Origin: Bacteroidota bacterium
GTDB taxonomy: Bacteria; Bacteroidota; Bacteroidia; Chitinophagales; LD1
Assembly: GCA_018267365.1 (NCBI GenBank)
Contig: JAFDYQ010000010.1
Span: 1 to 64,000 of the forward strand
DNA length: 64,000 nt
Direction of reading: 5' to 3'
Shown here: positions 1 to 64,000 of the stretch, in pieces
Layout of the letters: the number at the start of each line of letters is the position of its first letter
How positions within the stretch are numbered: the first letter of the stretch is position 1
Translations under genes and position numbers: made by a program
The notes under the pieces: generated by a model
The model's input: the letters and a program-made list of their open reading frames with translations, nothing else
What the model was told of the DNA's origin: nothing
The model's database searches: none

Positions 1-88
1 CCGAGGACCTGAAAGTTTATTAATTAACCTGTCAACTTATTTTAGGACGATACATTCTTTTTGCGTTTCTGCGTTTTTGCGGTTAACC

Positions 89-865
89 ATGTATTCAATG
101 ACACTCAATTATAAATCCTTCGGCTCCGGCTTCCCGCTCATCATTCTGCACGGCCTCATGGGCTCGCTGGACAATTGGCAGTCGATAGCCAAGCATTTTT
201 CAGAGCGCTATCAGGTGTACATCATAGACCAGCGCAATCATGGCCGCTCGCCACATAGTGCTGAGATGAGCTATGATATCATGGTGGCTGACCTGCTCGA
301 CTTTATGCAGCAGCATGGTATAGAAAAAGCACACCTGCTGGGCCACTCTATGGGCGGCAAGGTAGTGATGGAGTTTGCCCTGCGCTACCCCGAGAAAGTA
401 GAGAAGCTAATCGTGGTAGACGTAGCCCCAGTACAGTATGAGGATCGCCACAGCCAGGTCTTCAAGGCGCTCTTTGCTGTAGACCTCACATCACTCCAGA
501 GCCGCCAGCAGGCAGAAACGACACTGCGCCAATATCTCGGCAATGATGAGTCTACCGTTCAGTTTCTCATGAAGGGACTGTATCGCGATGATGACAATAA
601 ATTCCAGTGGCGATTTAATGTACAGGCACTCTATGATGCCTACTACGCTATCTCGGATGGAGTGAGATCTGATAAGCCATTTGAGGGGCAGGCACTCTTT
701 GTGAAAGGGCAGAAGTCGAACTATATAGATTCTTCAAACTACTCCGAGATCATGGATCTGTTTCCGCATAATGAACTGGCTGAGATACCCGGCGCCGGCC
801 ACTGGGTACACGCGGATAATCCGAAAGCATTCATAGAGGCAGTAGATAAATTCTTATCTGCTTAA
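89..865 (+). CDS. alpha/beta hydrolase (YbfF-like esterase)
   Basis: This is a probable soluble cytoplasmic serine hydrolase of 258 residues acting on small esters or thioesters. The oxyanion segment HGLMGS follows the first strand. The nucleophile elbow GHSMGG holds the catalytic Ser at residue 87. The histidine is in GAGHWVHAD (about residue 238), and an aspartate in VVDVAP is a candidate acid, as in the YbfF group. The open frame begins at a TTG at 77, but ATG at 89 (or 98) is the more natural start. The natural substrate cannot be read from the sequence. It converges on the minus-strand SET gene, only 8 bases away. Confidence 0.88.
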   Translation: MYSMTLNYKSFGSGFPLIILHGLMGSLDNWQSIAKHFSERYQVYIIDQRNHGRSPHSAEMSYDIMVADLLDFMQQHGIEKAHLLGHSMGGKVVMEFALRYPEKVEKLIVVDVAPVQYEDRHSQVFKALFAVDLTSLQSRQQAETTLRQYLGNDESTVQFLMKGLYRDDDNKFQWRFNVQALYDAYYAISDGVRSDKPFEGQALFVKGQKSNYIDSSNYSEIMDLFPHNELAEIPGAGHWVHADNPKAFIEAVDKFLSA

Positions 866-873
866 ATGGTGCA

Positions 874-1284
874 TTACACCTCTCCTCTGTGGTGGCCGGG
901 AGGGGCTCTGTCAAACCATACCGGCGTCTTATCCTCCGGGTCTTGGTTGTAGGTCACTGTTAGTTCCTCACCCACAGCTATATCCCTGCGTGCTATGAAG
1001 TGTATCGTACCATCATCATAGTAGGTCTCATACACACAGTTTGGGTCATAATCATGATTGTACAGAGAGCCATAACCCAGGCAGATTGCGTAGTGCTTGT
1101 GCTCATCGCCCCAGAGGAAATAGTAATTGTACAGATAAGACTGATCTATAGCGGCGTTGTCTTTCTCCGGGAGTATCAGTACCGGAGCTATCTCTACCAG
1201 CGTCCCTGACTCTATGGGCTCCGAAGTGAAAACCCCCTTGCCCTTGCCTGGGCTATTTGCTATATAGAGGCTACCTAGCAGCAT
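874..1284 (-). CDS. SET domain protein (putative lysine methyltransferase)
   Basis: A 136-residue protein that is almost entirely a SET fold. It has GKGVF near the N-terminus, the SAM-binding NH pair at residues 76-77 in YNHDYDPNC, and a C-terminal EELTVTY with the conserved tyrosine (about 111-112). There is no post-SET cysteine cluster. SET proteins transfer a methyl group from SAM to protein lysines, and bacterial family members of this length are common in Bacteroidota. The start overlaps the arfB stop by one base (TGATG), so the two are probably translated in series. The substrate is unknown; a ribosome-linked target is only suggested by the neighbour. Confidence 0.82.
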   Translation of the reverse strand: MLLGSLYIANSPGKGKGVFTSEPIESGTLVEIAPVLILPEKDNAAIDQSYLYNYYFLWGDEHKHYAICLGYGSLYNHDYDPNCVYETYYDDGTIHFIARRDIAVGEELTVTYNQDPEDKTPVWFDRAPPGHHRGEV

Positions 1285-1703
1285 CAGCTCCAGTCAGATT
1301 TATCGAGGCGGCGGTTGGCTTTCTTCTCAGAGGTCTTGCGCTTGGTGGCTTTGATCTGTTCTTTCACTGCCTTCGGCATCTTGGTAGCTTTGCGCTTCTT
1401 AGGTTTGATGAGCGCTTTCTCCAGTGTGTCGTATAGTTTCTCCAGCGCGGCTTCCTTATTGGCAGCCTGTGAGCGGGATTCACTACTGGATATTTTCAGG
1501 TAGCCGTCTTCATTGATCTTGGTAGCGAGCTTCTCTGTGATCGCAGTCTTCTCTTCATCAGATAGCAGCTGCGAGCTCATGATATGAAATGCCAGCTCGA
1601 TCTTGGTCGCTACTTTGTTTACATTCTGTCCTCCCGGTCCGCTGCTGCGTGCTGCGGTGAAGCTACACTCGCGCTCCAGCCCTCTGTCTCTGATCGGTAT
1701 CAT
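1284..1703 (-). CDS. arfB: Alternative ribosome-rescue factor ArfB (YaeJ/ICT1 family)
   Basis: This 139-residue protein hydrolyses peptidyl-tRNA on ribosomes stalled at the end of truncated mRNAs. The release-factor catalytic motif GGQ is at residues 24-26 within SSGPGGQNVNK. The last 40 residues are strongly basic (KKRKATKMPK and KRKTSEKKANRR), matching the tail that enters the empty mRNA channel in ArfB. The lack of a codon-recognition domain separates it from prfA/prfB. It is the first gene of a two-gene unit with the SET protein and has its own near-start promoter. Confidence 0.93.
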   Translation of the reverse strand: MIPIRDRGLERECSFTAARSSGPGGQNVNKVATKIELAFHIMSSQLLSDEEKTAITEKLATKINEDGYLKISSSESRSQAANKEAALEKLYDTLEKALIKPKKRKATKMPKAVKEQIKATKRKTSEKKANRRLDKSDWS

Positions 1704-1707
1704 GCCC

Positions 1708-1738
1708 CAAAAATAGGATAAATAAAAACGGCTGTCAA
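1708..1738 (-). promoter_or_regulatory. arfB promoter (Bacteroidota -7/-33 type)
   Basis: On the minus strand TATTTTTG (1715-1708) matches TAnnTTTG fully. A TTG lies 20 bases upstream (1738-1736). Only four bases separate the octamer from the arfB ATG, so the transcript would be leaderless or nearly so. The -33 part overlaps an arm of the terminator hairpin of the gene behind it. Confidence 0.6.
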
Positions 1739-1753
1739 AAGTGACAGCCGTTT
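1726..1753 (-). terminator. Rho-independent terminator after the AsmA-like gene
   Basis: A 12-bp perfect stem (AAACGGCTGTCA, 1726-1737, and its complement, 1742-1753) has a 4-base loop. On the minus strand it is followed by TTTTTATTTAT. It lies 24 bases after the stop of the AsmA-like gene. Confidence 0.9.
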
Positions 1754-1776
1754 ATCATCTATGACAGATGCATAAA

Positions 1777-4407
1777 TTAGAATGGCAGTTTGATGCCCTT
1801 TGTAGCGTTCTTTAGTTTGTCTGCGGCATCCTTGGCGGCCTTGTCTGCTGCCTCTTGTGCTTGTTTTTTAGCCTGCTCAGCAGCCTTCTTTGCAGCATCC
1901 TCTGCTTGCTGCTTAGCCTGATTGGCAGCATCTTTTACGGCATCTTTCACTGCGCCGCCTACAGAGCCGCCTATGCCGGCTACACTACCTACGCTGACCG
2001 TGGGTTTACTCACTGTTCCACCGACCTTTAGTGTCACATTGATCTTCTCCGGCATCTTGAATGGTACACCTGGTATCTGTGGAATCTTGCTGATCAGTCC
2101 ACCTGTAGCCTGGTTGAGTTCAGAGGTAGGTATGTCAGCCTTTAGGTCATAGGCTATGGTCTCGTCAAAGCCATTAGAGCCGGCTACGTTGATATTATAC
2201 CCATTACCAAACTTGATATCAAATGGATCTACATCCACGCGCCCATTATGAAATTTGATAGTGGTCCATGCATTATTGATGGCAAGGTTGTCGAGTGACT
2301 TTACTTTGGTCGCCTCTGCTATCTTCTGAAGTATTGGCAGGTTGACTACACGTGCAGATGGGATAGAGACTTTGCCGCTACCATTCAGGCTGTTGTAGTC
2401 TACACTCATATCCTCTTTCAGTACGCCGGTACCACTCAGGTCAGATGCAAATGAGCCTTGGATATATTTCATCACAGGAGCCATCTTGGCTGCCATATCT
2501 ACAGCCGTGTAGGTTTGTGTGATATCAAAGTTCTTGATGTTGTAGCTGAAGGTCACCTTAGGGTGATTGGTGCCCTTGGTATCATACAGCGCACTGATGA
2601 TCGCCGAGCCGCCCAGCAGGTTAGCAGATAGCTCCTGTAGGTGTATAGACTCATCATAGATATGGACATTGCCGACTACATTGGTCAGTACCAGTTTGTC
2701 GTATAGTATCTTGCCAAACTGTGACCTGGCGGTGAAGTCTATTCCCTTCGGCACATCAAAGTATTGCTTGCCTCCGGCAGGAGTGCCGGTGGTGTTCTTG
2801 GGGTCAGCCGGGCTCTTCTGTGCCGTACTGGTAGTGGCATCATCCTTCACCAGCCACTCATTTGCATCAAACTGATTAGACTTCAGCGTCACTACACCCA
2901 CCAGGTTGCCTTTATTAAACATATACCCGATCAGGTTGTCCATGGAGCCTTGCGCATTGATATCGCTCTTGCCCAGCACTGCACTCAGGTTATCCAGAGA
3001 CACTTTCTGCGGGTTGAAGGTCAGGCCCAGATCTGATACTCTGACCGGCATCGGGGTAGACTTGGAGTCATAGACCATGTTGGTCACTTTCACCTTGCCG
3101 GATGCCTGTATAGCTGTGTAGTTCTTTTTCTGCACATCGCTCATACGGCCTTTAAAGTTGAGGTTGGCTACCAGCAGGCCGGTCAGCTGCTTCAGGCCTT
3201 CCATAGGGTAGAGCTTAGGTACACTGGAGAGATCCAGCCTGCCATTGATCTTGGCTGCTACATTGGGGTCAGACACGGGCGTACTCACATGTATAGAGGC
3301 ATCTATAGGGTCATTGGCTATAGACAGGTGTAGTGCTGGCACATCTATTACAGTCAGGTCGGCGGAGCCCTGAGGCTTATTGATATTGGCAGAGACGTTG
3401 ATGTCTGTGACTGCAGATGGCAGCGATGGATACTGAAACATTGCATTCCTGACCTGCAGATTCAGTTTGATGCCCGGCAGGGTGGTAGAGTCGTAGGAGC
3501 CCTTCACCGCGCCATCCAGGGCCAGTGAGCCGGAGGTCTTGATCTTATCAAAGTCCTTTTTGAAGATGGCCGGTATCAGAGACAAGATGCTCTTGAAGTC
3601 GGCCTGTTTAGACTTGAAGGTCACATCCATGCCGATATCCTTTTTGTTCATCTGTACAAAACCGTCAAACAGGAGGCCCAGATCATTGAGGTCTATTTCG
3701 TTTTGTTTGAAGCTATACTTAGAGTTCTTTTGGTCTACATCTATATCATTCTTCGCAGAGAGTTTCGCTCCGCTCAGATAGGAGACAGCTCCACTTTTGA
3801 AGGTCAACGTAGCGATATTGGTTTTAGTGCTGAGCTTGTAGAGATCCTGTGTCACATCTCCACTACCTTCAAAGTTCAGGTCGCCTATCGAGAGATAGGT
3901 GCCGCCCTTTTGGTCGTCGTATACTATATAGGCGTTCTCTATCTTGTAGGTATTGATCTCGAGAGCAAAGACAGAGTTGCTACCCCCGGTCTTTTCTGTA
4001 GATGGGGTAGGTTTCATGATGTCCCAGTTTGCTTTACCCGCCTTTGTCACTACGGCGTGGACCTTAGGACTGCCGACTATGATCTCTTTGATCTTGTACT
4101 TCTTGCCTTCTATCACAGACATTACGTCTATCACCACACGAAAGTCCTGCACAGAGAGTAGAGTATCCTTGGCAAACTCATCTATACCTGCCACAGAGAG
4201 CTTATTCATACCAAAGCTCAGGTTAGGAAAGGAGCGGATCAGGGAGAGGTCATAGTCCGCATAGTTGACTTTTGCTTTGACCTGTTTATTGATCTCCGTC
4301 TTGATAGCGGCATTGATCTGGTCTTTGAATAGATAAGGAATAGCTATCAGCGCTCCTATGAAAAGGATAAGAAACACAACGACGCCTATCAGGATTTTTT
4401 TGAGCAT
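1777..4407 (-). CDS. AsmA-family protein
   Basis: This 876-residue protein is anchored in the inner membrane by one N-terminal segment (about residues 6-27) and otherwise projects into the periplasm as a long repetitive beta structure. That layout is typical of AsmA/TamB-like proteins, which are now thought to carry or bridge lipids between membranes. The N-terminal region is AsmA-like. The last 60 residues are an Ala/Lys/Gln-rich helical tail, after a Gly/Val linker, that reads as a coiled coil. It stands alone between two terminators. The exact lipid role is inferred from the family only. Confidence 0.8.
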   Translation of the reverse strand: MLKKILIGVVVFLILFIGALIAIPYLFKDQINAAIKTEINKQVKAKVNYADYDLSLIRSFPNLSFGMNKLSVAGIDEFAKDTLLSVQDFRVVIDVMSVIEGKKYKIKEIIVGSPKVHAVVTKAGKANWDIMKPTPSTEKTGGSNSVFALEINTYKIENAYIVYDDQKGGTYLSIGDLNFEGSGDVTQDLYKLSTKTNIATLTFKSGAVSYLSGAKLSAKNDIDVDQKNSKYSFKQNEIDLNDLGLLFDGFVQMNKKDIGMDVTFKSKQADFKSILSLIPAIFKKDFDKIKTSGSLALDGAVKGSYDSTTLPGIKLNLQVRNAMFQYPSLPSAVTDINVSANINKPQGSADLTVIDVPALHLSIANDPIDASIHVSTPVSDPNVAAKINGRLDLSSVPKLYPMEGLKQLTGLLVANLNFKGRMSDVQKKNYTAIQASGKVKVTNMVYDSKSTPMPVRVSDLGLTFNPQKVSLDNLSAVLGKSDINAQGSMDNLIGYMFNKGNLVGVVTLKSNQFDANEWLVKDDATTSTAQKSPADPKNTTGTPAGGKQYFDVPKGIDFTARSQFGKILYDKLVLTNVVGNVHIYDESIHLQELSANLLGGSAIISALYDTKGTNHPKVTFSYNIKNFDITQTYTAVDMAAKMAPVMKYIQGSFASDLSGTGVLKEDMSVDYNSLNGSGKVSIPSARVVNLPILQKIAEATKVKSLDNLAINNAWTTIKFHNGRVDVDPFDIKFGNGYNINVAGSNGFDETIAYDLKADIPTSELNQATGGLISKIPQIPGVPFKMPEKINVTLKVGGTVSKPTVSVGSVAGIGGSVGGAVKDAVKDAANQAKQQAEDAAKKAAEQAKKQAQEAADKAAKDAADKLKNATKGIKLPF

Positions 4408-4495
4408 GTGGGTTGATTTTAAATGGCTTGGGTCAATAACTGTACCAAGTTAAATCTTTTACCAGAAACGATAATATGAACTCGGTAGAAATGCA

Positions 4496-4523
4496 AAAAG
4501 GGACGACCTGAGCCATCCCTTTT
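4496..4523 (-). terminator. Terminator after the Spo0M-like gene
   Basis: An 8-bp stem (AAAAGGGA, 4496-4503, with TCCCTTTT, 4516-4523) encloses a 12-base loop. On the minus strand the stem runs into a T run just downstream of the Spo0M-like stop. Confidence 0.65.
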
Positions 4524-4546
4524 CACAGTTTTTATCAACCGATATA

Positions 4547-5023
4547 TCAGCCTATCACCTTCTTGATCTTGACTATATCATTAGGATCCAGCTTAGCACC
4601 ATCTACATCTACTGTAGCGATGATACTGTATTCTGACTTTTCTCCATCCAGAAAGGCACCCATCTTGCCCAGGCCGCCCATTACGCCGCCTTTCTCTTTC
4701 ATGCGATCATTCTCAGAGCGCAGAAACTGGAATGGCAGATCGAAGGTCTTGGTCACGACCTCTCCCTCTTTGATATCGAAAGGCTGGTCAAACTTGACCT
4801 TGCCTAGAGTGAATTCCTTGGTTTCCTTATTGTCGCCTGTACCCGTGGTCCAGGATTCCTCCAGTTTAAACTCGATGCTCTTGATGCGTTGCTCACTTTT
4901 GCCTGTGATGGTCACGGAGCCGGATACCTGCGTATCAGATGATTTGAAAGTAGGTGGTACGGAAAGCTTGACCGATACGGTGCCGATCCCGAAAAATTGT
5001 TTGATCTTCTTGATAAAGGACAT
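4547..5023 (-). CDS. Spo0M-like (sporulation-control/arrestin-fold) protein
   Basis: A 158-residue soluble protein starting MSFIKKIKQFFGIG, then an arrestin-like beta sandwich: a strand on ligand tension (VSGSVTITGKSEQRIKSIEFKLEE), a central KEFTLGKVKFD, and C-terminal YSIIATVDVDGAKLDPND. It resembles the N-terminal domain of Spo0M proteins. Those occur widely in non-sporulating bacteria, so the name should not be taken as evidence for sporulation. It lacks the long C-terminal part of Bacillus Spo0M. It probably acts as a scaffold or stress protein; that is a guess. Confidence 0.65.
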   Translation of the reverse strand: MSFIKKIKQFFGIGTVSVKLSVPPTFKSSDTQVSGSVTITGKSEQRIKSIEFKLEESWTTGTGDNKETKEFTLGKVKFDQPFDIKEGEVVTKTFDLPFQFLRSENDRMKEKGGVMGGLGKMGAFLDGEKSEYSIIATVDVDGAKLDPNDIVKIKKVIG

Positions 5024-5141
5024 GTTGTTTGGTTTAGGATGTTGAGTAAAAATTGACAGGGCAATGATACACTACACCCAAAAACGGGGCCATTCAAATT
5101 TTAATGAAAAATCGGAACTCTGATCTAATGGGACTATCGGA

Positions 5142-5801
5142 TCAGTAGTCGTTCTTGGGCAGTTGGGGCTCTGCCTTTTTCTTAAAGTCGCCATTCTTCA
5201 GCGCGCGGATAAACTCCGCCCAGGCCAGTGGATTGAAGATATTCTGCGGTGCCTGCTGGTGGTAGTAGTAAGCCTGCTGCGCCCGCACCTGCATGTATCG
5301 CTGCGCAGCCTCGCCACCATCTATAGGCAGTTTCTCGCCTAATGCGCTTAGGATTGCATTGGAAGTGTTTTCCATGGCACGCTGTTCGAGGTCTTTTGGC
5401 GGTCGTGCATCACGAAAGGCCTGAGGAAAATTTGACCGGTCACCCCAATAATATACAGTGATCAGAGGCCCTATGAAAGGCGCGCGACGCATCAGGATGA
5501 TAGTAGATATCTTACTGTCTTCCACATTGCTGGGTACTATGTATGTAGCTGGCTCGTAGCCCAGCGAGGTGAAGTACAGTGTATCACCCTCATTTACAGC
5601 AAAGGAGAAGAAGCCATCTACACGTGCCACGCCGCCGCGATTGCTGCCGCGCAGGCCTATGTGTGCAAATGGGATACCCGTCATAGAGTCCTGAGACATA
5701 GCAAAACCTGAGAATTGCACGACAGGCCTGTCTTTTTTCTGAGCCGAAGCCATGACCGGTACCAGTAGGGAGAGGAGGACTATATGGAGGATGCTTTTCA
5801 C
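5142..5801 (-). CDS. Secreted protein with carboxypeptidase-regulatory-like domain
   Basis: A 219-residue protein with a signal peptide (MKSILHIVLLSLLVPVMASA). A beta-sandwich segment follows (about 28-100; GFAMSQDSMTGIPFAHIGLRG, then GFFSFAVNEGDTLYFTSLGYE), the pattern of the CarboxypepD_reg-like domain seen at the start of TonB-dependent receptors. No receptor follows. The C-terminal half is Gln/Ala-rich and helical. It is probably periplasmic or outer-membrane attached, function unknown. It is divergent from ftsX, and the region between holds a promoter for each side. Confidence 0.7.
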   Translation of the reverse strand: MKSILHIVLLSLLVPVMASAQKKDRPVVQFSGFAMSQDSMTGIPFAHIGLRGSNRGGVARVDGFFSFAVNEGDTLYFTSLGYEPATYIVPSNVEDSKISTIILMRRAPFIGPLITVYYWGDRSNFPQAFRDARPPKDLEQRAMENTSNAILSALGEKLPIDGGEAAQRYMQVRAQQAYYYHQQAPQNIFNPLAWAEFIRALKNGDFKKKAEPQLPKNDY

Positions 5802-5816
5802 AATATGAATCTATGA

Positions 5817-5845
5817 CAAAGGTACGAATCTATCTACTTATTCAA
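5817..5845 (-). promoter_or_regulatory. Promoter of the 5142-5801 gene
   Basis: The minus strand reads TACCTTTG (5824-5817), a full TAnnTTTG match, with TTG 18 bases upstream (5845-5843). The start codon follows 15 bases after the octamer. Confidence 0.6.
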
Positions 5846-5990
5846 TACAAATGCGGTGCCGCTCTGGAGCTTTCGCAAGATTTAACAGCGTCAGGTCCTT
5901 ATTATTGTGCTGATCAGATGTACTGATTTTCATGTCGGTCATTTCCACCCCGAGCTGTGGACAAACAAAGTGCGCGATGACCGCAAAAAA

Positions 5991-6021
5991 TTGGCAAAGC
6001 CCTGCTATTCCAGTACGTTTG
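5991..6021 (+). promoter_or_regulatory. ftsX promoter (Bacteroidota type)
   Basis: TTGG at 5991-5994, a 19-base spacer, then TACGTTTG at 6014-6021. Spacer and octamer fit the Bacteroidota primary sigma consensus. The ATG at 6030 lies 8 bases after the octamer, so the leader is very short. This argues against the longer upstream reading of ftsX. Confidence 0.65.
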
Positions 6022-6029
6022 AGCTGCGT

Positions 6030-6875
6030 ATGAAGTCTACATCTGCTTATTTCTATTCAATTTTTGCCACTACACTGGTACTGGTGGTGATGGGCGTAGT
6101 GATCTCTATGGCAGTAGAGGCGCGCCGTGTATCAGTAGCGCTCAAAGAGAACCTGATAGTAGAGCTGGTGCTGGACGATGAGACACCACAAGACACTGTG
6201 GCGGTGCTTGCACAGGATCTGGAGAAAGAAGCCTTTGTCAAAAAGATCGTATTTGTATCAAAGGACTCCGCGGCCAACTCACTAAAGAAAGAGCTGGGAG
6301 ACAATTACCTGGACATTCTGGGATACAACCCGCTCTATCCATCCTTCCGTATCAACCTCAGAGAGCAGTGGGCCAATCCTGCCAGCTCTGACCGCATACA
6401 GCGCGAGCTGGCCGCCCTGCCGGATGTAAAGGAAGTGCATATACAAAAGGCCGTGATCAGTGAGCTGGATAGGTCGGTGCGCAACTTTACCTTTATAGGA
6501 CTGGTCATAGGGGCGCTCTTTCTGGCTTTTGCGGTGTCACTCATCTTCAGCTCTGTCAAGCTGGATATCTTCTCCCGGCGCCAGGTGGTGCGCAGTATGC
6601 AGCTCTTCGGGGCTACCCGCTGGTTTATCATCCGCCCGTACCTGGGGCGTAGTATTCTGAACGGCCTGATCAGTGGTGTTTTGGCAGCGCTGGTGGTCTA
6701 CGCCATTGGCTACTACCTGCATTATGAGTTTGCAGACCTTGTATTGACCACAGATTTGGTTATTTTCGCCATGCTATCAGGAGTGCTGGCGCTGTCCGGT
6801 GTACTGATCACTATGGTCAGCACGGTGATAGCACTGACCAGGTACCTGAATTACAAACTCGACGATCTCTATTAA
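6030..6875 (+). CDS. ftsX: Cell division protein FtsX
   Basis: An inner-membrane protein of 281 residues that works with the ATPase FtsE to control peptidoglycan hydrolases at the septum. It shows the FtsX layout: one membrane segment near the N-terminus (about 13-32), a periplasmic domain (about 33-165), then three closely spaced C-terminal membrane segments. The segment FSSVKLDIFSRRQVVRSMQL is the typical loop after TM2. The frame is open back to 5907, but the promoter at 5991-6021 and the normal FtsX N-terminus favour ATG 6030. No ftsE is next to it, as is usual in this phylum. Confidence 0.9.
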   Translation: MKSTSAYFYSIFATTLVLVVMGVVISMAVEARRVSVALKENLIVELVLDDETPQDTVAVLAQDLEKEAFVKKIVFVSKDSAANSLKKELGDNYLDILGYNPLYPSFRINLREQWANPASSDRIQRELAALPDVKEVHIQKAVISELDRSVRNFTFIGLVIGALFLAFAVSLIFSSVKLDIFSRRQVVRSMQLFGATRWFIIRPYLGRSILNGLISGVLAALVVYAIGYYLHYEFADLVLTTDLVIFAMLSGVLALSGVLITMVSTVIALTRYLNYKLDDLY

Positions 6876-6884
6876 TATCGTATC

Positions 6885-7208
6885 ATGGCTACGACGAAAC
6901 CGCAAGTAAAGACCAAAGCACCGGTCGCATCACCGGCTGCTGCTCCCGCATCTAAACCAAAGAAACCGGTCAGTGACCTGCCCTTCCTGTTTGACCGGAC
7001 CAACTATATGATCATGGGTGCCGGCGTGGCGGTGATCATCGTCGGCTTTCTGCTCATGACAGGCGCTGCGAATGATAATCCCGCTGTATTCAATGCAGAC
7101 GAGATATATAGCTTCCGCCGGATCACACTGGCACCGGTGGTGGTCATGATCGGATTTCTCATAGAGGTATATGCTATCCTGAAAAGACCTGCCGCGACCA
7201 CAGCATGA
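6885..7208 (+). CDS. DUF3098 family membrane protein
   Basis: A 107-residue protein. It has a Pro/Ala/Lys-rich N-terminus, then two membrane segments (about 45-65 and 83-100) separated by a loop with DEIYSFRRI. The order FLFDRTNYMIMGAGV then ITLAPVVVMIGF is the signature of Bacteroidota DUF3098. This family habitually sits between ftsX and uppP, as here. Its function is unknown, but the fixed location suggests a link with envelope growth. Its stop overlaps the uppP start by four bases. Confidence 0.85.
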   Translation: MATTKPQVKTKAPVASPAAAPASKPKKPVSDLPFLFDRTNYMIMGAGVAVIIVGFLLMTGAANDNPAVFNADEIYSFRRITLAPVVVMIGFLIEVYAILKRPAATTA

Positions 7209-8068
7209 CCACACTCGAATCAGTGATACTGGGCATCGTAGAGGGGCTCACTGAGTACCTGCCCATATCCAGCACGGGCCACATGATCATAGCACAAGCG
7301 CTGCTACATGTAGAAAGTTCTAAATTTCTGAGCATCTACCTGGTCAATATACAGTTTGGAGCTATCCTGGCAGTAGTAGTCCTATACCTTCGCCGCTTCC
7401 TCAATTTCCGTGCTCCGTCTTTCTATTTCAAACTGGCCGTAGCTTTTGCTCCGGCTGTAGTCATCGGCCTCGCAGTGAAAAATGTAGTGGAAGAGCTGCA
7501 GAAACATGTAGAGGTAGTAGCTGCTTCTCTGATAATTGGCGGCATTGCGCTGATCGCGGCTGACTATATCTTTAAGAGTCAGATCCACGATAAAGAAGAG
7601 TTGCATACTGACTCTGATGAGGAGCAGGCTACCCCTGAGGACCCCGATAGATCAGGTATCCGCCTAAACTACATGCAGTCTCTGCTGGTAGGTTTTGCGC
7701 AGACACTGGGCATGATACCCGGTGTGTCGCGCTCGGCAGCTACTATCATAGCCGGCCTGTCTCAGCGCCTCACTATGAGAGAGGCAGCTGAGTTTTCCTT
7801 CTTCCTGGGGGTGCCTACCATCACTGCAGCAGCGGTGTACAAGACGATGAAGGACTTCCGCTATATCCATGGCGATCAGGTGTCACTGCTGGTCATAGGC
7901 AATATCGTATCATTCATCGTGGCTATGATCGCTGTCAAATATTTTGTGGATTTCATCGCAAAGCACGGCATGAAGTTCTTTGGCTATTATCGCATAGCCA
8001 TTGGCATATTGCTATTGATACTTCCTTACGTTTTTCATATTTCTCTCCAGATCAAAGAAGCTCAGTAA
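7205..8068 (+). CDS. uppP: Undecaprenyl-diphosphatase
   Basis: An integral membrane enzyme (287 residues) that dephosphorylates undecaprenyl diphosphate, recycling the lipid carrier for peptidoglycan and other envelope polymers. It shows both UppP active-site blocks: EGLTEYLPISSTGHM with E13, E17 and H26, and PGVSRSAATI around residues 171-180 with the catalytic arginine. A hydrophilic acidic insert (about residues 120-152, rich in Asp/Glu) lies between two membrane segments and makes the protein slightly longer than the E. coli enzyme. It is translationally coupled to the DUF3098 gene and abuts truB. Confidence 0.95.
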   Translation: MTTLESVILGIVEGLTEYLPISSTGHMIIAQALLHVESSKFLSIYLVNIQFGAILAVVVLYLRRFLNFRAPSFYFKLAVAFAPAVVIGLAVKNVVEELQKHVEVVAASLIIGGIALIAADYIFKSQIHDKEELHTDSDEEQATPEDPDRSGIRLNYMQSLLVGFAQTLGMIPGVSRSAATIIAGLSQRLTMREAAEFSFFLGVPTITAAAVYKTMKDFRYIHGDQVSLLVIGNIVSFIVAMIAVKYFVDFIAKHGMKFFGYYRIAIGILLLILPYVFHISLQIKEAQ

Positions 8069-8752
8069 ATGGACTTTGCCGCAGGCACAGTGCTACTAGT
8101 CAATAAGCCGCTGAAGTGGACTTCCTTTGATGTAGTCAATAAAATAAGAGGCGCGCTCAAGCGCAAGTATGGCTCTAAGATCAAGGTGGGCCATGCCGGT
8201 ACTCTCGATCCCCTGGCCACCGGGCTGCTCATCATCTGCACCGGTAAATTTACCAAGCAGATAGATAGCTATCAGGCGCAGGAGAAAGAATATACAGGTT
8301 CGCTGCTACTGGGCGCCACCACGCCTACACTGGATGCTGAGATGCAGCCGGACAAACTCTATCCCACAGAGCACATCACCCCTGATACGGTGCGGACAGC
8401 TGCGGCGACTTTCATAGGAGATATAGAGCAGATGCCGCCGGCCTTCTCTGCGCTCAAGGTAAACGGACAGACGTCATATAGCGCTGCGCGCAAGGGGATA
8501 GAGCTGGAGCTGAAGCCGCGTGTGGTGGCTATACGGGAGTTTGAGATCACAGAGATAGAGCTTCCCGCTGTGTCATTTCGCGTGGTATGTGGCAAGGGTA
8601 CATACATCCGCTCACTGGCACGGGACCTGGGCCATGCACTGGATAGCGGCGCCTATCTGACCGCTCTGTGCCGTACCCGCATCGGTGATTACAAACTTAC
8701 AGAAGCCTGGGAGGTGCCCGCACTACTGGAGTATATCAATACCCAACCGTAG
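8069..8752 (+). CDS. truB: tRNA pseudouridine(55) synthase TruB
   Basis: Converts U55 of the tRNA T-loop to pseudouridine. The 227-residue protein has the catalytic block GHAGTLDPLATG with the nucleophile Asp47, then the TruB pattern YTGSLLLGATTPTLDAE, and the conserved GTYIRSLARDLG near residue 180. It ends shortly after that block and so lacks the C-terminal PUA extension of E. coli TruB, which is usual for Bacteroidota. It follows uppP with no gap, so the two are surely cotranscribed. Confidence 0.95.
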   Translation: MDFAAGTVLLVNKPLKWTSFDVVNKIRGALKRKYGSKIKVGHAGTLDPLATGLLIICTGKFTKQIDSYQAQEKEYTGSLLLGATTPTLDAEMQPDKLYPTEHITPDTVRTAAATFIGDIEQMPPAFSALKVNGQTSYSAARKGIELELKPRVVAIREFEITEIELPAVSFRVVCGKGTYIRSLARDLGHALDSGAYLTALCRTRIGDYKLTEAWEVPALLEYINTQP

Positions 8753-8824
8753 CCACGGCGGCAATTTGAGCTTTTTGATTGTTTCTCCGGGCCTGATATG
8801 CTATAAATTATATTCCTTTGCGCT

Positions 8825-9754
8825 ATGCGTGTTTTCAGAGACCTCCATCATTTGCCTGACTTCCGGCGCGCAGTCATCACCATAGGTACATTTGACGGGG
8901 TGCACAAGGGGCACCAGAAGCTGATACAGCGTATCACTGATGTGGCGCGGCAGATAGGAGGGGAGAGCATCATCATCACCTTTCACCCGCATCCGCGCCT
9001 GGTGATCAATCCTGATGACCGCAGCCTGCGCCTGCTCAATACGATAGAGGAAAAGATACACCTGCTGGAGCGCTATGGCGTGGATAATGTCGTAGTAGTA
9101 CCTTTCTCGCGTGACTTCTCAGAGCAGACTGCTGAGGAGTACATCCATGACTTTCTGGTGCGAAACTTCAAACCCGCACATATCGTGATAGGCTATGATC
9201 ACCGGTTTGGCCGAAACAGGGCGGGCGATTTCAGCCTGCTGGAGACATACGCTGCCGAATACGGCTATCAGCTGGAGGCCATCTCAAAGCAGATGCTGGA
9301 CGATATAGCCATCAGCTCTACCAATATCCGCCATGCCCTGCAGGAGGGCAATGTGACCGAAGCCAATGACCTGCTGGGCCATAACTATACCGTGTCCGGT
9401 ATCGTGGTCAAAGGCCTGCAAAATGGCAGGAAGCTAGGCTACCCTACCGCCAATCTACAGGTGTCCGACCTGAACAAACTTATACCGCGCACAGGTATCT
9501 ATGCTGTCAAGGTCCACAGGGAAAGGGAGGTTTACAAAGGTATGCTGAGCATCGGCTTTAATCCTACTTTTGACGGTACGGAGCAGACGATAGAGGTCAA
9601 TATCCTTGATTTTGACAAAGATATCTATGGGGAAACGCTGACCCTCGAGTTTATCCGGTTTATCCGTCATGAGAAGAAGTTTGATAGTATCGAATCTCTT
9701 ATCGCCGCCATAGACGGAGACAAGGTAGAGACGGAGCGGATTATTCAGCTCTAG
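8825..9754 (+). CDS. ribF: Bifunctional riboflavin kinase / FAD synthetase
   Basis: Makes FMN and then FAD from riboflavin. In this 309-residue protein the N-terminal adenylyltransferase domain carries GTFDGVHKGH at residues 21-30, the nucleotidyltransferase HxGH-like motif, followed by ITFHPHPR. The C-terminal riboflavin-kinase domain has GRKLGYPTANL near residue 200 and an IEVNILDFD strand. Both activities should be intact. It is separated from truB by 72 bases. TTCCTTTG (8813-8820), one mismatch from TAnnTTTG, lies four bases before the ATG, suggesting an own near-leaderless promoter. Confidence 0.95.
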   Translation: MRVFRDLHHLPDFRRAVITIGTFDGVHKGHQKLIQRITDVARQIGGESIIITFHPHPRLVINPDDRSLRLLNTIEEKIHLLERYGVDNVVVVPFSRDFSEQTAEEYIHDFLVRNFKPAHIVIGYDHRFGRNRAGDFSLLETYAAEYGYQLEAISKQMLDDIAISSTNIRHALQEGNVTEANDLLGHNYTVSGIVVKGLQNGRKLGYPTANLQVSDLNKLIPRTGIYAVKVHREREVYKGMLSIGFNPTFDGTEQTIEVNILDFDKDIYGETLTLEFIRFIRHEKKFDSIESLIAAIDGDKVETERIIQL

Positions 9755-9793
9755 TTTTGGGTTTAATCTATTGGTTTACAAATGATGCAAAAT

Positions 9794-9820
9794 AAAACGC
9801 CCCCTGATCGGAGGCGTTTT
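9794..9820. terminator. Bidirectional terminator between ribF and rplS
   Basis: An 8-bp stem (AAAACGCC, 9794-9801, with GGCGTTTT, 9813-9820) lies between the convergent genes. The A-rich and T-rich edges let it work on both strands. Confidence 0.85.
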
Positions 9821-9841
9821 GAAATATATTGAACTGAGGAA

Positions 9842-10204
9842 TTACTCAGCTACAGCTTGCCTCTTCTCAGAGATACGGCTTGCCTTACCCTTACGATCAC
9901 GCTGATAGTACAGCTTCGCACGGCGTACGCGGCCTACCTTGTTGACAGCGATCTCATCTACGAATGGAGAGTAGAGAGGGAAAACGCGCTCCACGCCTAC
10001 ACCGTTAGATATCTTGCGCACGGTGAAAGTAGCAGTAGTGCCTGCACCGTTCAGCTGGATCACATCACCACGAAACTCCTGGATACGCTCCTTGTTTCCT
10101 TCGGTGATCTTATAGCTTACAGTTATGTTGTCACCGGGGCCGAACTTTGGATGCTTGTTTGGCTGGTTGAAGGTGTCGTTCACTAGTTTGATAGTGGGAT
10201 TCAT
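9842..10204 (-). CDS. rplS: 50S ribosomal protein L19
   Basis: A 120-residue ribosomal protein at the 30S-50S interface. It has the L19 core [23 protein letters not shown] in pieces, [18 protein letters not shown] and the basic [10 protein letters not shown]. The C-terminal extension after [13 protein letters not shown] is short, as is normal. It stands alone between the terminator shared with ribF and its own promoter. Confidence 0.96.
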
Positions 10205-10241
10205 ATTCAGATTATTTTACTCAGATTTTGAAAACGGAATG

Positions 10242-10275
10242 CAAATATATCCTTTTCTCCCGAAAATCCTCACAA
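10242..10275 (-). promoter_or_regulatory. rplS promoter
   Basis: The minus strand shows TATATTTG (10249-10242), a full match to the -7 consensus, with TTG 23 bases upstream (10275-10273). The predicted leader is about 35 bases, long enough for a short regulatory leader, but no structure stands out. Confidence 0.55.
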
Positions 10276-10300
10276 TCCGTCGAAAAAGTTGACCTGGTTG

Positions 10301-11047
10301 TCAACGGCTCATGCCTCCACACACGGAGAGAGTCTGTCCTGTAATATAGGCAGACAGGTCCGAGCCCAGAAACAGTGCGGCATTAGCTATCTCTTCTGCC
10401 CGGCCCATACGGCCCAGCGGTATCTGGGTCAGGAGGTTTTTCTTGATATCTTCTCCCAGTACATGGGTCATATCGGTCTCTATAAAGCCCGGTGAGATAG
10501 CATTGCAGCGGATGCTCCGGCTGCCAAACTCGTCAGCTATTGACTTGGTAAAGCCGATAATGCCGGCTTTGGAGGCGGCATAGTTGCTCTGGCCGGCCTG
10601 CCCGCGGAGGCCTACGATGGAGGTCAGATTGATGATGGAGCCCGATTTCTGCCGGAGCATGAGCTTGGCTACCTGCTTGGTCAGGTTGAAGACGGACTTC
10701 AGATTGGCCTGTATCACCTCGTCAAACTGCTCCTCGGTCATGCGCAGGATCAGATTGTCTCGGGTTATACCGGCGTTATTGACCAGTATATCTATCCGGC
10801 CCAGTGCTGCGGCTACATCACTGACCAGCAGCTCTGAGGCAGCATAGGAGGCCGCGTCAGACTTGTAGGCAAACACATTGACCCCGTACTGAGCGGTCAG
10901 CTCGTCTACCAGCGCTTGTGCTTTTTCTGCACTATTGAGGTAGGTGAAAGCTACATTAGCGCCATACTCGGCGTACCGGCGTACGATGGCCTGACCTATA
11001 CCACGGGAGCCACCTGTCACGAGGGCGTTTTTGCCTTTGAGATCCAT
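10301..11047 (-). CDS. fabG: 3-oxoacyl-ACP reductase
   Basis: An NADPH-dependent reductase of the fatty acid elongation cycle; 248 residues, the usual FabG length. It shows the Rossmann motif TGGSRGIG (11-18), NNAG (90-93), catalytic Ser143, Tyr156 and Lys160 in the order S-YAASK, and the PGFIETDMT cofactor loop. The nearest neighbours are unrelated (rplS, cytochrome c), so it may be monocistronic. Other short-chain dehydrogenases share these motifs, but the overall pattern is that of FabG. Confidence 0.93.
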   Translation of the reverse strand: MDLKGKNALVTGGSRGIGQAIVRRYAEYGANVAFTYLNSAEKAQALVDELTAQYGVNVFAYKSDAASYAASELLVSDVAAALGRIDILVNNAGITRDNLILRMTEEQFDEVIQANLKSVFNLTKQVAKLMLRQKSGSIINLTSIVGLRGQAGQSNYAASKAGIIGFTKSIADEFGSRSIRCNAISPGFIETDMTHVLGEDIKKNLLTQIPLGRMGRAEEIANAALFLGSDLSAYITGQTLSVCGGMSR

Positions 11048-11116
11048 GCTGTTGATTTACGGCGGGCAAAATAAACAAATCCCTCAAATACGCTATGCAC
11101 AGCTGTGAGTGGCTGG

Positions 11117-11620
11117 CTATGGCAGGGCCTGAGCCACTGCAGGGGTTTCTACGTAGTGCAGGATCGCATCTATGTCCTCATCCTTCAGATTGGTGAATGT
11201 ATTCATAAAGGAAGGGCTATAGTTCTGAATGCCGACAGCATACGGGTATTTCGCATCCACAGGATCATGCCAGTTTTTGATCCAGGCATAGAGCCATTGT
11301 TTACCAGTTTTACCTTGATAGCTGCCGCCATCTTCCCAGCGCTTGGTCACGCCTATCAGGGCTGGGCCCGTCTGTGCGACTTTGGGGTTGTGGCAGGAGG
11401 CGCAGTTGTTTTTGAAAAGCTCCCGGCCATGACTCCATTGCTTATCCGCTGGCACTTGATTAGCTGTAGCAGGTGTGGCATCAGCAGTAGTGCCGGTCGT
11501 AGGCGCTACACGTGCCGGCATGGATGAATAGGGAGTAATATTCCAGATGAGGGCAGAGATACCCAAAATGAACAGTATGATCACTGCCAGCTCTACGAGC
11601 TGTTTCTTAGATTGATTCAT
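11117..11620 (-). CDS. Membrane-anchored c-type cytochrome
   Basis: A 167-residue protein with one N-terminal membrane anchor (about 9-26), a Pro/Thr/Ala linker, and a class I cytochrome c domain facing the periplasm. The heme motif CASCH is at residues 73-77. A methionine at about 139 (YSPSFMNTF) is the likely sixth ligand. The C-terminal DEDIDAILHYVE helix is the normal end of such domains. It probably shuttles electrons to a terminal oxidase. No oxidase genes are next to it. Confidence 0.88.
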   Translation of the reverse strand: MNQSKKQLVELAVIILFILGISALIWNITPYSSMPARVAPTTGTTADATPATANQVPADKQWSHGRELFKNNCASCHNPKVAQTGPALIGVTKRWEDGGSYQGKTGKQWLYAWIKNWHDPVDAKYPYAVGIQNYSPSFMNTFTNLKDEDIDAILHYVETPAVAQALP

Positions 11621-11737
11621 AGAGCGGAGGTTTAAAAAAGTGAAGAACGATCAGAAATCGCGCGCAAGTTAGAGCACGATCACGGGATCATATAGCCTTC
11701 CAGGGGAAATATTTTCGTAAAAGGGATGTGCAGGATG

Positions 11738-12256
11738 CTAACGTATGAATCGCCGCTTTTTGTTTCTTTCACCAGCTTCGATCAGCTTGGCGCCGGCTAC
11801 GATCAGTGGTACCAGGCTGACCCCTAGTGAGACGCCGCCCATATAGGAGAGCACGGGCTTTCTGGCTACTGCGCCACCGGCTGTCAGAGTGCCGCCTACT
11901 ACCCAAAGAGATGCCATCGCGATAAGTGACCTGCCAGCAGCTGCTATGGGATTGTTGTACTTTAGGGATTGGAGGGGGTGCCCGAGACCTGCATATTTGA
12001 TATTGCCGCTATGCTCATAGTCCATATTCTCTACTACCAGCGAGCGCTGAGTTTTTGAGTTCAGTGTATATTGCTTTACATACTTCTTCTCTACCAGATA
12101 GTCTGTACTGTCTACTACCACACTCAGATAGTCGGAATTGGAGGCTGTGATAGTACAAGATACGATCTTGCCATCATTCATCTCTACAGTATCTGTCTGC
12201 GCGTTTGCACAAGAAGTAATCAAGCACACCAGCAAAGTGATCCATACGTTTTTCAT
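11738..12256 (-). CDS. Small lipoprotein or secreted membrane protein, unknown
   Basis: 172 residues from the ATG at 12256; the frame is open 36 bases further but would put 12 charged residues before the signal. The start MKNVWITLLVCLITSC is a lipobox-like signal (I-T-S-C). A short beta segment follows (TVEMNDGKIVSCTITASNSDYLSVVVD), then two Gly/Ala-rich hydrophobic segments near the C-terminus. No known family was recognised. It is the last host gene before attL, and in the uninterrupted chromosome it would lie just downstream of tRNA-Lys. Confidence 0.6.
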   Translation of the reverse strand: MKNVWITLLVCLITSCANAQTDTVEMNDGKIVSCTITASNSDYLSVVVDSTDYLVEKKYVKQYTLNSKTQRSLVVENMDYEHSGNIKYAGLGHPLQSLKYNNPIAAAGRSLIAMASLWVVGGTLTAGGAVARKPVLSYMGGVSLGVSLVPLIVAGAKLIEAGERNKKRRFIR

Positions 12257-12283
12257 GGTCAGAGTATTTCTATCTAAAATAAA

Positions 12284-12311
12284 AAATCCCACCTCAGATG
12301 AAGTAGGATTT
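12284..12311 (-). terminator. Original host terminator of tRNA-Lys, displaced by the prophage
   Basis: A 12-bp stem with G-T pairs (AAATCCCACCTC, 12284-12295, and GAAGTAGGATTT, 12300-12311) is followed on the minus strand by TTTTTTATTTTA. It begins one base outside the attL core. Before integration it would have lain directly behind the tRNA-Lys 3' end, so this is most simply the tRNA terminator now 41 kb away. Confidence 0.65.
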
Positions 12312-12312
12312 T

Positions 12313-12328
12313 TGTGTTCCCGTCGGGA
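12313..12328. repeat. attL core
   Basis: TGTGTTCCCGTCGGGA, identical to 53157-53172. Allowing one mismatch the match is 20 of 21 (from 12308 outwards it breaks off). The sequence is the tRNA-Lys acceptor-stem and T-arm 3' end left as a fragment. Confidence 0.9.
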
Positions 12329-12514
12329 AAACTTCCCATCCTATGGAACCAAGTCTATATCTCATTATCTACATTTATGTGTGTCGTATCTGTGACGTTT
12401 GCAGCTTTTTCAGGTCACTCGCTAGTTTTTACAATACATACATTGTATGTAGTGCTGACCTGTTAAAAGTGTTATATGTTAATTCACCGTAGCCGTAGTT
12501 TATCCAGCTCACTT

Positions 12515-13096
12515 TCAGGCTATTTGCTTCTTAGTGCCCATATCCAGCATATCTATATGGCGTTGCAGTAGCGCTTTGTCGCGCTCCAGCTCTTCTATCC
12601 GCTGGCGCAGGTCATCACGACTATCTCCAGTGATCTCCGGCGCTCCTCGCTTGCTCAGGATATAGTCCGCACTGAGGTCTCCATATTTCACCACACTTAG
12701 CAGCTGGCCCATGCTTACTGGCCGTTTACCATTACGCACATCAGTCAGGTGGTTGTTATTGAGCCGCAGGTATTCTGCTACCTGCACATAGTGCTCAAAG
12801 CCCTTTCGCTTCTTTAGTAATTCGATACCGGCATTGAAGCGCTCCAGTATCGCACGTTCTTCAGTGGTCATTACGTTTTCGTTCTCGGTCACAAAGTCTA
12901 AGGTTATGCCCTCTGGCCCTTCGCCAGTGAGGAGCCAATCCAAGCTAAAGCCTGTCTCAGCGCTCAACGGTAGTGCATGCTTTCTCTTTATCTGGGTATC
13001 ACCTGTCAGCAGCTTCCTGGCTCCGGGCTGAGACATACTGAGCGCAGCGGCCAGGTCGTCCTGTGTCCACCCCATTTTAGTCATCAGAGTTTCCAT
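12515..13096 (-). CDS. Prophage repressor with two HTH units
   Basis: A 193-residue protein read as the lysogeny repressor. The N-terminus (about 8-58) is a CI/XRE-type helix-turn-helix with WTQDDLAAALSMSQPGARKLL, ending in SLDWLLTGEGP, the classical end of phage CI N-domains. A second HTH-like unit lies at about 98-148 (VQVAEYLRLNNNHLTDVRNGKR, ending LSADYILSKRG). The last 40 residues form a coiled coil (RIEELERDKALLQRHIDML), a likely oligomerisation element in place of the LexA-like peptidase domain. It is divergent from the Cro-like gene over a shared operator region. Confidence 0.8.
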   Translation of the reverse strand: METLMTKMGWTQDDLAAALSMSQPGARKLLTGDTQIKRKHALPLSAETGFSLDWLLTGEGPEGITLDFVTENENVMTTEERAILERFNAGIELLKKRKGFEHYVQVAEYLRLNNNHLTDVRNGKRPVSMGQLLSVVKYGDLSADYILSKRGAPEITGDSRDDLRQRIEELERDKALLQRHIDMLDMGTKKQIA

Positions 13097-13100
13097 CCTC

Positions 13101-13229
13101 TTGACTTGGTTTATGCGCTCTTCAGTGTTGATAACTTTGGTATTAAAAATTATAACCAGTATAACTTTTTATAACTACTATTGTACTACCAATTAACCAA
13201 GTTACAACTAAACATTAACCAAGTCAATA
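13101..13229. promoter_or_regulatory. Divergent operator/promoter region of the lysogeny switch
   Basis: Three copies of AACCAAGT-type sites occur: 13101-13114 (minus, TTGACTTGGTTTAT), 13192-13204 (ATTAACCAAGTTA) and 13214-13229 (ATTAACCAAGTCAATA). The last two are 22 bases apart, two helical turns. TAACTTTG at 13132-13139 is a full -7 match for rightward transcription, with TTGG at 13106-13109 inside the first site. Three TATAAC repeats at 13151, 13160 and 13170 are nearly in helical phase. The layout is that of a cI/cro switch. Confidence 0.65.
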
Positions 13230-13232
13230 GTT

Positions 13233-13466
13233 ATGGAGATCGATAAGGACATCCTGGACCTAAAAAACCAGATGAAGGGCAAGGTGAAGTATGAAGAGGT
13301 GGCCACTAAACTAGATGGTAATGTGACACTTGCTGATATTAAGCGCTTCTTTTCTGGAAGATCTGTACCGTTTGAAAAGCAGATACAAATTATTTCAACA
13401 GCGCAGATTTTGCTGCTAGAAAAGAACGAATTGCTTCAAGCTGCCTTCGCTGGGAAAAATTTTTGA
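13233..13466 (+). CDS. Small Cro-like DNA-binding protein, putative
   Basis: A 77-residue protein read outward from the switch region, opposite the repressor. The pattern KVKYEEVATKLDGNVTLADIKRFFSGRSVPFEKQI fits a compact HTH (turn around DGNV), followed by a helical C-terminus. Position and size suggest Cro or another early regulator. No strong family match was recognised, so the regulator role rests on context. The ATG follows the third operator-like site by only three bases, so a bound repressor would block its transcript. Confidence 0.55.
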   Translation: MEIDKDILDLKNQMKGKVKYEEVATKLDGNVTLADIKRFFSGRSVPFEKQIQIISTAQILLLEKNELLQAAFAGKNF

Positions 13467-13504
13467 TTATATAAATCCCCAAATGGGATATAATAACTTT
13501 TATC

Positions 13505-13795
13505 ATGAAACAGTCATCTGAAAAGCTTTACGTCTACGAATCCCCACTAGCCGCACTCCAGACAATGCTGGAACTGGTCGAAGTGGCACTGCGCACACGG
13601 CAGCCAAACCTAGATCTGGTAGATCTCAAACTCAAACTGCTGGCCATGGATGAGGAGCGGTTACTGGCCATGAAGTACCAATTGACCAGGATCATAAAGG
13701 CAAATGAACCTGTCAAGGCTGAGCCAGTGCCAGTAGATCCTGGTAGCACCTATCGCACTGACCGCCACGAGAAAGACTATGATGAAGATATCTAG
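13505..13795 (+). CDS. Early phage protein, unknown
   Basis: A 96-residue soluble helical protein with leucine-rich amphipathic stretches (LAALQTMLELVEVAL, LVDLKLKLLAMDEERLLAM) and a charged, disordered C-terminus (DRHEKDYDEDI). No family was recognised. A TAACTTTT octamer lies three bases before the ATG, close to the Bacteroidota -7 sequence. Its stop codon is also the start of a long inverted repeat. Confidence 0.55.
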   Translation: MKQSSEKLYVYESPLAALQTMLELVEVALRTRQPNLDLVDLKLKLLAMDEERLLAMKYQLTRIIKANEPVKAEPVPVDPGSTYRTDRHEKDYDEDI

Positions 13796-13901
13796 TCACC
13801 CCACAGGAGAGGGACATCGTTCTTTTTGTGAGATGCCTGGCTATCGGGCGGTATGAATTGTCAAACATCCCTCACTTCCCCCTTCCTCCTGTGTGGTGAC
13901 T
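13794..13901 (+). other. Long-range inverted repeat between two early genes
   Basis: Left arm AGTCACCCCACAGGAG (13794-13809) and right arm 13886-13901 pair over 16 bases with one mismatch and enclose 76 bases. GAGGGA and TCCCTC segments inside could form an alternative pairing. The left arm begins at the stop codon of the preceding gene, and the right arm ends 82 bases before the ParB-like start, as for an attenuator or processed RNA element. Confidence 0.5.
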
Positions 13902-13983
13902 TTGTTGCTCTGGTAAAGCGACAATCCGCTGGCATACCGGTCAATGTATGCCTGCTTGTATTCATTCACCCAATATAAAAACA

Positions 13984-15876
13984 ATGGCAAAGTCCAAAGG
14001 AAAAGGCTCTCCGGAGCCACAAGACGAACTGGCAGAGCTGCTCCGAAAGAATGCAGCGCCACCCGCAGCTCCGGTAAAGCAGAGCACACCATCTGCAGAG
14101 GAGCCACGATTTGAGCGGATCCCGCTGAACCGCATCAAGCCTTCACCTACCAACCCGCGCACCACCTTCGATGAGAAGAAGACGCAGGAGCTCTCTGAGA
14201 GTATCAAGGTGCATGGAGTTCTCCAGCCCGTACTCGTGCGGCCATACGGCCAGCCGGGCTGGTATCAGCTCGTATACGGCCAGCGCCGTGAGAAAGCCTC
14301 ACTGATGGCAGGCCTGACACATATCCCTGCGCTGGTCCGCGACCTGACCGATGATCAGGTGATAGAGATACAGATCACCGAGAACCTCCAGCGCGAGGAC
14401 GTCAAGCCCATCGAGGAGGCCAATGCCTACAAGAACCTCATGGAGATCAAAGGCTATGATATCAGGGAGCTGTCAGAGCGTGTTGGCAAGACACCCGCCT
14501 TTATCGCTCAGCGCCTCAAGCTCAATGATCTGGTAGACGAATTCCAGAAGGCGATGTTTGAGGACCGGCTCACGATTGTAGATGCGCTCAAGGTGGCCAA
14601 GCTCAGGGCTGAGGATCAGAAGGACCTCTGGAAAGAAGAGGAGATGGAAGAGGGCGAAATACATGTACGTGACTATATGCTACGCAAATACATGTATGAC
14701 CTCAATAACGCACCCTTCGATACAACAGACGCAACTATCCTGCCCGGCATGAAGGCCTGCACAACATGTAGCTTTAATACGGCCTGCACCACAGCGCTAT
14801 TTGCAGAGCCGGAGCATAAGGCTCACTGCTCTTATGCCGAATGCTTCAAGAAGAAAACGACCGTCTACTACGATCGTGAGCTGCAAAAGTGTATAGAGGA
14901 CTCCACCATCACGCTGGTGGCCACCTATGGCAGCGATAGCAAGAAGATCGCAGAACTCAGGGCTAAAGGTATCAGTATCCTCGATCCATACACTTATGAA
15001 GAGATCTACCACCCCGGTCCGTTCGATCCAGACCTTGAGATCACAGAAAAAAGTAGCCGCGCTGACATAGCAGACTATGAGGATCAAAAGGCTTACTATG
15101 AAAAGGAAGTCCAGGAATACAATGAGGATATTAAGACTGCGATCAAAGCCTTTGTAGCCTTTGGCAACGAGAAAGGCAAATACATTTATATCAAACCGCA
15201 CAAGGGCAGATCAGGTGCCAAGGCTGCTGCCCAGAATACCAATGCGAGTAACGAATTCCGTGCCGCTGAGATCAAAGAAAACATCCAGCGCATCAAAGAC
15301 AAGGAGGCACGTCAGCAAGACCTGGATTTCTTCAAGGTTGCTCCCGATGCCTACAAGCTGCTGACTGATGCCAAGATACATGAGGGAAGCAAAGAATCTC
15401 TCAATGCCCTTGAGCTGGCCGCCGCGATCATAGAGCTCGCCGGATATTCACATGAGCGCGATGTGATCAAGTATCTGAAAGCGCCATCCTCTGTACACGG
15501 CAGTATCCCTCTATACAATTGGCTGAAAGCTCGCAGTGCGGAGTCACTCACCGAAGCTCTGAACCTTGTCCTACGTCTGCGACTGAACAAGTACCTGCGA
15601 CCTGAAAGTGAACAAACCATGCATAGGCATACGAATGTGCTGGCCATGATGGATCAGGTCAAGGCCCACTTCCCGGATAAATACAACGTCATCATGACCG
15701 CCCTGGATGACAAGAAAACCAAGCGCGCAGGAAAGGTTAAGAGCGCAATAGACGAGCTGCAGGACCAGTTGAAGGAGATACAAGGCTCCAAGACTGATCG
15801 CGTTGTGAAGGCCTCTAAATCGAAAATGGGGGGGGGTAAAACCATCGTCAACGTCATAATCGCGGGCTCATGCTGA
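13984..15876 (+). CDS. ParB-like nuclease-domain protein
   Basis: 630 residues from ATG 13984 (the frame is open 36 bases more). Residues about 35-125 are a ParB N-terminal domain: FERIPLNRIKPSPTNPR, LVYGQRREKASLMAG and the ENLQRED CTP/DNA-contact box. The HTH follows (LSERVGKTPAFIAQRLKL). After about 250 comes a cysteine-rich stretch (CTTCSFNTAC, then HCSYAEC), possibly metal binding, then a long helical C-terminus unlike chromosomal ParB. No ParA is nearby. A DNA-processing or replication-accessory role is as likely as partition. A run of nine Gs (15828-15836) lies near the end; the last 12 codons are read after it. Confidence 0.75.
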   Translation: MAKSKGKGSPEPQDELAELLRKNAAPPAAPVKQSTPSAEEPRFERIPLNRIKPSPTNPRTTFDEKKTQELSESIKVHGVLQPVLVRPYGQPGWYQLVYGQRREKASLMAGLTHIPALVRDLTDDQVIEIQITENLQREDVKPIEEANAYKNLMEIKGYDIRELSERVGKTPAFIAQRLKLNDLVDEFQKAMFEDRLTIVDALKVAKLRAEDQKDLWKEEEMEEGEIHVRDYMLRKYMYDLNNAPFDTTDATILPGMKACTTCSFNTACTTALFAEPEHKAHCSYAECFKKKTTVYYDRELQKCIEDSTITLVATYGSDSKKIAELRAKGISILDPYTYEEIYHPGPFDPDLEITEKSSRADIADYEDQKAYYEKEVQEYNEDIKTAIKAFVAFGNEKGKYIYIKPHKGRSGAKAAAQNTNASNEFRAAEIKENIQRIKDKEARQQDLDFFKVAPDAYKLLTDAKIHEGSKESLNALELAAAIIELAGYSHERDVIKYLKAPSSVHGSIPLYNWLKARSAESLTEALNLVLRLRLNKYLRPESEQTMHRHTNVLAMMDQVKAHFPDKYNVIMTALDDKKTKRAGKVKSAIDELQDQLKEIQGSKTDRVVKASKSKMGGGKTIVNVIIAGSC

Positions 15877-16151
15877 TCACCATCAATGTAGACCCGACTG
15901 AATTAACAGAGGGCGTAGGTATAGGGCTGATGTGTGATAAGGACTATGCCGATTATGTGAAAGGAGTGGAGATCATTTTCGCCTTAGAGAAACTGGCTGA
16001 AAGAATGAAACAGGAGGTAGCCAAGGTAGTGACAAAAAACCTTACAGCGCCACCCGTTCCAGGCGAGAAGTTCAATGAAAAATGCATGGCCGTTACAATC
16101 ACAGATATGATGAAAAACGGTATGGATCTCACGCCACCCAAGAAGAATTAA
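15870..16151 (+). CDS. Early phage protein, unknown
   Basis: A 93-residue acidic protein overlapping the ParB-like stop by seven bases. It begins MLITINVDPTELTEGVGIG, has a helix with many Glu/Lys (KLAERMKQEVAKVV), and ends DLTPPKKN. No motif was recognised. The overlap makes it part of the same transcript. Confidence 0.55.
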   Translation: MLITINVDPTELTEGVGIGLMCDKDYADYVKGVEIIFALEKLAERMKQEVAKVVTKNLTAPPVPGEKFNEKCMAVTITDMMKNGMDLTPPKKN

Positions 16152-16177
16152 TCACTTTTTAAAACCAATACAAACAA

Positions 16178-16585
16178 ATGAAACTGACAACATTCAACAC
16201 CGAGACAGTAGAGACAGGACCAAGGGGGGGTAATTCTAAGCCCGTGGTGCGCTTCTCTACAGGGTCCACCACTTTCAACGGCGCGGCAGTAGAAATGCTC
16301 ACATTGAAGCCGGGAAGCAAAATTTCAATACATCAGGATCAGGAGGAGTCTGGCAATTTCTACCTCTCCGTGGGAGATGAAAAGGGATTCCCGCTGCGCC
16401 AGGTCAGCAAAGAGAGTAAAGACAAATCTCTCGCCTTCAATGCATCGGTCCTCAGCCGTGATATCATGAAAGCTTTCGACTATCCTACCGATGCTACATC
16501 TATCAAGTTCAGGATCCTGCCGGAGCCGACAGAGATCAAGAAAGTCAAGTACTACCTATTAGGTCACCTACCAAAAACAGAATAA
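16178..16585 (+). CDS. Early phage protein, unknown
   Basis: A 135-residue protein rich in beta strands (FNGAAVEMLTLKPGSKISI, then FYLSVGDEKGFPLRQV, and KVKYYLLGHLPK at the end). The pattern resembles a small sandwich domain, possibly nucleic-acid binding, but no family was recognised. A run of seven Gs at 16224-16230 encodes part of GPRGG. The ATG follows an A-rich leader typical of Bacteroidota translation starts. Confidence 0.55.
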   Translation: MKLTTFNTETVETGPRGGNSKPVVRFSTGSTTFNGAAVEMLTLKPGSKISIHQDQEESGNFYLSVGDEKGFPLRQVSKESKDKSLAFNASVLSRDIMKAFDYPTDATSIKFRILPEPTEIKKVKYYLLGHLPKTE

Positions 16586-16586
16586 C

Positions 16587-16853
16587 GTGGACAAAGAAAA
16601 AATTCAACAGCGCCTAAATGAAATCCTCGAGCGGCGCCACCAGATAGAGGCCACCAATAACATCCTCCGCGCCGACTCAGCGCATCGTAGAGGTGCTATC
16701 GCCGTCACAAATAGCACAGCCGCTGCCTTGATCAAATGCTATACAGCCGATATCGCCGCCAATGAGAAAAAGATAGAGGATCAGCAGAACGAGTATGAAG
16801 TCCTGGGCAAAGAGGCCAGAGAATTGCAAAACCAAATCGCAGAGCACTCATGA
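16587..16853 (+). CDS. Coiled-coil early phage protein
   Basis: 88 residues beginning at GTG 16587, one base after the preceding stop. Nearly the whole length is heptad-like and charged (QQRLNEILERRHQIEATNN and EKKIEDQQNEYEVLGKEA), so it is probably a coiled-coil dimer. Its last four bases overlap the ASCH gene. Unknown role; small coiled-coil proteins beside nucleases or DNA enzymes often act as adaptors. Confidence 0.5.
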   Translation: MDKEKIQQRLNEILERRHQIEATNNILRADSAHRRGAIAVTNSTAAALIKCYTADIAANEKKIEDQQNEYEVLGKEARELQNQIAEHS

Positions 16854-17305
16854 AAGCAATCTCCCTCATACAGCCCTGGGCTGTGCTCTGCTGCCTTGGC
16901 ATAAAGACGCTGGAGACCCGCTCCTGGTCTACCAAGTACCGCGGCCAGCTGCTGATCCACGCGAGTGGTCGTCTAACGCCGGAGAGTCAGGCGCTGATGA
17001 TATCACGCGAGTTCACACCATTCTCTGAGATACTGCCTGACAGCATGGCCACCGGCGCCATCATCGGCAAAGTGAATCTGCGTGAGGTCATCAAAGCTAA
17101 AGACTTCCTGAAGTCACCGCCCACCTGGTGGGATGGTGAGCTGCGGCACGAGAGGATCCTCGGGGACCTTTCCGGAGAGCGCTACGTCTGGCTGCTAGAC
17201 TCACCTGTATTATTTGATCACGCCATCCCATGCCGTGGCCGCCTCAGCATCTGGGATTACAAACCACAAGTAGTATGCACATCTACCTATCCGACCACGC
17301 CATAG
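16850..17305 (+). CDS. ASCH domain protein
   Basis: A 151-residue protein of the ASCH/PUA-like fold. The signature MKAISLIQPWA at the start, KTLETRSW with the R-W pair that binds a nucleotide or base, and a final HAIPCRGRLSIWDY strand are all typical. ASCH domains bind RNA or modified nucleosides, and some hydrolyse N4-acetylcytidine. Phages carry them often. Here it sits in a cluster of small overlapping early genes, where a counter-defence or nucleotide-modification role is possible but not shown. Confidence 0.8.
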   Translation: MKAISLIQPWAVLCCLGIKTLETRSWSTKYRGQLLIHASGRLTPESQALMISREFTPFSEILPDSMATGAIIGKVNLREVIKAKDFLKSPPTWWDGELRHERILGDLSGERYVWLLDSPVLFDHAIPCRGRLSIWDYKPQVVCTSTYPTTP

Positions 17306-17415
17306 CTTCCATAGCCGGCGGAGGCGCACTCTTTGTTGCATTCATTGGCATCGTCAGGTCCATGTATGTGAAGGATTTTGAGAAACAGAGAAAAGACCGC
17401 TACAATGCCAGATAG
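17275..17415 (+). CDS. Small single-span membrane protein
   Basis: 46 residues from ATG 17275, overlapping the ASCH gene by 31 bases in another frame. One membrane segment (IASIAGGGALFVAFIGIV) is followed by a basic tail (KDFEKQRKDRYNAR), so the tail should be cytoplasmic. Its frame is followed at once by the next gene with an 11-base overlap, supporting real translation. Unknown; early phage membrane peptides can be superinfection-exclusion factors. Confidence 0.45.
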   Translation: MHIYLSDHAIASIAGGGALFVAFIGIVRSMYVKDFEKQRKDRYNAR

Positions 17416-17668
17416 TACCACACCCGTTACGATCACAGTGCTACCACAGCCGAGCCGTCCAGAACAGCTGAAGGCAACAGCTGAGAGATTATATCAGACG
17501 GCCTGGCATCTGCAAACGCTCATCGCTGACGCTGAGCTAGGAGAGCGCATCATCCTAAACAAGAACCTGGCTAAGATCTACGATGCCGCGAAGGCCATCG
17601 AGTACATAGCCGATAGAGACAAATTTTCCAAACCCAATAACAATTCACAATGCCAAAATTCAGAGTAG
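17405..17668 (+). CDS. Early phage protein, unknown
   Basis: 87 residues from ATG 17405 after an 11-base overlap with the small membrane gene. A Pro/Thr-rich start is followed by two helices (QLKATAERLYQTAWHLQTLIADAEL and KNLAKIYDAAKAIEYI in pieces). No family was recognised. It overlaps the next gene by 19 bases. Confidence 0.5.
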   Translation: MPDSTTPVTITVLPQPSRPEQLKATAERLYQTAWHLQTLIADAELGERIILNKNLAKIYDAAKAIEYIADRDKFSKPNNNSQCQNSE

Positions 17669-17970
17669 AAGTGACTCGCAGAGACGAGTTCATTGTAGAG
17701 ATAGACCCATCCGTTTACACAGATCAGCAGATAAAGGAATTCCGTGAATCTTTCTATCCGGCCAAGGACTACCACGATATCGCTAAGTATGTCGGTGTAG
17801 CATGTAGCCAGGACCGGCTAAATGACTTTCACGAGGGCTTTGGCCGCATCGATGTGAGGTATGAGGGTGAGATATCAGAGCGCAGAGAAGGTGAGTATTA
17901 TGCAGAAGGTATCGTGGTAGAGGCAGAATATGAATGCGACATCGAAACTGATATCACCGAGATAAAATAA
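17650..17970 (+). CDS. Acidic early phage protein, unknown
   Basis: A 106-residue, strongly acidic protein with alternating strands (MPKFRVEVTRRDEFIVEID, then RIDVRYEGEISERREGEYY and a Glu-rich end). The charge would suit a DNA-mimic or ocr-like anti-restriction role, but nothing else supports that. It is the last of the overlapping small-gene run before the primase. Confidence 0.5.
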   Translation: MPKFRVEVTRRDEFIVEIDPSVYTDQQIKEFRESFYPAKDYHDIAKYVGVACSQDRLNDFHEGFGRIDVRYEGEISERREGEYYAEGIVVEAEYECDIETDITEIK

Positions 17971-18026
17971 ACATAAAAGGCTTCTATCTACCCCACCATT
18001 AGTCACCAACCAAAAGCCTTTTACCA

Positions 18027-21000
18027 GTGCTATCACAAAATACCATAGATGCCGTCAAGGCTCTGCCTATAGAGCAGGTTCTGCGCCGCTACGTCGAGCT
18101 CAAAGCGGCAGGCTCCAGCCTGAAGGCCTGCTGCCCACTACATGGAGAGAAGACGCCAAGCTTTAACGTAAATAAAGTCTCCGGCCGCTGGAAGTGCTTC
18201 GGCTGCCAGAAAGGGGGCGATGCCATCGCATTTGTTCAAGAGAAATTTAACCTCCCATTTTATGAAGCAATCAAAACGATCGCGTCAGACAACAACGTTC
18301 TCATCGAAGAGTCCTTTGATGAAAGCATCAGCCCGGAGCGACGCAAAGAACTCCGCCAGCGAAACGACACCGCCTACCTGCTACTCGACAAAAGTGACCG
18401 GCGATATCGCGGACATCTACAATCAGATGATCCTGATGCAAAGAAGGTGCTCCGCTATCTGCTCCATGATAGAAAGCTCGGCCTCTCTACCATCCACAAG
18501 TGGGGACTCGGATACGCTCCGCACAATTTCCAGTTTCTCCAGGGAGATACGATTCCAAAAAACGACCGCGCTGTCGCTGTCGAAATTGGACTCCTTAGAG
18601 AGAAAGATGGCAAGTATACTGACGCCCAGATCAACAGACTCACCATCCCCATCCGCAACGTCCAGGGTGCTATTATCGGATTTGGTAGCAGAGATGTCTC
18701 GGGAGCCGCGCCTTCGCCAAATCAGGGAAGCTTTGTCCCGGCCAAATACCTGAACCTCGGCAATAGCTTTATCTACCGCAAGGAGAACGTTCTATTTGGC
18801 CTGCACAATGCAGCGCCATATATCCGCAAGCACGGATATGTGATATTGGTAGAGGGCTATATGAGTGTGATCCGCATGGACCAGTTTGGTATGAGCCATG
18901 CCGTGGCCACCTGTGGCACCGCACTTACAGAGGGACAGGCCAAGGAACTGAAACGGTATACGGACAAGATAGTCCTCATGCGTGACGCAGATGATGCCGG
19001 CTACAGGTCTATCGTGCAGAATATCCCTACGCTGCTCAATGCAGGCTTTAAGGTGCAGGTCTTCCTGCTCACATTGCCTCAGGCTGATCCTGATCCGCGT
19101 ATGAAGGCCTCTGACTATGACCCGGAATACAAGGACCGCAAACTCGATCCGGACGACGCCTGCGATGAATTAGTGTTCCATCGCAAGACGATAGAGAAGA
19201 ACTCCGTAGATGGCACTATGTTCTACATAGACCATCTGGCCAGGACTGCAGATAGCGTCACTACCAAGAGCGAGGAGATCGCCAAGTTCATTGGCCGTAT
19301 AGATAACCCTATCACCCGGGAGCTTTACACTACCCGTGCTCTGGATGCTTATACCTTCATTCCCAAGAAGTCATTTCTCAATCTCATCAGCCTAACAGTC
19401 AAAAACAGCGGCAACAAGGGTGAGGAGCGCGAGGACGAGACCAGCAGCGTATGGTACCGTGCTGATAAGAGCATCTGGATAAAGGCTAAGAACGGCTGGG
19501 ATGTCGTGGCCAGCAACTTCCACATCTACATCATGTACGTGGCAGAGGATGACCGGGAGAATATCACATGGGTACTCCGGCTGGAGCTGGAGTCGGGAGA
19601 GAACGTCTACCTCGAGGTAGAGCACGACGACTTTACCTCAGCGTCCCGCCTGGCCAAGATCATTGCATCCAAGCAGCTGGCGCTGAAGATCACCGGCGCT
19701 CACCTGGCAGAGCTGCATGAGTTCCTGTTCACACGTACCAGCTATAAGCGAGCCATCAAGATCACACGCTTCGGATATCATGAGCAGAGCGACTCCTTCA
19801 TATACAGCAATGGAGCCTTGATACCGTGCGAACCGGGTGAAGATGGCAAAGCCTACAAGATCGCAGAGCCGGACGACTTTGGCATGGTGCACACAGATAA
19901 ATACTATCTGTCGTTGCCCAAGGTGCCAAAGAACATCCGTCAGCCATTCACTATCACAGACCACGCCATCACCTTTGATGAGTGGTTTACCGTCTTCACC
20001 CGCACGCACCTGATCCGCCATACCTTCGGAGCCGCCTGTCACACTATCTTCTCGCTGTTTCGTGATATCGGCCTGCGCCACAAGTCGTTCAGCCCTATCT
20101 TCTTTTTAAAAGGTTCAGCTGGTACCGGCAAGTCATCCATCATACGCTCTGCCACCTGCATCTATGGCTTCACGCCCAAGGAGATAAACCTGAAGGGTAA
20201 GAACTCAGAGCCCGGCATCATACGCACCATGAGCGCCACCAGCAACGGCCTGATCTGGATGGATGAGTTTATCAATCTGCATCCCTTTGAGGGCATCCTG
20301 CAGGCCGCCTATGACAATGCCGGCCAGGTCAAGGCCTCCGGATCGAGCGGCCTCGAGCTGGACAATGTAGAGCTGAAGTCAGCGCTGGCGCTCACGTCAA
20401 ACTACCTGCCGGAGAATCCCATCTTCTTTAGCCGCTGCGTGTACGATGCAGTGATGGACCAGACCAAGACACCTGACCAGACCAGGGCATTCAATGAAAT
20501 GCGGCAGCTTGAGGAAAAGGGCCTTGCTCAGATATCTATAGAGCTGATGCAGCACCGTGCGCTGATCGAGGAGCACTACGGTGCCTTTTACGACCAGCTC
20601 TACAAAGGCTTTAAGCAGCACCAGCTGCTGGCCGGCCTCACGGTACCTGAGCGCCTTTTTGGCAATATGGCCCAGATCATGACTGCCGCCTTTATCCTCT
20701 GCAGAGCAGACAAGATCCACATGACAGAGGAGCTCGGCAGGGAAGGAGTCTATGATGAATTTGTGAACCGCGGCGCAGAGTACATCTACCGCCAGTACCG
20801 GGTACAGACGGAGAAGACCGCTCTGCACGAGTTCTTTGAGATCCTCCAGATGATGTATGACAAGAGTGAGATCTTCGAGCTGGTACACTTCAAGCTGGAG
20901 GATGGTGTCAATGTGGCCTTCCGCTTTGGCGCCCTCTACACGCTATTCAAAGCCAGGTACCGCAATGTCAACTTCCGCGAGGCTCCCGACCGGGAGACCA

Positions 21001-21236
21001 TCAAGGACGAGCTGTGCAAGCTCACTAACGTAGATCATGACAAGCTCTTCACGCAGATACGCTTCCTGCAGGATATCACAGATACCGGCAATAGCCGCAC
21101 AGTACCGACAAAGGATTGCTTCCGCTGTAGCTACCAGCTGCTGGTAGATACGTTCGGTATTGACTTTAAGTCACGTAAGATGGCCGGTACACTCGGCAGC
21201 TGGGCGCAGGCAGACCAGCGGATAAACAGGAATTAA
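18027..21236 (+). CDS. Primase-helicase fusion protein
   Basis: A 1069-residue replication protein with a GTG start. Residues about 30-65 form a CHC2 zinc-binding domain (C36, H39, C57, C60). A DnaG-type catalytic core follows, with a TOPRIM domain showing VEGY near 275 and DADDAG near 320. A large middle region is followed by an ATPase with Walker A GSAGTGKS (about 696-703) and Walker B WMDEF (near 746), of the DUF927/SF3-like helicase group. It would unwind DNA and lay RNA primers in one chain. The iteron array lies directly behind it, and the ParB-like gene is upstream. Confidence 0.88.
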   Translation: MLSQNTIDAVKALPIEQVLRRYVELKAAGSSLKACCPLHGEKTPSFNVNKVSGRWKCFGCQKGGDAIAFVQEKFNLPFYEAIKTIASDNNVLIEESFDESISPERRKELRQRNDTAYLLLDKSDRRYRGHLQSDDPDAKKVLRYLLHDRKLGLSTIHKWGLGYAPHNFQFLQGDTIPKNDRAVAVEIGLLREKDGKYTDAQINRLTIPIRNVQGAIIGFGSRDVSGAAPSPNQGSFVPAKYLNLGNSFIYRKENVLFGLHNAAPYIRKHGYVILVEGYMSVIRMDQFGMSHAVATCGTALTEGQAKELKRYTDKIVLMRDADDAGYRSIVQNIPTLLNAGFKVQVFLLTLPQADPDPRMKASDYDPEYKDRKLDPDDACDELVFHRKTIEKNSVDGTMFYIDHLARTADSVTTKSEEIAKFIGRIDNPITRELYTTRALDAYTFIPKKSFLNLISLTVKNSGNKGEEREDETSSVWYRADKSIWIKAKNGWDVVASNFHIYIMYVAEDDRENITWVLRLELESGENVYLEVEHDDFTSASRLAKIIASKQLALKITGAHLAELHEFLFTRTSYKRAIKITRFGYHEQSDSFIYSNGALIPCEPGEDGKAYKIAEPDDFGMVHTDKYYLSLPKVPKNIRQPFTITDHAITFDEWFTVFTRTHLIRHTFGAACHTIFSLFRDIGLRHKSFSPIFFLKGSAGTGKSSIIRSATCIYGFTPKEINLKGKNSEPGIIRTMSATSNGLIWMDEFINLHPFEGILQAAYDNAGQVKASGSSGLELDNVELKSALALTSNYLPENPIFFSRCVYDAVMDQTKTPDQTRAFNEMRQLEEKGLAQISIELMQHRALIEEHYGAFYDQLYKGFKQHQLLAGLTVPERLFGNMAQIMTAAFILCRADKIHMTEELGREGVYDEFVNRGAEYIYRQYRVQTEKTALHEFFEILQMMYDKSEIFELVHFKLEDGVNVAFRFGALYTLFKARYRNVNFREAPDRETIKDELCKLTNVDHDKLFTQIRFLQDITDTGNSRTVPTKDCFRCSYQLLVDTFGIDFKSRKMAGTLGSWAQADQRINRN

Positions 21237-21488
21237 ATACAGGAAACCGACAGAAAACCAGATACACCAACTACAATAAACCTAAATAAATGAATATCAA
21301 TATTATAAATGATTCTTAGTGTAGTTAGAAGTGTAGTTGAGGTGTAGTAGTGTAGTAAGTGTATCGGCCGTACTACACTTGAACTACACTAGATTTTAGA
21401 TAAATGATTTAAAACCAATGATTTAATCCAGTGTAGTAGTTGTAGTAAGATACAGAGCCCTTTTTTTAAAACAGTAAAAACCACTCAA
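21237..21488. other. Candidate prophage replication origin with iterons
   Basis: A noncoding 252-base gap. GTGTAGT occurs in direct orientation at 21319, 21331, 21342, 21350 and 21431, and inverted at 21372 and 21383; spacing is often 11-12 bases, one helical turn. The block 21317-21338 is repeated as its inverted copy at 21371-21391, differing by one base in the spacer, around a CGGCCG centre (21365-21370). An AT-rich stretch (21283-21316) on the left could be the unwinding site. It lies immediately after the primase-helicase. Confidence 0.65.
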
Positions 21489-21896
21489 ATGAAAAATCAA
21501 ACAACAAAAGAGAAAGTTCTCGCTGCCATTCTATCCTTTAGAGGAATAGGCTTGCAGCTCCTGGATATCGACCTCAACAAGTTCTATGGTTTCGGCTTTA
21601 GCTTACTCACATTCGCGCGTCATAAGCGCGGTACCATGTGTAATGAGTATAGTGCTGTGGCTCTACTTTTCTTCAAAGTCAGGATGAACTATGACCGTGG
21701 AGGGCGAGCGCTCCAGCTGCGCGGAGGGGTATTGTGGCTGCGTGGCCTACTGTTCACTTGGGTATTGGAAGCTGAGCTGCCGGAGTGCGGCTATTGCGGA
21801 GGCCAATGCTATGATAGGAAATATACGGCGTACGACAAACACTTCTGCGATCAAGCCTGTATTGAAAGTTATAAGTATCAACACTGTATCGATTAG
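21489..21896 (+). CDS. Phage protein with C-terminal zinc-ribbon-like motif
   Basis: A 135-residue protein. The N-terminal half is helical and hydrophobic (KEKVLAAILSFRGIGLQLLDI), the middle is Gly/Leu-rich, and the end carries CGYCGGQC...FCDQAC, a four-cysteine zinc-binding pattern. No specific family was recognised. It is the first gene after the origin-like array and may be transcribed from within it. Confidence 0.5.
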   Translation: MKNQTTKEKVLAAILSFRGIGLQLLDIDLNKFYGFGFSLLTFARHKRGTMCNEYSAVALLFFKVRMNYDRGGRALQLRGGVLWLRGLLFTWVLEAELPECGYCGGQCYDRKYTAYDKHFCDQACIESYKYQHCID

Positions 21897-21898
21897 CC

Positions 21899-22150
21899 AT
21901 GGTACACGATCCACGTCCATTTCAGCACTATGCCGATGTCAAGAACCGCCTCTGGCTGGTCATCGGCCTATACGGTATGCATGAGTACTTGGAGAGCGAC
22001 TTTAAGGATAAGGTAACCATCCAGCTCGTGCGCCACTACAATGACGACGAGAAGCCCGAGCGCCAGACAATGGATATCGCAGAGCTGCGCGCCTATCTCA
22101 CCAAAGGCACTTTCACTGAGTGCGTGCCTGTCATCCCTAAAGACAAGTAA
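21899..22150 (+). CDS. Phage protein, unknown
   Basis: An 83-residue protein with a DNA/protein-binding-like charge pattern (FKDKVTIQLVRHYNDDEKPERQTMDI). It starts two bases after the previous stop and is followed by two more tightly packed genes, so it belongs to the same transcript. No motif was recognised. Confidence 0.5.
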   Translation: MVHDPRPFQHYADVKNRLWLVIGLYGMHEYLESDFKDKVTIQLVRHYNDDEKPERQTMDIAELRAYLTKGTFTECVPVIPKDK

Positions 22151-22152
22151 TC

Positions 22153-22341
22153 ATGAGCAAGATCACCAACATCGCCGGCACAGCTGCAGAGCACATCCGC
22201 GTCACTAAAACAGACAAGCTCAAATGCTTCCACTGCGGCGGCACTGAGCCGCTTCCAGCCCCTCTCACACTCACTGAGTACGAGAGGGCCAGCCGCAGCT
22301 TTACTAATGTCCATCGTATTTGTAAACCATCAAAAAATTAA
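22153..22341 (+). CDS. Small phage protein with CxxC motif
   Basis: 62 residues with KLKCFHCGGTE in the middle and a late cysteine (RICKPSKN), possibly a zinc ribbon. It begins two bases behind the preceding gene. Function unknown. Confidence 0.45.
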   Translation: MSKITNIAGTAAEHIRVTKTDKLKCFHCGGTEPLPAPLTLTEYERASRSFTNVHRICKPSKN

Positions 22342-22344
22342 TCA

Positions 22345-22725
22345 ATGCAATACAGTCCAAAACTCAAAGTAGCAATAGCCCAGATACAGGAGATCCTGAA
22401 AGAACATAACGTAGCCGGCATGATCGTGCTGCACACGCCAGGCTTCTGTGAATACCTCAACTTTATAGAGCCCGATTACTCCTGCGCATCATGGGATCAC
22501 ATTGGAGGTGGCCTCAAGCTCAAGGCGAAGCTCAAGCACTTCGATGGAGATGCGCAGCGCCGCAATCAGCGCGTGGCCGATACACTCAATATGCTCCGCA
22601 GCCTGAGCGTCGTCGGCATGCAGCAGGGCCTGAACATCGCCGAGATCTCCGCCTGGGCTGACAAGACCTATGGCGCAGATCATAACGAGGGTGACCATAC
22701 TTCTCACATAGAGCAAAACAACTAA
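22345..22725 (+). CDS. Phage protein, unknown
   Basis: A 126-residue mixed alpha/beta protein with no recognised motif. It starts LKVAIAQIQEILKEHNVAGM, contains a Trp/Cys stretch (YSCASWDHIGGGLKLKAKL) and ends in a His/Asp-rich tail. It is separated from its neighbours by three bases on each side, in line with operon membership. Confidence 0.5.
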   Translation: MQYSPKLKVAIAQIQEILKEHNVAGMIVLHTPGFCEYLNFIEPDYSCASWDHIGGGLKLKAKLKHFDGDAQRRNQRVADTLNMLRSLSVVGMQQGLNIAEISAWADKTYGADHNEGDHTSHIEQNN

Positions 22726-22728
22726 GCT

Positions 22729-23064
22729 ATGGGCTGCTTTGGATATCCTGAAGGAGACTTAAATTATTCCATCGCCCAGTTCAGGGAAGATGCGAGTAAT
22801 CCAGCTCAATATGCCTTCTGCCACATACTAGATACCCTTGAGTCCATGGGGTATAAATTCGATCAATTCGCTTCGTTCTGTTACTTTATGAAGCGGCATA
22901 GTTTTCTGGACCGCCGGCCTATGTACTCAGATCTGTTCTTGACGTATACTGGTATGCCGATATTGCTATATACTTTCGGCGCACACATAGATCTTCAGTT
23001 TGGCGAAAGGAACCTGACCATTACATTCGAAAATGGCAAACCACAAAACCCGTTTCCCTTCTAA
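22729..23064 (+). CDS. Phage protein, unknown
   Basis: A 111-residue protein rich in aromatic residues (FCHILDTLESMGYKFDQFASFCYF). It has no recognised motif and no membrane segment. It follows the previous gene by three bases. Confidence 0.45.
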   Translation: MGCFGYPEGDLNYSIAQFREDASNPAQYAFCHILDTLESMGYKFDQFASFCYFMKRHSFLDRRPMYSDLFLTYTGMPILLYTFGAHIDLQFGERNLTITFENGKPQNPFPF

Positions 23065-23095
23065 TTTTTCACCCTCAAATCAGTATCTTAGCACT

Positions 23096-23443
23096 ATGAA
23101 TAAAGAACTAGAGGAGGCTAGACAGGATTACTACAGACAGGAGTATAGTCATGCCAGTAATTTGGAGGATAGCCGAGGAGATGACTATAAGCGACCGGAG
23201 TTTGAGTCGGAATGCAATGCGGATTTTTATGAGATAATCATAGAGCAGCTGATAACGCTTATTGAGCAGCCCTACATGATCAGAGGGATTCGGGTGCTTA
23301 CTTCTGGTAGTGAGGTTACAATATTAAGTATAGATAGAGAACCTACTTATGCTAAAGGAGTCCTGGAGTATCATTCAGATGCCAGATGGCATGTGAAGAT
23401 AGATGATCTGGTATATGATGCAGCAGTTGTAAGATTTGAATAA
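23096..23443 (+). CDS. Phage protein, unknown
   Basis: 115 residues from ATG 23096; the frame is open further back but that part would overlap the previous gene. The N-terminus is highly charged (KELEEARQDYYRQEYSHA) and the C-terminal half alternates strands. TATCTTAG, one mismatch to the -7 consensus, lies shortly before the ATG. No family was recognised. Confidence 0.45.
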   Translation: MNKELEEARQDYYRQEYSHASNLEDSRGDDYKRPEFESECNADFYEIIIEQLITLIEQPYMIRGIRVLTSGSEVTILSIDREPTYAKGVLEYHSDARWHVKIDDLVYDAAVVRFE

Positions 23444-23457
23444 ACGCTAAGAACACT

Positions 23458-23838
23458 ATGATCAAAGGTCCTAAATTCACCCTCTCCGGAGACACCATCA
23501 CCTTCACCAAAGAAGATAGCATGACCGACAAATTGAAACCAACACAGCCCCACGCATTATATGTAGCCTATTTTGAAGGTGATGCTTTTAGTAATATCGA
23601 TCCTATCCCCTTAGTGCCAGCCACAGTAAAACTATATGAGATGAAAGATTCTAGATTCACCCTCTCCGGAGATACCATCACCTTTACCAAAGATGGCAGC
23701 ACTGGCCGTATCACAATGAGCGGTGAGAGTATCACCGTGCAGCAGCTGCAGTACAATGGCAAGCCAGGCAAAGCCGATGGCCTATACAAGCGTATGACAG
23801 ACTGGTACTACTACAACCACGTCAAGAAGTCTGTGTGA
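23458..23838 (+). CDS. Phage protein with repeated 12-residue strand motif
   Basis: 126 residues with three copies of a beta-hairpin motif: FTLSGDTITFTK twice, 60 codons apart, and the related ITMSGESITVQQ. The first two are nearly identical at DNA level (23475-23492 and 23655-23672). Such repeats occur in adhesive or tail-associated proteins, but this gene sits among small early genes. A recent internal duplication is the simplest reading. Confidence 0.5.
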   Translation: MIKGPKFTLSGDTITFTKEDSMTDKLKPTQPHALYVAYFEGDAFSNIDPIPLVPATVKLYEMKDSRFTLSGDTITFTKDGSTGRITMSGESITVQQLQYNGKPGKADGLYKRMTDWYYYNHVKKSV

Positions 23839-23955
23839 ATAAGTGCCTGATGCACTATTCACTATCATTCCTATCTTCACTCCACACCAAACTATATCGA
23901 TAGCCGGCAGCTCCTGTCTTACCAGACGGGATCTCGCTCGGCTATTTTTGTTTCT

Positions 23956-24483
23956 ATGGGACCGCTCTACATAGATCTGCCTTGCAAGCCCATGGTATAC
24001 CAGTACCTGGTCAACCTGTATCCACGCATGGATGCAGCTGGTGTAGATGCGCTCATAGACCTGCCTGCAGGTGATCCGCAACTCCTGATACTCTATACAC
24101 TCCTGCAGCGCAATCACAGCCACGACGATGCGAAATACACACTGCAGTATTACTCTCGCAAGGTTCGAATCCCGGTGCAATTTGAAGTGTACGAACGTAT
24201 GGGAATTCACCTCAGCAAGACGGCCATCGTGGCGATCAATAAGCGCATCGAAGATCTGATCACGGAGCGGCTGGACATGATACTCCAGTTCTATACATCC
24301 CTGGGCTACCAGCTCAAAGATGCCATACAGATCTTCCGTACCGCATACAACTTCCCGGAGGAGGCCTACTCGTTTGATGCGATCCAAAAGCGCTGGCAGC
24401 GGCACACAAAAAAGTCTCCGACAGTACACAATATCATTGGCGAAACTGTCCGTCAAAGACAAAAGGGAATTTTGCGAGCCTGA
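23956..24483 (+). CDS. Phage protein, unknown (pre-head-gene position)
   Basis: A 175-residue helical protein beginning MGPLYIDLPCKPMVYQYL. A late stretch (AYSFDAIQKRWQRHTKKSPTV) looks like a helix with basic DNA-contact residues. It is the last gene before the protease-capsid block. A late-gene activator role would suit its location, but the sequence does not show it directly. Confidence 0.45.
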   Translation: MGPLYIDLPCKPMVYQYLVNLYPRMDAAGVDALIDLPAGDPQLLILYTLLQRNHSHDDAKYTLQYYSRKVRIPVQFEVYERMGIHLSKTAIVAINKRIEDLITERLDMILQFYTSLGYQLKDAIQIFRTAYNFPEEAYSFDAIQKRWQRHTKKSPTVHNIIGETVRQRQKGILRA

Positions 24484-24606
24484 TTACATTCTGAAACCCT
24501 CACCATCACTACGTTTCAGCCCTTCCCAATAATGCAATAGCCTGATTGCATTCCTCATTTTTTGCCCTCTATCCCGCGCTATCACTACGTTTCGCTGTCC
24601 TTCCCA
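24478..24606 (+). repeat. Imperfect tandem duplication before the protease gene
   Basis: Two units of about 60 bases share GCCTGATTRCATTC at their starts (24478 and 24538) and ATCACTACGTTTC followed by CCTTCCCA at their ends. The second unit carries the CTGTCC promoter element; the first has lost or never had it. Confidence 0.55.
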
Positions 24607-24631
24607 CCGACATCATATCACCTGACTTTCG
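24595..24631 (+). promoter_or_regulatory. Late promoter element A
   Basis: CTGTCC at 24595-24600 and the octamer GACTTTCG at 24624-24631 begin exactly 29 bases apart, the same spacing as in five other places of the prophage. It precedes the protease-capsid block. GTG 24634 and ATG 24652 are candidate starts behind it. Confidence 0.6.
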
Positions 24632-24651
24632 TAGTGTCAAAAGCACTACTC

Positions 24652-25884
24652 ATGCCAAAAGCAGCAGAAGTCAAATTCTTCGCATTCCTCGGTAGCCCGG
24701 CTAATAGCTATGATAAGGCTCCTTACATGACTGGCCAGCAGCTGGAGGCGCTGATCAGTACAGCAGAGGCAGATACCGAAGCTGATGCTATAGAGTTTTT
24801 GATCAACAGCGGTGGAGGAAACTATACTCAGGCTGGACTGGTCATCTCTGCCCTGGAACGTTGCACAAAGCCTACTATCGCAGTGATAGCAGGATATGCC
24901 GCCTCGGCTGGCTACTATATGGCTCTGGGCTGTGACACCATCAAAGCTACCCGCAACTCTATCATCATACTCCATGGCATCCAAAGCAAGTCAGAAGGCT
25001 CTGTACAGGACATGGAAGCTGCCATAGAGAACATGAAGAAGTTCAACAAGGCTCTGGCGCAGCTGCTGATGACCCGCACAGGTCTCACCGAGGAAGAGGT
25101 CACTACAAAGTACCTCTCTGGCGATGTGACCTTCACAGCTCAGGAAGCCCTTGAGGCTGGCCTCATAGATGAGGTGATCGAGGAGGATTCGGACTTTGTA
25201 GCGGTACCAGTGGCCGGTGCATTCCAATATGGTGAGTTCTACGCTACACTGCACCAGCAGCTCAGCCAGGAGAATGAGGACACCTGGATTACAAGAATAG
25301 CTGATAAGCTCAGCGTGCTCTTTGGTGGTAAACCGAAGGCTGAGCCTAAAGTGGCAGTGGTAGCACTGTCACAGGCTGATGAGTGGAATATCTCATCTAT
25401 GATCTCTGACCTGCGCAGTGTCAATAATACCTGCGACTACGTGCTCGATAGCACTGCTACGCCGGAAGTACAGGCGCTGGTCAAGAGCGTACAGACTGCC
25501 ACCTCCAAGTTCATCATAGACCTCACGGTACTGCTCTACACAGAGGAGGCCGCTGATGCTACTACAATGGATGCACGCATCCAGGAGCAGTGCGCCAAGG
25601 TCGCTGCGAAGAAGACCAGCGACATGATGGCTACCATAAATACAGATCTGCAGGACCGCATTCAGGCCGCTGTAGCTCCGGTAAAGGCACAACTCGACAC
25701 CGTACAGGCTGCTTATGACCTCATCAAGGATAAGCCAGCTGCGGAAACTACAGGCGCCAAACGCAAAGGCAATCCTGAAACAGTGACAACGAATCCATCC
25801 ATCACAGCTAAAGGCCAGGAGACGATCAAGTTCGACTCTTTCAGCTTCGAATCAGCACGCATCGACAAACCAGACAATAATTAA
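24652..25884 (+). CDS. ClpP-type prohead protease with scaffold-like extension
   Basis: 410 residues from ATG 24652 (an in-frame GTG at 24634 is possible). The first 200 residues are a ClpP/S14-like serine protease: GGGNYTQAGLVI as the oxyanion region, catalytic Ser85 in GYAASAGYY, and His108 in LHGIQS. A further 200 mostly helical, Ala/Gln/Asp-rich residues follow, fit to act as the capsid scaffold that is cleaved on maturation. The order protease then major capsid is the usual one. It is under late promoter element A. Confidence 0.85.
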   Translation: MPKAAEVKFFAFLGSPANSYDKAPYMTGQQLEALISTAEADTEADAIEFLINSGGGNYTQAGLVISALERCTKPTIAVIAGYAASAGYYMALGCDTIKATRNSIIILHGIQSKSEGSVQDMEAAIENMKKFNKALAQLLMTRTGLTEEEVTTKYLSGDVTFTAQEALEAGLIDEVIEEDSDFVAVPVAGAFQYGEFYATLHQQLSQENEDTWITRIADKLSVLFGGKPKAEPKVAVVALSQADEWNISSMISDLRSVNNTCDYVLDSTATPEVQALVKSVQTATSKFIIDLTVLLYTEEAADATTMDARIQEQCAKVAAKKTSDMMATINTDLQDRIQAAVAPVKAQLDTVQAAYDLIKDKPAAETTGAKRKGNPETVTTNPSITAKGQETIKFDSFSFESARIDKPDNN

Positions 25885-25906
25885 TAATTAAAAAAATTCA
25901 TATATC

Positions 25907-26848
25907 ATGGCAGGATCAGTAGACGTATCAGGCATAGGTAGTTTCGCAGAGCAGTATGACAAGCAGATCATACTTCAGGCGCTGTTGGGCTTGGCCAAAC
26001 AGGGCATCTTCATAGACGAGAATGTCTCGACCTCAAAGAAGTACCCTAAGTACATCGTGCAAAGCGGTCTGCAGCCGTATTCCCCCACCTTCACAGGTGA
26101 AGGTTCGCTCGTGCTCTCTGACCGTGAGCTGACCACAAAGCCCGCAAAGGATGAGTACCTCATCGATGCTTTCGAATTTGAGGATACCTACCTGAGGCTG
26201 AACCGCAAGGATGCTACTCTGGATGTGATACCATACGAGAACTACTTCTGGCAGCAGGTGGCAGGCAGGGTGACTGATAAGCTCATCACATCAGTGATCT
26301 GGAAAGGTGACACCGATGACGTATCTACCAACAAGGCTATCCGCATCTGTGATGGCCTCGAGAAGATCCTGGCTCAAGCCGTGATAGATGGTGACGTGAC
26401 TCCCGTAGTGACAGGAGCGCTGACCAGCTCTAATGCTGTAGGAAAAATGGAGCTGGTTTACAGTACAGCTATGGCCGCACAGCCTGCGCTGATCAGCAAG
26501 CCTATGATAATCTACTGCTCGCCTACCAATAGGCTCAATTATAAGCTCAACTACCGCTCCAGCTATCCACAGGATGGTGATCCTGAGACCTATGAGAACG
26601 GTGTCAAGACGCTCTATCTCAAGCTGGCAGAGCAGCCGGTAGAGATCAAGGCAGTGGACTGGCTGGCCGGCAGCAATAAGCTCATCCTCTCACCTGCAGA
26701 CAACCTCATCATGGGTACCAACAAGATGAGCGATATGAATACACTGAAGGTGGTGCCGGATGTGTGGACCCAGAAGATCGGCCTCAGGTTCGTGGTTGGT
26801 TTGCAGATCCGGGACACAGAGGTGCTCTTCGCAAACGATGCAGCATAG
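25907..26848 (+). CDS. Major capsid protein, putative
   Basis: A 313-residue protein directly after the protease-scaffold gene, 22 bases away. Mixed strands with long helices, no membrane segment, and a late domain (PVEIKAVDWLAGSNKLILSP, then GLRFVVGLQIRD) that fits the HK97-like P-domain end seen in Bacteroidota phage capsids. Identification rests on position, length and composition rather than a strict motif. A strong terminator follows, so capsid mRNA can accumulate separately from downstream genes. Confidence 0.72.
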   Translation: MAGSVDVSGIGSFAEQYDKQIILQALLGLAKQGIFIDENVSTSKKYPKYIVQSGLQPYSPTFTGEGSLVLSDRELTTKPAKDEYLIDAFEFEDTYLRLNRKDATLDVIPYENYFWQQVAGRVTDKLITSVIWKGDTDDVSTNKAIRICDGLEKILAQAVIDGDVTPVVTGALTSSNAVGKMELVYSTAMAAQPALISKPMIIYCSPTNRLNYKLNYRSSYPQDGDPETYENGVKTLYLKLAEQPVEIKAVDWLAGSNKLILSPADNLIMGTNKMSDMNTLKVVPDVWTQKIGLRFVVGLQIRDTEVLFANDAA

Positions 26849-26870
26849 TACCTGTTGACATATCTCATTG

Positions 26871-26891
26871 CCCCGCCTCGTGCGGGGTTTT
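26871..26891 (+). terminator. Terminator after the major capsid gene
   Basis: CCCCGC (26871-26876) pairs with GCGGGG (26882-26887) over a 5-base loop, followed by TTTT. It is GC-rich and compact, a textbook rho-independent terminator. Confidence 0.85.
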
Positions 26892-26925
26892 GAGGTAACA
26901 GAAGTCACACAATAAACTTTACGCT

Positions 26926-27312
26926 ATGGCAAAGAAAGAAGCCCTAAAAGTACCGACCAAAACATTCACCTCCGGTGGAGCTACTTATCAATTCCGGATA
27001 GCAAAGTTCTATCACAATGGTGTACCCTATACAGCAGAGGAGGCCCTGGACAATGAGGATCTGCTCGACGAGCTGGTAGAAGCCAGCAAAAAGGATGCAA
27101 AGAAGCCACACGTAGCAGATGGTCTACTGAAGCTCGTAGAGACTGCAGAGAGCACATCTACTGCCGCTAAGAAACCGGCACCGGCAAACGAAGTGATCTC
27201 CGCGATCAAGAATGCTACTACCGCAGAGGAGATAGACGCACTCGCTGCAGGTGATACCCGGAAGACTGTGGTAGATGCAGCTGTAGCAGCGAAAGAAGCC
27301 CTGACAAAATAA
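26926..27312 (+). CDS. Head-associated phage protein, unknown
   Basis: A 128-residue Ala/Lys-rich protein. The N-terminus has strands (KTFTSGGATYQFRIAKFYHNG), and the C-terminal 50 residues carry a helical repeat (NEVISAIKNATTAEEIDALAAGD). Small proteins of this composition just after the capsid gene are often decoration or head-tail connector proteins. No family was recognised. Confidence 0.5.
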   Translation: MAKKEALKVPTKTFTSGGATYQFRIAKFYHNGVPYTAEEALDNEDLLDELVEASKKDAKKPHVADGLLKLVETAESTSTAAKKPAPANEVISAIKNATTAEEIDALAAGDTRKTVVDAAVAAKEALTK

Positions 27313-27339
27313 TTTTCTCATTTTCAAAATACATCTGCG

Positions 27340-27846
27340 ATGTCATACAATACCCTCCTCAAGCCGGACAATCTCGCTCCTGGCCTGACCGCGTTCTACT
27401 TTTGCGAGAAGGAAGCTTTTCTGGCGCTGCAGTCAGCTACAGCCGGCACCCAGACGATCAGCACTACGCATACCTTTCCTGCAGGTGAAGGTTTTAAGAC
27501 TGGCTATGTGCAGCCTGATAGCCATACTGGCAAGGCCGCTACTGCTGGCAATAAAGGCAGCCAGACCCTCAAGAATGAGTTTCAGGTATTCTTGCCGGGC
27601 ATCAATGATGCGAACCTGACATTCGTGAAGCAGGCTCTGAATGGAGAGTTTATCACGCTGCATAAGGACGCAGACTGTGATAATCCACTCATACTCCAGC
27701 TGGGTAATGACTGCAAAGGTGCCATTCTCACAGCGGCTCTCGAGATAGGTACCACAGAGCCCAATGGACAAAAAGGCTTCATGCTCACGTTTACATGGCC
27801 TGGTATCATGTACATCTACGAGGGCGCTATCACGATGAAGCCATAA
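27340..27846 (+). CDS. Structural protein, paralog 1 (tail-tube-like or decoration)
   Basis: A 168-residue protein whose closest relative visible in the window is the 178-residue product at 43624. The two share start YNTL.KP, a near-identical central block (HTGKAATAGNKGSQTLKNEF), LHKDADCDNP and a C-terminal FTWPGIMYIY. Compact beta-rich composition and place after the capsid suggest a virion protein. A tail tube subunit is the leading guess because the second copy is within the tail module. Confidence 0.6.
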   Translation: MSYNTLLKPDNLAPGLTAFYFCEKEAFLALQSATAGTQTISTTHTFPAGEGFKTGYVQPDSHTGKAATAGNKGSQTLKNEFQVFLPGINDANLTFVKQALNGEFITLHKDADCDNPLILQLGNDCKGAILTAALEIGTTEPNGQKGFMLTFTWPGIMYIYEGAITMKP

Positions 27847-27878
27847 GCATTATCTAACCTCTAAATACAACTTTAGTC

Positions 27879-28109
27879 ATGGGAGACCTGGTAAAAAGAA
27901 CCCTGCAGCCCGCAGTAGCGGCAAAATACACCACCACGCTCAACCCTGAGTCTGCGCACATCCTGCCAGGCCTGGGCGGCCGCAGATACCTCGATCAGAT
28001 CAGCATAGCTGATATAGAGAAACTGCATGAGGCCAATAAGTGCAAAGACATATTTCATCCTGTGGAGCCTGCTGAAAAAGCAGCAGCTGCTAAAACCACA
28101 GGCAAGTAA
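27879..28109 (+). CDS. Small phage protein, unknown
   Basis: 76 residues, Ala/Lys-rich, with a GLGGRRYLDQISIADIEKLHEA core resembling a small helical head or neck accessory. It ends in AEKAAAAKTTGK. A terminator follows at once. No family was recognised. Confidence 0.45.
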   Translation: MGDLVKRTLQPAVAAKYTTTLNPESAHILPGLGGRRYLDQISIADIEKLHEANKCKDIFHPVEPAEKAAAAKTTGK

Positions 28110-28130
28110 GAATTAGGGTGGATAGTTAGC

Positions 28131-28158
28131 AAAGGCCTCACGTGTAGTGGGGCCTTTT
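28131..28158 (+). terminator. Terminator before the portal unit
   Basis: AAAGGCCTCAC (28131-28141) pairs with 28147-28157 with one mismatch, ending in TTTTCATTT. Late promoter element B begins eight bases behind it, so this is a true unit border. Confidence 0.75.
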
Positions 28159-28165
28159 CATTTCG

Positions 28166-28202
28166 CTGTCCTTTCGCCGGGCATGGGCCCACAGTAGTTT
28201 TG
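28166..28202 (+). promoter_or_regulatory. Late promoter element B (portal unit)
   Basis: CTGTCCTTTCGCC at 28166 and TAGTTTTG (28195-28202, a full -7 match) begin 29 bases apart; the ATG at 28207 begins 12 bases after the octamer start. TTTC at 28172-28175 is 19 bases from the octamer, the normal -33/-7 spacing. Confidence 0.72.
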
Positions 28203-28206
28203 ACCT

Positions 28207-28482
28207 ATGATCAAACACGCGGAAATGCTGAGCCGGATGAATACCGGAGAGCCGTTTGATGTAGAGTACATCAAGATACGGACCGGCGAGAAGCGGATCT
28301 TCAAGAAGCTGCGGAAGCAGGTCAAGATATCCGCCGGTAGTGATCATGTGGCTGACCATACCCGCCGCCGCTCTGCATCATCCTATACGTCGCTGACGCC
28401 GTTTGCATGCCTGGACGGCACTATTGTAGAGATCTACACCCGCCTGATTATAAAGTTCAATAATGAAGATGTCGCGCTATGA
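28207..28482 (+). CDS. Small protein preceding the portal, unknown
   Basis: 91 residues, basic in the middle (RTGEKRIFKKLRKQVKIS and HTRRRSASSY), ending in strands. First gene of the unit driven by late element B; its end overlaps the portal start by four bases. It may be a head-completion protein; nothing else is visible. Confidence 0.5.
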   Translation: MIKHAEMLSRMNTGEPFDVEYIKIRTGEKRIFKKLRKQVKISAGSDHVADHTRRRSASSYTSLTPFACLDGTIVEIYTRLIIKFNNEDVAL

Positions 28483-29807
28483 TTCAACTGCTCGATAATG
28501 AAAATGAGGTCTACATCACGGTAGATACCCGGACCTTCTTTGCAAAGGCCCAGCCCCAGACTGCAGCCGCAGCCCTGCCCACCAAGGCAAGGCTGCGCAA
28601 GTACATGGGCGGTAAACCATGGCAGCCGTGGGGGGATGACAATATCTGGCCGGCGCAGGTCCGCAAGCTGCTGTCCAAGTCACCGGAGGCGCTGATCTGC
28701 CTGGACGTGCTCTGCAGCTACACCTACGGCAATGGCCTGGGTGTATATGAGCAATCTGTCCAGAACAACAAGAAGGTCAAAATCCCCGTGTACGATGAAA
28801 AGCAGTGGGAATGGCTGCGCCAGGTCAATGCACAGAATTACTGCGTTAAATCTATTACCGACTACTGGACCCTCGCTAACACATGGACCCAGATGATCCC
28901 GAGCCGGGACCGTAAAAGTGTAGCAACAGTCCGTGTGCTGGATGCGCCTTATGGTCGCATGGGTAAATGGGATGAGACGAAGGTCGGTATACCTGACTTT
29001 TATATCTCCGGAGCCTGGGAGACAATGCCTACGGATGCCTATATAGACTCACTTCCGCTCACTGATATGTGGGGCCTCGCTGAAATGATGGCCGGCAAAA
29101 CCAACCGCTTTATGTACCAGGGCTATAGTTATACGCCCGGAGAGGCATTCTACCACGAGCATCCATGGCACGCCATGGTCCGCAATGGCACACTGGAGCT
29201 TGCCGGCAAGCTGCCGGAGATCCGCAAGCGGATGATAGACAACTCCATGTTCATCAAGTACCATGTGCGGGTAGAGGCCAGCTACTGGGAGACAGCATAC
29301 GGAGAGCGCTGGACCGCCTGCAAGACTTCAGCTGAACGGATGGCCATCAAGCAGGAGTTCTATCAAATGATAGAACAGAAACTGATCGGCTCAGCCAATG
29401 CCTTCAAGACTATCTTCTCCGAGAAGAAAACCAGTGAACGGGATGGCAAGGAGATCAACCTCATCACCATCGAGCGCGTAGAGACAGACAGCGGCAAGGA
29501 GGCCAGTTTCTGGCAGGATATCATGGCCAGCACGGCTTCCATATTCGTTGGTTTTGGTACGCCACCGCCGCTGATCGGGCCGGTGCTCAGTGATACCAAG
29601 AGCCGGGGAGGAGGCAGTGATATCAACGAGAGCAAAAATACACTGGTCTCCCGCCTTGTCATGCACCGCGACAATATACTGGAGCCGCTGGACCGCGCGA
29701 TGCGCTATAACGGCCTCCTGAAGCCTACCCAGGTGCTGGGCTTTGAAGATACATTACTCACCACACTGGACGTCAACCCTAACGGCCAGGTAAACGTAGC
29801 AGCATAA
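28479..29807 (+). CDS. Phage portal protein, putative
   Basis: A 442-residue protein of portal length and pattern. An alpha/beta core is followed by a C-terminal region with a flexible Gly/Ser stretch (GGGSDINES) and a long helix (LVSRLVMHRDNILEPLDRAM), typical of the clip-stem-wing order. PPLIGPVLSDT before it resembles the loop seen in other Bacteroidota portals. The portal forms the dodecameric DNA port and is bound by the terminase. No small terminase is next to it; packaging genes lie 16 kb away on the other strand. Confidence 0.7.
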   Translation: MIQLLDNENEVYITVDTRTFFAKAQPQTAAAALPTKARLRKYMGGKPWQPWGDDNIWPAQVRKLLSKSPEALICLDVLCSYTYGNGLGVYEQSVQNNKKVKIPVYDEKQWEWLRQVNAQNYCVKSITDYWTLANTWTQMIPSRDRKSVATVRVLDAPYGRMGKWDETKVGIPDFYISGAWETMPTDAYIDSLPLTDMWGLAEMMAGKTNRFMYQGYSYTPGEAFYHEHPWHAMVRNGTLELAGKLPEIRKRMIDNSMFIKYHVRVEASYWETAYGERWTACKTSAERMAIKQEFYQMIEQKLIGSANAFKTIFSEKKTSERDGKEINLITIERVETDSGKEASFWQDIMASTASIFVGFGTPPPLIGPVLSDTKSRGGGSDINESKNTLVSRLVMHRDNILEPLDRAMRYNGLLKPTQVLGFEDTLLTTLDVNPNGQVNVAA

Positions 29808-30817
29808 TGGCACTGATCAAATCCGAAGACGAACTCTCGAAGTTCACCAACGCCCTCACCAACGGCGTCAATATAGACGACTTCGCCCCGAGCCTGGAGA
29901 CGATAGAAGACTCTGTGATCACAGATATCATCGGAGCGGCACAGCTGTCGGCTTTACGCGCGGCTTATGAAGCTGCAACTAGTGGGGATGATTTAGCTGC
30001 CCCATTCAAAGCGCTGTGGTCTATGGTCTGCAAAGTAGCTTTGCCTCTGGCCATCATTGACTACATCAGCAATACCATGGCGCTGACCGGCACAGCTGGT
30101 ACCACAGAGGAGGGCGGCGCCAACTCCGCACGGCTTTGGGTGACCAACCAAAAAAAGGAGACCCTCCGCAAGAATGCAGAGAGAGCTACAGAGAACCTAT
30201 ATGCCTTCCTGGAGGCGAATAAAGGTGACTACGGTCCATGGGTGGCCAGCTCTCAGTACACTGAGTTCAAAGGCCTGCTGATGCAGACCACAAAGCAATT
30301 TGACGAGGTGGTCAAGATAGGAGAGAGCCGCCAGCTCTTCATGCGGCTGAAACCTACCATAGCAGAGGTCGAGGAGCTGCTGATCATCCCGCGCATCGGT
30401 CAAGAGTTCTATGACTATCTGATCTCCCAGCTCAAGGGTACACCATCTGCAGAGGTCCTGAAGGCAGTCACCGCGCTACGCAAGGCCATTGGCCGTATGA
30501 CCATGGGCCGCTGCTCGCTGCCGCTGCAGCTGGATGGCTATGGTGTGGCTTACCTGTCTACTGACCAGCAGTATACCGGTGGCGCTACCTCTGCCAATAG
30601 TGGCCGCAATGTCGTGAATGAGACGACCATGGACATGTACCGTCTCAACCAGAAGCGGACCGGTGATCAGTTCCTGGACATAGCGGTCGGCTATCTCAAT
30701 GCCACCGCATCGGATACAGTGTTCCAGGTCTACTTTACCAGCGATAGATATACCGCTCCGGGAGACTCAGGCCTGTCCTCTGTCAATGACGGATTGAGCA
30801 ATATTCTTGTACTATGA
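29807..30817 (+). CDS. Structural protein after the portal, unknown
   Basis: A 336-residue mostly helical protein that starts on the last base of the portal stop (TAATG). A helical N-terminus (residues about 1-160) is followed by VEELLIIPRIGQEFYDYLISQ and a beta C-terminus. It resembles DUF6712-type Bacteroidota phage proteins, a tentative match. Likely head-tail connector or minor capsid. Late element F lies within its last 45 bases. Confidence 0.55.
   Translation: MALIKSEDELSKFTNALTNGVNIDDFAPSLETIEDSVITDIIGAAQLSALRAAYEAATSGDDLAAPFKALWSMVCKVALPLAIIDYISNTMALTGTAGTTEEGGANSARLWVTNQKKETLRKNAERATENLYAFLEANKGDYGPWVASSQYTEFKGLLMQTTKQFDEVVKIGESRQLFMRLKPTIAEVEELLIIPRIGQEFYDYLISQLKGTPSAEVLKAVTALRKAIGRMTMGRCSLPLQLDGYGVAYLSTDQQYTGGATSANSGRNVVNETTMDMYRLNQKRTGDQFLDIAVGYLNATASDTVFQVYFTSDRYTAPGDSGLSSVNDGLSNILVL
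30773..30809 (+). promoter_or_regulatory. Late promoter element F (lysis cassette)
   Basis: CTGTCC at 30773-30778 and TATTCTTG at 30802-30809 (one mismatch to TAnnTTTG) begin 29 bases apart, and the ATG at 30814 begins 12 bases after the octamer start. It is placed inside the end of the preceding coding region, giving the lysis genes their own promoter. Confidence 0.6.
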
Positions 30818-31062
30818 GCGAGGAGATAAAAGGTGTGATACTGGCCGTTATGTGCGGCGCCATCGGCTGGCTGTGGAAGGAAGTGCAGAGCTTGATAAAA
30901 GCCAACGAGGTAGCACAGGTGCGTATCAAGCATCTGGAGGAAGACAACCGTACGCACAAAGAGAACCACTCCGGCCTGTATGAGAAGCTGATGGGGATGG
31001 TTGCTGAGCTGAAGGAAGATATCTCTGACCTCAAGGAAGCCATTGCAAAGCATAAACTGTAA
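30814..31062 (+). CDS. Membrane coiled-coil protein of the lysis cassette
   Basis: 82 residues: one N-terminal membrane segment (GVILAVMCGAIGWLW) and then a long charged coiled coil (RIKHLEEDNRTHKENH, ELKEDISDLKEAI). It overlaps the preceding gene by four bases and is first behind late element F. This size and topology occur in holin partners or i-spanin-like proteins; assignment is from context only. Confidence 0.55.
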   Translation: MSEEIKGVILAVMCGAIGWLWKEVQSLIKANEVAQVRIKHLEEDNRTHKENHSGLYEKLMGMVAELKEDISDLKEAIAKHKL

Positions 31063-31065
31063 ATC

Positions 31066-31425
31066 ATGATAAAGAGAGCTTTTACATTTCTACGTCTATG
31101 GGACGGCTTTTGGTCGGTGCCTCTATCTTTCCTCACTTTCCTTGCGGTAGAGGTAGTCGGCCATTTCGCATTTGGTGATGGCTGGGCGGCCTACGATCCG
31201 GCAATACTTCAAGCGGTAGTGCTGGCCGGCTTCATTATGGTGGCCATCAATATGGCCGTACAGTTCGCCATCTGGTTCAACTTCCCTGCTATATGGGGGC
31301 ACTATCATGTAACATTTGTAGAATCCTTTTCAAGACTCGCGCCATGGCAAAAAGTACTCTTCACTGTCTTTTTATACTGCTTCTACTTCATCCTGTTTGT
31401 CGCTGTAGTGCTCAGGGTGATCTAG
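31066..31425 (+). CDS. Holin-like membrane protein, putative
   Basis: 119 residues with three strongly hydrophobic segments (about 17-33, 47-70 and 95-117) and short basic or aromatic loops. The size, topology and location directly before the endolysin fit a class I holin, which times lysis by opening the inner membrane. It has no sequence motif that proves this. The last 82 bases overlap the endolysin start in another frame. Confidence 0.6.
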   Translation: MIKRAFTFLRLWDGFWSVPLSFLTFLAVEVVGHFAFGDGWAAYDPAILQAVVLAGFIMVAINMAVQFAIWFNFPAIWGHYHVTFVESFSRLAPWQKVLFTVFLYCFYFILFVAVVLRVI

Positions 31426-31883
31426 ACCGAAGCTGTATCACCCACACATATAGCTCTCAGCTGGGAGTCCGGGAGCTGACCGGCCACAATGATGGCAAGG
31501 ACGTAGAGAAGTATCTGCACACCTGTGGCCTTGGCAAGGGATACGCCTGGTGCGCTGCTTTCGTAAAGTGGTGCTACATCCAGTGTGGTATCAATACGAC
31601 TGGCATCACCGCATGGGCCGCTACCTGCATCAACCGCAACCACATCATCTACAGCCAGGGCCGGTTCACCTCTGAGCCGTTGCCCGGAGACAACATCACC
31701 TTCTGGGACTACTACAATAAGCGGGTCGCTCACACTGGCCTCTACCATCGGCGCGTGAACGAGACCTTTTACGAGTCTGTAGAAGGCAATACTAACGGTG
31801 CCGGCAGCGCGGAAGGTGATGGCGTCTACCTCAAGAAACGCAGTTTTAAAGCCACGTATATCATCTCCAGATGGACAAACTAA
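31344..31883 (+). CDS. Exported endolysin with CHAP/NlpC-like domain
   Basis: 179 residues from ATG 31344 inside the holin gene. A hydrophobic signal (LHCLFILLLLHPVCRCSAQ) precedes a papain-like peptidoglycan hydrolase domain with Cys70 in GYAWCAAFVKW and His130 in VAHTGLYH, close to the TIGR02594 group. It should cleave peptidoglycan cross-links in the periplasm. The signal means it may reach the wall by Sec, so the holin would trigger rather than release it. It overlaps the next gene by 13 bases. Confidence 0.78.
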   Translation: MAKSTLHCLFILLLLHPVCRCSAQGDLDRSCITHTYSSQLGVRELTGHNDGKDVEKYLHTCGLGKGYAWCAAFVKWCYIQCGINTTGITAWAATCINRNHIIYSQGRFTSEPLPGDNITFWDYYNKRVAHTGLYHRRVNETFYESVEGNTNGAGSAEGDGVYLKKRSFKATYIISRWTN

Positions 31884-32512
31884 AGACCGGCTCACTGATA
31901 GCCAATGCTATACTCCTGATCGCCGTGCTCATACTCCTGCGCATGGCCAGCTGCAATAATACCGGGCCATGTCCGGAGGTAGGTGTGCAGGTAGATACAG
32001 CAACCCGCGAGACGCCGCGCACAGATACTGCCCTCAGGCATGTAGATATACCGGCAGTACCTGTGCCACGGCGTGTGGTAGCAGTAGCAGACAGTACCTG
32101 CGGTGCAGTAGATACAGGCTGCGCACCTGCGGTACAGACTGCCGCGCACGATAGCGCCTTCTACAATGACACATTGTACCAGGCGAATCATTTCAAGGCT
32201 GTGCTGCAGGAGATACTGGTAGGCAATCGCATCGTTCACCGTTCAGTCTGGTGGGCCGACCTCACGCCGATCACAGAGCACTTCATCACCAAAACAGTGA
32301 CGGTAGAGCGCCCTCAGCCGCTGGTAAAGGTATACCTCGGCGCAGATATCGGTGTGCGCTATCAGGATCCGCTGGCCAAAGGCGGAATTGATGTAGCTCC
32401 CAACGCTGCCCTTGTGATCAAGGACCGGTATATGTTCGATGCCGGCTACTACATACTCACCGGCCAGATCAATGCAGGTATGAAAGTCAAACTATCCTTC
32501 AAGCGCCCATGA
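31871..32512 (+). CDS. Lysis-cassette lipoprotein or membrane protein
   Basis: 213 residues. The hydrophobic start ends in RMASCNN, so it is either a lipoprotein (cysteine at about 28) or a simple anchor. A Pro/Thr/Asp-rich extended region follows (about 30-95), then a C-terminal beta domain (VKVYLGADIGVRYQD, YYILTGQINAGMKVKLSF), like half a small outer-membrane barrel. Placed directly behind the endolysin it is a candidate spanin analogue that breaks the outer membrane. No known family was recognised. Confidence 0.55.
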   Translation: MDKLKTGSLIANAILLIAVLILLRMASCNNTGPCPEVGVQVDTATRETPRTDTALRHVDIPAVPVPRRVVAVADSTCGAVDTGCAPAVQTAAHDSAFYNDTLYQANHFKAVLQEILVGNRIVHRSVWWADLTPITEHFITKTVTVERPQPLVKVYLGADIGVRYQDPLAKGGIDVAPNAALVIKDRYMFDAGYYILTGQINAGMKVKLSFKRP

Positions 32513-33339
32513 TAGCAGTCCGCACCCTTACCAAAGAATACCAGCTGCCTCAGAGCTGGGAGGAGCTGACACCGGAGCAATTTGCAGCGGTGGCAGATAT
32601 CCTCTTCAGCAGGGAGACAAATGTAGATGCTGCCGTGCCGGTGATCAATGCACTGCTGGGCTGGGACGATGACCTGCGCAAGGCTATGAAGAAAGCCGGC
32701 AACACGGATCTGCTGCCATCCGAAGTGTGGCACAAGTTGGTCCCCCGGGTGCAATGGGTGTTTGGTACCAAGGCCACTACAAAGAATCTCATCAAAGTAC
32801 TTGACGTAGAGCCTTACCTGAATGCGGATAAGCTCTACGGCCCTGCAGATAACTTTGACAACCTCTGTATCGGTGAGTTTGACGACGCGGAGTACTGGTA
32901 TGATATCTTTCAGCAATCAGAGTACAAAGACCTGCATGCACTGGATATGCTCATTGCTATTCTCTACCGCGCCCGGCGCAAAGGCGCCAGTCTGGAGCAT
33001 GGGGACCCGCGCGAAGCGTACAACCGGGACCTGAACGAGATCCGTGCAGCTCAGATAGAGAAGCTGCCAAAGGGCCAGCGCCTGGCTATCTTCCTATGGT
33101 ACAATAGCTGCCGGTCTGAGCTGTTTGAAGGCTACCGCTTTCTATTCACCGGTGGCAGCAAGAGTAAGAGCAACATGAAGGGATGGACCCCTATCATATT
33201 TGAGCTGGCCGGCAAGAAGTTCGGAGACCTGGACAAGACCAACCAGACGCCACTGAAGACAATACTCTACGAGTTGCACTTGCAGCACGAGAATATAAAG
33301 GAGCTGAAAGCCCGCTATCCGGAAATGTTTAAAGACTAA
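32509..33339 (+). CDS. Phage protein between lysis and tail modules
   Basis: A 276-residue helical protein that begins LPQSWEELTPEQFAAVADILF, a start seen in Bacteroidota phage genes just upstream of tail genes. Middle segments are acidic and aromatic (GEFDDAEYWYDIFQQSEY). Tail-assembly chaperone is possible by position, but the gene is longer than usual and no frameshift product is seen. Four-base overlap with the preceding gene. Confidence 0.5.
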   Translation: MIAVRTLTKEYQLPQSWEELTPEQFAAVADILFSRETNVDAAVPVINALLGWDDDLRKAMKKAGNTDLLPSEVWHKLVPRVQWVFGTKATTKNLIKVLDVEPYLNADKLYGPADNFDNLCIGEFDDAEYWYDIFQQSEYKDLHALDMLIAILYRARRKGASLEHGDPREAYNRDLNEIRAAQIEKLPKGQRLAIFLWYNSCRSELFEGYRFLFTGGSKSKSNMKGWTPIIFELAGKKFGDLDKTNQTPLKTILYELHLQHENIKELKARYPEMFKD

Positions 33340-33341
33340 CT

Positions 33342-33860
33342 ATGTTCACCATCGCAGATATCGAATCGTACTTTGAGAATGTAGCCCACCAGTTGCGCTA
33401 TGTAGGGCACACTATGAACGTGACCAATGGCAAGGGCAACCACTTCACCCGGTTCACGGATGAGGAGATATCTGAAGGTACTATCAACGGTCTGGAGTTT
33501 CCCCGTCTGTCACTCTCCAAGCTACCAGACGGCAATGTCGCACCGGTAGGTATCCTGATGCTGGACCGTCTCGCGATAGCCGTAGAGGTGGCCACCAAGA
33601 TATCGAAGAAGGGCTCCACAGATGAGAAGATGACAGCGTGGAATGACTCGCGCAACGCAGTACTTCAGATAGTCGCACGTATCAAGGAAAATAAAGACGA
33701 AGGAAGCTGTGTAGAGCTGGAGAAATATCTGGACCTCAAAACGGTGTCGTATGGCCTGTTTGAAAATGTGGTCGGCGCTGATATCGTATGCGGCACGCGT
33801 CTGCTCATCACTATTCAGTCCTACGCACCTAAATACGATGCTGCACAATGGCAACCATAA
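33342..33860 (+). CDS. Neck/tail-completion-like protein
   Basis: A 172-residue alpha/beta protein with a central ILMLDRLAIAVEVATKIS and a C-terminal strand pair (VCGTRLLITIQSY). The size and place between chaperone-like and gp10-like genes fit a tail terminator, which caps the tail tube and joins it to the head. Identification is by synteny only. It overlaps the following gene by 13 bases. Confidence 0.5.
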   Translation: MFTIADIESYFENVAHQLRYVGHTMNVTNGKGNHFTRFTDEEISEGTINGLEFPRLSLSKLPDGNVAPVGILMLDRLAIAVEVATKISKKGSTDEKMTAWNDSRNAVLQIVARIKENKDEGSCVELEKYLDLKTVSYGLFENVVGADIVCGTRLLITIQSYAPKYDAAQWQP

Positions 33861-34234
33861 TCTCATACAACCAGCTCAATAAGGCCGTCAGTGACTGGGC
33901 CACCGAGACACTGAAGAAAGTGAAAAGCCGCGGCTCTGAAATGGGCATCCGGCACCGCGCCAACAGTCGCAGCAAGTCGGACAGCCTGCAGGGCCTGAAG
34001 GTAGGAGTGAAGCGCCGTAATGGCTTGCCCACGCGTATATCGTTCGGATTCCCCAAGCATATGGCCTATGTACACTATGGCGTCGGCAAGTACCGCGGCG
34101 TCGGCAGTGGCAACGAACATCCGAAACCCATCTTCGATGTAGTAAACCAGGAGCTGCCCAAGCTCCGCGATGCTGCTGCAGAGGCCGGACTGGATATCGC
34201 CATGCGCGGTATCTTTGGAGGCTTCATTCAGTAG
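33848..34234 (+). CDS. HK97 gp10-like tail-component protein, putative
   Basis: A 128-residue basic protein. The Arg/Ser/Lys-rich stretch (RHRANSRSKSDSLQGLKVGV) followed by AYVHYGVGKYRG resembles the HK97 gp10 family, which has a conserved H-Y-G near strand ends. Such proteins act at the head-tail joint or in tail completion. Late element C begins two bases after its stop. Confidence 0.55.
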   Translation: MATIISYNQLNKAVSDWATETLKKVKSRGSEMGIRHRANSRSKSDSLQGLKVGVKRRNGLPTRISFGFPKHMAYVHYGVGKYRGVGSGNEHPKPIFDVVNQELPKLRDAAAEAGLDIAMRGIFGGFIQ

Positions 34235-34235
34235 C

Positions 34236-34272
34236 CTGTCCTTTCGCCCGGCACACTCGGCACCGACCTTCG
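34236..34272 (+). promoter_or_regulatory. Late promoter element C (tape measure unit)
   Basis: CTGTCCTTTCGCC at 34236 and GACCTTCG (34265-34272) begin 29 bases apart, and the ATG at 34277 begins 12 bases after the octamer start. The first 13 bases are identical to element B. Confidence 0.68.
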
Positions 34273-34276
34273 CCCT

Positions 34277-37200
34277 ATGGATAAGACTTTATCAGGAGGC
34301 GTCAATATCTATCTCAATGAAGCAGAGCTGGCCAAACAGATAGAGCGCCTGTCCAAGCAGGCTGAGACACTCAATACCAAAATCGCAAATGGCAGTAATG
34401 CCGCAAAGCTCACAGAGGAGGCGCTCAAAAAAATGGGTGACAAAGAAGCTGAGCTGCAGAAACTACAGCGTGCCAGTGAGGCTCTGGCCAAGGAGATCAA
34501 GCAGGTGGAAGAGTACGGTGGAGACGCCACCAGCAGGCTGCGGGAGATGGGAAATGTTACATCGGCGATCACCAAGGTCGAAACCCAGATCAATAGCCTC
34601 AAAAACAGTATCCAGGCTGCCGCTAAGAGCGAAAAGGACCTGAATGAGAACATGGCGCAGCTCGCATCTGTCAAAGACAAAATAGCCATCGTAGAGAAGC
34701 AAATGAGGGGTGAGCTGTCCCCATCCATCAAACAAGCAGGCGATGCCGTCAGGCGGCTCTATAATGAATACCTGTCCCTGCCTCAGGGCTCTGAGGCAGC
34801 GGCTGCCAAGCTCAAGGAATTTGACAAGGCCAATGCCGTTTTTACGGAAATGAAGGGGCAGATCAGCGGTGTAGGCAAAGCATACGAAACGCTGGTATCT
34901 CAGGTCAAGTCCGTATCCATCGGTGTGATCATCGGAAATAGTGTGGAGGCGGGGGTAGAGAAGGTGATCAGCGGCGTGACAGGTCTATTTAGCCTGCGAA
35001 ATGAATTTGAAAGCTCAGTAGCTAACCTCAGGGCCATCACTGGCGCCACAGGTGAGGACCTTGACTATCTCAAGAATAAGGCTATCGAGATGTCACAGGC
35101 TACGAGCAATAGTGCCCGTGACTATGTAGAAGCTTTCAAGCTCATAGCTTCTGCCAAACCCGAACTCCTGGCTGACCGTGAAGGCCTGGTACAGGTAGCG
35201 GAAGCAGCGACTCTCCTGAGTCGTGCTGCCGGGATACAGCTGCCCGATGCTGCCACTCGCCTTACTGACGCATTGAATCAGTTCGGCGCACCGGCTTCGG
35301 AGGCAAAGAAGTATGTAGACGCGCTGGCAGCTGCCTCAAAGTATGGTGCAGCTGAAGTGCCTGATGTGACGGAGGCGCTACTCCAGTTTGGATCAGTGGC
35401 CAAAGCCAGCAAGGTAGATATCTATGAGAGCGCCGGAGCGATAGAGCTGCTGGCAGAGAAGGGACAAAAGGGAGCGGAGGCCGGTACTAAGCTGCGCAAC
35501 GTACTGATCAACATGGCTTCTGCCAAAGGGCTGGACGAAAAAGCTCTTGCATCGCTCAAGGCATATGGTGTTAATCTGGATATCGTCACAGATAGCAGCA
35601 AGTCGTTTGATGAACGACTCAAAGAATTGTCTAAGGTAGGAGGCGATACTACTGCAGTAGTGAATGTCTTTGGCAAAGAGAATGCTGTAGCTGCACAGGT
35701 ATTGCTGAACAACCTGCCACGCTATGAGGAGCTGACAAAGCAAATAAAAGAGCAGGGGGTGGCCAATGTGCAGGCAGCCGACAATACAAAGGTACTCTCC
35801 AGTTCGTGGAACCAGTTCAAGAATATTGTCTCCTCGATATTCCTGATCAATCTCGACAATAGCTTCCTGACAAAGTTTGTGCAAGGCCTCAGCGCCGGAG
35901 CTAAGGCAATAGCTGACTGGATCAAGAACTCCCGTCCGCTCAGCGAAACGTTTGCTCTCAATCTCAACTATCTGATACTGCTGGCCACGGCGTATGCGGC
36001 TTACAATGCAGCGGTAGTAGTGGCAACAGTCAAATCAATCTACTATGCCGCTGTGAAAACTGCTGAGAATGTAGTGGAAAGGGCATCAGCAGCTTTGAAG
36101 TATGCCAGCGCACTGGCTACCGGAGCATACCAGGTAGCCGTCGCATTATTGACCGGTGAGCTCACCCTTGCCACCGCTGCTTCTCGTGCCTACCAGCTGG
36201 CTACAGCTGCTGCCACCGGTGGTGTCACCCTGATCGTCGGCGCTGTGATCACAGCTGCCGGCGCGATGCTGGCTTATGCCAATAGTATGCGTACAGCTAC
36301 TCAGGTAGCACAGGAACTGGATAAGGTCCGTACTACAGCCCTCAAAGCAACTGTCGAGGAGCGCACCAATCTGGAACTGCTGCTGGCTGTGGCGCGTGAT
36401 AGCGCTCTGAGCATGGAACGCCGTCAGAAGGCTATAGAGGACATAAACAAGATATCACCCGAGTACCTGGGCAATATCACTCTGGAGACTATCAATACGA
36501 ACGAATCTAAAAAAGCAATCGACCAGTACATCGAGTCTATAGAGAAAAAGGCCCTTGCACAGGCTACACAAAACCGTTTGGTTGAGCTGTATAGGGACAA
36601 ACTGGATGCCCAGACAAAAACTACAGAGGAGAGTGTCAAATGGTATCAGAAGCTGAATGCTTATATCGCTTCAGGTACCTTGACATATCAGGATTATAAT
36701 ACACTGGAGGCGGCAGCTGCTGAGAACCGCAAGGAAGAAATAAAGACCATTGATGCAAAGATCGAAGCCCTCAAGAAACTTGCTGTAGCCAACGTAGCTG
36801 CCAGCGCACCAGGTGCCGCGCCGACCACCGAGGATAAACCTACCAAGACCCTCGACCTGGATCCGGACGCAGACAAAAAGCGCAAGAAAGAACTGGAGGA
36901 GATGCGCAAATTCATGGAAGAGCTGGAGAAGCTGCGCAATGAGAATGCGATCCTCGGCCTCGATGAAGATGCTAAGGCGCTGGCCGCAGTACGTACCAAG
37001 TACGAAGCTATGTTTGATTTTGCCAAGGCCCACTTCGGTGAGAATGGCAAGATCACTCAGGAGCTGGAGCGCTTCTATGCAGATGAGGTCAATCGTATCG
37101 GGGACCAGCGCACGGAGAAGAAATTTGCGGAGACCTACAAGAACCGGCTGACGCTGGTCAATAATGTTTATGGGGAGCTGAAGCAAGCGGCCGGTGATGA

Positions 37201-38485
37201 CCGCGCTGCCGTGCTGGCAATTGAAGTTTCTGAGTACGATGCCAGGGCAGAGCTGGCCAAGACTTATACCGGCGTAGTAAAGAGTGCCGCCGCTGATCAG
37301 GTAAAGGCAGAGGCGGATGCCGCCAAAGCCCGTATAGAGCTGGCACAGGAGGTGGCGCGCCGGGTGCGGGAGGCTCAGACCATTCACGACGATACAGATC
37401 TGCTCATCGCCCAGATCAAGAACGATACTGATCTGGAGACAAAGGCTCTGCTGCAGCAGCTGGACCACCGCTATGCTGACGAAAAGGTCAAGTACAAGAA
37501 TAACAAGCAGGCGCTCCTGGAGCTGGACCGCTGGTATGAGGCACAGAAGGAGAAGATTACCAAGGACGCCAATCGTAAGGTTGAGCAAAACACCTTGTCA
37601 GCCTATCAGAACCTCAGTAGTAGCGTTACCAGCCTGTTTAGCAGCATTATAGCAATAAGCAACCAACAGAGCGAAAACGAGCTGCAAGACTTCAAGAATA
37701 AGAACGATGCCAAGAAGGAAGCACTCAAGGCCCGTCTCGATGCCGGTATCATCAATCAGAGTGAGTACAACAGTCAGGTTGCCCTCCTGGACAACGAGTT
37801 TGCAAAGAAGCAAGCAGAGATAAAATCTGACCAGGCGCGCAAGAATCGTGATGCACAGATCATAGAAGCAACCGCCACTGGCTTGGTTACTGTACTGAAC
37901 GCCTATAATACAGGAGTTGCCATACCGGTAGCCGGTATCGTTCTGGGCCCTACTATGGCTGCACTGGCTGCTGGTGTGGTGGCCGCCCAGATAGCGCTAC
38001 TTGCTACGACGCCTGTCCCTCAGTTTGCTAAAGGAGGTGTAGCCCAGGGCGCGTCGCATGCTCAGGGGGGTATCGCACTGGTAGATAGTACCAGCGGTCG
38101 CAAGGTAGGGGAGATGGAGGGAGGTGAACCGTATGTGATCCTGAGCCGCGAGAGCTATCGTAATAACGGAGTGATCATAGACGCCCTGCTCGATAGCAGT
38201 ATGAACCGCGGCGGCGCTCCGATAGACCTTCGCGCCACCCGAATGCAGCCGAGGTTTGATTATGGCGGTATTTTTAGTATTGCCAAGTTCGCCAATGGAG
38301 GGGTCTTTTCTGCAAATAACGTGACGGGATCCACGGACCCTCGAGTGATAGCACTCCTGCAGTCTATCGCTTCGCAGACCAGTAAACCTAGCCGTAGCTA
38401 TGTAGTACTGGATGATATAGCTACCGGCGCTACCCGTCTCAGCAATGCCAGAAACCGCGGATCATTCTTAAACCAAACAAGCTAA
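34277..38485 (+). CDS. Tail tape measure protein
   Basis: A 1402-residue protein that sets tail length. The N-terminal 200 residues are coiled coil. Then comes the TMP core (AEAATLLSRAAGIQLPDAATRL, KYVDALAAASKYGAAEVPDVTEAL and KGAEAGTKLRNVLINMASA in pieces) typical of the TIGR01760-like phage tape-measure family. Hydrophobic segments lie around 555-665 and 1210-1240. Long charged helices and a Gly-rich C-terminus (FAKGGVAQGASHAQGGIAL) complete the pattern. At the usual 0.15 nm per residue a tail of about 0.2 micrometre would follow. Confidence 0.9.
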   Translation: MDKTLSGGVNIYLNEAELAKQIERLSKQAETLNTKIANGSNAAKLTEEALKKMGDKEAELQKLQRASEALAKEIKQVEEYGGDATSRLREMGNVTSAITKVETQINSLKNSIQAAAKSEKDLNENMAQLASVKDKIAIVEKQMRGELSPSIKQAGDAVRRLYNEYLSLPQGSEAAAAKLKEFDKANAVFTEMKGQISGVGKAYETLVSQVKSVSIGVIIGNSVEAGVEKVISGVTGLFSLRNEFESSVANLRAITGATGEDLDYLKNKAIEMSQATSNSARDYVEAFKLIASAKPELLADREGLVQVAEAATLLSRAAGIQLPDAATRLTDALNQFGAPASEAKKYVDALAAASKYGAAEVPDVTEALLQFGSVAKASKVDIYESAGAIELLAEKGQKGAEAGTKLRNVLINMASAKGLDEKALASLKAYGVNLDIVTDSSKSFDERLKELSKVGGDTTAVVNVFGKENAVAAQVLLNNLPRYEELTKQIKEQGVANVQAADNTKVLSSSWNQFKNIVSSIFLINLDNSFLTKFVQGLSAGAKAIADWIKNSRPLSETFALNLNYLILLATAYAAYNAAVVVATVKSIYYAAVKTAENVVERASAALKYASALATGAYQVAVALLTGELTLATAASRAYQLATAAATGGVTLIVGAVITAAGAMLAYANSMRTATQVAQELDKVRTTALKATVEERTNLELLLAVARDSALSMERRQKAIEDINKISPEYLGNITLETINTNESKKAIDQYIESIEKKALAQATQNRLVELYRDKLDAQTKTTEESVKWYQKLNAYIASGTLTYQDYNTLEAAAAENRKEEIKTIDAKIEALKKLAVANVAASAPGAAPTTEDKPTKTLDLDPDADKKRKKELEEMRKFMEELEKLRNENAILGLDEDAKALAAVRTKYEAMFDFAKAHFGENGKITQELERFYADEVNRIGDQRTEKKFAETYKNRLTLVNNVYGELKQAAGDDRAAVLAIEVSEYDARAELAKTYTGVVKSAAADQVKAEADAAKARIELAQEVARRVREAQTIHDDTDLLIAQIKNDTDLETKALLQQLDHRYADEKVKYKNNKQALLELDRWYEAQKEKITKDANRKVEQNTLSAYQNLSSSVTSLFSSIIAISNQQSENELQDFKNKNDAKKEALKARLDAGIINQSEYNSQVALLDNEFAKKQAEIKSDQARKNRDAQIIEATATGLVTVLNAYNTGVAIPVAGIVLGPTMAALAAGVVAAQIALLATTPVPQFAKGGVAQGASHAQGGIALVDSTSGRKVGEMEGGEPYVILSRESYRNNGVIIDALLDSSMNRGGAPIDLRATRMQPRFDYGGIFSIAKFANGGVFSANNVTGSTDPRVIALLQSIASQTSKPSRSYVVLDDIATGATRLSNARNRGSFLNQTS

Positions 38486-38489
38486 AGCC

Positions 38490-40496
38490 ATGTCAGTAGT
38501 TCTTCAGCAGATTTTCCCACCTCAATGGAGCTGGTCACGCAATCCGATAATTTTCAGTATGTATAATCCGGGAGACGCCAGTGCACGGCTTCGCTTTGAG
38601 GTATATATATCTGACCGGTATGCTGCTTCTGGATGGCGCATGGTATATGATGGTTCTCAGACATTCACAGATCGCGTCACAAAGCTGGACCTGCAATACA
38701 TCCTCGACAGCGAGCTGACCTTCTATCACAATCACCCTCTGACCTCGGCATCGTCATATACTTCTGGCAATATACCGGGTGTGATATATGAAGGTCAGAC
38801 TTGCAAATACAAGGTCCGCTTTGGACTCGTGACAGAAGCATACAATACCTGGTCTGAAACAAACCCTCTCTGGGTCATTAAAGGCGGGCTATCTCAGGAC
38901 GGGTATAACAAGACCAGCGGCTTCATACGTGTATCTACAGCTCCATTTGCCATAAATTCTAATCCAATTCTGTTGCATCAGGGCCTGTGGCTACAACACC
39001 GTGAGGCACCATTGCAGGTTAGCTTCCTATACAGAGAGGATGGCAATGAATCAATCCTGAAGGTAAAATTACTCGACGCATCGAGAGCTGTGCTGACTAC
39101 ATATGACTTCCTCCTGGAATCTACTATCAGATATGGTACTGTAGTGCACCTGTCGATGAAGGTAGACCTGACAGGTGTCTCGTATGTAGTCTATGAGTAT
39201 ACACCATCCTATAGCGTCGGTGGGTTTACCATAAACCTTGCCTATCTCAAGGTCACGCCGGCACAGAGCGAATACAGGCTTTATAGTTATATCAATAGTT
39301 TGGGTGGAACAGACTGTGTAGAGATCCGCAACAACAAATCGGAGTCTATCACTTATGAGGATCAGGTAATAGATATTGCTGAGCCGGTGAATGGGGAAAA
39401 CTATCCGGATGCACTGGTCTATCCGCAGCGTACGGCCTTTCGCAGGGAGCGTTTGGTCACTGCCGGAGATATTGCACATCTGATGGCATATTTCGGTACG
39501 AAATATTATAAAGCGCTTTTCCATCAGATGAGGCAACTTGGCATCAGCCAGGACATTCGTGAATATGAATGGGGCTATGTAAATAACCAGGGCATCAATC
39601 AAAATGGCCCTTCTGATGACGGAGGTATACCTGTATCTGATAATGCTTACCGGCTGGTACCTGTGACAGTGACGAGCTCACAGATTGCCACTGTCAACTC
39701 AGACAATGATGAGCCGACACCCTTCAGTATAGAGCTGACTCGATCTGCAGCCGAGAGCCAATGGCTTCTAAACCAAAGATCATGTAGCAGCAATAGCTTT
39801 ACAATATTGACCGGTGGCCAGAGATATGCCCGCCTGAGTTTTCTTATCAATGCATCGGCTTTCTCCATAAGCCTGGTCACGTCAGAAGCCTACGATAGCC
39901 GGGTGGGCATAGATAATGGCGATGGTACGTATAAATGGAACACCTATGCCCTTGCATACAGTACAGTGAGCAGGCGAGTGGTCAATATGGACTTTTTCTA
40001 CATGCCGCATATAGTGACCTACACCAGTATTACGATACCGATGGCTGGCACTTCGATCACAAATATCAGCGGTGCGGTACCGGCAGGTACACAGAGTTTT
40101 ACGGCTACAGCCGGCAATATTGTCATGTTTGATGCCATTCTTCCAAATGGTCTGCTGACACTCAACCTCGCCTCTAATGCCATCACCAGCATGCCTATGC
40201 TGATCGAGGGTATGACCAGTGTGGACCTCAGCGATAATAGTATCACAGGCCTCACTACAGTCCAGTTAAATGCCATAGTGGCCGCGTATAAAGTGGCCGG
40301 AGCTTTTACTTTGTCTCTACAGTACAATAGTCTTACGCAGACGGACCTGGACTCTTTACTCATTGCATTGGATACCAGCGGCTACACCGGAGGCCATCTG
40401 GATATTCGATATCAAAACCTTGGCGCTTCACCTTCAGTTATAGGTGTCGTCGCTCTCAGTCTTCTACTTTCCAAAGGATGGACCATTAACTATTAA
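38490..40496 (+). CDS. Tail protein with C-terminal leucine-rich repeats
   Basis: 668 residues directly behind the tape measure, in distal-tail position. Residues up to about 500 form beta domains with many aromatic residues. The last 120 contain leucine-rich-repeat units: LTLNLASNAITSMP, SVDLSDNSITGLTTVQL and LSLQYNSLTQTDLDSL. LRRs bind proteins, so this end could contact the host surface. It could be Dit-like in its first part. Unlike bacterial LRR proteins of this phylum it has no signal sequence. Confidence 0.68.
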   Translation: MSVVLQQIFPPQWSWSRNPIIFSMYNPGDASARLRFEVYISDRYAASGWRMVYDGSQTFTDRVTKLDLQYILDSELTFYHNHPLTSASSYTSGNIPGVIYEGQTCKYKVRFGLVTEAYNTWSETNPLWVIKGGLSQDGYNKTSGFIRVSTAPFAINSNPILLHQGLWLQHREAPLQVSFLYREDGNESILKVKLLDASRAVLTTYDFLLESTIRYGTVVHLSMKVDLTGVSYVVYEYTPSYSVGGFTINLAYLKVTPAQSEYRLYSYINSLGGTDCVEIRNNKSESITYEDQVIDIAEPVNGENYPDALVYPQRTAFRRERLVTAGDIAHLMAYFGTKYYKALFHQMRQLGISQDIREYEWGYVNNQGINQNGPSDDGGIPVSDNAYRLVPVTVTSSQIATVNSDNDEPTPFSIELTRSAAESQWLLNQRSCSSNSFTILTGGQRYARLSFLINASAFSISLVTSEAYDSRVGIDNGDGTYKWNTYALAYSTVSRRVVNMDFFYMPHIVTYTSITIPMAGTSITNISGAVPAGTQSFTATAGNIVMFDAILPNGLLTLNLASNAITSMPMLIEGMTSVDLSDNSITGLTTVQLNAIVAAYKVAGAFTLSLQYNSLTQTDLDSLLIALDTSGYTGGHLDIRYQNLGASPSVIGVVALSLLLSKGWTINY

Positions 40497-40498
40497 TC

Positions 40499-43153
40499 AT
40501 GCACGGACCCCTAGTATACCTCAAAGGTGAGCCGCTGGATACAGACGGACAACCTCTCAAAATTGAACGCGCTAACAACCTCTTTGAAGGCGAGCCGATT
40601 AAGGGCGAGTATTCGTACCCCTTCACCTGGCCGCTGACTGAGCGCAGCCGGAAGTTACTCGGCAACATTCAGGAAAATAGCCTGCTCGATGAGCCATTGA
40701 TCTATGAGGTCAAGTATATGAGCCTGGGCGAACTGGTAGATGGACTGCTGTATATAGACAAGGTGACATGGAATAAAAATACCAGGGAGGGCAGTATTGA
40801 TGGCAATCTAAATGGCACCGAGGGCATCCTGGCAAATAGCTTTGGGACCAAGAAGTTGTCAGCGCTGCGGCTCGGTGGCCCCATAGTGCTGCCGGCAGCT
40901 ACGGCCAATAATGGAGCATCTCCCATAGATGGTGACCCCGGATCCGGATGGACCTACAAGAGTGCAGCTTGTGAGTTTGCCACCGGTGTGACCAACGGCA
41001 CCATAGTCGGCTACGACGTGACCTTTCCTATGACCCGCTGGCTCGACTATCGCGATCGTGCCAAGTATGAGAGCTTTCACCACGACACATACAATACGCC
41101 TGACTCAGAATATTGGGATAAGGATAGTGCTATACCATTGCCCAATGAATGTGTGAACTACTGGACCGACAATCTGGGCGGTATCGTACAAAACGGTTTT
41201 GGTGGGGGCTGGGATTATCCGTATGCCGCCCAGTGTTATCCTTATCTGCTTTACCAGCATAAGTTCAGCAACACGATAAATGCCAAGTACAATGCCGTAA
41301 ACAGGATCATTCCGATGTTTACCCTGAAGGGGCTACTCACTCGTATTTTTGCAGATGTAGGCTTTGATCTGAAAGGAGCGATACTCTCTGACGCTTCGTT
41401 TTCAAAGCTGATCGTTGTAAATAATTACAGCGTCAACAAGTGGGTATTCCGCGGCTCTCCGGACATAACTATCGAAGACACATGTACTGAGATCAACCCG
41501 GCCAACCATGTGCCGGATATGGCAGCTGTGGACTTTCTCAATCAGGTATTCTCCTGGCTCGGGCTTGTACCCAAGGTGACTAATGCCACCGTGACATTGT
41601 ATACGGTCAATGAAATATTGGCAATGACCGACTATCCTGTCACCTGCCCCACTTCTCCGGAGGAGGTAAAGTCTCTTACCGATAATTATTCCTCCGGTAT
41701 GAATATGAAGTATACCTTTCCTACCGCACCTGAGGCCGCAGATGGTAGTGCAGCATTCCGCTCAGCCAATCCCTATCTGATAGAGTTTGACGATCTGATC
41801 AAAAGCCTGCCCGCCACAGGTACATATATCGAGGTCAATACTTTTTCATCGCTCCCGGCACCATCACCTTACAACATTGATCTGATAGCGCTGGTGCGGG
41901 ACGAGCAGCAGTTTTATCAAAACAGCAAAGGTGTCTGGACCAGCTATGGCATGAACCTGGTCAACCATACTGAGGAGGGTGGAAAGGATAGGACCATAAA
42001 TGGGAGTACGATACCGATAGCTACTTGGGTAGCTTATGAAAGTGAAGTGCTGGGCGGCACAGTGACCCCCAATAGTATACAGGTGCGGACACCTGTGATC
42101 CGCGCCAAGGGCTCTTATTTTACCGACACCTACGATAACTTCACCTATCACGTGGATGCATTAGCTCAGGCCCTGGATGACGATGGAAAACAGAAGTTCA
42201 ATTCTTTTCCTCTCATGATGCTATTCTATCATGGTCTGCACGCGCTGACCATTAGTGCCCCTCTGACCAGAGTACCATATGCCTCGCCTTTTCAGATAGA
42301 CCCTAACGGTGGTTTTCTGGGACCATGGGACCTGACACTGGAGGGTTCCCGGTCGCTTTTTCACCACTTCTTTGACGAATGGAATAAAACGATCAAAGGC
42401 ATCGTAAAATATACGGTAGAGCTGTATCCATCTATGAATGATACCGGTACCACCGATCTGCATACACCTAAGGCACTGCTAAATAATCGGATGCTGCCGT
42501 ATAAGATCACCTATACTGAACCTTACGACGGCACCGTGACGATGGAATGCTACAAGGTAAAGGATACCAATCCGAAGATCGTTACAGAGCTTGTCCTGTC
42601 TGCTCTGCAGCTCCTGGATATTCAGGGTTTCCCTATCATCGATATGACAGGCAGCACGGCCAGTCATGGCAGCGGCTCATATATACTGGTAGTAGCCAAT
42701 AACGATGCAGGCACCAGCTACCTGGTCAATATATCAGAGACTACAGATGGCCAGCTATCCACGCTACTCAGGACAGTCAAAGCGTCTGAGATCGGCTGCA
42801 ACCTCTCCATATACCTGATGGACCCGACGAATAGGGTTAACTCAAATGTTGTATCAATTCAGATGCCGGCAGTCGGCAGTGGCTCTTTCCATCTGGCACT
42901 TGCCCCTGCAGCGGGCAGTCTGGATTTTACGGGTACGACTGTATCGGGATGCAGCGGGGAGTATCGCCTGGAGATAAGGAATACATCCGACGTAGTGGTC
43001 AACCTATGGCATTTCTATGCTACAGGATCGGGCTCGATAACGTATGCACCAAGTTATGCAACATTAGGGTTGACAGCCGGCCAGACATACCACTTTACAG
43101 TGATCGATACACCTGCACTAACCGTGTCGAATTCCGTAGCGGTGACGGTTTAA
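40499..43153 (+). CDS. Large tail/baseplate protein
   Basis: 884 residues, two bases after the LRR tail gene. It begins with a compact domain (LVYLKGEPLDTDGQPLKIERA, then FTWPLTERSRKLLG) typical of Bacteroidota phage tail hubs, has a long beta middle, and ends with Ser/Gly/Thr-rich Ig-like domains (residues about 700-880; ASGSFHLALAPAAGSLDF type). It is the probable hub or fibre attachment protein. Its last four bases overlap the stop of a minus-strand gene. Confidence 0.6.
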   Translation: MHGPLVYLKGEPLDTDGQPLKIERANNLFEGEPIKGEYSYPFTWPLTERSRKLLGNIQENSLLDEPLIYEVKYMSLGELVDGLLYIDKVTWNKNTREGSIDGNLNGTEGILANSFGTKKLSALRLGGPIVLPAATANNGASPIDGDPGSGWTYKSAACEFATGVTNGTIVGYDVTFPMTRWLDYRDRAKYESFHHDTYNTPDSEYWDKDSAIPLPNECVNYWTDNLGGIVQNGFGGGWDYPYAAQCYPYLLYQHKFSNTINAKYNAVNRIIPMFTLKGLLTRIFADVGFDLKGAILSDASFSKLIVVNNYSVNKWVFRGSPDITIEDTCTEINPANHVPDMAAVDFLNQVFSWLGLVPKVTNATVTLYTVNEILAMTDYPVTCPTSPEEVKSLTDNYSSGMNMKYTFPTAPEAADGSAAFRSANPYLIEFDDLIKSLPATGTYIEVNTFSSLPAPSPYNIDLIALVRDEQQFYQNSKGVWTSYGMNLVNHTEEGGKDRTINGSTIPIATWVAYESEVLGGTVTPNSIQVRTPVIRAKGSYFTDTYDNFTYHVDALAQALDDDGKQKFNSFPLMMLFYHGLHALTISAPLTRVPYASPFQIDPNGGFLGPWDLTLEGSRSLFHHFFDEWNKTIKGIVKYTVELYPSMNDTGTTDLHTPKALLNNRMLPYKITYTEPYDGTVTMECYKVKDTNPKIVTELVLSALQLLDIQGFPIIDMTGSTASHGSGSYILVVANNDAGTSYLVNISETTDGQLSTLLRTVKASEIGCNLSIYLMDPTNRVNSNVVSIQMPAVGSGSFHLALAPAAGSLDFTGTTVSGCSGEYRLEIRNTSDVVVNLWHFYATGSGSITYAPSYATLGLTAGQTYHFTVIDTPALTVSNSVAVTV

Positions 43154-43551
43154 AGCTTGAAAAATAAGGTGTCGCGCCCTGAGTAGTTAGGAGTGGAGCG
43201 AACGAAATAATGGTAGTACAGACGTACCGAATCTATGCGGTAGATCGGTGAATCGGGCTGCGGCTGCTCGATATCCCGTAGGCTGACGGTCTCAGGGATT
43301 ACTTGGCCGCTGGTTCCATTCCAGGTTATGAAATCAATGCCTGAAAATGTCTTGCTATGGATACTATTGAAGTAGAATATAAGCCGTGAATCAGCAATTG
43401 GCTCTACGTTGGCCTGATCGTGGCCGATAGTAATGTCGGTAGCGGTCTGCGTGACATAAATCTTAGAGCTATCGTATGTGACGGTATCGGTCTTTTTGCA
43501 AGAGACGGTCAGCAGCAGGACCATCAGGATAGGTAGGTAGGTAGATTTCAT
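43150..43551 (-). CDS. Prophage-encoded lipoprotein, antisense to the tail operon
   Basis: 133 residues with a clear lipoprotein signal, MKSTYLPILMVLLLTVSC with Cys18, followed by KKTDTVTY. A compact beta domain follows (DSRLIFYFNSIHSKTFSGIDF, then IYRIDSVRLYYHYFV). It has its own full-match promoter, is convergent with the tail genes and is the only minus-strand gene in the structural region. This is the usual layout of a moron expressed from the prophage. By analogy with phage T5 Llp, which masks its receptor, it may change the cell surface. That role is inferred. Confidence 0.75.
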   Translation of the reverse strand: MKSTYLPILMVLLLTVSCKKTDTVTYDSSKIYVTQTATDITIGHDQANVEPIADSRLIFYFNSIHSKTFSGIDFITWNGTSGQVIPETVSLRDIEQPQPDSPIYRIDSVRLYYHYFVRSTPNYSGRDTLFFKL

Positions 43552-43555
43552 ATAT

Positions 43556-43563
43556 CAAATATA
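43556..43563 (-). promoter_or_regulatory. Promoter of the antisense lipoprotein gene
   Basis: The minus strand reads TATATTTG (43563-43556), identical to the rplS -7 box, and is followed four bases later by the ATG. There is no CTGTCC element in this direction and no clear -33 box. It should be read by the host sigma factor in the lysogen. Confidence 0.6.
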
Positions 43564-43582
43564 GAAATTCCCGGAAATAACC

Positions 43583-43619
43583 CTGTCCTTTAGCCCGCTA
43601 GGACCGCTGCAGATATTTG
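43583..43619 (+). promoter_or_regulatory. Late promoter element D (distal tail unit)
   Basis: CTGTCCTTTAGCCCG at 43583 and GATATTTG (43612-43619, one mismatch to TAnnTTTG) begin 29 bases apart. The ATG at 43624 begins 12 bases after the octamer start. It lies only 20 bases from the divergent lipoprotein promoter. Confidence 0.7.
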
Positions 43620-43623
43620 TGGC

Positions 43624-44160
43624 ATGGGTTACAATACACTAACCAAGCCGCTCAACCTGATGCCAGGCCTCAGCAAATTCCTCTTTTGCGAGAAGTCTGC
43701 ATTCAGCACGATAGCGCCGGCCATACCCGGCAGCCAGATCATCGGAGCCGATCATACCTTCCCATCCGGAGAGGGCTGGAAAACGGCCTATATCATCGTA
43801 GACGAGCACACTGGCAAAGCAGCTACTGCCGGCAACAAGGGTAGCCAGACGCTCAAGAATGAGTTCAGCGTATTTCTGCCAGGTATAGACGATGCCACTC
43901 TGAGCTTTGTGAAAAAAGCCCTGAACGATGAGTTTATCACGCTGCACAAGGATGCCGATTGCGATAACCCGCTGTGGCTGCAGCTGGGTGATGAGTGCAA
44001 GGGTGCTACTATGACCTGTGACCTGGAGATCGGTACTACCGCCCCTGATGGCAGAAAGGGGTATATCCTGAAGTTTACGTGGCCAGGTATCATGTACATC
44101 TATACCGGCCAGATCACCTACCAGCCTGTAATGTCTTTATTACTCACATATAACCCATAA
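43624..44160 (+). CDS. Structural protein, paralog 2 (tail-tube-like or decoration)
   Basis: A 178-residue protein closely related to the product at 27340 over its whole length; it has an extra C-terminal stretch after ITYQP. The pair keep the central HTGKAATAGNKGSQTLKNEF block and WPGIMYIY end. The two have separate promoters (this one element D), so they may serve different places in the virion. Function unknown. Confidence 0.6.
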   Translation: MGYNTLTKPLNLMPGLSKFLFCEKSAFSTIAPAIPGSQIIGADHTFPSGEGWKTAYIIVDEHTGKAATAGNKGSQTLKNEFSVFLPGIDDATLSFVKKALNDEFITLHKDADCDNPLWLQLGDECKGATMTCDLEIGTTAPDGRKGYILKFTWPGIMYIYTGQITYQPVMSLLLTYNP

Positions 44161-44162
44161 TC

Positions 44163-45314
44163 ATGGCAAAAAACACGTTTATCGTCAGGCGCGGAGATAT
44201 TACAAAAATTGTGGAGGTAAATGACCTCACCAATGACGAGCTGGCCGCACTCGTCTATGACAATAACTATCAGACCAAAGACATTGACGAGGAGGTCGAT
44301 GGCTTCAGGATACTGATCACCGCACCTGGCGAGAAATTGACCTACTTTCCTAAGGGCCTCGCTTTGCAGTCTGAGAACCTCATTTTTTATCTCTCAATCA
44401 ATCCCGACATGGCAAGCATCTCAGCGCGTCTGCGCATCGCATCCGGCTCTGGCTCCGGCAACTACAAACTACAAGCCCGTGGCAACAACCTTGGTGCTGC
44501 ATGGACTGATCTGGCCACCATCAACGCTGCTGGCACCACTGGCGAGTTTGACCTGGCTACTGTAGATATCGATACGGCTAACCTGCAGCACGGCAAGACT
44601 TATGCTTTCCGCGTGAAGGATAGCGGTACCGGCTTTGAATGCCAGCAGCAGCTATTTACTATACCCGCTGCACCAAATGCTACTATAGAGGCAGTCTTTG
44701 CGGGTACAGGCCTCGTTGATATCGTAGATAATGGCGGTGGTGCATTAGATATCAACTTTGCTATAAATCCGGATAATATCAATCTGCCGGCCGGTGTCGG
44801 TATAGCAGGGTATGACCGTAAAGTATCATTCTGGCACTTACTCGCGCAAAACCCTATAGATGACACTGCCGGGCTGACTGTAGACTCGAACGTCTCAGTT
44901 AGTGGCAACTTCGACGGCGTTTATGTCATCACGCAGCAATTTAATATGAGCAATGGCAAAGTATTCCAGCTGGCCAGAGTGATAGGCATAGATGGCACGG
45001 GTGCTATCATCCGGGACATTCAGATGAATGGCTGCGAGATCACCAATATATCCGGCCTGGATATGGACATCAATGTACAGATGGTACAGATGGGTGGCTT
45101 AGAACCGGTGAATATACTGGCTGCAGGTGCCACACTGCCTGAAGGTGGAGTACTGATCGGTGATGAAGTAGATCCAAATACTACAGTACCTGTCACGGTA
45201 CCAGCCGGCACAGAGATCATCGCTGTAGCGCCTGATGCTATGAATGAAAGCTTCATTATCTCTCACTTTGATCACGACTTCTTCCCTTACTTCAGCGTGG
45301 CCACTACAGCCTAA
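44163..45314 (+). CDS. Distal tail or fibre protein, putative
   Basis: A 383-residue beta-rich protein without signal sequence. It begins KNTFIVRRGDITKIVEV and has an Ig/fibronectin-like section (YKLQARGNNLGAAWTDLATI, then TYAFRVKDSGTGFECQ), followed by Gly/Asp-rich strands. This composition is common in phage tail fibres and receptor-binding proteins. It is two bases behind the paralog 2 gene and shares its unit. Confidence 0.55.
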   Translation: MAKNTFIVRRGDITKIVEVNDLTNDELAALVYDNNYQTKDIDEEVDGFRILITAPGEKLTYFPKGLALQSENLIFYLSINPDMASISARLRIASGSGSGNYKLQARGNNLGAAWTDLATINAAGTTGEFDLATVDIDTANLQHGKTYAFRVKDSGTGFECQQQLFTIPAAPNATIEAVFAGTGLVDIVDNGGGALDINFAINPDNINLPAGVGIAGYDRKVSFWHLLAQNPIDDTAGLTVDSNVSVSGNFDGVYVITQQFNMSNGKVFQLARVIGIDGTGAIIRDIQMNGCEITNISGLDMDINVQMVQMGGLEPVNILAAGATLPEGGVLIGDEVDPNTTVPVTVPAGTEIIAVAPDAMNESFIISHFDHDFFPYFSVATTA

Positions 45315-45322
45315 AGCAAGGG

Positions 45323-45661
45323 ATGAACTCAAAAAGTCTTATGCGTCCATTTATATACATCATCGCACTCAGCAGCATGCTGCTGAGTGCATGCGTTGCC
45401 AATGCTGCGCCACCCGACCCGGGCGGCACAGGGGCACCGAAAAAGGAGAGAAGGGTATATATCATCCATGCGGCAGATCTGCCTCAGGAGCTGCAGCTGC
45501 GCTCCTATACGCCGATCTATGAGCTGACCTGCTTTGGCATGGCTGCTGAAGCTCCGGAGCTGCCGGTGGTAGAATATGGCTATGTCGCGATGATACTGCC
45601 ATTGTATGAATCTCCATATGTAGAGAGGCCTCAGGCATTCTATGCCAGGTCTACCTGCTAA
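45323..45661 (+). CDS. Small putative lipoprotein ending the distal tail unit
   Basis: 112 residues with a signal ending LLSAC (Cys24) followed by a Pro/Gly-rich linker (PPDPGGTGAPKKERR) and a short C-terminal domain. It may be a second lysogenic-conversion or lysis factor. A 26-base perfect palindrome lies within its signal-peptide codons. A strong terminator follows. Confidence 0.55.
   Translation: MNSKSLMRPFIYIIALSSMLLSACVANAAPPDPGGTGAPKKERRVYIIHAADLPQELQLRSYTPIYELTCFGMAAEAPELPVVEYGYVAMILPLYESPYVERPQAFYARSTC
45365..45390. repeat. 26-bp perfect palindrome
   Basis: Half site GCACTCAGCAGCA reads on directly into its exact complement (centre between 45377 and 45378). It starts 42 bases after the ATG of the small lipoprotein gene; in RNA it would be a very stable hairpin near the start of translation. 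Confidence 0.85.
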
Positions 45662-45691
45662 CGACAAGATTTTCTTGTTTTGTTTGCCCAG

Positions 45692-45722
45692 GCCGCTGCG
45701 TCTCTGATGCAGCGGCTTTTTT
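45692..45722 (+). terminator. Terminator at the convergence of tail and terminase units
   Basis: GCCGCTGC (45692-45699) pairs with GCAGCGGC (45709-45716) and is followed by six Ts. It ends the rightward tail transcript and reaches the terL stop. Confidence 0.88.
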
Positions 45723-47325
45723 ATGCGATGGCGTTCTCGCTCCAGTGGATAATGCTGCTGAGCTTGTTGAAATACTTCGCGTAGATGATGATATCTATCG
45801 CATCTGAAAGGTGTGTGGCTTCCCGCTGATCACCTTTGCGCTTCTCACTGCCCTTATCCTTTTCAAAGCCGCTTTTCAGACCTTGTTTCAATGGAGCCTT
45901 GAGCATAGATATCCAGGTATACTCGCAGTTATCACGATTCATCTTGAAACGTGGATAGCGCGGATCCTCTTCTGACAATATTTTTTGCCACAGGAGGTGT
46001 TTGTCATGGTAGTGCGGGTTGGTGCTGATATTGTCCTTCAGATCAACTTTCCATCCAAGCTCTCTGAGGTTGCGGACAAACTCCTGCGCGTAGGTCTCTT
46101 TGCTATCCGGACGGGAGTTATTCCCGTAGGGATCATAGTACATGGTCACGCTTTTGTCCGGTCGCGTAGCGTAATAGGCATTAAATTTCACTGCCAGTGC
46201 ATGCATGGTCTCAGCATCATTGGTATAGAACTCATTGATGCATTTGAACATGTTTCCGCTCTCCTGGCAAACGACCATGGTATTGATACTACCACCCCAG
46301 TCTACTGATATCTCTAGTGGCAGCTCATGCCTGTAGTCTGTATCCCACTCGCAGTCCCGTTTTTCTATTTTCTCAAAGTCGAACCGAGCGTTGTCAACTT
46401 TCCCATAGTCCGTAGCGAAGTAGCCATGGCGGTCCTGATCCAGGAGAGGATAGAAGCCTCCCTCGATCTTCAGTACATCATCATTTAGGATAGACATACG
46501 AAACTCTAACGGTGTCATGCTTCGCTTCATCTGCCTGAAGTATGTGACACCCAGGTTAGTCAGATTTTCAAGACTGGAGGCCTCGAAAACAGATACGCAG
46601 CGCTTTCGCAGCTCTGGTAGCAAGCGTTGTAGACGCTTGATGGTCTCGGGATTGCCACCGGTGGCCAGAAGCTCGTTTAGCTCCAGCTGTAAGCGGATTA
46701 TTGCATCTGTCCGTTCCTTATTGGCCAGCAGACGCTTTTTTAAGACCCATTCTGCCCCTTTCTTAGTGAAATACTTATCTGTGACGCCTACGACGCTGTG
46801 ATGCTCCGGCAAATGGCCGAAATAACGCAAATTGCCACGGTTCGTCTTCAGGGTCTCATTGAACTGGTCCTCCGGTATCAGCTTAAACTCGTCAGTGGTA
46901 ACACCGTCGCACTCTGTACCGTTGTTAGTAACCTTCCGGTCCATGCTGGTGATCCTGAGAGATGCGCCGGTGTACCAGTGGATCATAAAGTCCCTTGCAG
47001 ACCTCTCCGGAGCCAAGTAAGGATCCTGCCATCCATTTTTCTTAGGGATATCACTCTTACCAATCACAAAGTGCTTATCCCGCTTGTATCCCATCTCTTC
47101 CCAGGATTTCACCAATGGCGGTATCAGATCGGTGAGCATTTTCCGGTAGTTGGGCCCAAGTAGCATACGGGAGCATCTAGGCATGGAGTGCATGTTCCTG
47201 GCTTCGTATGCTGCAAGTATTTTTGTCTTGCCAAAGCCACGACCGCAGAACAGATACATCTCGTTGGCATCTGCGAGCTGAAAGCTCATCTGCGTCTTGT
47301 TTAGCCTAAACTCATTTACCTTCAT
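45721..47325 (-). CDS. terL: Terminase large subunit
   Basis: The packaging motor and nuclease, 534 residues. The ATPase half has Walker A GRGFGKT at 28-34 and Walker B ending in DE (145-146, GVTTDEF). The RNase H-like nuclease half shows ISVDWGG and YYDPYGNN, and ends with the acidic helix HLSDAIDIIIYA. All catalytic acids look intact. It is on the minus strand, convergent with the tail genes and far from the portal, unlike the usual terS-terL-portal order. The gene is third in a leftward unit under late element E. Confidence 0.9.
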   Translation of the reverse strand: MKVNEFRLNKTQMSFQLADANEMYLFCGRGFGKTKILAAYEARNMHSMPRCSRMLLGPNYRKMLTDLIPPLVKSWEEMGYKRDKHFVIGKSDIPKKNGWQDPYLAPERSARDFMIHWYTGASLRITSMDRKVTNNGTECDGVTTDEFKLIPEDQFNETLKTNRGNLRYFGHLPEHHSVVGVTDKYFTKKGAEWVLKKRLLANKERTDAIIRLQLELNELLATGGNPETIKRLQRLLPELRKRCVSVFEASSLENLTNLGVTYFRQMKRSMTPLEFRMSILNDDVLKIEGGFYPLLDQDRHGYFATDYGKVDNARFDFEKIEKRDCEWDTDYRHELPLEISVDWGGSINTMVVCQESGNMFKCINEFYTNDAETMHALAVKFNAYYATRPDKSVTMYYDPYGNNSRPDSKETYAQEFVRNLRELGWKVDLKDNISTNPHYHDKHLLWQKILSEEDPRYPRFKMNRDNCEYTWISMLKAPLKQGLKSGFEKDKGSEKRKGDQREATHLSDAIDIIIYAKYFNKLSSIIHWSENAIA

Positions 47326-47899
47326 CTGCCTTGATCTCTATTACACCCTCATTTACCTTTTCATCCCGCAGCTGACGCTCCAATTTGGAAATCATCTCAT
47401 CCAGCGGTACCACTTGGCCGTTATCGAGGTGGTACTCATTTTTCTGGATCATCCAGATATTTTGAATCTGCCCTTTCATTTCCTCAGTGCTTATACCGAG
47501 TGCATCCGGCCTGTCGAGCCTGTATAGCTTCATCCATAGCTCTAGTAGTTTCGGCACCGGGCGCATGTCTCCCAGCATATAGCAGGTGTTCAGCGCCTTG
47601 CCTATCTGAGCCTTTATGATAGACCTCTCAAAGCCACGGTCTATTTTATCCAGCTGCCCATAGATGTACTTTGTATCCCGAACGTAGCTGGCAATAGTAC
47701 CTTTCTTAAGTTCCGGATATGTGCGTATGACCATTCGCTCGATCTCGGCCAATGGCTTAAAGGGGTATTCCAACAATAGAGAGGCAATCAGTGTGCAGGC
47801 ATTGGCCTTACGCTCGAGGTGTGGAGGTAGATCCATGGTCTCCAGTGGCGACGCGATATAAGCGGCTATTTTGTCCAGATCGTTTGCTAGTTCACTCAT
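47312..47899 (-). CDS. Protein upstream of terL, candidate small terminase
   Basis: A 195-residue helical protein overlapping the terL start by 14 bases. Its middle (PLAEIERMVIRTYPELKKGTIASYVRDTKYIYG) can be read as a DNA-binding helical unit, followed by a long helix and an acidic tail (EGVIEIKADEGK). Position and size fit a small terminase that recognises the packaging site. A second candidate is the 93-residue gene at 51034, so assignment is open. Confidence 0.5.
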   Translation of the reverse strand: MSELANDLDKIAAYIASPLETMDLPPHLERKANACTLIASLLLEYPFKPLAEIERMVIRTYPELKKGTIASYVRDTKYIYGQLDKIDRGFERSIIKAQIGKALNTCYMLGDMRPVPKLLELWMKLYRLDRPDALGISTEEMKGQIQNIWMIQKNEYHLDNGQVVPLDEMISKLERQLRDEKVNEGVIEIKADEGK

Positions 47900-48555
47900 T
47901 CTTCCAGTTTTTTAATTGCAGCCTCTTTTTCTTTGATCTGAGCCAGTTTCTTTGTCTTGCGGCCTTCCCATTTACTTTTCTCTATTCCATCCTTAACGGC
48001 CTGTATGCGTTCTTCTATGGCCGCTAATTCATTACGGTTGTGGCACAGATTACTCCTGAGCGTGGTGAGGCGCCGGTGCTCATTGGCCGGGAGCTGTGGA
48101 GCCCTGGTCACTTTCTTCTTCCTGGACACAGGTGCTATATCGAGGATCTTACCTGTTTGCTCATAGTGGTCACGCTGCTGCCAGTAGGTAGCACACTGTG
48201 CCTCTAGGGATATGATGCGTGTGGCCAGCTTCTTTCTTTCTTTATCGCCTCTGACTGTAGATAGTCTGGCATGGCACATACTCATCTCACTGAACAATGG
48301 ATGCCACTTGGCGTCTAGCTCTCTGAGATATGTATTGTTACGCGCGTGTGCGTGTGCAGGTGTAGCAGGTGGGAGAGAAGCAGCCTTCTCTGCCAGTGTG
48401 GCCTTTAGCTTACGCATGGCTGACTCTAGCTTCTCCGGGTCATGGTGGTTGGTCAGTAGTGTGACGAGAGACTGATAGCCTCCATGTACCTCGTAGAGGT
48501 GTATGCCTCGGTAGTAGTCCTTGGGGTCGTTAAGCCAGTCGATCAGTTCCTTCAT
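47896..48555 (-). CDS. Coiled-coil protein, first gene of the terminase unit
   Basis: 219 residues, rich in charged helices (TLAEKAASLPPATPAHAHARN, then KTKKLAQIKEKEAAIKKL at the end), with no known motif. It overlaps the next gene by four bases. The ATG lies within a 12-bp palindrome (TTACAATTGTAA) and behind late element E. It may be a packaging adaptor or DNA-binding factor. Confidence 0.5.
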   Translation of the reverse strand: MKELIDWLNDPKDYYRGIHLYEVHGGYQSLVTLLTNHHDPEKLESAMRKLKATLAEKAASLPPATPAHAHARNNTYLRELDAKWHPLFSEMSMCHARLSTVRGDKERKKLATRIISLEAQCATYWQQRDHYEQTGKILDIAPVSRKKKVTRAPQLPANEHRRLTTLRSNLCHNRNELAAIEERIQAVKDGIEKSKWEGRKTKKLAQIKEKEAAIKKLEE

Positions 48556-48919
48556 TACAATTGTAAAGTTCAGTTAGATCTACTGCTGGATAAAGGACAG
48601 GGAGTTGCCTGCGGCCGGGCTGTACGCGGTGCATGGCACACTGCTACCATCCCTAACTCAATACACCCAGCGGACAGAGGCTTACTACGTAGCCACTGCC
48701 CGCGCCCCCAATACAGGTAGGACTAGCACATAGCCTTCATTCCTTCGCACCCGTGTACCACTGGGTCGCTCAGTCATTCGCTACATGCTATCCCTACCCA
48801 TAAGCGGAATCTGTCACGCTATAGGCAGCGGTGGCAGGCGCACCATAGGCGCGGAGCGCCGCCCACCCGACTAGACACTGTATCATATTTCGGTCGTTTT
48901 TTGCTTTTTACAATTGTAA
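48555..48919. repeat. Pair of TTACAATTGTAA palindromes
   Basis: Two identical 12-bp perfect palindromes at 48555-48566 and 48908-48919 flank a GC-rich stretch. The first covers the start codon of the leftward terminase unit and touches its promoter octamer. The second precedes the rightward promoter at 49035. They look like operator sites. Confidence 0.6.
48564..48600 (-). promoter_or_regulatory. Late promoter element E (terminase unit, leftward)
   Basis: On the minus strand CTGTCCTTTATCC starts at 48600, and GAACTTTA (48571-48564) begins exactly 29 bases later. The ATG at 48555 begins 16 bases after the octamer start. This is the only copy in leftward direction and puts packaging genes into the same regulon as head, lysis and tail. 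Confidence 0.65.
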
Positions 48920-49034
48920 AAATTACAGGCGCAAGCCTCCATGCACAGTGTTTTAAAGCCATGTTTTCGGAACGGAAACATGGCTAATCCAGTGGAATTT
49001 AACATTTTACATATAAATTTTCTGAGGCTCAAAC

Positions 49035-49065
49035 TTGGCAAAAACCTAGATTTTGCTTAACTTTA
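49035..49065 (+). promoter_or_regulatory. Promoter of the ArdC-like/methylase unit
   Basis: TTGG (49035-49038), a 19-base spacer and TAACTTTA (49058-49065, one mismatch) make a Bacteroidota-type promoter. The leader to ATG 49147 is about 75 bases. Confidence 0.55.
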
Positions 49066-49146
49066 CAGTAGCTAAGAAATTAGCAATCAGTCATTTATTT
49101 AATACAAAAAGCGGAGAGCCACCGCCCTAAAAACAGGCAAAGCAAC

Positions 49147-49578
49147 ATGAAGGACACTTCAAAAAACGGTAGCAATGGTGCCGCTACCCTGAACGCAAAA
49201 GGCAGCCAGACATTTACAACGGCTATCACTAAGCCTGAGACCAAAGCGGAAACCCCAACCGAAGAGACCAGACGGGAAGAGACCCCGACCATCCAGACCC
49301 CGCCGCCAGTGGCCACGCTGGAAAGCCAGCGAGCAAAGGCGGAGAAGTTGCAAGTACTTTTTGAAAGGGAAGAAAAGCTGAACAGCACCCGCCGCGAACT
49401 GGAACGCTTCAAACTGGCCACCGATGATGGTACCAACCAACTAGAGCTGAAAGACGGTAAAGGGGCCACTTTCCGCACCTCTAACCCCGTGCTGATAAAG
49501 GTCGTCATGGATGATATAATGACCTCCCTGAAGGCCAAGCAGGAGCAATTAACAGGCGAAATTATTGCCATAGGCTAA
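49147..49578 (+). CDS. Mobile-element accessory protein, unknown
   Basis: 143 residues: a disordered Thr/Pro/Glu-rich N-terminus (about 1-60), a coiled coil (ESQRAKAEKLQVLFEREEKLN) and a compact C-terminal part (VLIKVVMDDIMTSLKAKQEQL). Genes like this accompany ArdC-like and N6-methylase genes on Bacteroidota plasmids and conjugative elements, so this part of the prophage may derive from such an element. No function is known. Confidence 0.6.
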   Translation: MKDTSKNGSNGAATLNAKGSQTFTTAITKPETKAETPTEETRREETPTIQTPPPVATLESQRAKAEKLQVLFEREEKLNSTRRELERFKLATDDGTNQLELKDGKGATFRTSNPVLIKVVMDDIMTSLKAKQEQLTGEIIAIG

Positions 49579-49589
49579 CCCATCTGATC

Positions 49590-49615
49590 GGGGGCGTATT
49601 CCGCGCCCCCCATTT
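49590..49615 (+). terminator. Weak terminator or stem-loop after 49578
   Basis: GGGGGCG (49590-49596) pairs with CGCCCCC (49604-49610) and is followed by CATTTT. The T run is short, so read-through to the ArdC-like gene is probable. Confidence 0.55.
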
Positions 49616-49639
49616 TCCTAAACATTAAATTTTATTGCA

Positions 49640-49990
49640 ATGTCACAGAATCCGAGAAGGGATGAACTGCGGGCTATTTGCCGCGCATTACCGCCGCGTG
49701 GGGAAGGGGAGACCGTCAATGAACAGTTAGCCGCTCATTACGCAGAACAGGGCTATAAAGTCCTGAAATCATACAAACAATGGCAGGAAGAAGGCCGACA
49801 GGTCAAGAAAGGAGAAACCGCCCTATTGCTGTGGGGCAAGCCGAACCAGCACAAGGAGAAACAGACCGCAGACGGTCAGACCGTACAGGTGCCCACCTTG
49901 CAGCAGGACGACGATACAAAGTTTTTTCCCCTTGCCTATGTATTTGATATTACCCAAACTAAACCCGCCACTGATGGAACTGATAATTGA
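49640..49990 (+). CDS. ArdC N-terminal-like ssDNA-binding protein
   Basis: 116 residues matching the N-terminal ArdC-type domain: the sequence AEQGYKVLKSYKQWQEEGRQV, then KGETALLLWG and FFPLAYVFDITQT, is the typical order. ArdC proteins bind single-stranded DNA and protect incoming DNA from restriction. The usual C-terminal metallopeptidase half is missing, as in many short forms. Its end overlaps the next start by 17 bases. Confidence 0.78.
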   Translation: MSQNPRRDELRAICRALPPRGEGETVNEQLAAHYAEQGYKVLKSYKQWQEEGRQVKKGETALLLWGKPNQHKEKQTADGQTVQVPTLQQDDDTKFFPLAYVFDITQTKPATDGTDN

Positions 49991-50201
49991 ACCCGCGCAA
50001 TTCCTGATAGATGCCCTCCAGGAGAAGACACTGGATGAATTATTATCTATCATTCAGCAGTCTGCGCACTGCGATAAAATCAGCACTATATCTATTCACA
50101 TGGTCGCGCTCGATATACTAGCTAGGCAGTATCCATACGCCTATGAAAAGTTTGAGCAGACTCTAAATTTTCCATATGGAGTACCTGCCGAATTGGATTA
50201 A
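49974..50201 (+). CDS. Small protein between ArdC-like and methylase genes
   Basis: 75 residues from ATG 49974 with a helical acidic sequence (MELIIEPAQFLIDALQEKTLDE in pieces). No motif was recognised. It overlaps the ArdC-like gene by 17 bases and the methylase by 26, so the three are translationally coupled. Confidence 0.5.
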   Translation: MELIIEPAQFLIDALQEKTLDELLSIIQQSAHCDKISTISIHMVALDILARQYPYAYEKFEQTLNFPYGVPAELD

Positions 50202-50928
50202 GCCATTTGACAAGATATTTACTCAACTAACCTATAGATGGGATCACCTGCAGATTTTCGAGGACTTTCTATCTATTGCCGTGTCAAACTTTCAGTTAGT
50301 CCCAACCGAGGGACTGGCTGAAAGGATGCGCAGCACCTACAACGAGAAGGAGCTACAGTTATTCGCGGAGCTGTTCCGCTGCTGGGTCATGACCATGCAC
50401 AATGAAATTAAATCCGAGGAGTGGAAGTACTTGGATATACTAGGGGAGTATTACCAATATCTCAGCGGCAAGTACCACAAAGGGAAGCTAGGACAGTTTT
50501 TCACGCCTCAGCCTATGGTCGATATGCTTACAGAAATGACCATAGAGGAGCCAACTGATGAGATACAGACCGTGAGCGACCCGACCGCAGGCAGTGGCCG
50601 TATGTTGCTATCCGCGCACATGAAATTGAAAGGTAAAATGTTGGCCTTCGCAGAGGATATAGATGGTATGTGTTGCAAGATTTGCGCGCTCAATTTCCTG
50701 ATCCACGGAGTAGAGGGAGAGGTAATACAACACGACAGCCTCAGAATGAGCGATATTATACAAGGCTGGCACGTCAACCCGATGCGTAAGTATGGAGCTT
50801 TTTACATTCAACCCATCACACAAGAGGAAAGCGTTATAATGCGCCACAAGGCAGGCGAACAGCCGAAGGCTGTACAACCTCAACTGTTCGACAAACCGCC
50901 CGCAGAGGAGCACGTAGTTTATTTTTAG
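50176..50928 (+). CDS. N6-adenine methylase-like protein lacking NPPY
   Basis: A 250-residue protein of the HsdM/N6-MTase fold. It has GQFFTPQPMVDMLTEM, which marks the family, the SAM-binding DPTAGSGRML, and a later acidic AFAEDIDGMCC. The catalytic motif IV (N/D-PP-Y/F) expected after HDSLRMSDI is absent, where the sequence is WHVNPMRKYG. So it may bind SAM and DNA but not methylate, or have shifted chemistry. Short methylases of this type occur beside ArdC genes on mobile elements. Confidence 0.75.
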   Translation: MEYLPNWIKPFDKIFTQLTYRWDHLQIFEDFLSIAVSNFQLVPTEGLAERMRSTYNEKELQLFAELFRCWVMTMHNEIKSEEWKYLDILGEYYQYLSGKYHKGKLGQFFTPQPMVDMLTEMTIEEPTDEIQTVSDPTAGSGRMLLSAHMKLKGKMLAFAEDIDGMCCKICALNFLIHGVEGEVIQHDSLRMSDIIQGWHVNPMRKYGAFYIQPITQEESVIMRHKAGEQPKAVQPQLFDKPPAEEHVVYF

Positions 50929-50937
50929 GATAGGTTT

Positions 50938-51002
50938 TGCCTCGCATCCCTGCGGGGCATTCCTATGCCCGCGAAAACTTTTTGTCTGCTCCAAAAAGTT
51001 TT
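50938..51002. terminator. Double hairpin between convergent units
   Basis: First stem TGCCTCGCA with TGCGGGGCA (50938-50959, loop TCCC), second stem AAAACTTTTT with AAAAAGTTTT (50974-51002). They lie between the rightward methylase unit and the leftward integrase-PLD-HTH unit. Confidence 0.65.
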
Positions 51003-51033
51003 ATCAAAAAGGAGCTTGGGGAAGAGAGGCGCA

Positions 51034-51315
51034 CTATATATCAAATTCAATATCGGAAGCGCTCAGGATATCGTGCAGCATCTTCTGTGATGGACCTGAG
51101 CCGCGGAACGCTAGTTCTGAGATACTCTCCGAGAGCTTCAGCTTAGCACCAAGGTACCCTTTCGCATAGGCTTTGAAAATCTCACTGTCCGGGTCCCTCA
51201 TGGCATCCTTAAACGCCATCATATCCATTTCCAGCATAGCGGCGCACTCTCCATGTTTCATGCCGGCAGCGCCCATTTTCTCCAGCATCTTCTTTTCGTC
51301 AGGCCTTAGTTGCAT
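51034..51315 (-). CDS. HTH protein, small-terminase-like
   Basis: 93 residues. KKMLEKMGAAGMKHGECAAML followed by MDMMAFKDAMRDP reads as an HTH, and FKAYAKGYLGAKLKLSESISE with GSGPSQKMLHDIL as the following helices. This order strongly recalls small terminase proteins and related Bacteroidota phage HTH proteins. Its place behind the PLD-like gene (17-base overlap) in the integrase unit is odd for a terminase subunit. A regulator is the alternative. Confidence 0.55.
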   Translation of the reverse strand: MQLRPDEKKMLEKMGAAGMKHGECAAMLEMDMMAFKDAMRDPDSEIFKAYAKGYLGAKLKLSESISELAFRGSGPSQKMLHDILSASDIEFDI

Positions 51316-51889
51316 TGATCTTCGCTTTTATATATTCTATTCGATAATTGGCTACGGTCGTATCGCAGGTGATCACACCCGCATCGCTTCTGGTATTGGC
51401 TGTGAGGTTGGCACTGCCGGTGATCACGACGCCCATCTGATCATTGCGCAGTACTACCAGCTTCGCGTGGGTCCGTATCGCTCCAATGCTGTCTGCATTG
51501 GCCCGCAGGATCTGCAAGGCATCGGCGTGGTTCACACCGGAGCGATAGTCCAGCAGCACGTGCAGCTCGCGTATCAGCCCACGGCTTTTCATAGAGGCTA
51601 TCATGTTCGCCTGGTACTCCTTGACTGCATACATGCAGAGGTACAGGTCAGCCGGTCCCGTCTGCCCGAGGCAGTACACCAGCAGGTCGTGCAGGTGCCA
51701 TCGTGCCTCTGTCATATAGTGGATGCTGTGTCCTGGTACCAGATCGCCCAGCTGCACGGCCATCTCTAGCCGCACATCCTCGTTTATAAATCTGTTGGCC
51801 TGGTCCTGATGGCTCAGCGCCTTGAGAGCCTCCCGCTCCTGGTCTAGTGTGTCTGGTTGTAGTAGCATATTACTTGTAGTCTGAGTCAA
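51299..51889 (-). CDS. Phospholipase D-like protein with one HKD motif
   Basis: 196 residues. The C-terminal half has THAKLVVL, then GVVITGSANLTANTRSDAG, the single H-x-K-x(n)-GSxN signature of short PLD-superfamily nucleases that act as dimers. The N-terminal half is helical. Substrate may be DNA or phospholipid. It starts inside the end of the integrase gene (20-base overlap), so lysogenic expression of both is coupled. A defence or superinfection-exclusion role is likely from this setting but is inferred. Confidence 0.75.
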   Translation of the reverse strand: MTQTTSNMLLQPDTLDQEREALKALSHQDQANRFINEDVRLEMAVQLGDLVPGHSIHYMTEARWHLHDLLVYCLGQTGPADLYLCMYAVKEYQANMIASMKSRGLIRELHVLLDYRSGVNHADALQILRANADSIGAIRTHAKLVVLRNDQMGVVITGSANLTANTRSDAGVITCDTTVANYRIEYIKAKINATKA

Positions 51890-53033
51890 ATACTTTCATC
51901 TCCCGGTCTATCCGGTCGTCGATCATTCCCACATACCTCATGGTCGTCTCTATCTTGCTGTGGCAGAGTATCCGCTGGAGTACTTCCACACTGCCGCCTC
52001 TCCTGATGAACGTCGTCGCGAATGTATGCCGGCCCATGTGGAAGTGCAGCTTTGGGTTGATGTGCAGCTCATTTGCCACTATCTTGAGGTGATCGTTCAC
52101 GGTCTGATCGGCTTTCATCGTTTGCCCGGTGTCGAGATATACCAACGCCTCTTTGGCCAGCCGTTGCGCCACAGCGGACAGCTCAAATTTTACCTTTTTC
52201 TCCATGCGCGCCGTCTTCAGAGGTGTATATTCTAGTTTGATACCCTTCACCCATGACCGGTTAAATAATTTGACGTCAGCCAGGCGCATGCCGGTGAAGC
52301 AGCTGAGCAGGAAGAATAGGACGGATGAATACAGATAGTCCGGGATCAGCCTGTCATCATGGCATTTCAGCAAAAGCTTCAGCTCTTCTTCTTTCAGCGA
52401 CTCTCTGGTCTGTAGTTCTTCCGGGATCTTCACCTTATCGAATGGGTCAGATATGTTCGCCTGGGTGTGCTCTATGGCCATCAGGATGTAAGTGTGCAGC
52501 ACCTTGAGAGCCGTGCGACGCGAGTTCACATTATTGCCCAGTCGCATCAGGTAGGCTTCATAGGAATCTATCAGATCCTTGCTGATCTGGTCAATGGTAA
52601 CCTTGCTGGCAAATCTCTTGAACTTCATGGCCAGAGACAGATGCGTCTTGTGTGTGGCCTTGCTGATCACACCGTTGCTATACCGCCTTTCTACCTGGCT
52701 GATGAAGAAGTCTGTGAAGTTATCGCCAAACAGCAGGTAGAACTTATCTCGGAAGATCCGCTTAGATAGCGTCAGGCCTGCCCGGTTCGCATCACGGTGT
52801 ATCTCCTTCGCTTTGCTGACAGCGATATCAATGATATCGTTGGTCAGGTCCGCATCCTTATGCTTTGGCTTGCATTGCTGCCGGTCAGGATCCCAGAGGC
52901 TCACATCCACTTTTACGCTCAGGGGGATGAAGTCACGCTCCTTATTCACGAATACCTGCAGATACAGTGGAGCCTCTCCACGGATATTGATGGCGTCCTT
53001 ACGGTACACGATACTATACGTCACAGAGTTCAT
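51870..53033 (-). CDS. int: Tyrosine integrase
   Basis: 387 residues from ATG 53033; the frame is open to 53114 but MNSVTYSIVYRKD is the normal start of the Bacteroidota integrase N-domain (Arm-binding, YSIVYRKDAINIRGEAPLYLQV). A SAM-like core-binding domain is followed by the catalytic domain with Arg in FTGMRLADV, His332 and Arg335 in HMGRH, His358 in CHSK and the nucleophile Tyr367 in TTMRYVG. All catalytic residues are present. It lies 125 bases from attR, transcribed away from it. Confidence 0.94.
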   Translation of the reverse strand: MNSVTYSIVYRKDAINIRGEAPLYLQVFVNKERDFIPLSVKVDVSLWDPDRQQCKPKHKDADLTNDIIDIAVSKAKEIHRDANRAGLTLSKRIFRDKFYLLFGDNFTDFFISQVERRYSNGVISKATHKTHLSLAMKFKRFASKVTIDQISKDLIDSYEAYLMRLGNNVNSRRTALKVLHTYILMAIEHTQANISDPFDKVKIPEELQTRESLKEEELKLLLKCHDDRLIPDYLYSSVLFFLLSCFTGMRLADVKLFNRSWVKGIKLEYTPLKTARMEKKVKFELSAVAQRLAKEALVYLDTGQTMKADQTVNDHLKIVANELHINPKLHFHMGRHTFATTFIRRGGSVEVLQRILCHSKIETTMRYVGMIDDRIDREMKVFDSDYK

Positions 53034-53087
53034 AGCTGTGTGACGTTTGGCGAAGAAATATGCCCCTGACGGACTGGTCTGTGACGT
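53018..53087. repeat. TGTGACGT sites upstream of int
   Basis: TGTGACGT occurs at 53039-53046 and 53080-53087 and inverted at 53018-53025. The outer two share 11 bases, TCTGTGACGTA, in opposite orientation. They may be arm-type integrase sites or autoregulatory operators. They bracket the int start, favouring ATG 53033 over 53114. Confidence 0.5.
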
Positions 53088-53105
53088 AAGTGCCATAAAT
53101 AAAAA

Positions 53106-53140
53106 AGCCGGCAACCGTTGATTATCAACGATTGTCGGCT
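53106..53140 (-). terminator. Phage-supplied terminator behind tRNA-Lys
   Basis: Arms of 17 bases with one mismatch and one G-T pair (AGCCGGCAACCGTTGAT, 53106-53122, and 53124-53140). On the minus strand it is followed by TTTTTTATTTATGG. It lies inside the prophage between attR and int and would end the tRNA transcript where the host terminator was cut off. Confidence 0.75.
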
Positions 53141-53156
53141 ATCTGATTGGTGTTTC

Positions 53157-53172
53157 TGTGTTCCCGTCGGGA
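53157..53172. repeat. attR core
   Basis: TGTGTTCCCGTCGGGA, identical to attL at 12313-12328, covering the 3' end of the tRNA-Lys gene. The phage copy restores the full gene. Confidence 0.9.
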
Positions 53173-53231
53173 TTCGAACCCGAGACCCATACATTAAAAG
53201 TGTATTGCTCTACCAGCTGAGCTACGGAAAC
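53159..53231 (-). tRNA. tRNA-Lys (TTT)
   Basis: 73 bases on the minus strand. Acceptor GTTTCCG pairs with CGGGAAC (one G-T), D-arm GCTCAGCTGGTAGAGC, anticodon stem ATACA/TGTAT with loop CTTTTAA (anticodon TTT), T-loop GGTTCGAATCC, discriminator A. CCA is not encoded. It is intact and remains the only tRNA in the window. Confidence 0.96.
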
Positions 53232-53253
53232 GACCTGCTTTTTAAAGCGGTTG

Positions 53254-53261
53254 CAAATATA
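53254..53261 (-). promoter_or_regulatory. tRNA-Lys promoter -7 box
   Basis: TATATTTG on the minus strand, 22 bases before the mature tRNA 5' end, a full -7 match. No good TTTG was seen at the -33 place. Confidence 0.5.
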
Positions 53262-53300
53262 TGATCTTAAACAGGATTTTATAGTCCCTGTGGACATTTT

Positions 53301-53828
53301 TTATTTTTTGTCGAAAAGCACGCCATCCGCGAGAAAGGTCAATGACACCTCAGGCTGCGTGATGGCTGAGATCTCTTTCTTTGACTTGCCTGCATCCTCG
53401 GCGTAGTGCTTCAGCATAGCTACAGAGGTGGTGTCGTAGCGTGCGGTACCGTGCAGGTAGGCAGTCTGGTTTTCGCAGTCGCGCGGTACGAAAAACGCAT
53501 AATCTTTGAAGCGCACCCTCATTGTTCCGCCTTTGCCATCGGCTACCTCCATCCAGCAGCCTTTCATTTTGCATACGCTGTTCACCTTGCCGGAGATCTT
53601 CACATTTTTCTTTTCACTTACATTTTGTTCCTTCATCTCTTTCTCCAGTTGTGCTACGGTCATAGCCTTATCCTTAGTGATCACAGCCCCGTAGCCACCG
53701 GCAGCGTTAGGGTTAGTGAGAGACTTGTATTTCGATTCTTTGGCCGGGTCGCAGGTCTGGCCCTTCTGAGCATAGGTGCAGCCTGTAGTGAGCAGCGCTG
53801 CGGATAGGAGGATCGCTATTTTTTTCAT
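53301..53828 (-). CDS. DUF4920 lipoprotein
   Basis: 175 residues with lipobox LTTGC (Cys17). The domain shows VKISGKVNSVCKMKGCWMEVADG with its two cysteines and MRVRFKDYAFFVPRDCE, diagnostic of DUF4920, a beta-barrel-like (OB) fold. Placed in the periplasm or outer membrane. Function unknown; the domain resembles ligand- or metal-binding OB proteins. Confidence 0.85.
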   Translation of the reverse strand: MKKIAILLSAALLTTGCTYAQKGQTCDPAKESKYKSLTNPNAAGGYGAVITKDKAMTVAQLEKEMKEQNVSEKKNVKISGKVNSVCKMKGCWMEVADGKGGTMRVRFKDYAFFVPRDCENQTAYLHGTARYDTTSVAMLKHYAEDAGKSKKEISAITQPEVSLTFLADGVLFDKK

Positions 53829-53845
53829 TTTTTGTATGGAGGTGT

Positions 53846-55075
53846 TTATGAGAATAACAGTTTGAAATAAAACCTTGGGTCCTTGAGCCGGGCGCGGAGA
53901 TCGAGGTCTTCAAACATGGCCATGATCGTCTCGCGCAGCACAGCATTACCGTTAGCTTTACGCACTACAAAGTTAAAAATCGATGGATAATTCACCAACT
54001 GCTGCATGCGGTAGCTGAGCAGCAGTTCACTCCACAGACGGTCATACCCAGCTTTATCGTATTGCTGCATCGTAGCGGCATCAAATTTTTGCGTAGCGAT
54101 GCAGCGCGAAACCTGCTGTGCAGCCAGCATGCCACTCATCATAGCATTGCCTATCCCCTCGCCTGTAAATGGGTCTATGAGCATAGCAGCATCGCCCACC
54201 AGCATATAGTGATCTCCTGATAGCGGTCGCTTCTTGCTACCCAACGGCAGGCCATGAAGCTTTACATCGCCTATCATTTCTGCCTGCTCAAAACGCATTC
54301 TCACCGCAGGGTGAGACGTGATGATCTTTTCAAACTCCTTTTTTAGGTTCAGTTTTCTGTCACTCATCACATCGGCCCGCATACCCACACCGATATTGGC
54401 ATAGCCATTCGGCAAAGGGAATATCCAGAAATAGCCGGGGAGGAATTCTTTCAGGAAGTGCAGCTCTATGAAATTCTGATGATCGAGGCCGGAGACGTTT
54501 TTGTAGTAGGCACGTAGTCCGAAGCAATTGTGCTCCGGCTCTACTCTGAGTCCTGCTATATCTTTGGTAAATGTAGAGCCTGCACCGTCTGCAGCTATGA
54601 TGATCTTAGCATCAAAAACTTCACCTGACTTTGAAATTGCCCTATAACCATTTTCAGATCGCTCGTATTGCCTGATCTCTACGTGCTCGCGTAGCGTAAT
54701 GAGAGGATGCTCCCGGACTTTCTCTATCAGCCATGCATCAAAGTCAACGCGCTTTGATATAAAGCCTGGAGGGGGAGTGCTTTCTCCTATATCCTTTCTG
54801 AAGGGTACTCGCAGCGTATCACCATTGGGCGCGACAAAAGTGACACCGTAAGAGCTGAGAAACTCACTGCGCAGCTCTAGTTGACTTACCAGAGCAGGAT
54901 CTAGCTTCTTGAGCACCTCTACCACCTTGCCACTGAGCGCATCTCCACAGATCTTATCACGAGGGAAAGAAGCTTTGTCTACGATAGTGCAGGGTATGCC
55001 GAGCTTTGCGAGAAAAAGGGCCGTAGTAGCACCGCCGGGACCTGCACCAAGTATCAGGATGTCAGTAGCTGCCAT
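53846..55075 (-). CDS. FAD-dependent geranylgeranyl-reductase-like oxidoreductase
   Basis: 409 residues. FAD-binding GAGPGG at 10-15, followed by the family block FPRDKICGDALSG (38-49) and the second nucleotide motif with LVGDAAMLIDPFTGEGIGNAM. This is the GGR/FixC-like group, which saturates isoprenoid chains such as menaquinone side chains. It abuts the DUF5723-like gene (1 base between). Exact substrate is unclear. Confidence 0.87.
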   Translation of the reverse strand: MAATDILILGAGPGGATTALFLAKLGIPCTIVDKASFPRDKICGDALSGKVVEVLKKLDPALVSQLELRSEFLSSYGVTFVAPNGDTLRVPFRKDIGESTPPPGFISKRVDFDAWLIEKVREHPLITLREHVEIRQYERSENGYRAISKSGEVFDAKIIIAADGAGSTFTKDIAGLRVEPEHNCFGLRAYYKNVSGLDHQNFIELHFLKEFLPGYFWIFPLPNGYANIGVGMRADVMSDRKLNLKKEFEKIITSHPAVRMRFEQAEMIGDVKLHGLPLGSKKRPLSGDHYMLVGDAAMLIDPFTGEGIGNAMMSGMLAAQQVSRCIATQKFDAATMQQYDKAGYDRLWSELLLSYRMQQLVNYPSIFNFVVRKANGNAVLRETIMAMFEDLDLRARLKDPRFYFKLLFS

Positions 55076-55076
55076 A

Positions 55077-56390
55077 TCAGAAGTGCGCCGCTACGCGGAA
55101 GTATGCAGATGATCCCGGGAAATACATGGGAAGGAGAGAACCTATAAGATTATTGCTGCCAATAATAAAGTCAAGATTCCTCCAGCGTTTGCCTACATCC
55201 ATACCGAGATTGAAAAGCGAGTAGCCACCGGCTCCTGCGCTGACAGATGTGGTCCAGTCGTGATCCAGCAGGAAAGCAGCTTTGACATAGCCATATGCAT
55301 AATAATTCTTCAGAAGGCGCGTATTGACAGATGCTGTGAGGATCATGCTATTCTTCTTCAGTTTCACCAGGTGCGAAAAGTTTACCTGGAAGATCGTAGG
55401 CAGATTGGTAGAGTAGGCGTTATTGCTCTTTTTAGGGCCCAATGTAGCCAGCACCGAATCAATCTTTATGCCGGAGAGATTGGTCAGATCAGGTATCACT
55501 ACACCATTATATCGGAAAGCCGTATCGCCCGTATAGTTGGTAGGGCGGCGGTTCCAGTTGATATAGCCGAGGTCCTGTACAGTCACACTCAGGCGCCACT
55601 TGTCGGTGTTGTAGCCCAGTTGCAGATCGGCAGAGAAACCTTTGCCATCGAGATCAAAAAAGCTCGACGCGCCGTTGTTAGCTTGATTGAATGTCATACT
55701 ATAGGCTACATCCAGGTATTCTCCGTACGGGGCAGTATAGAGGCTACCCCTTGGGTTTTTGACTTGCTGGTCGCTAAAGCCCTGCAGGAAGGATACATTG
55801 AGTCCTCCAAAAAAATGGCCATCAGATTTGCTCACACCTATGGAGTACTGATTGTACATCAGGTTCTCAAAGTTGATGTTGTTCAGGCTTGCCGTTTTGT
55901 CTTCGAAACGTTTATTGCCGTAAAACAATACCTCAAAGGCATCACGATCTGTGGAGAGAAATCGCATATTGCGATGATAATAGGATACGTATAGGGATAC
56001 GGATGGCTTCTTGAAGTAATGTTTGTATGCCAGACCTGCCTTCATTTCGTCTTCATACTTTATCATACGCGGAGCATAGCCGGCCACACGATCTCTGAGC
56101 GTCGTGGTGATCTCCTTGCCCGTGAGAAAAGCTCCCGCAAACGTAGTGACTATAGAATTTGAATTGACATGGAAGTCAAAGTCCAGTTGTATCTCATTGG
56201 CATCATAGCACTCTGATAGCAGAGGACTCAACGAGTGGTAGAGATGGTCATTGTGAAAGGTCGGCACCGGCGGTGTGACTTTCACACAGTGGCAGGCGGT
56301 ATCGGCTGCTTTTGTGGTAGTTGTATCTTGTGCAGATGCTGTAGAGGCCGATATGATGAGTAGGGTGAGGGCCGTATAAAAGTTTCTCAT
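55077..56390 (-). CDS. Outer membrane protein, DUF5723-like
   Basis: 437 residues with a signal peptide (MRNFYTALTLLIISASTASA), then amphipathic strands across the length and a C-terminal strand ending in AAHF, the barrel signature. The segment KHYFKKPSVSLYVSYYHRNM, then VSKSDGHFFGGL, fits DUF5723. It may form a porin-like barrel. A CHCVK motif near the N-terminus of the mature part is unusual. Probable cotranscription with the surface lipoprotein upstream. Confidence 0.75.
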   Translation of the reverse strand: MRNFYTALTLLIISASTASAQDTTTTKAADTACHCVKVTPPVPTFHNDHLYHSLSPLLSECYDANEIQLDFDFHVNSNSIVTTFAGAFLTGKEITTTLRDRVAGYAPRMIKYEDEMKAGLAYKHYFKKPSVSLYVSYYHRNMRFLSTDRDAFEVLFYGNKRFEDKTASLNNINFENLMYNQYSIGVSKSDGHFFGGLNVSFLQGFSDQQVKNPRGSLYTAPYGEYLDVAYSMTFNQANNGASSFFDLDGKGFSADLQLGYNTDKWRLSVTVQDLGYINWNRRPTNYTGDTAFRYNGVVIPDLTNLSGIKIDSVLATLGPKKSNNAYSTNLPTIFQVNFSHLVKLKKNSMILTASVNTRLLKNYYAYGYVKAAFLLDHDWTTSVSAGAGGYSLFNLGMDVGKRWRNLDFIIGSNNLIGSLLPMYFPGSSAYFRVAAHF

Positions 56391-56407
56391 GCTGTGGTCC
56401 CGCTGCG

Positions 56408-58522
56408 TTAGAATTTGACTTTGTAATTGAAATCGCCCGTGATCGTAGCGTTGATATTGTAGTCGCTGTATATCTTCAGGTATTGTCCATTGCAGGTCGC
56501 ATTGCTGGCTCGTGTATTGAAGACCACCGTCATAATAGCATGCTTAGAGAATCGCAACCTGTCTATCACTTCTGCGCTGGCATTGACATTGATCATAGAT
56601 TTTTTGGACTCAGTAGCACGGCAGGAGCTATTGATGGGCGCAGCATCCACTTGTGCGTTATTGAGTAGCGTATCCAGTTTATTCCACGCGCTGTCGTAGG
56701 CTACGAGTGTGATATTAGACTGCAGCGGAAATTTATTGTACAGTATCACGTGCAATACGCCATCTTTGATGTTGGCCACATCTTTCTGACTGTAGCCCAG
56801 GCTAAAGTTGAAAGAATCACGCAGAGTGAGATTATTGGCTATCAGGCTTAGTGGCAGATTGATATCCAGATTGACCTTCATCCGGCTATCTATATAGGCA
56901 AAGTCATCATAAGTGCCGCGATTGCCATTGGGGTTGGTCTGTATTTTGACATCATACGCTATCTGGTTGGGCAGATTGCTGATAAAGTCCGCAATGTTTG
57001 AAGTTGTACTATTAATGTTAAAGGTCGTAGTGTGCGGCGTAAGCGGGAAATCTGTAGCTTTATTGACGTATAGCTGTCTGCCTATCACCGGGCTGGATGA
57101 GTGGTCTGCCAGCGATACGGAGGTGCCATTGCTATTGATACCGGTTAGGCTGTTGATCTTTACCTGTCCATCCACGCCTATGCCATTTTCCACTGAGACT
57201 GACAGTGATGCTTTGTCAAACTTCAGCGCATCAGAAGTGTTTCCCGCAAAAAGGTCAGCAATAGAGAATGGAGAAGTTCCCGTATAGCTGATTGTGTCTT
57301 TTCCCGCATAGCCTTTGATGTAGCGTGGCTTGATATTGCGGAGGAAGTATTGTATGTGGATGCTGTCGCTACTGGTGATATGAGTCTGCTGACCTGTTGA
57401 ATCAATATGCGCCTTTATAATCTGAGTATAAGTATTAAACTTTGTGCCATTCGAGCCGGTTAGATTAATGGAATAACCGGTTAGATCATAAGATTGGGTT
57501 ATGGAAGATAAATTGTTTCCCTGTGCAGCAGGAATGTCAGAGGTAGCGATCAGTGGTTGTCCGCTCTTGTTATAAGCTCCTTGCATCTGATATGTCAATC
57601 TGATCGGTTGTTGGATGGCACTGCTGATCTGCACATCCAAAGTTCCTTCTTTACAATCAATATAAGTAAACTTTCTCGGGGCAATGTTTTGAGTGAGTTC
57701 TTGATCCAACGAGATAAGATCCTGAGCAGGGAAAACCGCTACAGCATCACTTACGTGCAAATTATCGATATAAGCTCCGATACCTATATAATTCGATGTG
57801 TCTATCAAAACTGAATTTCCCCGGCTACCAGGCGTTGAAAAACTTGTGATTCGAACAGCGAGGTTAGATTCAATAGTGACATTTTGAAGCTGATATCCTA
57901 AGTATCCTGAAGCTCCTCCAGGAATGCTATCATAATGCCCCGTAAGAATTACATTGTTGGCATTGACATTGCGTAATTCAAAATTTACATCAGTAATAGT
58001 GATAGGGAGTCTATTATCAACATTGAAGGTTAAACGAGCATTTGAGAAGGTAGCGGTTTGAAAATAGCTTGCTGCGGAAAAGTAGAATGGAGTTAATGTT
58101 AACCCTGACAGAGCCGGTAGATTATTATAGGTTCCGTTCTCATTGATAAGTGTTTGGCCAATGACTCCATTACCAGAAGCAATTAAATTTTGGGCCATGG
58201 CACCTAAGGATATCTTATAGTATATGCTCACATTAGGTAGTCCCAAAGAGTCGATGGTATATTTTTGACCTATGGAAGTATCGGGAATATGAATGTATTG
58301 ATCCGCCAAGTTTAGCTCATATACTGTATTGGAGTACACAATAGAAAGAGTACTATCTGAGTTGGTTTGTAAAATAGTGTCCTTAACAAGATTAGCAAGA
58401 GTTACGTTGGTAGTAGCTAAGGGTGCGACAAGACCCGTATCCCAACCGGTTCCATCTCTTTTGCAGGACGTAGAAAGCGCTAGAAGTAGTACAAATCCCA
58501 GTGTTCTAATAGACTTTTGCAT
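56408..58522 (-). CDS. Large surface lipoprotein, unknown
   Basis: 704 residues from ATG 58522; the signal MQKSIRTLGFVLLLALSTSC has Cys20 followed by KRDG. The rest is beta-rich, Asn/Thr/Ser-rich repeats with no known domain. Large proteins of this kind are usually exported to the cell surface. Its 5' half (from about 57400) is visibly more AT-rich than the neighbouring genes. It is 17 bases from the barrel gene downstream, and the pair may form one surface complex. Confidence 0.68.
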   Translation of the reverse strand: MQKSIRTLGFVLLLALSTSCKRDGTGWDTGLVAPLATTNVTLANLVKDTILQTNSDSTLSIVYSNTVYELNLADQYIHIPDTSIGQKYTIDSLGLPNVSIYYKISLGAMAQNLIASGNGVIGQTLINENGTYNNLPALSGLTLTPFYFSAASYFQTATFSNARLTFNVDNRLPITITDVNFELRNVNANNVILTGHYDSIPGGASGYLGYQLQNVTIESNLAVRITSFSTPGSRGNSVLIDTSNYIGIGAYIDNLHVSDAVAVFPAQDLISLDQELTQNIAPRKFTYIDCKEGTLDVQISSAIQQPIRLTYQMQGAYNKSGQPLIATSDIPAAQGNNLSSITQSYDLTGYSINLTGSNGTKFNTYTQIIKAHIDSTGQQTHITSSDSIHIQYFLRNIKPRYIKGYAGKDTISYTGTSPFSIADLFAGNTSDALKFDKASLSVSVENGIGVDGQVKINSLTGINSNGTSVSLADHSSSPVIGRQLYVNKATDFPLTPHTTTFNINSTTSNIADFISNLPNQIAYDVKIQTNPNGNRGTYDDFAYIDSRMKVNLDINLPLSLIANNLTLRDSFNFSLGYSQKDVANIKDGVLHVILYNKFPLQSNITLVAYDSAWNKLDTLLNNAQVDAAPINSSCRATESKKSMINVNASAEVIDRLRFSKHAIMTVVFNTRASNATCNGQYLKIYSDYNINATITGDFNYKVKF

Positions 58523-58573
58523 TAAATAAGCTGTATTGCGCAAATTAATGATTTTTACTTTAACTTCTAGCTA

Positions 58574-60082
58574 CTAATTAGTTGCATCACACAGCATCAA
58601 AATTTCAACTCCTTTCATATATCGGATTTTTAGGGGGAGATTACCCCTATCGTTGATGATGACTTTCCGCCCAGAATTAATAAGCTTATGTAGATCTTTA
58701 TCCGGAGGAATATATGCATAGACTGTCCAGTCCGTATAAAACATGGCTGCAATATCGTGGGGATAGTTTAAAAGGACTATATCAGAGTTATTCTTGTCAG
58801 ATCTAGAATTGAGATAAGTTACCCACGGCGGCGTTCGTTTTTTCTCAAAAGGTTTAATTCTCTCTAATCCATATCGAACCGGGAGAGCTATAAATAGGGT
58901 AAGTATGAGTACCAAACCATATTTATAAATTGGTTTAATAGTTCTATGCCATACGAAGTCTTTAAGGGTAAAAAAGAATGCCGAAGTAACTATGAAGAGC
59001 GCCGGAGCACAGAATAGGATGTACCCCTGCATCTTAGTTTTAAGAACCGAAAAAAAAACTGTTGGTATGACAAACCAAATTGCAAGGCTCCATCTTTTTA
59101 GGTTACGCCAAGACAGGCAAGTAACCAAGAACCATATTAAAGGAATATATACCAATTCCCCATAGTTGATGCGAATTTTAGTGAGATAGTAATATAGCGG
59201 CCCTCCTTGATTATCTAAGACTTCAGTAATGTGCCGAAAGTTGTGTGCTGCCTCACTTTGAGCTTCCCAAGGAAATTTGTGATAAATATAAATCTGCCAA
59301 GGCAGGAAAATTGCAACCGTTACGAGGAGAAGCACCGTGAATTGTCGTGCAATAGCCGAAGGTGTGAATTGCTTAGAATCTATGACGACGATAAGCCATA
59401 TGGGAAGAACTATCAAAGCTGGCAGCCATTTGCACAGTATAGCTGCGCCTATGCTGAGTCCGGCTGCAATGTTGTAAATGCTTTTTTGACTACGAGCAAA
59501 TACAATAGTGAAAAATATCGCGAGTTCAATAAAAAAGAGAAAAAAGACATCTACATGATCTGTCGCCACGCGACCGGCAGTCATTTCTATGATTAAACCA
59601 TTGATCGAGTAAAAAAAAGCTGCCAGATAGCCGGTTCTTTTATCAAAAAAGTATGCCCCGATGTAAAACGTCATCGCTACTCCCAGCGTAGTAAGTATAA
59701 TAGAGGGTAATCTCAACGCGAGCTCATTGACACCAAAGACAGACATACTCAGCGCCATGCTCCATAATGGTAGCGGTTGCTTGTGTAGCCATATATGATT
59801 GCCTGTCCAGTTGCGATAGTCGTAGGGCAGAAGGGGATGCTCATAGAGTGTTGGCGTAAATGGATGCACTATCATGTGCTTAGCTACTACCGCATGAAAA
59901 ACTTCGTCCCACGGATGAAGATAGAAGTCACATGCAGCAAAAATACGTAGGATAACTCCTGCAAGCATTAGAAGCCATATCGCTACTCCATATTGACTCC
60001 GCCGCTTGTATTGATATGAGATCAGATAGGCAGTGCCAGATATCAGGATGGTAAGTATGCCCCATGCTGGATTGTCCATCAA
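58574..60082 (-). CDS. GT39/ArnT-like membrane glycosyltransferase
   Basis: 502 residues with about 11 membrane segments. An aspartate-glutamate pair (PWDEVFH, residues 58-61 region) in the first long periplasmic loop is the catalytic signature of GT-C transferases. QPLPLWSMALSMSVFG follows, as in ArnT and other glycosyl transfer enzymes that use lipid-linked sugars. The acceptor is unknown. It shares the AT-rich composition of the lipoprotein gene it precedes, hinting that both arrived by transfer. Confidence 0.8.
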   Translation of the reverse strand: MMDNPAWGILTILISGTAYLISYQYKRRSQYGVAIWLLMLAGVILRIFAACDFYLHPWDEVFHAVVAKHMIVHPFTPTLYEHPLLPYDYRNWTGNHIWLHKQPLPLWSMALSMSVFGVNELALRLPSIILTTLGVAMTFYIGAYFFDKRTGYLAAFFYSINGLIIEMTAGRVATDHVDVFFLFFIELAIFFTIVFARSQKSIYNIAAGLSIGAAILCKWLPALIVLPIWLIVVIDSKQFTPSAIARQFTVLLLVTVAIFLPWQIYIYHKFPWEAQSEAAHNFRHITEVLDNQGGPLYYYLTKIRINYGELVYIPLIWFLVTCLSWRNLKRWSLAIWFVIPTVFFSVLKTKMQGYILFCAPALFIVTSAFFFTLKDFVWHRTIKPIYKYGLVLILTLFIALPVRYGLERIKPFEKKRTPPWVTYLNSRSDKNNSDIVLLNYPHDIAAMFYTDWTVYAYIPPDKDLHKLINSGRKVIINDRGNLPLKIRYMKGVEILMLCDATN

Positions 60083-60127
60083 ATCGGTTTATTGCCTATC
60101 TAAAATATACGAATGTCGATTGTGGTT

Positions 60128-60673
60128 CTACTTCCGGTCATGCTTGAGCCAAGCCTTGCCGCCTGATCCCGTGATATAGTACTTGCCGCCTTTGGGTGAG
60201 CTATATACTTTCTGACCGCTGGGGCCCTTCATCGTGCGGTCTTCGGGGTCTTTCACTGCCGCGTTGGCTTTCTCTTCTGCGCTGAGGTTAGGGCGGTTTT
60301 CCTCCCTTTTAGCTTCTATTTTATCGTGCTCTGCTTTCTTGGCTGCCTTGGTGGCAGCCTCTTTTTTTCGGGCATTGTTCATGATCTTCACATTGCGCAG
60401 CGAGTCGGCGCGTAGTGACTTAGCGGTAGCGGGTTTGCTGTGCCTCTTTTTCCCGGTCACACTTGTGGCTTCTGATGGCTCCTTAGGTGCTTTCTTTGCT
60501 GCCATCGTACTGTCGCTGCCTTCAGCTTGATCCCCTCCGGCGTCTACCTTTTCGGTTTTAGCTTTTCTATGCTTTTTTTTGTCAGCCTTAGGGGTAGTGT
60601 CTTCCTGTGCGTGGAGCAGGCCCGGGCCCAGAGAGAGGAATACTAGCAGGATAAGATACTGGAGAAACTTCAT
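60128..60673 (-). CDS. Secreted basic protein with C-terminal GGKYY motif
   Basis: 181 residues: a signal peptide (MKFLQYLILLVFLSLGPGLLHA), a long Lys/Ala/Glu-rich low-complexity region and the C-terminal SGQKVYSSPKGGKYYITGSG domain, close to the PBCV-type basic adaptor domain. The final stretch is basic. It is presumably periplasmic or surface-bound; function unknown. Confidence 0.65.
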   Translation of the reverse strand: MKFLQYLILLVFLSLGPGLLHAQEDTTPKADKKKHRKAKTEKVDAGGDQAEGSDSTMAAKKAPKEPSEATSVTGKKRHSKPATAKSLRADSLRNVKIMNNARKKEAATKAAKKAEHDKIEAKREENRPNLSAEEKANAAVKDPEDRTMKGPSGQKVYSSPKGGKYYITGSGGKAWLKHDRK

Positions 60674-60687
60674 ACAGATGTGGGTTA

Positions 60688-61947
60688 TTATGTCTTTTGC
60701 TTTTTCTTGCGGGCTGCCGGGAAGAGGACGTTATTCAAAATAAGCCTGTAGCCCGGAGAGTTTGGGTGCAGGTTGAGGTCAGTTTTCGGGTCACCTACCA
60801 GGTGCTGATAGTCCTCAGGATCGTGGCCGCCATAGAAGGTCCACATCCCTTTGCCAAACTCCCCATGTATATAGCGTGCTTCGTTTGCAGCCTTGTTCTG
60901 GCCCATGATCAGCACGTTCTTCTTCACGTAGTTTTTATTGAATGCCGTAGTCTGCCCCAGAAAGCCTTTGACGGTCTTAGTGTGGTTTTGCGTGAGCATG
61001 GTAGGTACCTGGTCCCACTTGGCAGAGAAGTCAAACAACGTAAAATAGTCTAGATCCTTCTGCACCGTACGGCCAAAATTGGCATCTATATCCGAGTATT
61101 CGTATTCGTATGGATTAGTGCGGAGGTGGTAGTTTTCAAAAGCAAAACCCTGACTGAAATCGAGATGCTGCTGTGCATTAGGATCCTGCGGATCATGATC
61201 ATACATTACGTCACAGATATCGGTGTTGTAAGCATCCAGTGCGATGTCATATGAGTCTGTGGCGCTGCACATGGCAAACATGAATCCTCCGCCTCCCACA
61301 AAGTCGCGTATCTTCTGCGCCACAGCCAGTTTTAACTTTGAAACTTTGGTGAAGCCTCGCCGTTTGGCTATCTCCTCCAGATCAGCTACCTGATCCTGGT
61401 ACCATTTAGCGGTAGCGTAGGAGGCGTAAAACTTGCCGTACTGGCCTGTAAAGTCCTCGTGGTGCAGGTGCAGCCAGTCATATTTGGCCAGCTTGTCGTC
61501 CAGTACCTCATCGTCATAGATCGCATCATATGGTATCTCGGCATAGGTGAGTACCATCGTCACCGCGTCGTCCCACGGCTGCATGGAGCGGGGCTGATAT
61601 ACGGCCATACGCGGCGCCTTTTCGAGCTTTACCACGTCCATATTGGCCTCGGGATTGGCTATTTCATTGAGTATACCGGTATACTGCCCATCTGCTATCA
61701 CCTCTGCAGATACACCGCGCACGGTACACTCTGTCTCGATATTGGCTACGTACTTGGTGCAAAAGCTACCGCCACGATAGTTCAGCAGCCAGTCTACTTC
61801 ACCACCATTCTTTAGTATCCAGAATGCTATACCATAGGCCTTCAGGTGGTTCTTTTGGGCCAGATCCATAGGGATCAGGACATAAGAAGCCTGTGCCAGC
61901 CCTGAGCAGAGCAGCATGCATAGCAGAAGTATTCGCCGTGTGAGCAT
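60688..61947 (-). CDS. Secreted protein, asparagine synthetase B-type annotation
   Basis: 419 residues from ATG 61947 with a signal peptide (RRILLLCMLLCSGLAQA). The body has the order GGGGFMFAMCSATDSYD and HGEFGKGMWTFYGGHDPED, a Bacteroidota family often called asparagine synthetase B. It has no AsnB catalytic domain; it looks more like a secreted glutamine-amidotransferase-fold protein, with the Cys in FAMCSAT as nucleophile candidate. The enzymatic name should not be trusted. Confidence 0.75.
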   Translation of the reverse strand: MLTRRILLLCMLLCSGLAQASYVLIPMDLAQKNHLKAYGIAFWILKNGGEVDWLLNYRGGSFCTKYVANIETECTVRGVSAEVIADGQYTGILNEIANPEANMDVVKLEKAPRMAVYQPRSMQPWDDAVTMVLTYAEIPYDAIYDDEVLDDKLAKYDWLHLHHEDFTGQYGKFYASYATAKWYQDQVADLEEIAKRRGFTKVSKLKLAVAQKIRDFVGGGGFMFAMCSATDSYDIALDAYNTDICDVMYDHDPQDPNAQQHLDFSQGFAFENYHLRTNPYEYEYSDIDANFGRTVQKDLDYFTLFDFSAKWDQVPTMLTQNHTKTVKGFLGQTTAFNKNYVKKNVLIMGQNKAANEARYIHGEFGKGMWTFYGGHDPEDYQHLVGDPKTDLNLHPNSPGYRLILNNVLFPAARKKKQKT

Positions 61948-62022
61948 AGGGCTAAAGTTCGGCAAAAAGCATCAAACTACCGATAGGGTAGAGGATGGGT
62001 TAGTATATTTTAGGAAAGGCGC

Positions 62023-62442
62023 TTAGAATCTCTCTACGCCGGCAAAGTGGAAGGATGCCTCTATAGCAGCATTCTCATCAGAGTCAGAGCCGTGTACGGC
62101 ATTGCGCTCGATGTCTGTAGCATACAGTTTGCGGATAGTACCTTCTGCAGCGTTGGCAGGGTTTGTGGCGCCTATCAGCTTGCGGAAGTCCTCCACTGCA
62201 TTGTCTTTCTCCAGTACGGCAGCCACGATAGGACCTTCGGTCATAAACTTCACCAGATCACCAAAAAAGCCGCGCTCCTTGTGCACCGCATAAAACTCCT
62301 CTGCCTTCTCCTTAGAGAGGCGTGTGAGCTTCATAGCCTGTATTTTGAATCCTGACTGGATGATGAGGTCGATTATCTTGCCGGAATTGCCAGCCGCTAC
62401 AGCGTCAGGCTTGATCATAGTCAGGGTGATATTGCTTGCCAT
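62023..62442 (-). CDS. ndk: Nucleoside diphosphate kinase
   Basis: 139 residues from ATG 62442; the frame is open to 62505, but a near-perfect promoter lies between. It moves a phosphate from ATP to other NDPs through a phospho-histidine: His117 in [17 protein letters not shown] at the N-terminus and [12 protein letters not shown] are the family marks. Monocistronic. Confidence 0.96.
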
Positions 62443-62475
62443 TATATGGTGTTTTTTTGATTTTAAATTGCGCGG

Positions 62476-62506
62476 CAAATGTAGCCTATCACATGGATAT
62501 ATCAAA
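62476..62506 (-). promoter_or_regulatory. ndk promoter
   Basis: Minus-strand TTTG (62506-62503), exactly 19 bases, then TACATTTG (62483-62476). It agrees fully with the Bacteroidota consensus and serves as the reference for the other promoters in the window. It fixes the ndk start at 62442. Confidence 0.8.
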
Positions 62507-62563
62507 TGAGTCAGCCCATTTTTTATAAAACAGCAAAAGATATATATAATATCTGCGAAGGTA

Positions 62564-63814
62564 TCAACCTATCACAATCCCCGCTATGGTGGCGCTCAGA
62601 TAGGAGGCCAACGTACCCGCTATCAGCGCGCGTATACCCAGCTGAGCCAGGTCGGCGCGGCGGCTGGGGGCCAGCTCACCTATGCCACCTATCTGCATCC
62701 CGACAGAGGAGAAGTTAGCAAAGCCGCACAGGGCAAAGCTCACGATAGCCTGCGCCTTTTCTGACATAGTAGCTTTGATCTGCACAAAATTGAGATAGGC
62801 TACAAACTCATTGATGGTCATCTTCTGACCCATCAGCGTGGCGCATTTGGTCACGTCTTCGTATGGTATACCCATGGCCCAGGCAAATGGCCAGAACACC
62901 CAGCCGAAGATCATATTGAGACTCAGGCCCGGAATAGGATTGCCCAGCAATCCGTTTATTTTGACGAGGAGATAGTTGATCAGTGCGATCAGTGCGATGA
63001 AACCTATCAGCATGGCTATCACATTGATGGAGATCTTCATGCCATCAGCAGCGCCGTGAGATATAGCGTCTATCACGTTAGCATAGTGACTCTTCACCTC
63101 TATGGATACTTTGCCCTGTGTCTGTGGCACCTCTGTCTCAGGGTATATGATCTTAGATATCACTATAGCAGCCGGTGCAGCCATCAGGCTGGCTGCTATC
63201 AGGTAGTCTGCCTTGACACCAAAGCCCACATATACGATCAGGATACCACCTGCTATGCAGGCCATACTACCTGCCATAGAGGTCAGTATCTCGCTGCGCG
63301 TCATACCCTCCAGGTATGGGCGTATCATTACCTGGGCCTCTACCTGCCCTACGAATGCACTGGCCACATTGCTCAGGGCCTCGGCACCACTCACTTTCAT
63401 GATAGCGTTTACTCCTTTGGCTATGATAGCCACTACACGCTGCATCAGGCCTATATGATAGAGAATAGCCACCAGTACACAAACCAGTATGATCGTAGCA
63501 GGAATATTGAATGCAAAGATGAACCCATTGCTTGGACCAAAGACTTTGCCAAGTTCGCCTGCATCAGGCAGCACCCCACCCAGTACAAATTTGGCTCCCT
63601 CGCGTGCAAAAGCTTCTATCTTTTGCATGCCTTTGCCCAGCGTCTGAAAAAAAGACTGCACCGGAGGAACCTTGAGAATAAGCAATGCCAGCGCCAGCTG
63701 CAGCCCCAGGCCACTGAGTACCAGGCGATAGTTGATCTTCTTTTTATTGTTGGATAACAAAAAAGCAACGCCCAGTATCAGCGCGATGCCTAGTAGTCCC
63801 GTGAATCTCTGCAT
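62564..63814 (-). CDS. nupC: Concentrative nucleoside transporter (NupC/CNT family)
   Basis: 416 residues with about 10 membrane segments. The family's core is clear: [19 protein letters not shown] (in pieces), [18 protein letters not shown], and the late [21 protein letters not shown] followed by [17 protein letters not shown]. It imports nucleosides with Na+ or H+. It faces ndk, which phosphorylates the nucleotides made from them, a plausible functional link. Confidence 0.92.
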
Positions 63815-63890
63815 AAAAAAGCCTGTAGATTAGATTGATAAAGTGCAATCTAGCAAAAAATGCGAAAGGAGATAACCTTCCGGTGACAGA

Positions 63891-64000
63891 CTAGCGGATC
63901 AGTGTCAGGTTGCCCTGCTGGCTCTTCGTATTGCCATTGAGGCTTTTCACCGAGATATAATATACATAGACGCCGATAGGTTGTGCCACATTCTTGTAGG
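63891..64000 (-). CDS. Partial: C-terminal T9SS/gliding-motility (CHU_C) domain
   Basis: The window ends within this gene; only the last 35 codons before the TAG at 63891 are seen. The frame reads PIGVYVYYISVKSLNG then ending QGNLTLIR, the typical end of the type B CHU_C sorting domain (TIGR04131). Thus a large protein exported by the type IX system extends to the right of the window. Confidence 0.75.
   Translation of the reverse strand, partial: YKNVAQPIGVYVYYISVKSLNGNTKSQQGNLTLIR

Follow-up and report, generated by a model that had tools for sequence, protein, structure and literature searches.

P4 alpha combines a Toprim primase with a helicase whose C-terminal part binds the origin and works with iterons; P4 carries two repeat regions, ori and crr, which lie far apart. 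In a report on the pRN1 primase-helicase, P4 alpha is drawn on for comparison (PMC4234260). The C terminus of SaPI Rep recognises iterons located directly downstream of its own gene, and the repeats that follow the SCCmec Cch2 gene are bound by the isolated C-terminal domain of Cch2, as described in a paper that contains no in vivo replication result for Cch2 (PMC7581432). PICI origins have iteron sets on both sides of an AT-rich region that lies immediately 3' of rep, and plasmid replication is driven by the segment (PMC6092414).

Our analysis of a 64-kb stretch of Bacteroidota DNA (hereafter the window) concerns an array of heptamers lying directly behind a primase-helicase gene of a prophage. 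Positions 21263-21446 are very likely the vegetative origin of a temperate Bacteroidota phage, the heptamers being predicted to be bound as iterons by the C-terminal part of the primase-helicase encoded upstream; such arrays are very probably the start sites of DNA copying in these phages. This reading is based on about two dozen other viruses of the phylum, in which the related gene is followed by an equivalent array with a word suited to each helicase lineage. The comparison with the arrays of relatives thus strongly supports the initial annotation, which had proposed a candidate phage origin behind the primase-helicase. The features are as follows.

12313-12328, + strand: left attachment-site core, TGTGTTCCCGTCGGGA, a direct repeat with 53157-53172
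13948-15876, + strand: ParB-like protein (ParB_N and HTH_ParB), outside the conserved cassette
18027-21236, + strand: DnaG-type primase fused to a Cch/SaPI-Rep-like AAA+ helicase, the proposed initiator (Pfam, relatives, AlphaFold, Foldseek)
20799-21236, + strand: C-terminal ~145 residues of the helicase, the proposed iteron-reading domain (confident model, pLDDT 84.6)
21263-21276, - strand: left outer inverted pair, degenerate (TACACCA ACTACAA), aligned with the ACTACA-N2-ACTACA of relatives
21277-21318, no strand: left AT-rich box, only a partial match to the AAGTA-TTGATAATCAAT box of relatives
21319-21356, + strand: central block of four direct GTGTAGT copies (21319, 21331, 21342 and 21350; spacings 12, 11 and 8)
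21365-21370, no strand: CGGCCG between the direct and inverted copies, not conserved in relatives
21372-21389, - strand: two inverted GTGTAGT copies, 11 bp apart
21390-21429, no strand: right AT-rich box
21431-21446, + strand: right outer direct pair, GTGTAGT and TTGTAGT, 9 bp apart (8 bp in most relatives)
53157-53172, + strand: right attachment-site core, at the 3' end of tRNA-Lys (53158-53231, - strand) and beside the integrase

The prophage is ~41 kb long and is bounded by the 16-nt direct repeat. Besides the ParB-like protein and the primase-helicase, it encodes an HTH protein resembling a repressor, a head maturation protease, a tape measure protein and a protein that matches portals weakly. 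A candidate identity as a PICI satellite was rejected, given the protease, tape measure and weakly matching portal genes. An ASCH-domain protein is encoded between the ParB-like and primase genes (16850-17305), and near the integrase lie genes for an ArdC N-terminal-like protein and, after it, an N6 DNA methylase (49640-50928). The tRNA-Lys was the only match in an Rfam search, a terminator search found none, and GC skew, which has no turning point at 21.3 kb, is uninformative as an origin marker here.

Within the 252-bp intergenic stretch (21237-21488), all seven GTGTAGT heptamers of the initial annotation, five direct and two inverted, were found as exact copies, on the + strand at 21319, 21331, 21342, 21350 and 21431 and on the - strand at 21372 and 21383. 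They occupy 21319-21437, and the cluster covers ~190 bp (21263-21446) when the degenerate outer copies on either side (TACACCAACTACAA at 21263-21276 and TTGTAGT at 21440-21446) are included. The proposal that the heptamers are mostly 11-12 bases apart is only roughly right: the direct spacings of 12 and 11 and the 11 of the inverted pair fit, but the direct spacing of 8 and the 48 bases to the last copy do not. AT-rich DNA does lie beside the repeats, not as the single stretch first described but as two boxes separating three repeat blocks. The inverted copy of 21317-21338 at 21371-21391, also claimed, is present and matches with a one-base indel; 21330-21349 and 21371-21390 are 90% complementary. 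Some 7-mer, counted on either strand, occurred at least seven times in 4 of 20,000 dinucleotide shuffles of the intergenic stretch. Other 252-bp stretches of the window hold at most five copies of any 7-mer, making the array the most word-repetitive of them, and the 4.6 Mb assembly contains its 27-base central part a single time.

Pfam assigns a Zn ribbon, DNAG_N and Toprim to the primase half (residues 1 to ~356) and leaves the helicase half (residues ~470-1069), whose end at 21236 directly precedes the array, without a family name; among the helicases, DUF927 matches by sequence only that of locus L065, weakly and below the Pfam cut-off. Searching the PDB by sequence with the helicase gave nothing useful, and a fold search was required. 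The top Foldseek matches of an AlphaFold model of residues 401-1069 (pLDDT 77.7, from 20 sequences) are SCCmec Cch (5dgk, 3.4e-16) and SaPIbov1 Rep (8tch, 4.0e-15), with the next other match at 2e-5. The order of helices and strands in the C-terminal domain suggests a winged helix, an assignment that we keep as a suggestion because this piece alone has no match among PDB structures.

The predicted Cch/SaPIbov1-Rep fold, the position of the candidate origin immediately 3' of the helicase gene, the short iterons flanking AT-rich DNA and the primase fused to the helicase (beside or fused to it in SaPIs and PICIs; PMC6092414, PMC7581432) are all features shared with the SaPI/PICI rep-ori system, and fold, position and layout together make it most likely that the window system works like a SaPI Rep/PICI origin. 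The two differ in that the window system belongs to a Bacteroidota phage with head and tail genes, that DnaG or other primases are exchanged at its N terminus, and that its three blocks and two boxes are a layout variant of the two iteron sets around one AT-rich region in SaPIs and PICIs. With respect to the SCCmec elements, Cch is the best structural match of the helicase model and Cch2 likewise has direct repeats behind its gene, where its C-terminal domain binds them, whereas phage genes are absent there and the Cch2 site comprises only three iterons (PMC7581432). The window protein resembles P4 alpha in being a Toprim primase fused to a helicase and in the presence of iterons, but the window has a single array, with no second crr-like region, and the fold search points to Cch and SaPI Rep first. 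The pRN1 origin is also directly 3' of its primase-helicase gene (PMC4234260); it is a stem-loop without iterons, in contrast to the iterons without conserved stem geometry seen here.

Relatives were collected by alignment-based searches and comprise viral contigs together with 17 loci in bacterial genomes, including those of Runella, Dyadobacter, Arcicella, Spirosoma, Larkinella, Rudanella and Emticicia. The near set consists of 21 distinct loci with this helicase, the window included, the relatives being 37-67% identical. L068, which ends inside the helicase gene, was excluded; in L067, where the frame is broken, the gene end was placed according to the reading frame of the final matched segment, and a stop or frameshift near the gene end in L062 and L063 was left unchanged. 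In 21/21 loci, the 300 bp that directly follow the helicase gene on its 3' side contain an array. These 300 bp are the most repetitive stretch of each near locus except L045, in which they rank second to a stretch 4.1 kb from the array; 6-mers reach 8-13 copies behind the helicase versus 4-8 elsewhere in the loci, except that one stretch of L045 holds 13. The nearest relative, L002 (IMG/VR), has only the helicase half in common with the window's protein (62% identity): its gene (3852-5969) lacks the primase half, yet is followed by the same GTGTAGT array. The L002 primase may be encoded elsewhere or be that of the host. The genes that follow the array in the window and in L002 are unrelated, which implies that the array goes with the preceding gene.

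Alignment of 24 arrays, i.e. those of the 21 near loci and of three distant phages, reveals an order and phasing common to all. On the left, an inverted pair 8 bp apart is followed by an AT-rich box, often with TTGATAATCAA; the centre is formed by three to five direct copies at 11-bp spacing, with one or two copies 8-9 bp further on; on the right, one or two inverted copies, likewise at 11-bp spacing, precede a second AT-rich box and a direct pair 8 bp apart. The window array fits this layout end to end, its left pair and AT-rich boxes being poorer than those of relatives. The variable base of the core word is near-uniform within an array and differs between arrays, the word being TGTAGT, TGTTGT or TGTGGT in the near loci, while the distant phages follow the same plan with GTTGAGA (Flavobacterium laban6-1 and FPSV-D15, the helicase of which is ~20% identical) or TGTGGAA (L048). 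As a point against the preferred reading, comparable arrays are found 0.3-2.4 kb from the helicase gene in Ingeline, Porphyromonas phages and L107: Cellulophaga Ingeline has TTGGAAC-like words 2.4 kb downstream, and the Porphyromonas phages and a faecal contig have GTTGGAC or GTAGGAC 0.3-2 kb downstream. In L107, a DnaG-helicase gene is followed at 618 bp by TTTGTAGTT words (8065-8430) that are oriented opposite to it. A near-palindrome, TTGATNATCAA, often occurs in both AT-rich boxes of relatives (e.g. from +74 in L040 and from +56 in L054 behind the gene end) and is possibly a second protein site; by eye, the boxes are not consistent with IHF sites.

Mapped on the helicase tree, word class requires two changes, compared with four to nine in 500 label shuffles, and it needs three on a tree built without the C-terminal 130 residues. 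The type of N-terminal primase module, which may be DnaG, BT4734-like, a Zn ribbon with DUF6371, or none, requires five changes; L066, with a DnaG-like half, is placed among the BT4734-type helicases and carries their word. The helicase half is favoured as the binder because array and word go with it, irrespective of which of the four kinds of N-terminal module is present. Columns without a residue common to A- and T-word helicases number 11/104 at residues 950-1069 versus 6/408 before (p 6e-5), with no comparable C-terminal excess in three control splits of the helicases. This association with word class is suggestive only, as it is phylogenetically confounded, the A/T word split being nearly one event on the tree.

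The initial annotation had left the choice of binder between the ParB-like protein and the primase C terminus; array and word point to the latter, i.e. to the helicase half, and the former is disfavoured since most array-bearing relatives have no ParB. A role for the array as a parS cluster, a centromere-like site at which the ParB-like protein would act in partition or gene control, is highly improbable, even with a protein bearing ParB_N and HTH_ParB encoded 5 kb upstream and a homologue in L002. That homologue is the only one among ten viral records searched, with 0/9 in the further whole records having this helicase kind; a ParB_N profile found none above cut-off in the same nine, its one match, in FPSV-D15, being below it. 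The array is accordingly not restricted to loci with a ParB gene, and the word class tracks the helicase tree. parS sites are separate palindromes, unlike heptamers spaced by 8-11 bp.

Plasmid initiators can autoregulate at their iterons, and short intergenic repeats ahead of a co-directional gene might be operators at which either the phage repressor or the helicase regulates the genes downstream. We consider this very unlikely: the array is kept while the genes behind it are unrelated between relatives, a promoter search found no excess, and a conserved 190-bp layout with two AT-rich boxes is more than an operator needs. GTGTAGT is, moreover, absent at the repressor gene and elsewhere in the early region, so that the repressor-operator finding named at the outset as counting against an origin was not seen. 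The 20-nt arms around CGGCCG raise the further alternative of a hairpin or cruciform origin, or of an RNA element, in which the stem and not the repeats is recognised, with a precedent in pRN1, where a stem-loop downstream of the primase-helicase gene (orf904) is required (PMC4234260). The loop varies from 21 to >80 nt between relatives, as does the position of the arms, which are built from different copies; CGGCCG is not conserved, and RNA folding of the array is weak (z = -1.7). Recognition of a stem thus seems scarcely probable.

For the iteron-bound origin that we prefer, a working scheme can be proposed. The C-terminal part of the helicase would bind the heptamers, and its monomers would line up on one face of the DNA, because several copies are one DNA turn apart. 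The bound helicase may then assemble as rings over the central block and open one or both AT-rich boxes; having thereby loaded itself, it would move outwards to initiate replication, with the fused primase priming the forks.

The window system may be described as an origin of the known downstream-iteron type newly placed in Bacteroidota phages, with exchangeable primases. A literature search, with most subscription journals outside its scope, found no paper mapping such origins in temperate Bacteroidota phages. On balance we favour the existence of a Bacteroidota-wide phage replication cassette, in which the helicase C terminus and the downstream array move as a unit onto which four N-terminal states have been swapped. 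If so, this origin layout would not be exclusive to PICIs, contrary to what has been stated, and the iteron word would be an identity tag of each helicase lineage, such that co-replication would be possible for phages whose words differ, whereas a shared word would lead to competition. The results tie a self-loading SaPI/Cch-like helicase to ordinary phages, beyond satellites and SCC elements, and provide a rule by which the probable origin can be located from sequence in many temperate Bacteroidota phages. The natural helicase/word pairs may be useful as a readout of DNA specificity and for replicating vectors for Bacteroidota.

In a reverse search of viral contigs for 11-bp-spaced words, this helicase was nearby in 6/156 loci, and many other matches look like unrelated repeats or short fragments. 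Four loci (L171, at 7913-8082, L176, L217 and L227) have strong GTTGTA arrays, with a direct and then an inverted block around an AT-rich stretch. The seemingly unrelated matches and these four arrays of another kind imply that the spaced-word pattern alone does not identify the present system. The four may be origins of a similar kind that use a different initiator; the L171 array lies just behind the gene for a DUF6371, AAA_25 and HTH protein, a helicase type differing from that of the window.

Follow-up and report, generated by a model that had tools for sequence, protein, structure and literature searches.

The window, by which we mean the whole 64-kb stretch of DNA analyzed here, carries a complete-looking 40.9-kb prophage that lies in a tRNA-Lys gene and is bounded by 16-bp repeats (Table 1). 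Its gene set includes a CI-like repressor, an integrase, a ClpP-type head protease, a portal protein, a tape measure protein, and a CHAP endolysin. All apparent genes from 13.1 to 45.7 kb are on the plus strand, with the exception of a single minus-strand gene, whose product we refer to here as P0001. The first-pass annotation had described it as the lone minus-strand gene among structural genes, and no other was apparent between 13,096 and 45,721. Its divergent neighbor is a paralogue, 70% identical, of the gene at 27340-27846; it looks tail-tube-like by inspection, with no family match. Two diverged copies of such a gene are thus present in one prophage, with a late element only at the second. 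We also observed another ORFan lipoprotein-like gene at 45323-45661 on the plus strand (MNSKSLMRPFIYIIALSSMLLSAC), where the late operon ends.

Table 1. Positions of the features discussed, in window coordinates
Feature	Position	Strand	Remark
Left att repeat TGTGTTCCCGTCGGGA	12313-12328		Repeat match
Late elements	23914, 28166, 34236, 43583	+	Matches to CTGTC[CT]T[TA]
Late element	48600	-	Match to CTGTC[CT]T[TA]
Late promoter spans	23914-23950, 28166-28202, 34236-34272, 43583-43619	+	
Late promoter span	48564-48600	-	
Tail-region protein, 884 aa	40499-43153	+	Convergent with the lipoprotein gene; stops overlap by 4 bp (TTAA)
Lipoprotein gene (P0001)	43150-43551	-	133 aa, ATG start; mature part, 116 aa
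Signal peptide MKSTYLPILMVLLLTVS of P0001	43501-43551	-	Lipobox Cys and KKTDT come next; lacks an acidic export signal
Host-type -7 box TATATTTG	43556-43563	-	4 nt before the lipoprotein ATG; transcription predicted to begin on the A of ATG or an adjacent base
Late-promoter element CTGTCCTTT	43583-43591	+	CTGTCC starts 20 nt ahead of the lipoprotein box when read on the minus strand
Late -7-like box GATATTTG	43612-43619	+	29 nt after the CTGTC start; 4 nt before the ATG at 43624
Divergent neighbor	43624-44160	+	Tail-tube-like by inspection
Nearest strong plus-strand terminator-like hairpin	45690-45718	+	Simple hairpin scan
Right att repeat	53157-53172		Inside the 3' end of tRNA-Lys (53158-53231)

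The minus-strand frame is a real coding gene and encodes a lipoprotein, as had been proposed at the outset; reading frame, signal, and codon score all agree. An in-frame TGA lies 6 nt (two codons) upstream of the ATG at 43551, so no earlier start is possible, and initiation at codon 10, the next Met, would make the signal peptide too short. The N-terminus, MKSTYLPILMVLLLTVS followed by CKK, is a lipoprotein signal, with the lipidation Cys as the sole Cys of the protein; a lipobox occurred in none of 26 spurious ORFs. The codon score of P0001 (0.133) is host-like and exceeds that of 25 of these 26 ORFs, and 12 of the 67 listed genes score equal or lower. The GC content of the gene is 0.47, compared with 0.50 to 0.51 in its neighbors. 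A simple hairpin scan detected no terminator of its own at the 3' end.

The box ahead of this gene, TATATTTG at 43563-43556, is the same octamer as that upstream of rplS (10249-10242), which bears out the first-pass claim of a host-type promoter; the window contains a third copy, 22 nt ahead of tRNA-Lys. The octamer alone is unremarkable, since its 3 copies in 64 kb compare with a mean of 2.3 in shuffled sequences, and its weight therefore rests on its position 4 nt from the start rather than on the word. A spurious antisense ORF that happens to lie beside a chance copy of TATATTTG could draw on this expected count of 2.3 per window. However, it would leave a 470-nt hole in a dense operon, and codon score, lipobox, and spacing favor a real gene, so that we find this explanation scarcely credible.

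The spacing was assessed upstream of ORFs of at least 150 aa (n = 582) in the 64-kb window and a further 791 kb of the same genome. TAnnTTTG peaked at gaps of 4 to 6 nt, with 21 cases among the 582 ORFs (7, 10, and 4, respectively); gaps of 9 to 15 nt gave 0, 0, 0, 1, 0, 2, and 1 cases, an average of ∼0.6 per position, and six control motifs gave between 0 and 6 cases at gaps of 4 to 6 nt in the same ORFs. The peak had first been seen with 323 ORFs. TAnnTTTG at this short gap is a true promoter class in the genome that carries the prophage.

We further scanned viral contigs for TATATTTG-N4-ATGAAAAAA and for the same words at a control spacing of 11 nt, with an ORF cutoff of at least 50 aa. The N4 arrangement was found at a minimum of 120 places; among the matches listed, 103 of 120 opened an ORF of at least 50 aa, and the median over all places was 117. 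At the control spacing, this was the case for 24 of 66 places (median, 26). Lipoprotein-like products accounted for 9 of the 103 ORFs at N4 among the matches listed, versus 1 of the 24 controls, and both neighbors were on the opposite strand for 5 of these 103 versus none of the 24. Among them is a 182-aa lipoprotein of viral contig L166 (9853-10401, minus strand), which lies between plus-strand genes and has the same promoter type. As an observation in its own right, TAnnTTTG 4 to 6 nt before ATG forms a distinct leaderless-start signature in both the 582 ORFs of the genome and viral contigs L072 to L191.

According to the available text of PMC6847099, the -7 element of Flavobacterium johnsoniae precedes the transcription start by 4 to 5 nt, positions -10/-9 are almost never G, and the -33 motif is weak. 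The box TATATTTG agrees with this base rule as given there, and a clear -33 TTG, a motif that is weak in this phylum, is absent upstream of it. Taken with the gap of 4 nt, the F. johnsoniae spacing rule as so described predicts a leaderless mRNA for the lipoprotein gene, which refines the first-pass promoter, where this consequence of the short spacing had been missed. Leaderless mRNA is a minority class in the phylum, as judged from the accessible portions of two reports: 87% of F. johnsoniae leaders exceed 10 nt (PMC6847099), and ∼3.7% of the 5' untranslated regions of Bacteroides thetaiotaomicron are shorter than 10 nt (PMC7366714). The short-gap signature fits the many "atypical" start signals of Bacteroidetes described in part of PMC3160421, where leaderless genes with unknown promoters are left as a possibility. 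We also scanned for sigma70-type promoters and found none near the lipoprotein gene. Literature searches on leaderless Bacteroidetes promoters and on prophage lipoproteins of this type turned up no account of the present arrangement among open-access papers, most of them judged by title and the start of the abstract.

Late element D, which the first-pass annotation had placed back to back with this promoter, is real. Of 47 prophage ORFs, 5 have the motif CTGTC[CT]T[TA] 40 to 46 nt ahead of their start, versus 1 of 697 host ORFs. In each of the five, the C of CTGTC lies 29 nt ahead of the first base of a degenerate TAnnTTTG box, and the gene starts are near-leaderless, with 4 to 8 nt between box and ATG; the boxes are TATTTTTG, TAGTTTTG, GACCTTCG, GATATTTG, and GAACTTTA. 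The first of these, at 23943, is on the host consensus, whereas the other four are off it. Since most late boxes deviate in this way, a phage factor reading CTGTC is likely to act at these promoters. A similar CTGTCYT late-promoter pattern was not seen in genome G006, which belongs to the same genus.

The back-to-back arrangement can now be drawn more precisely: CTGTCCTTT covers the -33 region of the lipoprotein promoter, with both promoters contained in a 72-bp spacer, and because of this overlap one occupant should exclude the other. A simple scan detected no plus-strand terminator between 42918 and 45690, so that transcription of the tail operon should cross the whole lipoprotein gene in the antisense direction. 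The geometry would thus allow late transcription to silence the gene, as had been suggested. We searched for an operator that the lipoprotein promoter might share with the repressor region (13097-13504); the best ungapped matches were unimpressive, with 2 of 12 positions mismatched. From its place between the two promoters, with its start 20 nt from the lipoprotein box, the CTGTCC element might conceivably work both ways, making P0001 a late-expressed protein related to lysis or the virion, such as an outer spanin. We consider this highly improbable: the fixed late geometry of 29 nt to the box is found here on the plus strand only, late plus-strand transcription would be antisense to the gene, and the gene lies outside the lysis cassette, with its CHAP endolysin gene at 31293 and a gene at 31871 that is spanin-like by inspection. 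We are highly confident that gene, signal, promoter class, and promoter geometry are, jointly, as described, and the sequence suggests that the gene is probably expressed in the lysogen.

Searches for relatives of P0001 in Pfam, PHROGs, NCBIfam, PADLOC, PDB, phage records, plasmids, viral contigs, and genome contigs gave none, and no host copy or relative turned up in its own genome or in a sample of 396 genomes at the order level and 395 at the phylum level. Two weak matches were dismissed as chance: 32% identity within a 1,360-aa frame (E = 0.004; 60 genomes), by inspection a repeat-rich secreted protein, and 28% within a 1,069-aa frame (E = 4.5e-4; 396 genomes), by inspection an RND-type transporter. 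Structure prediction without an alignment reached a pLDDT of 41, with no usable fold. P0001 is an ORFan. With no relatives for a selection test, it could also be neutral or decaying cargo, once a lipoprotein gene and now transcribed without any selected function, but the intact frame, the signal peptide, the consensus box at the exact spacing, and the host-like codon use make this improbable.

To place P0001 in the envelope, we compared it with the lipoproteins of its host. Among 768 ORFs of at least 70 aa (855 kb), 41 were lipoprotein-like; acidic residues at positions +2 to +6 numbered none in 22 of these and one in 19, with two or more in none, and P0001 has one. In Capnocytophaga, the minimal export signal is K-(D/E)2 or Q-A-(D/E)2, according to the available part of PMC5080379. 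The K-(D/E)2 signal is absent from P0001, with the proviso that this consensus is that of Capnocytophaga and may not be this host's. Since it carries no acidic surface-export signal, P0001 is predicted to face the periplasm. A PF14322 SusD-like protein was absent from the same genome, even though the host belongs to the Bacteroidota.

In layout, T5 comes closest to this locus. In the T5 record, the lipoprotein gene (110429-110662, plus strand) is divergent from oad on the minus strand, and the llp and oad promoters overlap (110349-110423 on the plus strand and 110375-110449 on the minus strand). As here, a small outer-membrane lipoprotein gene is set against late genes, and its promoter lies back to back with that of a divergently oriented tail gene. 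Llp is described in the accessible text of PMC9586334 as periplasmic, the location predicted for P0001, and as jamming FhuA from inside. In contrast, the mature part of Llp comprises 62 aa (by record coordinates) versus 116 aa in P0001; P0001 has a single Cys, and hence no intramolecular disulfide, whereas Llp has one according to the same text; no sequence relation between the two was detected; and the P0001 gene is prophage borne, with a tail-tube-like paralogue rather than a known receptor-binding protein as its divergent partner. The Cor lipoproteins of T1, phi80, and relatives, which that text likewise presents as phage lipoproteins for superinfection exclusion, share the disulfide of Llp that P0001 lacks, and the family databases searched gave no sequence match. 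We therefore rejected membership of P0001 in the Llp/Cor family, as it has no match in PHROGs, Pfam, NCBIfam, PDB, or phage records and is without the disulfide. The T5 parallel drawn in the first-pass annotation thus stands for the layout and fails for the family. Receptor masking in the manner of Llp, also raised there, would have to act from inside, as P0001 has no surface-export signal.

Two other comparisons are of a looser kind. Ltp of Streptococcus thermophilus TP-J34 is also a prophage lipoprotein for superinfection exclusion, according to the available text of PMC3952083; unlike P0001, which has no PHROG or Pfam match, it is surface exposed and belongs to a Gram-positive host. With prophage morons, the gene shares an opposite-strand orientation, an apparently variable place among relatives, and what appears to be its own promoter, TATATTTG at a gap of 4 nt; it differs from them in that no terminator of its own was seen, and its composition appears near that of its neighbors.

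Homologues of the 884-aa tail gene were found in 7 of the 396 genomes sampled at the order level and in 26 of 395 at the class level; both counts include the genome that carries the prophage. Behind the homologue in genome G006 (MAG RYN_284) lies a 69-aa lipoprotein, with the box TATCTTTG at a gap of 17 nt, and then a DUF4468 protein. In G013 (contig L070), an 84-aa ORF is followed by an opposite-strand HEPN_AbiU2 gene (3752-4417; E = 2.8e-9), and in G128 (contig L069), an 84-aa ORF is followed at 499-1583 by HTH_VI (E = 1.2e-28) and RT_VI (E = 1.5e-73), whose domain matches identify them as the protein pair of a type VI retron. At the other order-level loci, the slot contained no cargo (G069; 19 nt to the next tail gene, which differs from that in the window), an overlapping gene of phage look (G099), or short opposite-strand ORFs before the contig end (G360). 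In the class-level set, tail genes follow at most loci. The slot in G1079, G742, G643, G758, G597, G488, and G738 is occupied by small exported or membrane proteins without known defence domains.

The slot survey comprised 31 homologue loci, the places in G853 and G855 having been dropped beforehand. Recognized defence genes were present at only 2 of the 31 (G013 and G128), with part of the neighbors scanned; a scan of 10 further slot neighbors per database yielded a single Pfam match (DUF6808) and none in PADLOC. Exported proteins were weakly enriched near the tail gene, numbering 11 of 47 within 700 nt of it versus 29 of 237 elsewhere (30 loci; one-sided p = 0.04, with the radius chosen after looking). 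This count leaves out G1098, where only an 85-aa frame was read, and the G006 lipoprotein is not among the 11 because the ORF caller misses it, its frame starting upstream. In viral scans, no match was obtained for the 884-aa tail protein, its tail-tube-like neighbor's paralogue pair, or the terminase, and the phage collection likewise had no match to the G069 homologue. In class-level prophages (L301, L308, L310, and L311), several small exported cargo genes are preceded by a recurring element similar to accaataaaattagcaaa. Taken together, these data are suggestive of a cargo slot with anti-phage content behind the 884-aa gene.

These neighbors bear on what P0001 does. Under the same leaderless promoter, a periplasm-facing lipoprotein could serve lysogenic conversion, altering an envelope or nutrient trait of the host rather than acting on phages. 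The N-terminus and post-Cys residues of P0001 do resemble those of the host's own lipoproteins, its codon score is within the host range, and the G006 counterpart lies beside a DUF4468 secreted protein, which is not a known defence. On the other hand, the slot is occupied by defence genes in two relatives, and no P0001 relative was found in own genome or in the order- and phylum-level sets, so that we regard conversion as possible but rather unlikely. Superinfection exclusion, by an Llp-like action outside the Llp family, is the function that we favor by analogy with T5, albeit tentatively. Counting against it are the failure to detect a homologue, domain, or usable fold, the lack of a clear -33 TTG and of a terminator at the gene's 3' end, and the neighborhood in relatives, where cargo is not universal (G069, G099, and most class-level loci have ordinary phage genes next).

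For superinfection exclusion, we infer the following course of events. The lipoprotein gene would be prophage cargo made in the lysogen, where host RNA polymerase would read TATATTTG and initiate on the A of the ATG or a base beside it, so that the transcript would be leaderless. P0001 would be lipidated, sorted to the outer membrane, and, for want of an acidic export signal, kept on the periplasmic side, from where it may target a phage receptor of the outer membrane in the way that T5 Llp targets FhuA. Upon induction, a late regulator or polymerase would occupy CTGTCCTTT over the -33 region of the lipoprotein promoter, and transcription of the tail operon would run antisense through the gene and shut it off.

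If this is true, the T5 Llp strategy would have its Bacteroidota counterpart in this locus. More speculatively, and in our view unlikely as a complete picture, temperate phages of Bacteroidota may keep an anti-phage cargo slot (lipoprotein, AbiU2, or type VI retron) behind one large tail gene, filled here by a periplasm-facing excluder under a two-way switch at the 72-bp spacer that would make dormancy and late growth mutually exclusive. The rule of TANNTTTG, 4 to 6 nt, and ATG would find leaderless genes expressed in the lysogen in Bacteroidota prophages, where most proteins are without a family, and the slot behind the 884-aa tail gene is a place where new anti-phage genes of this group may turn up.
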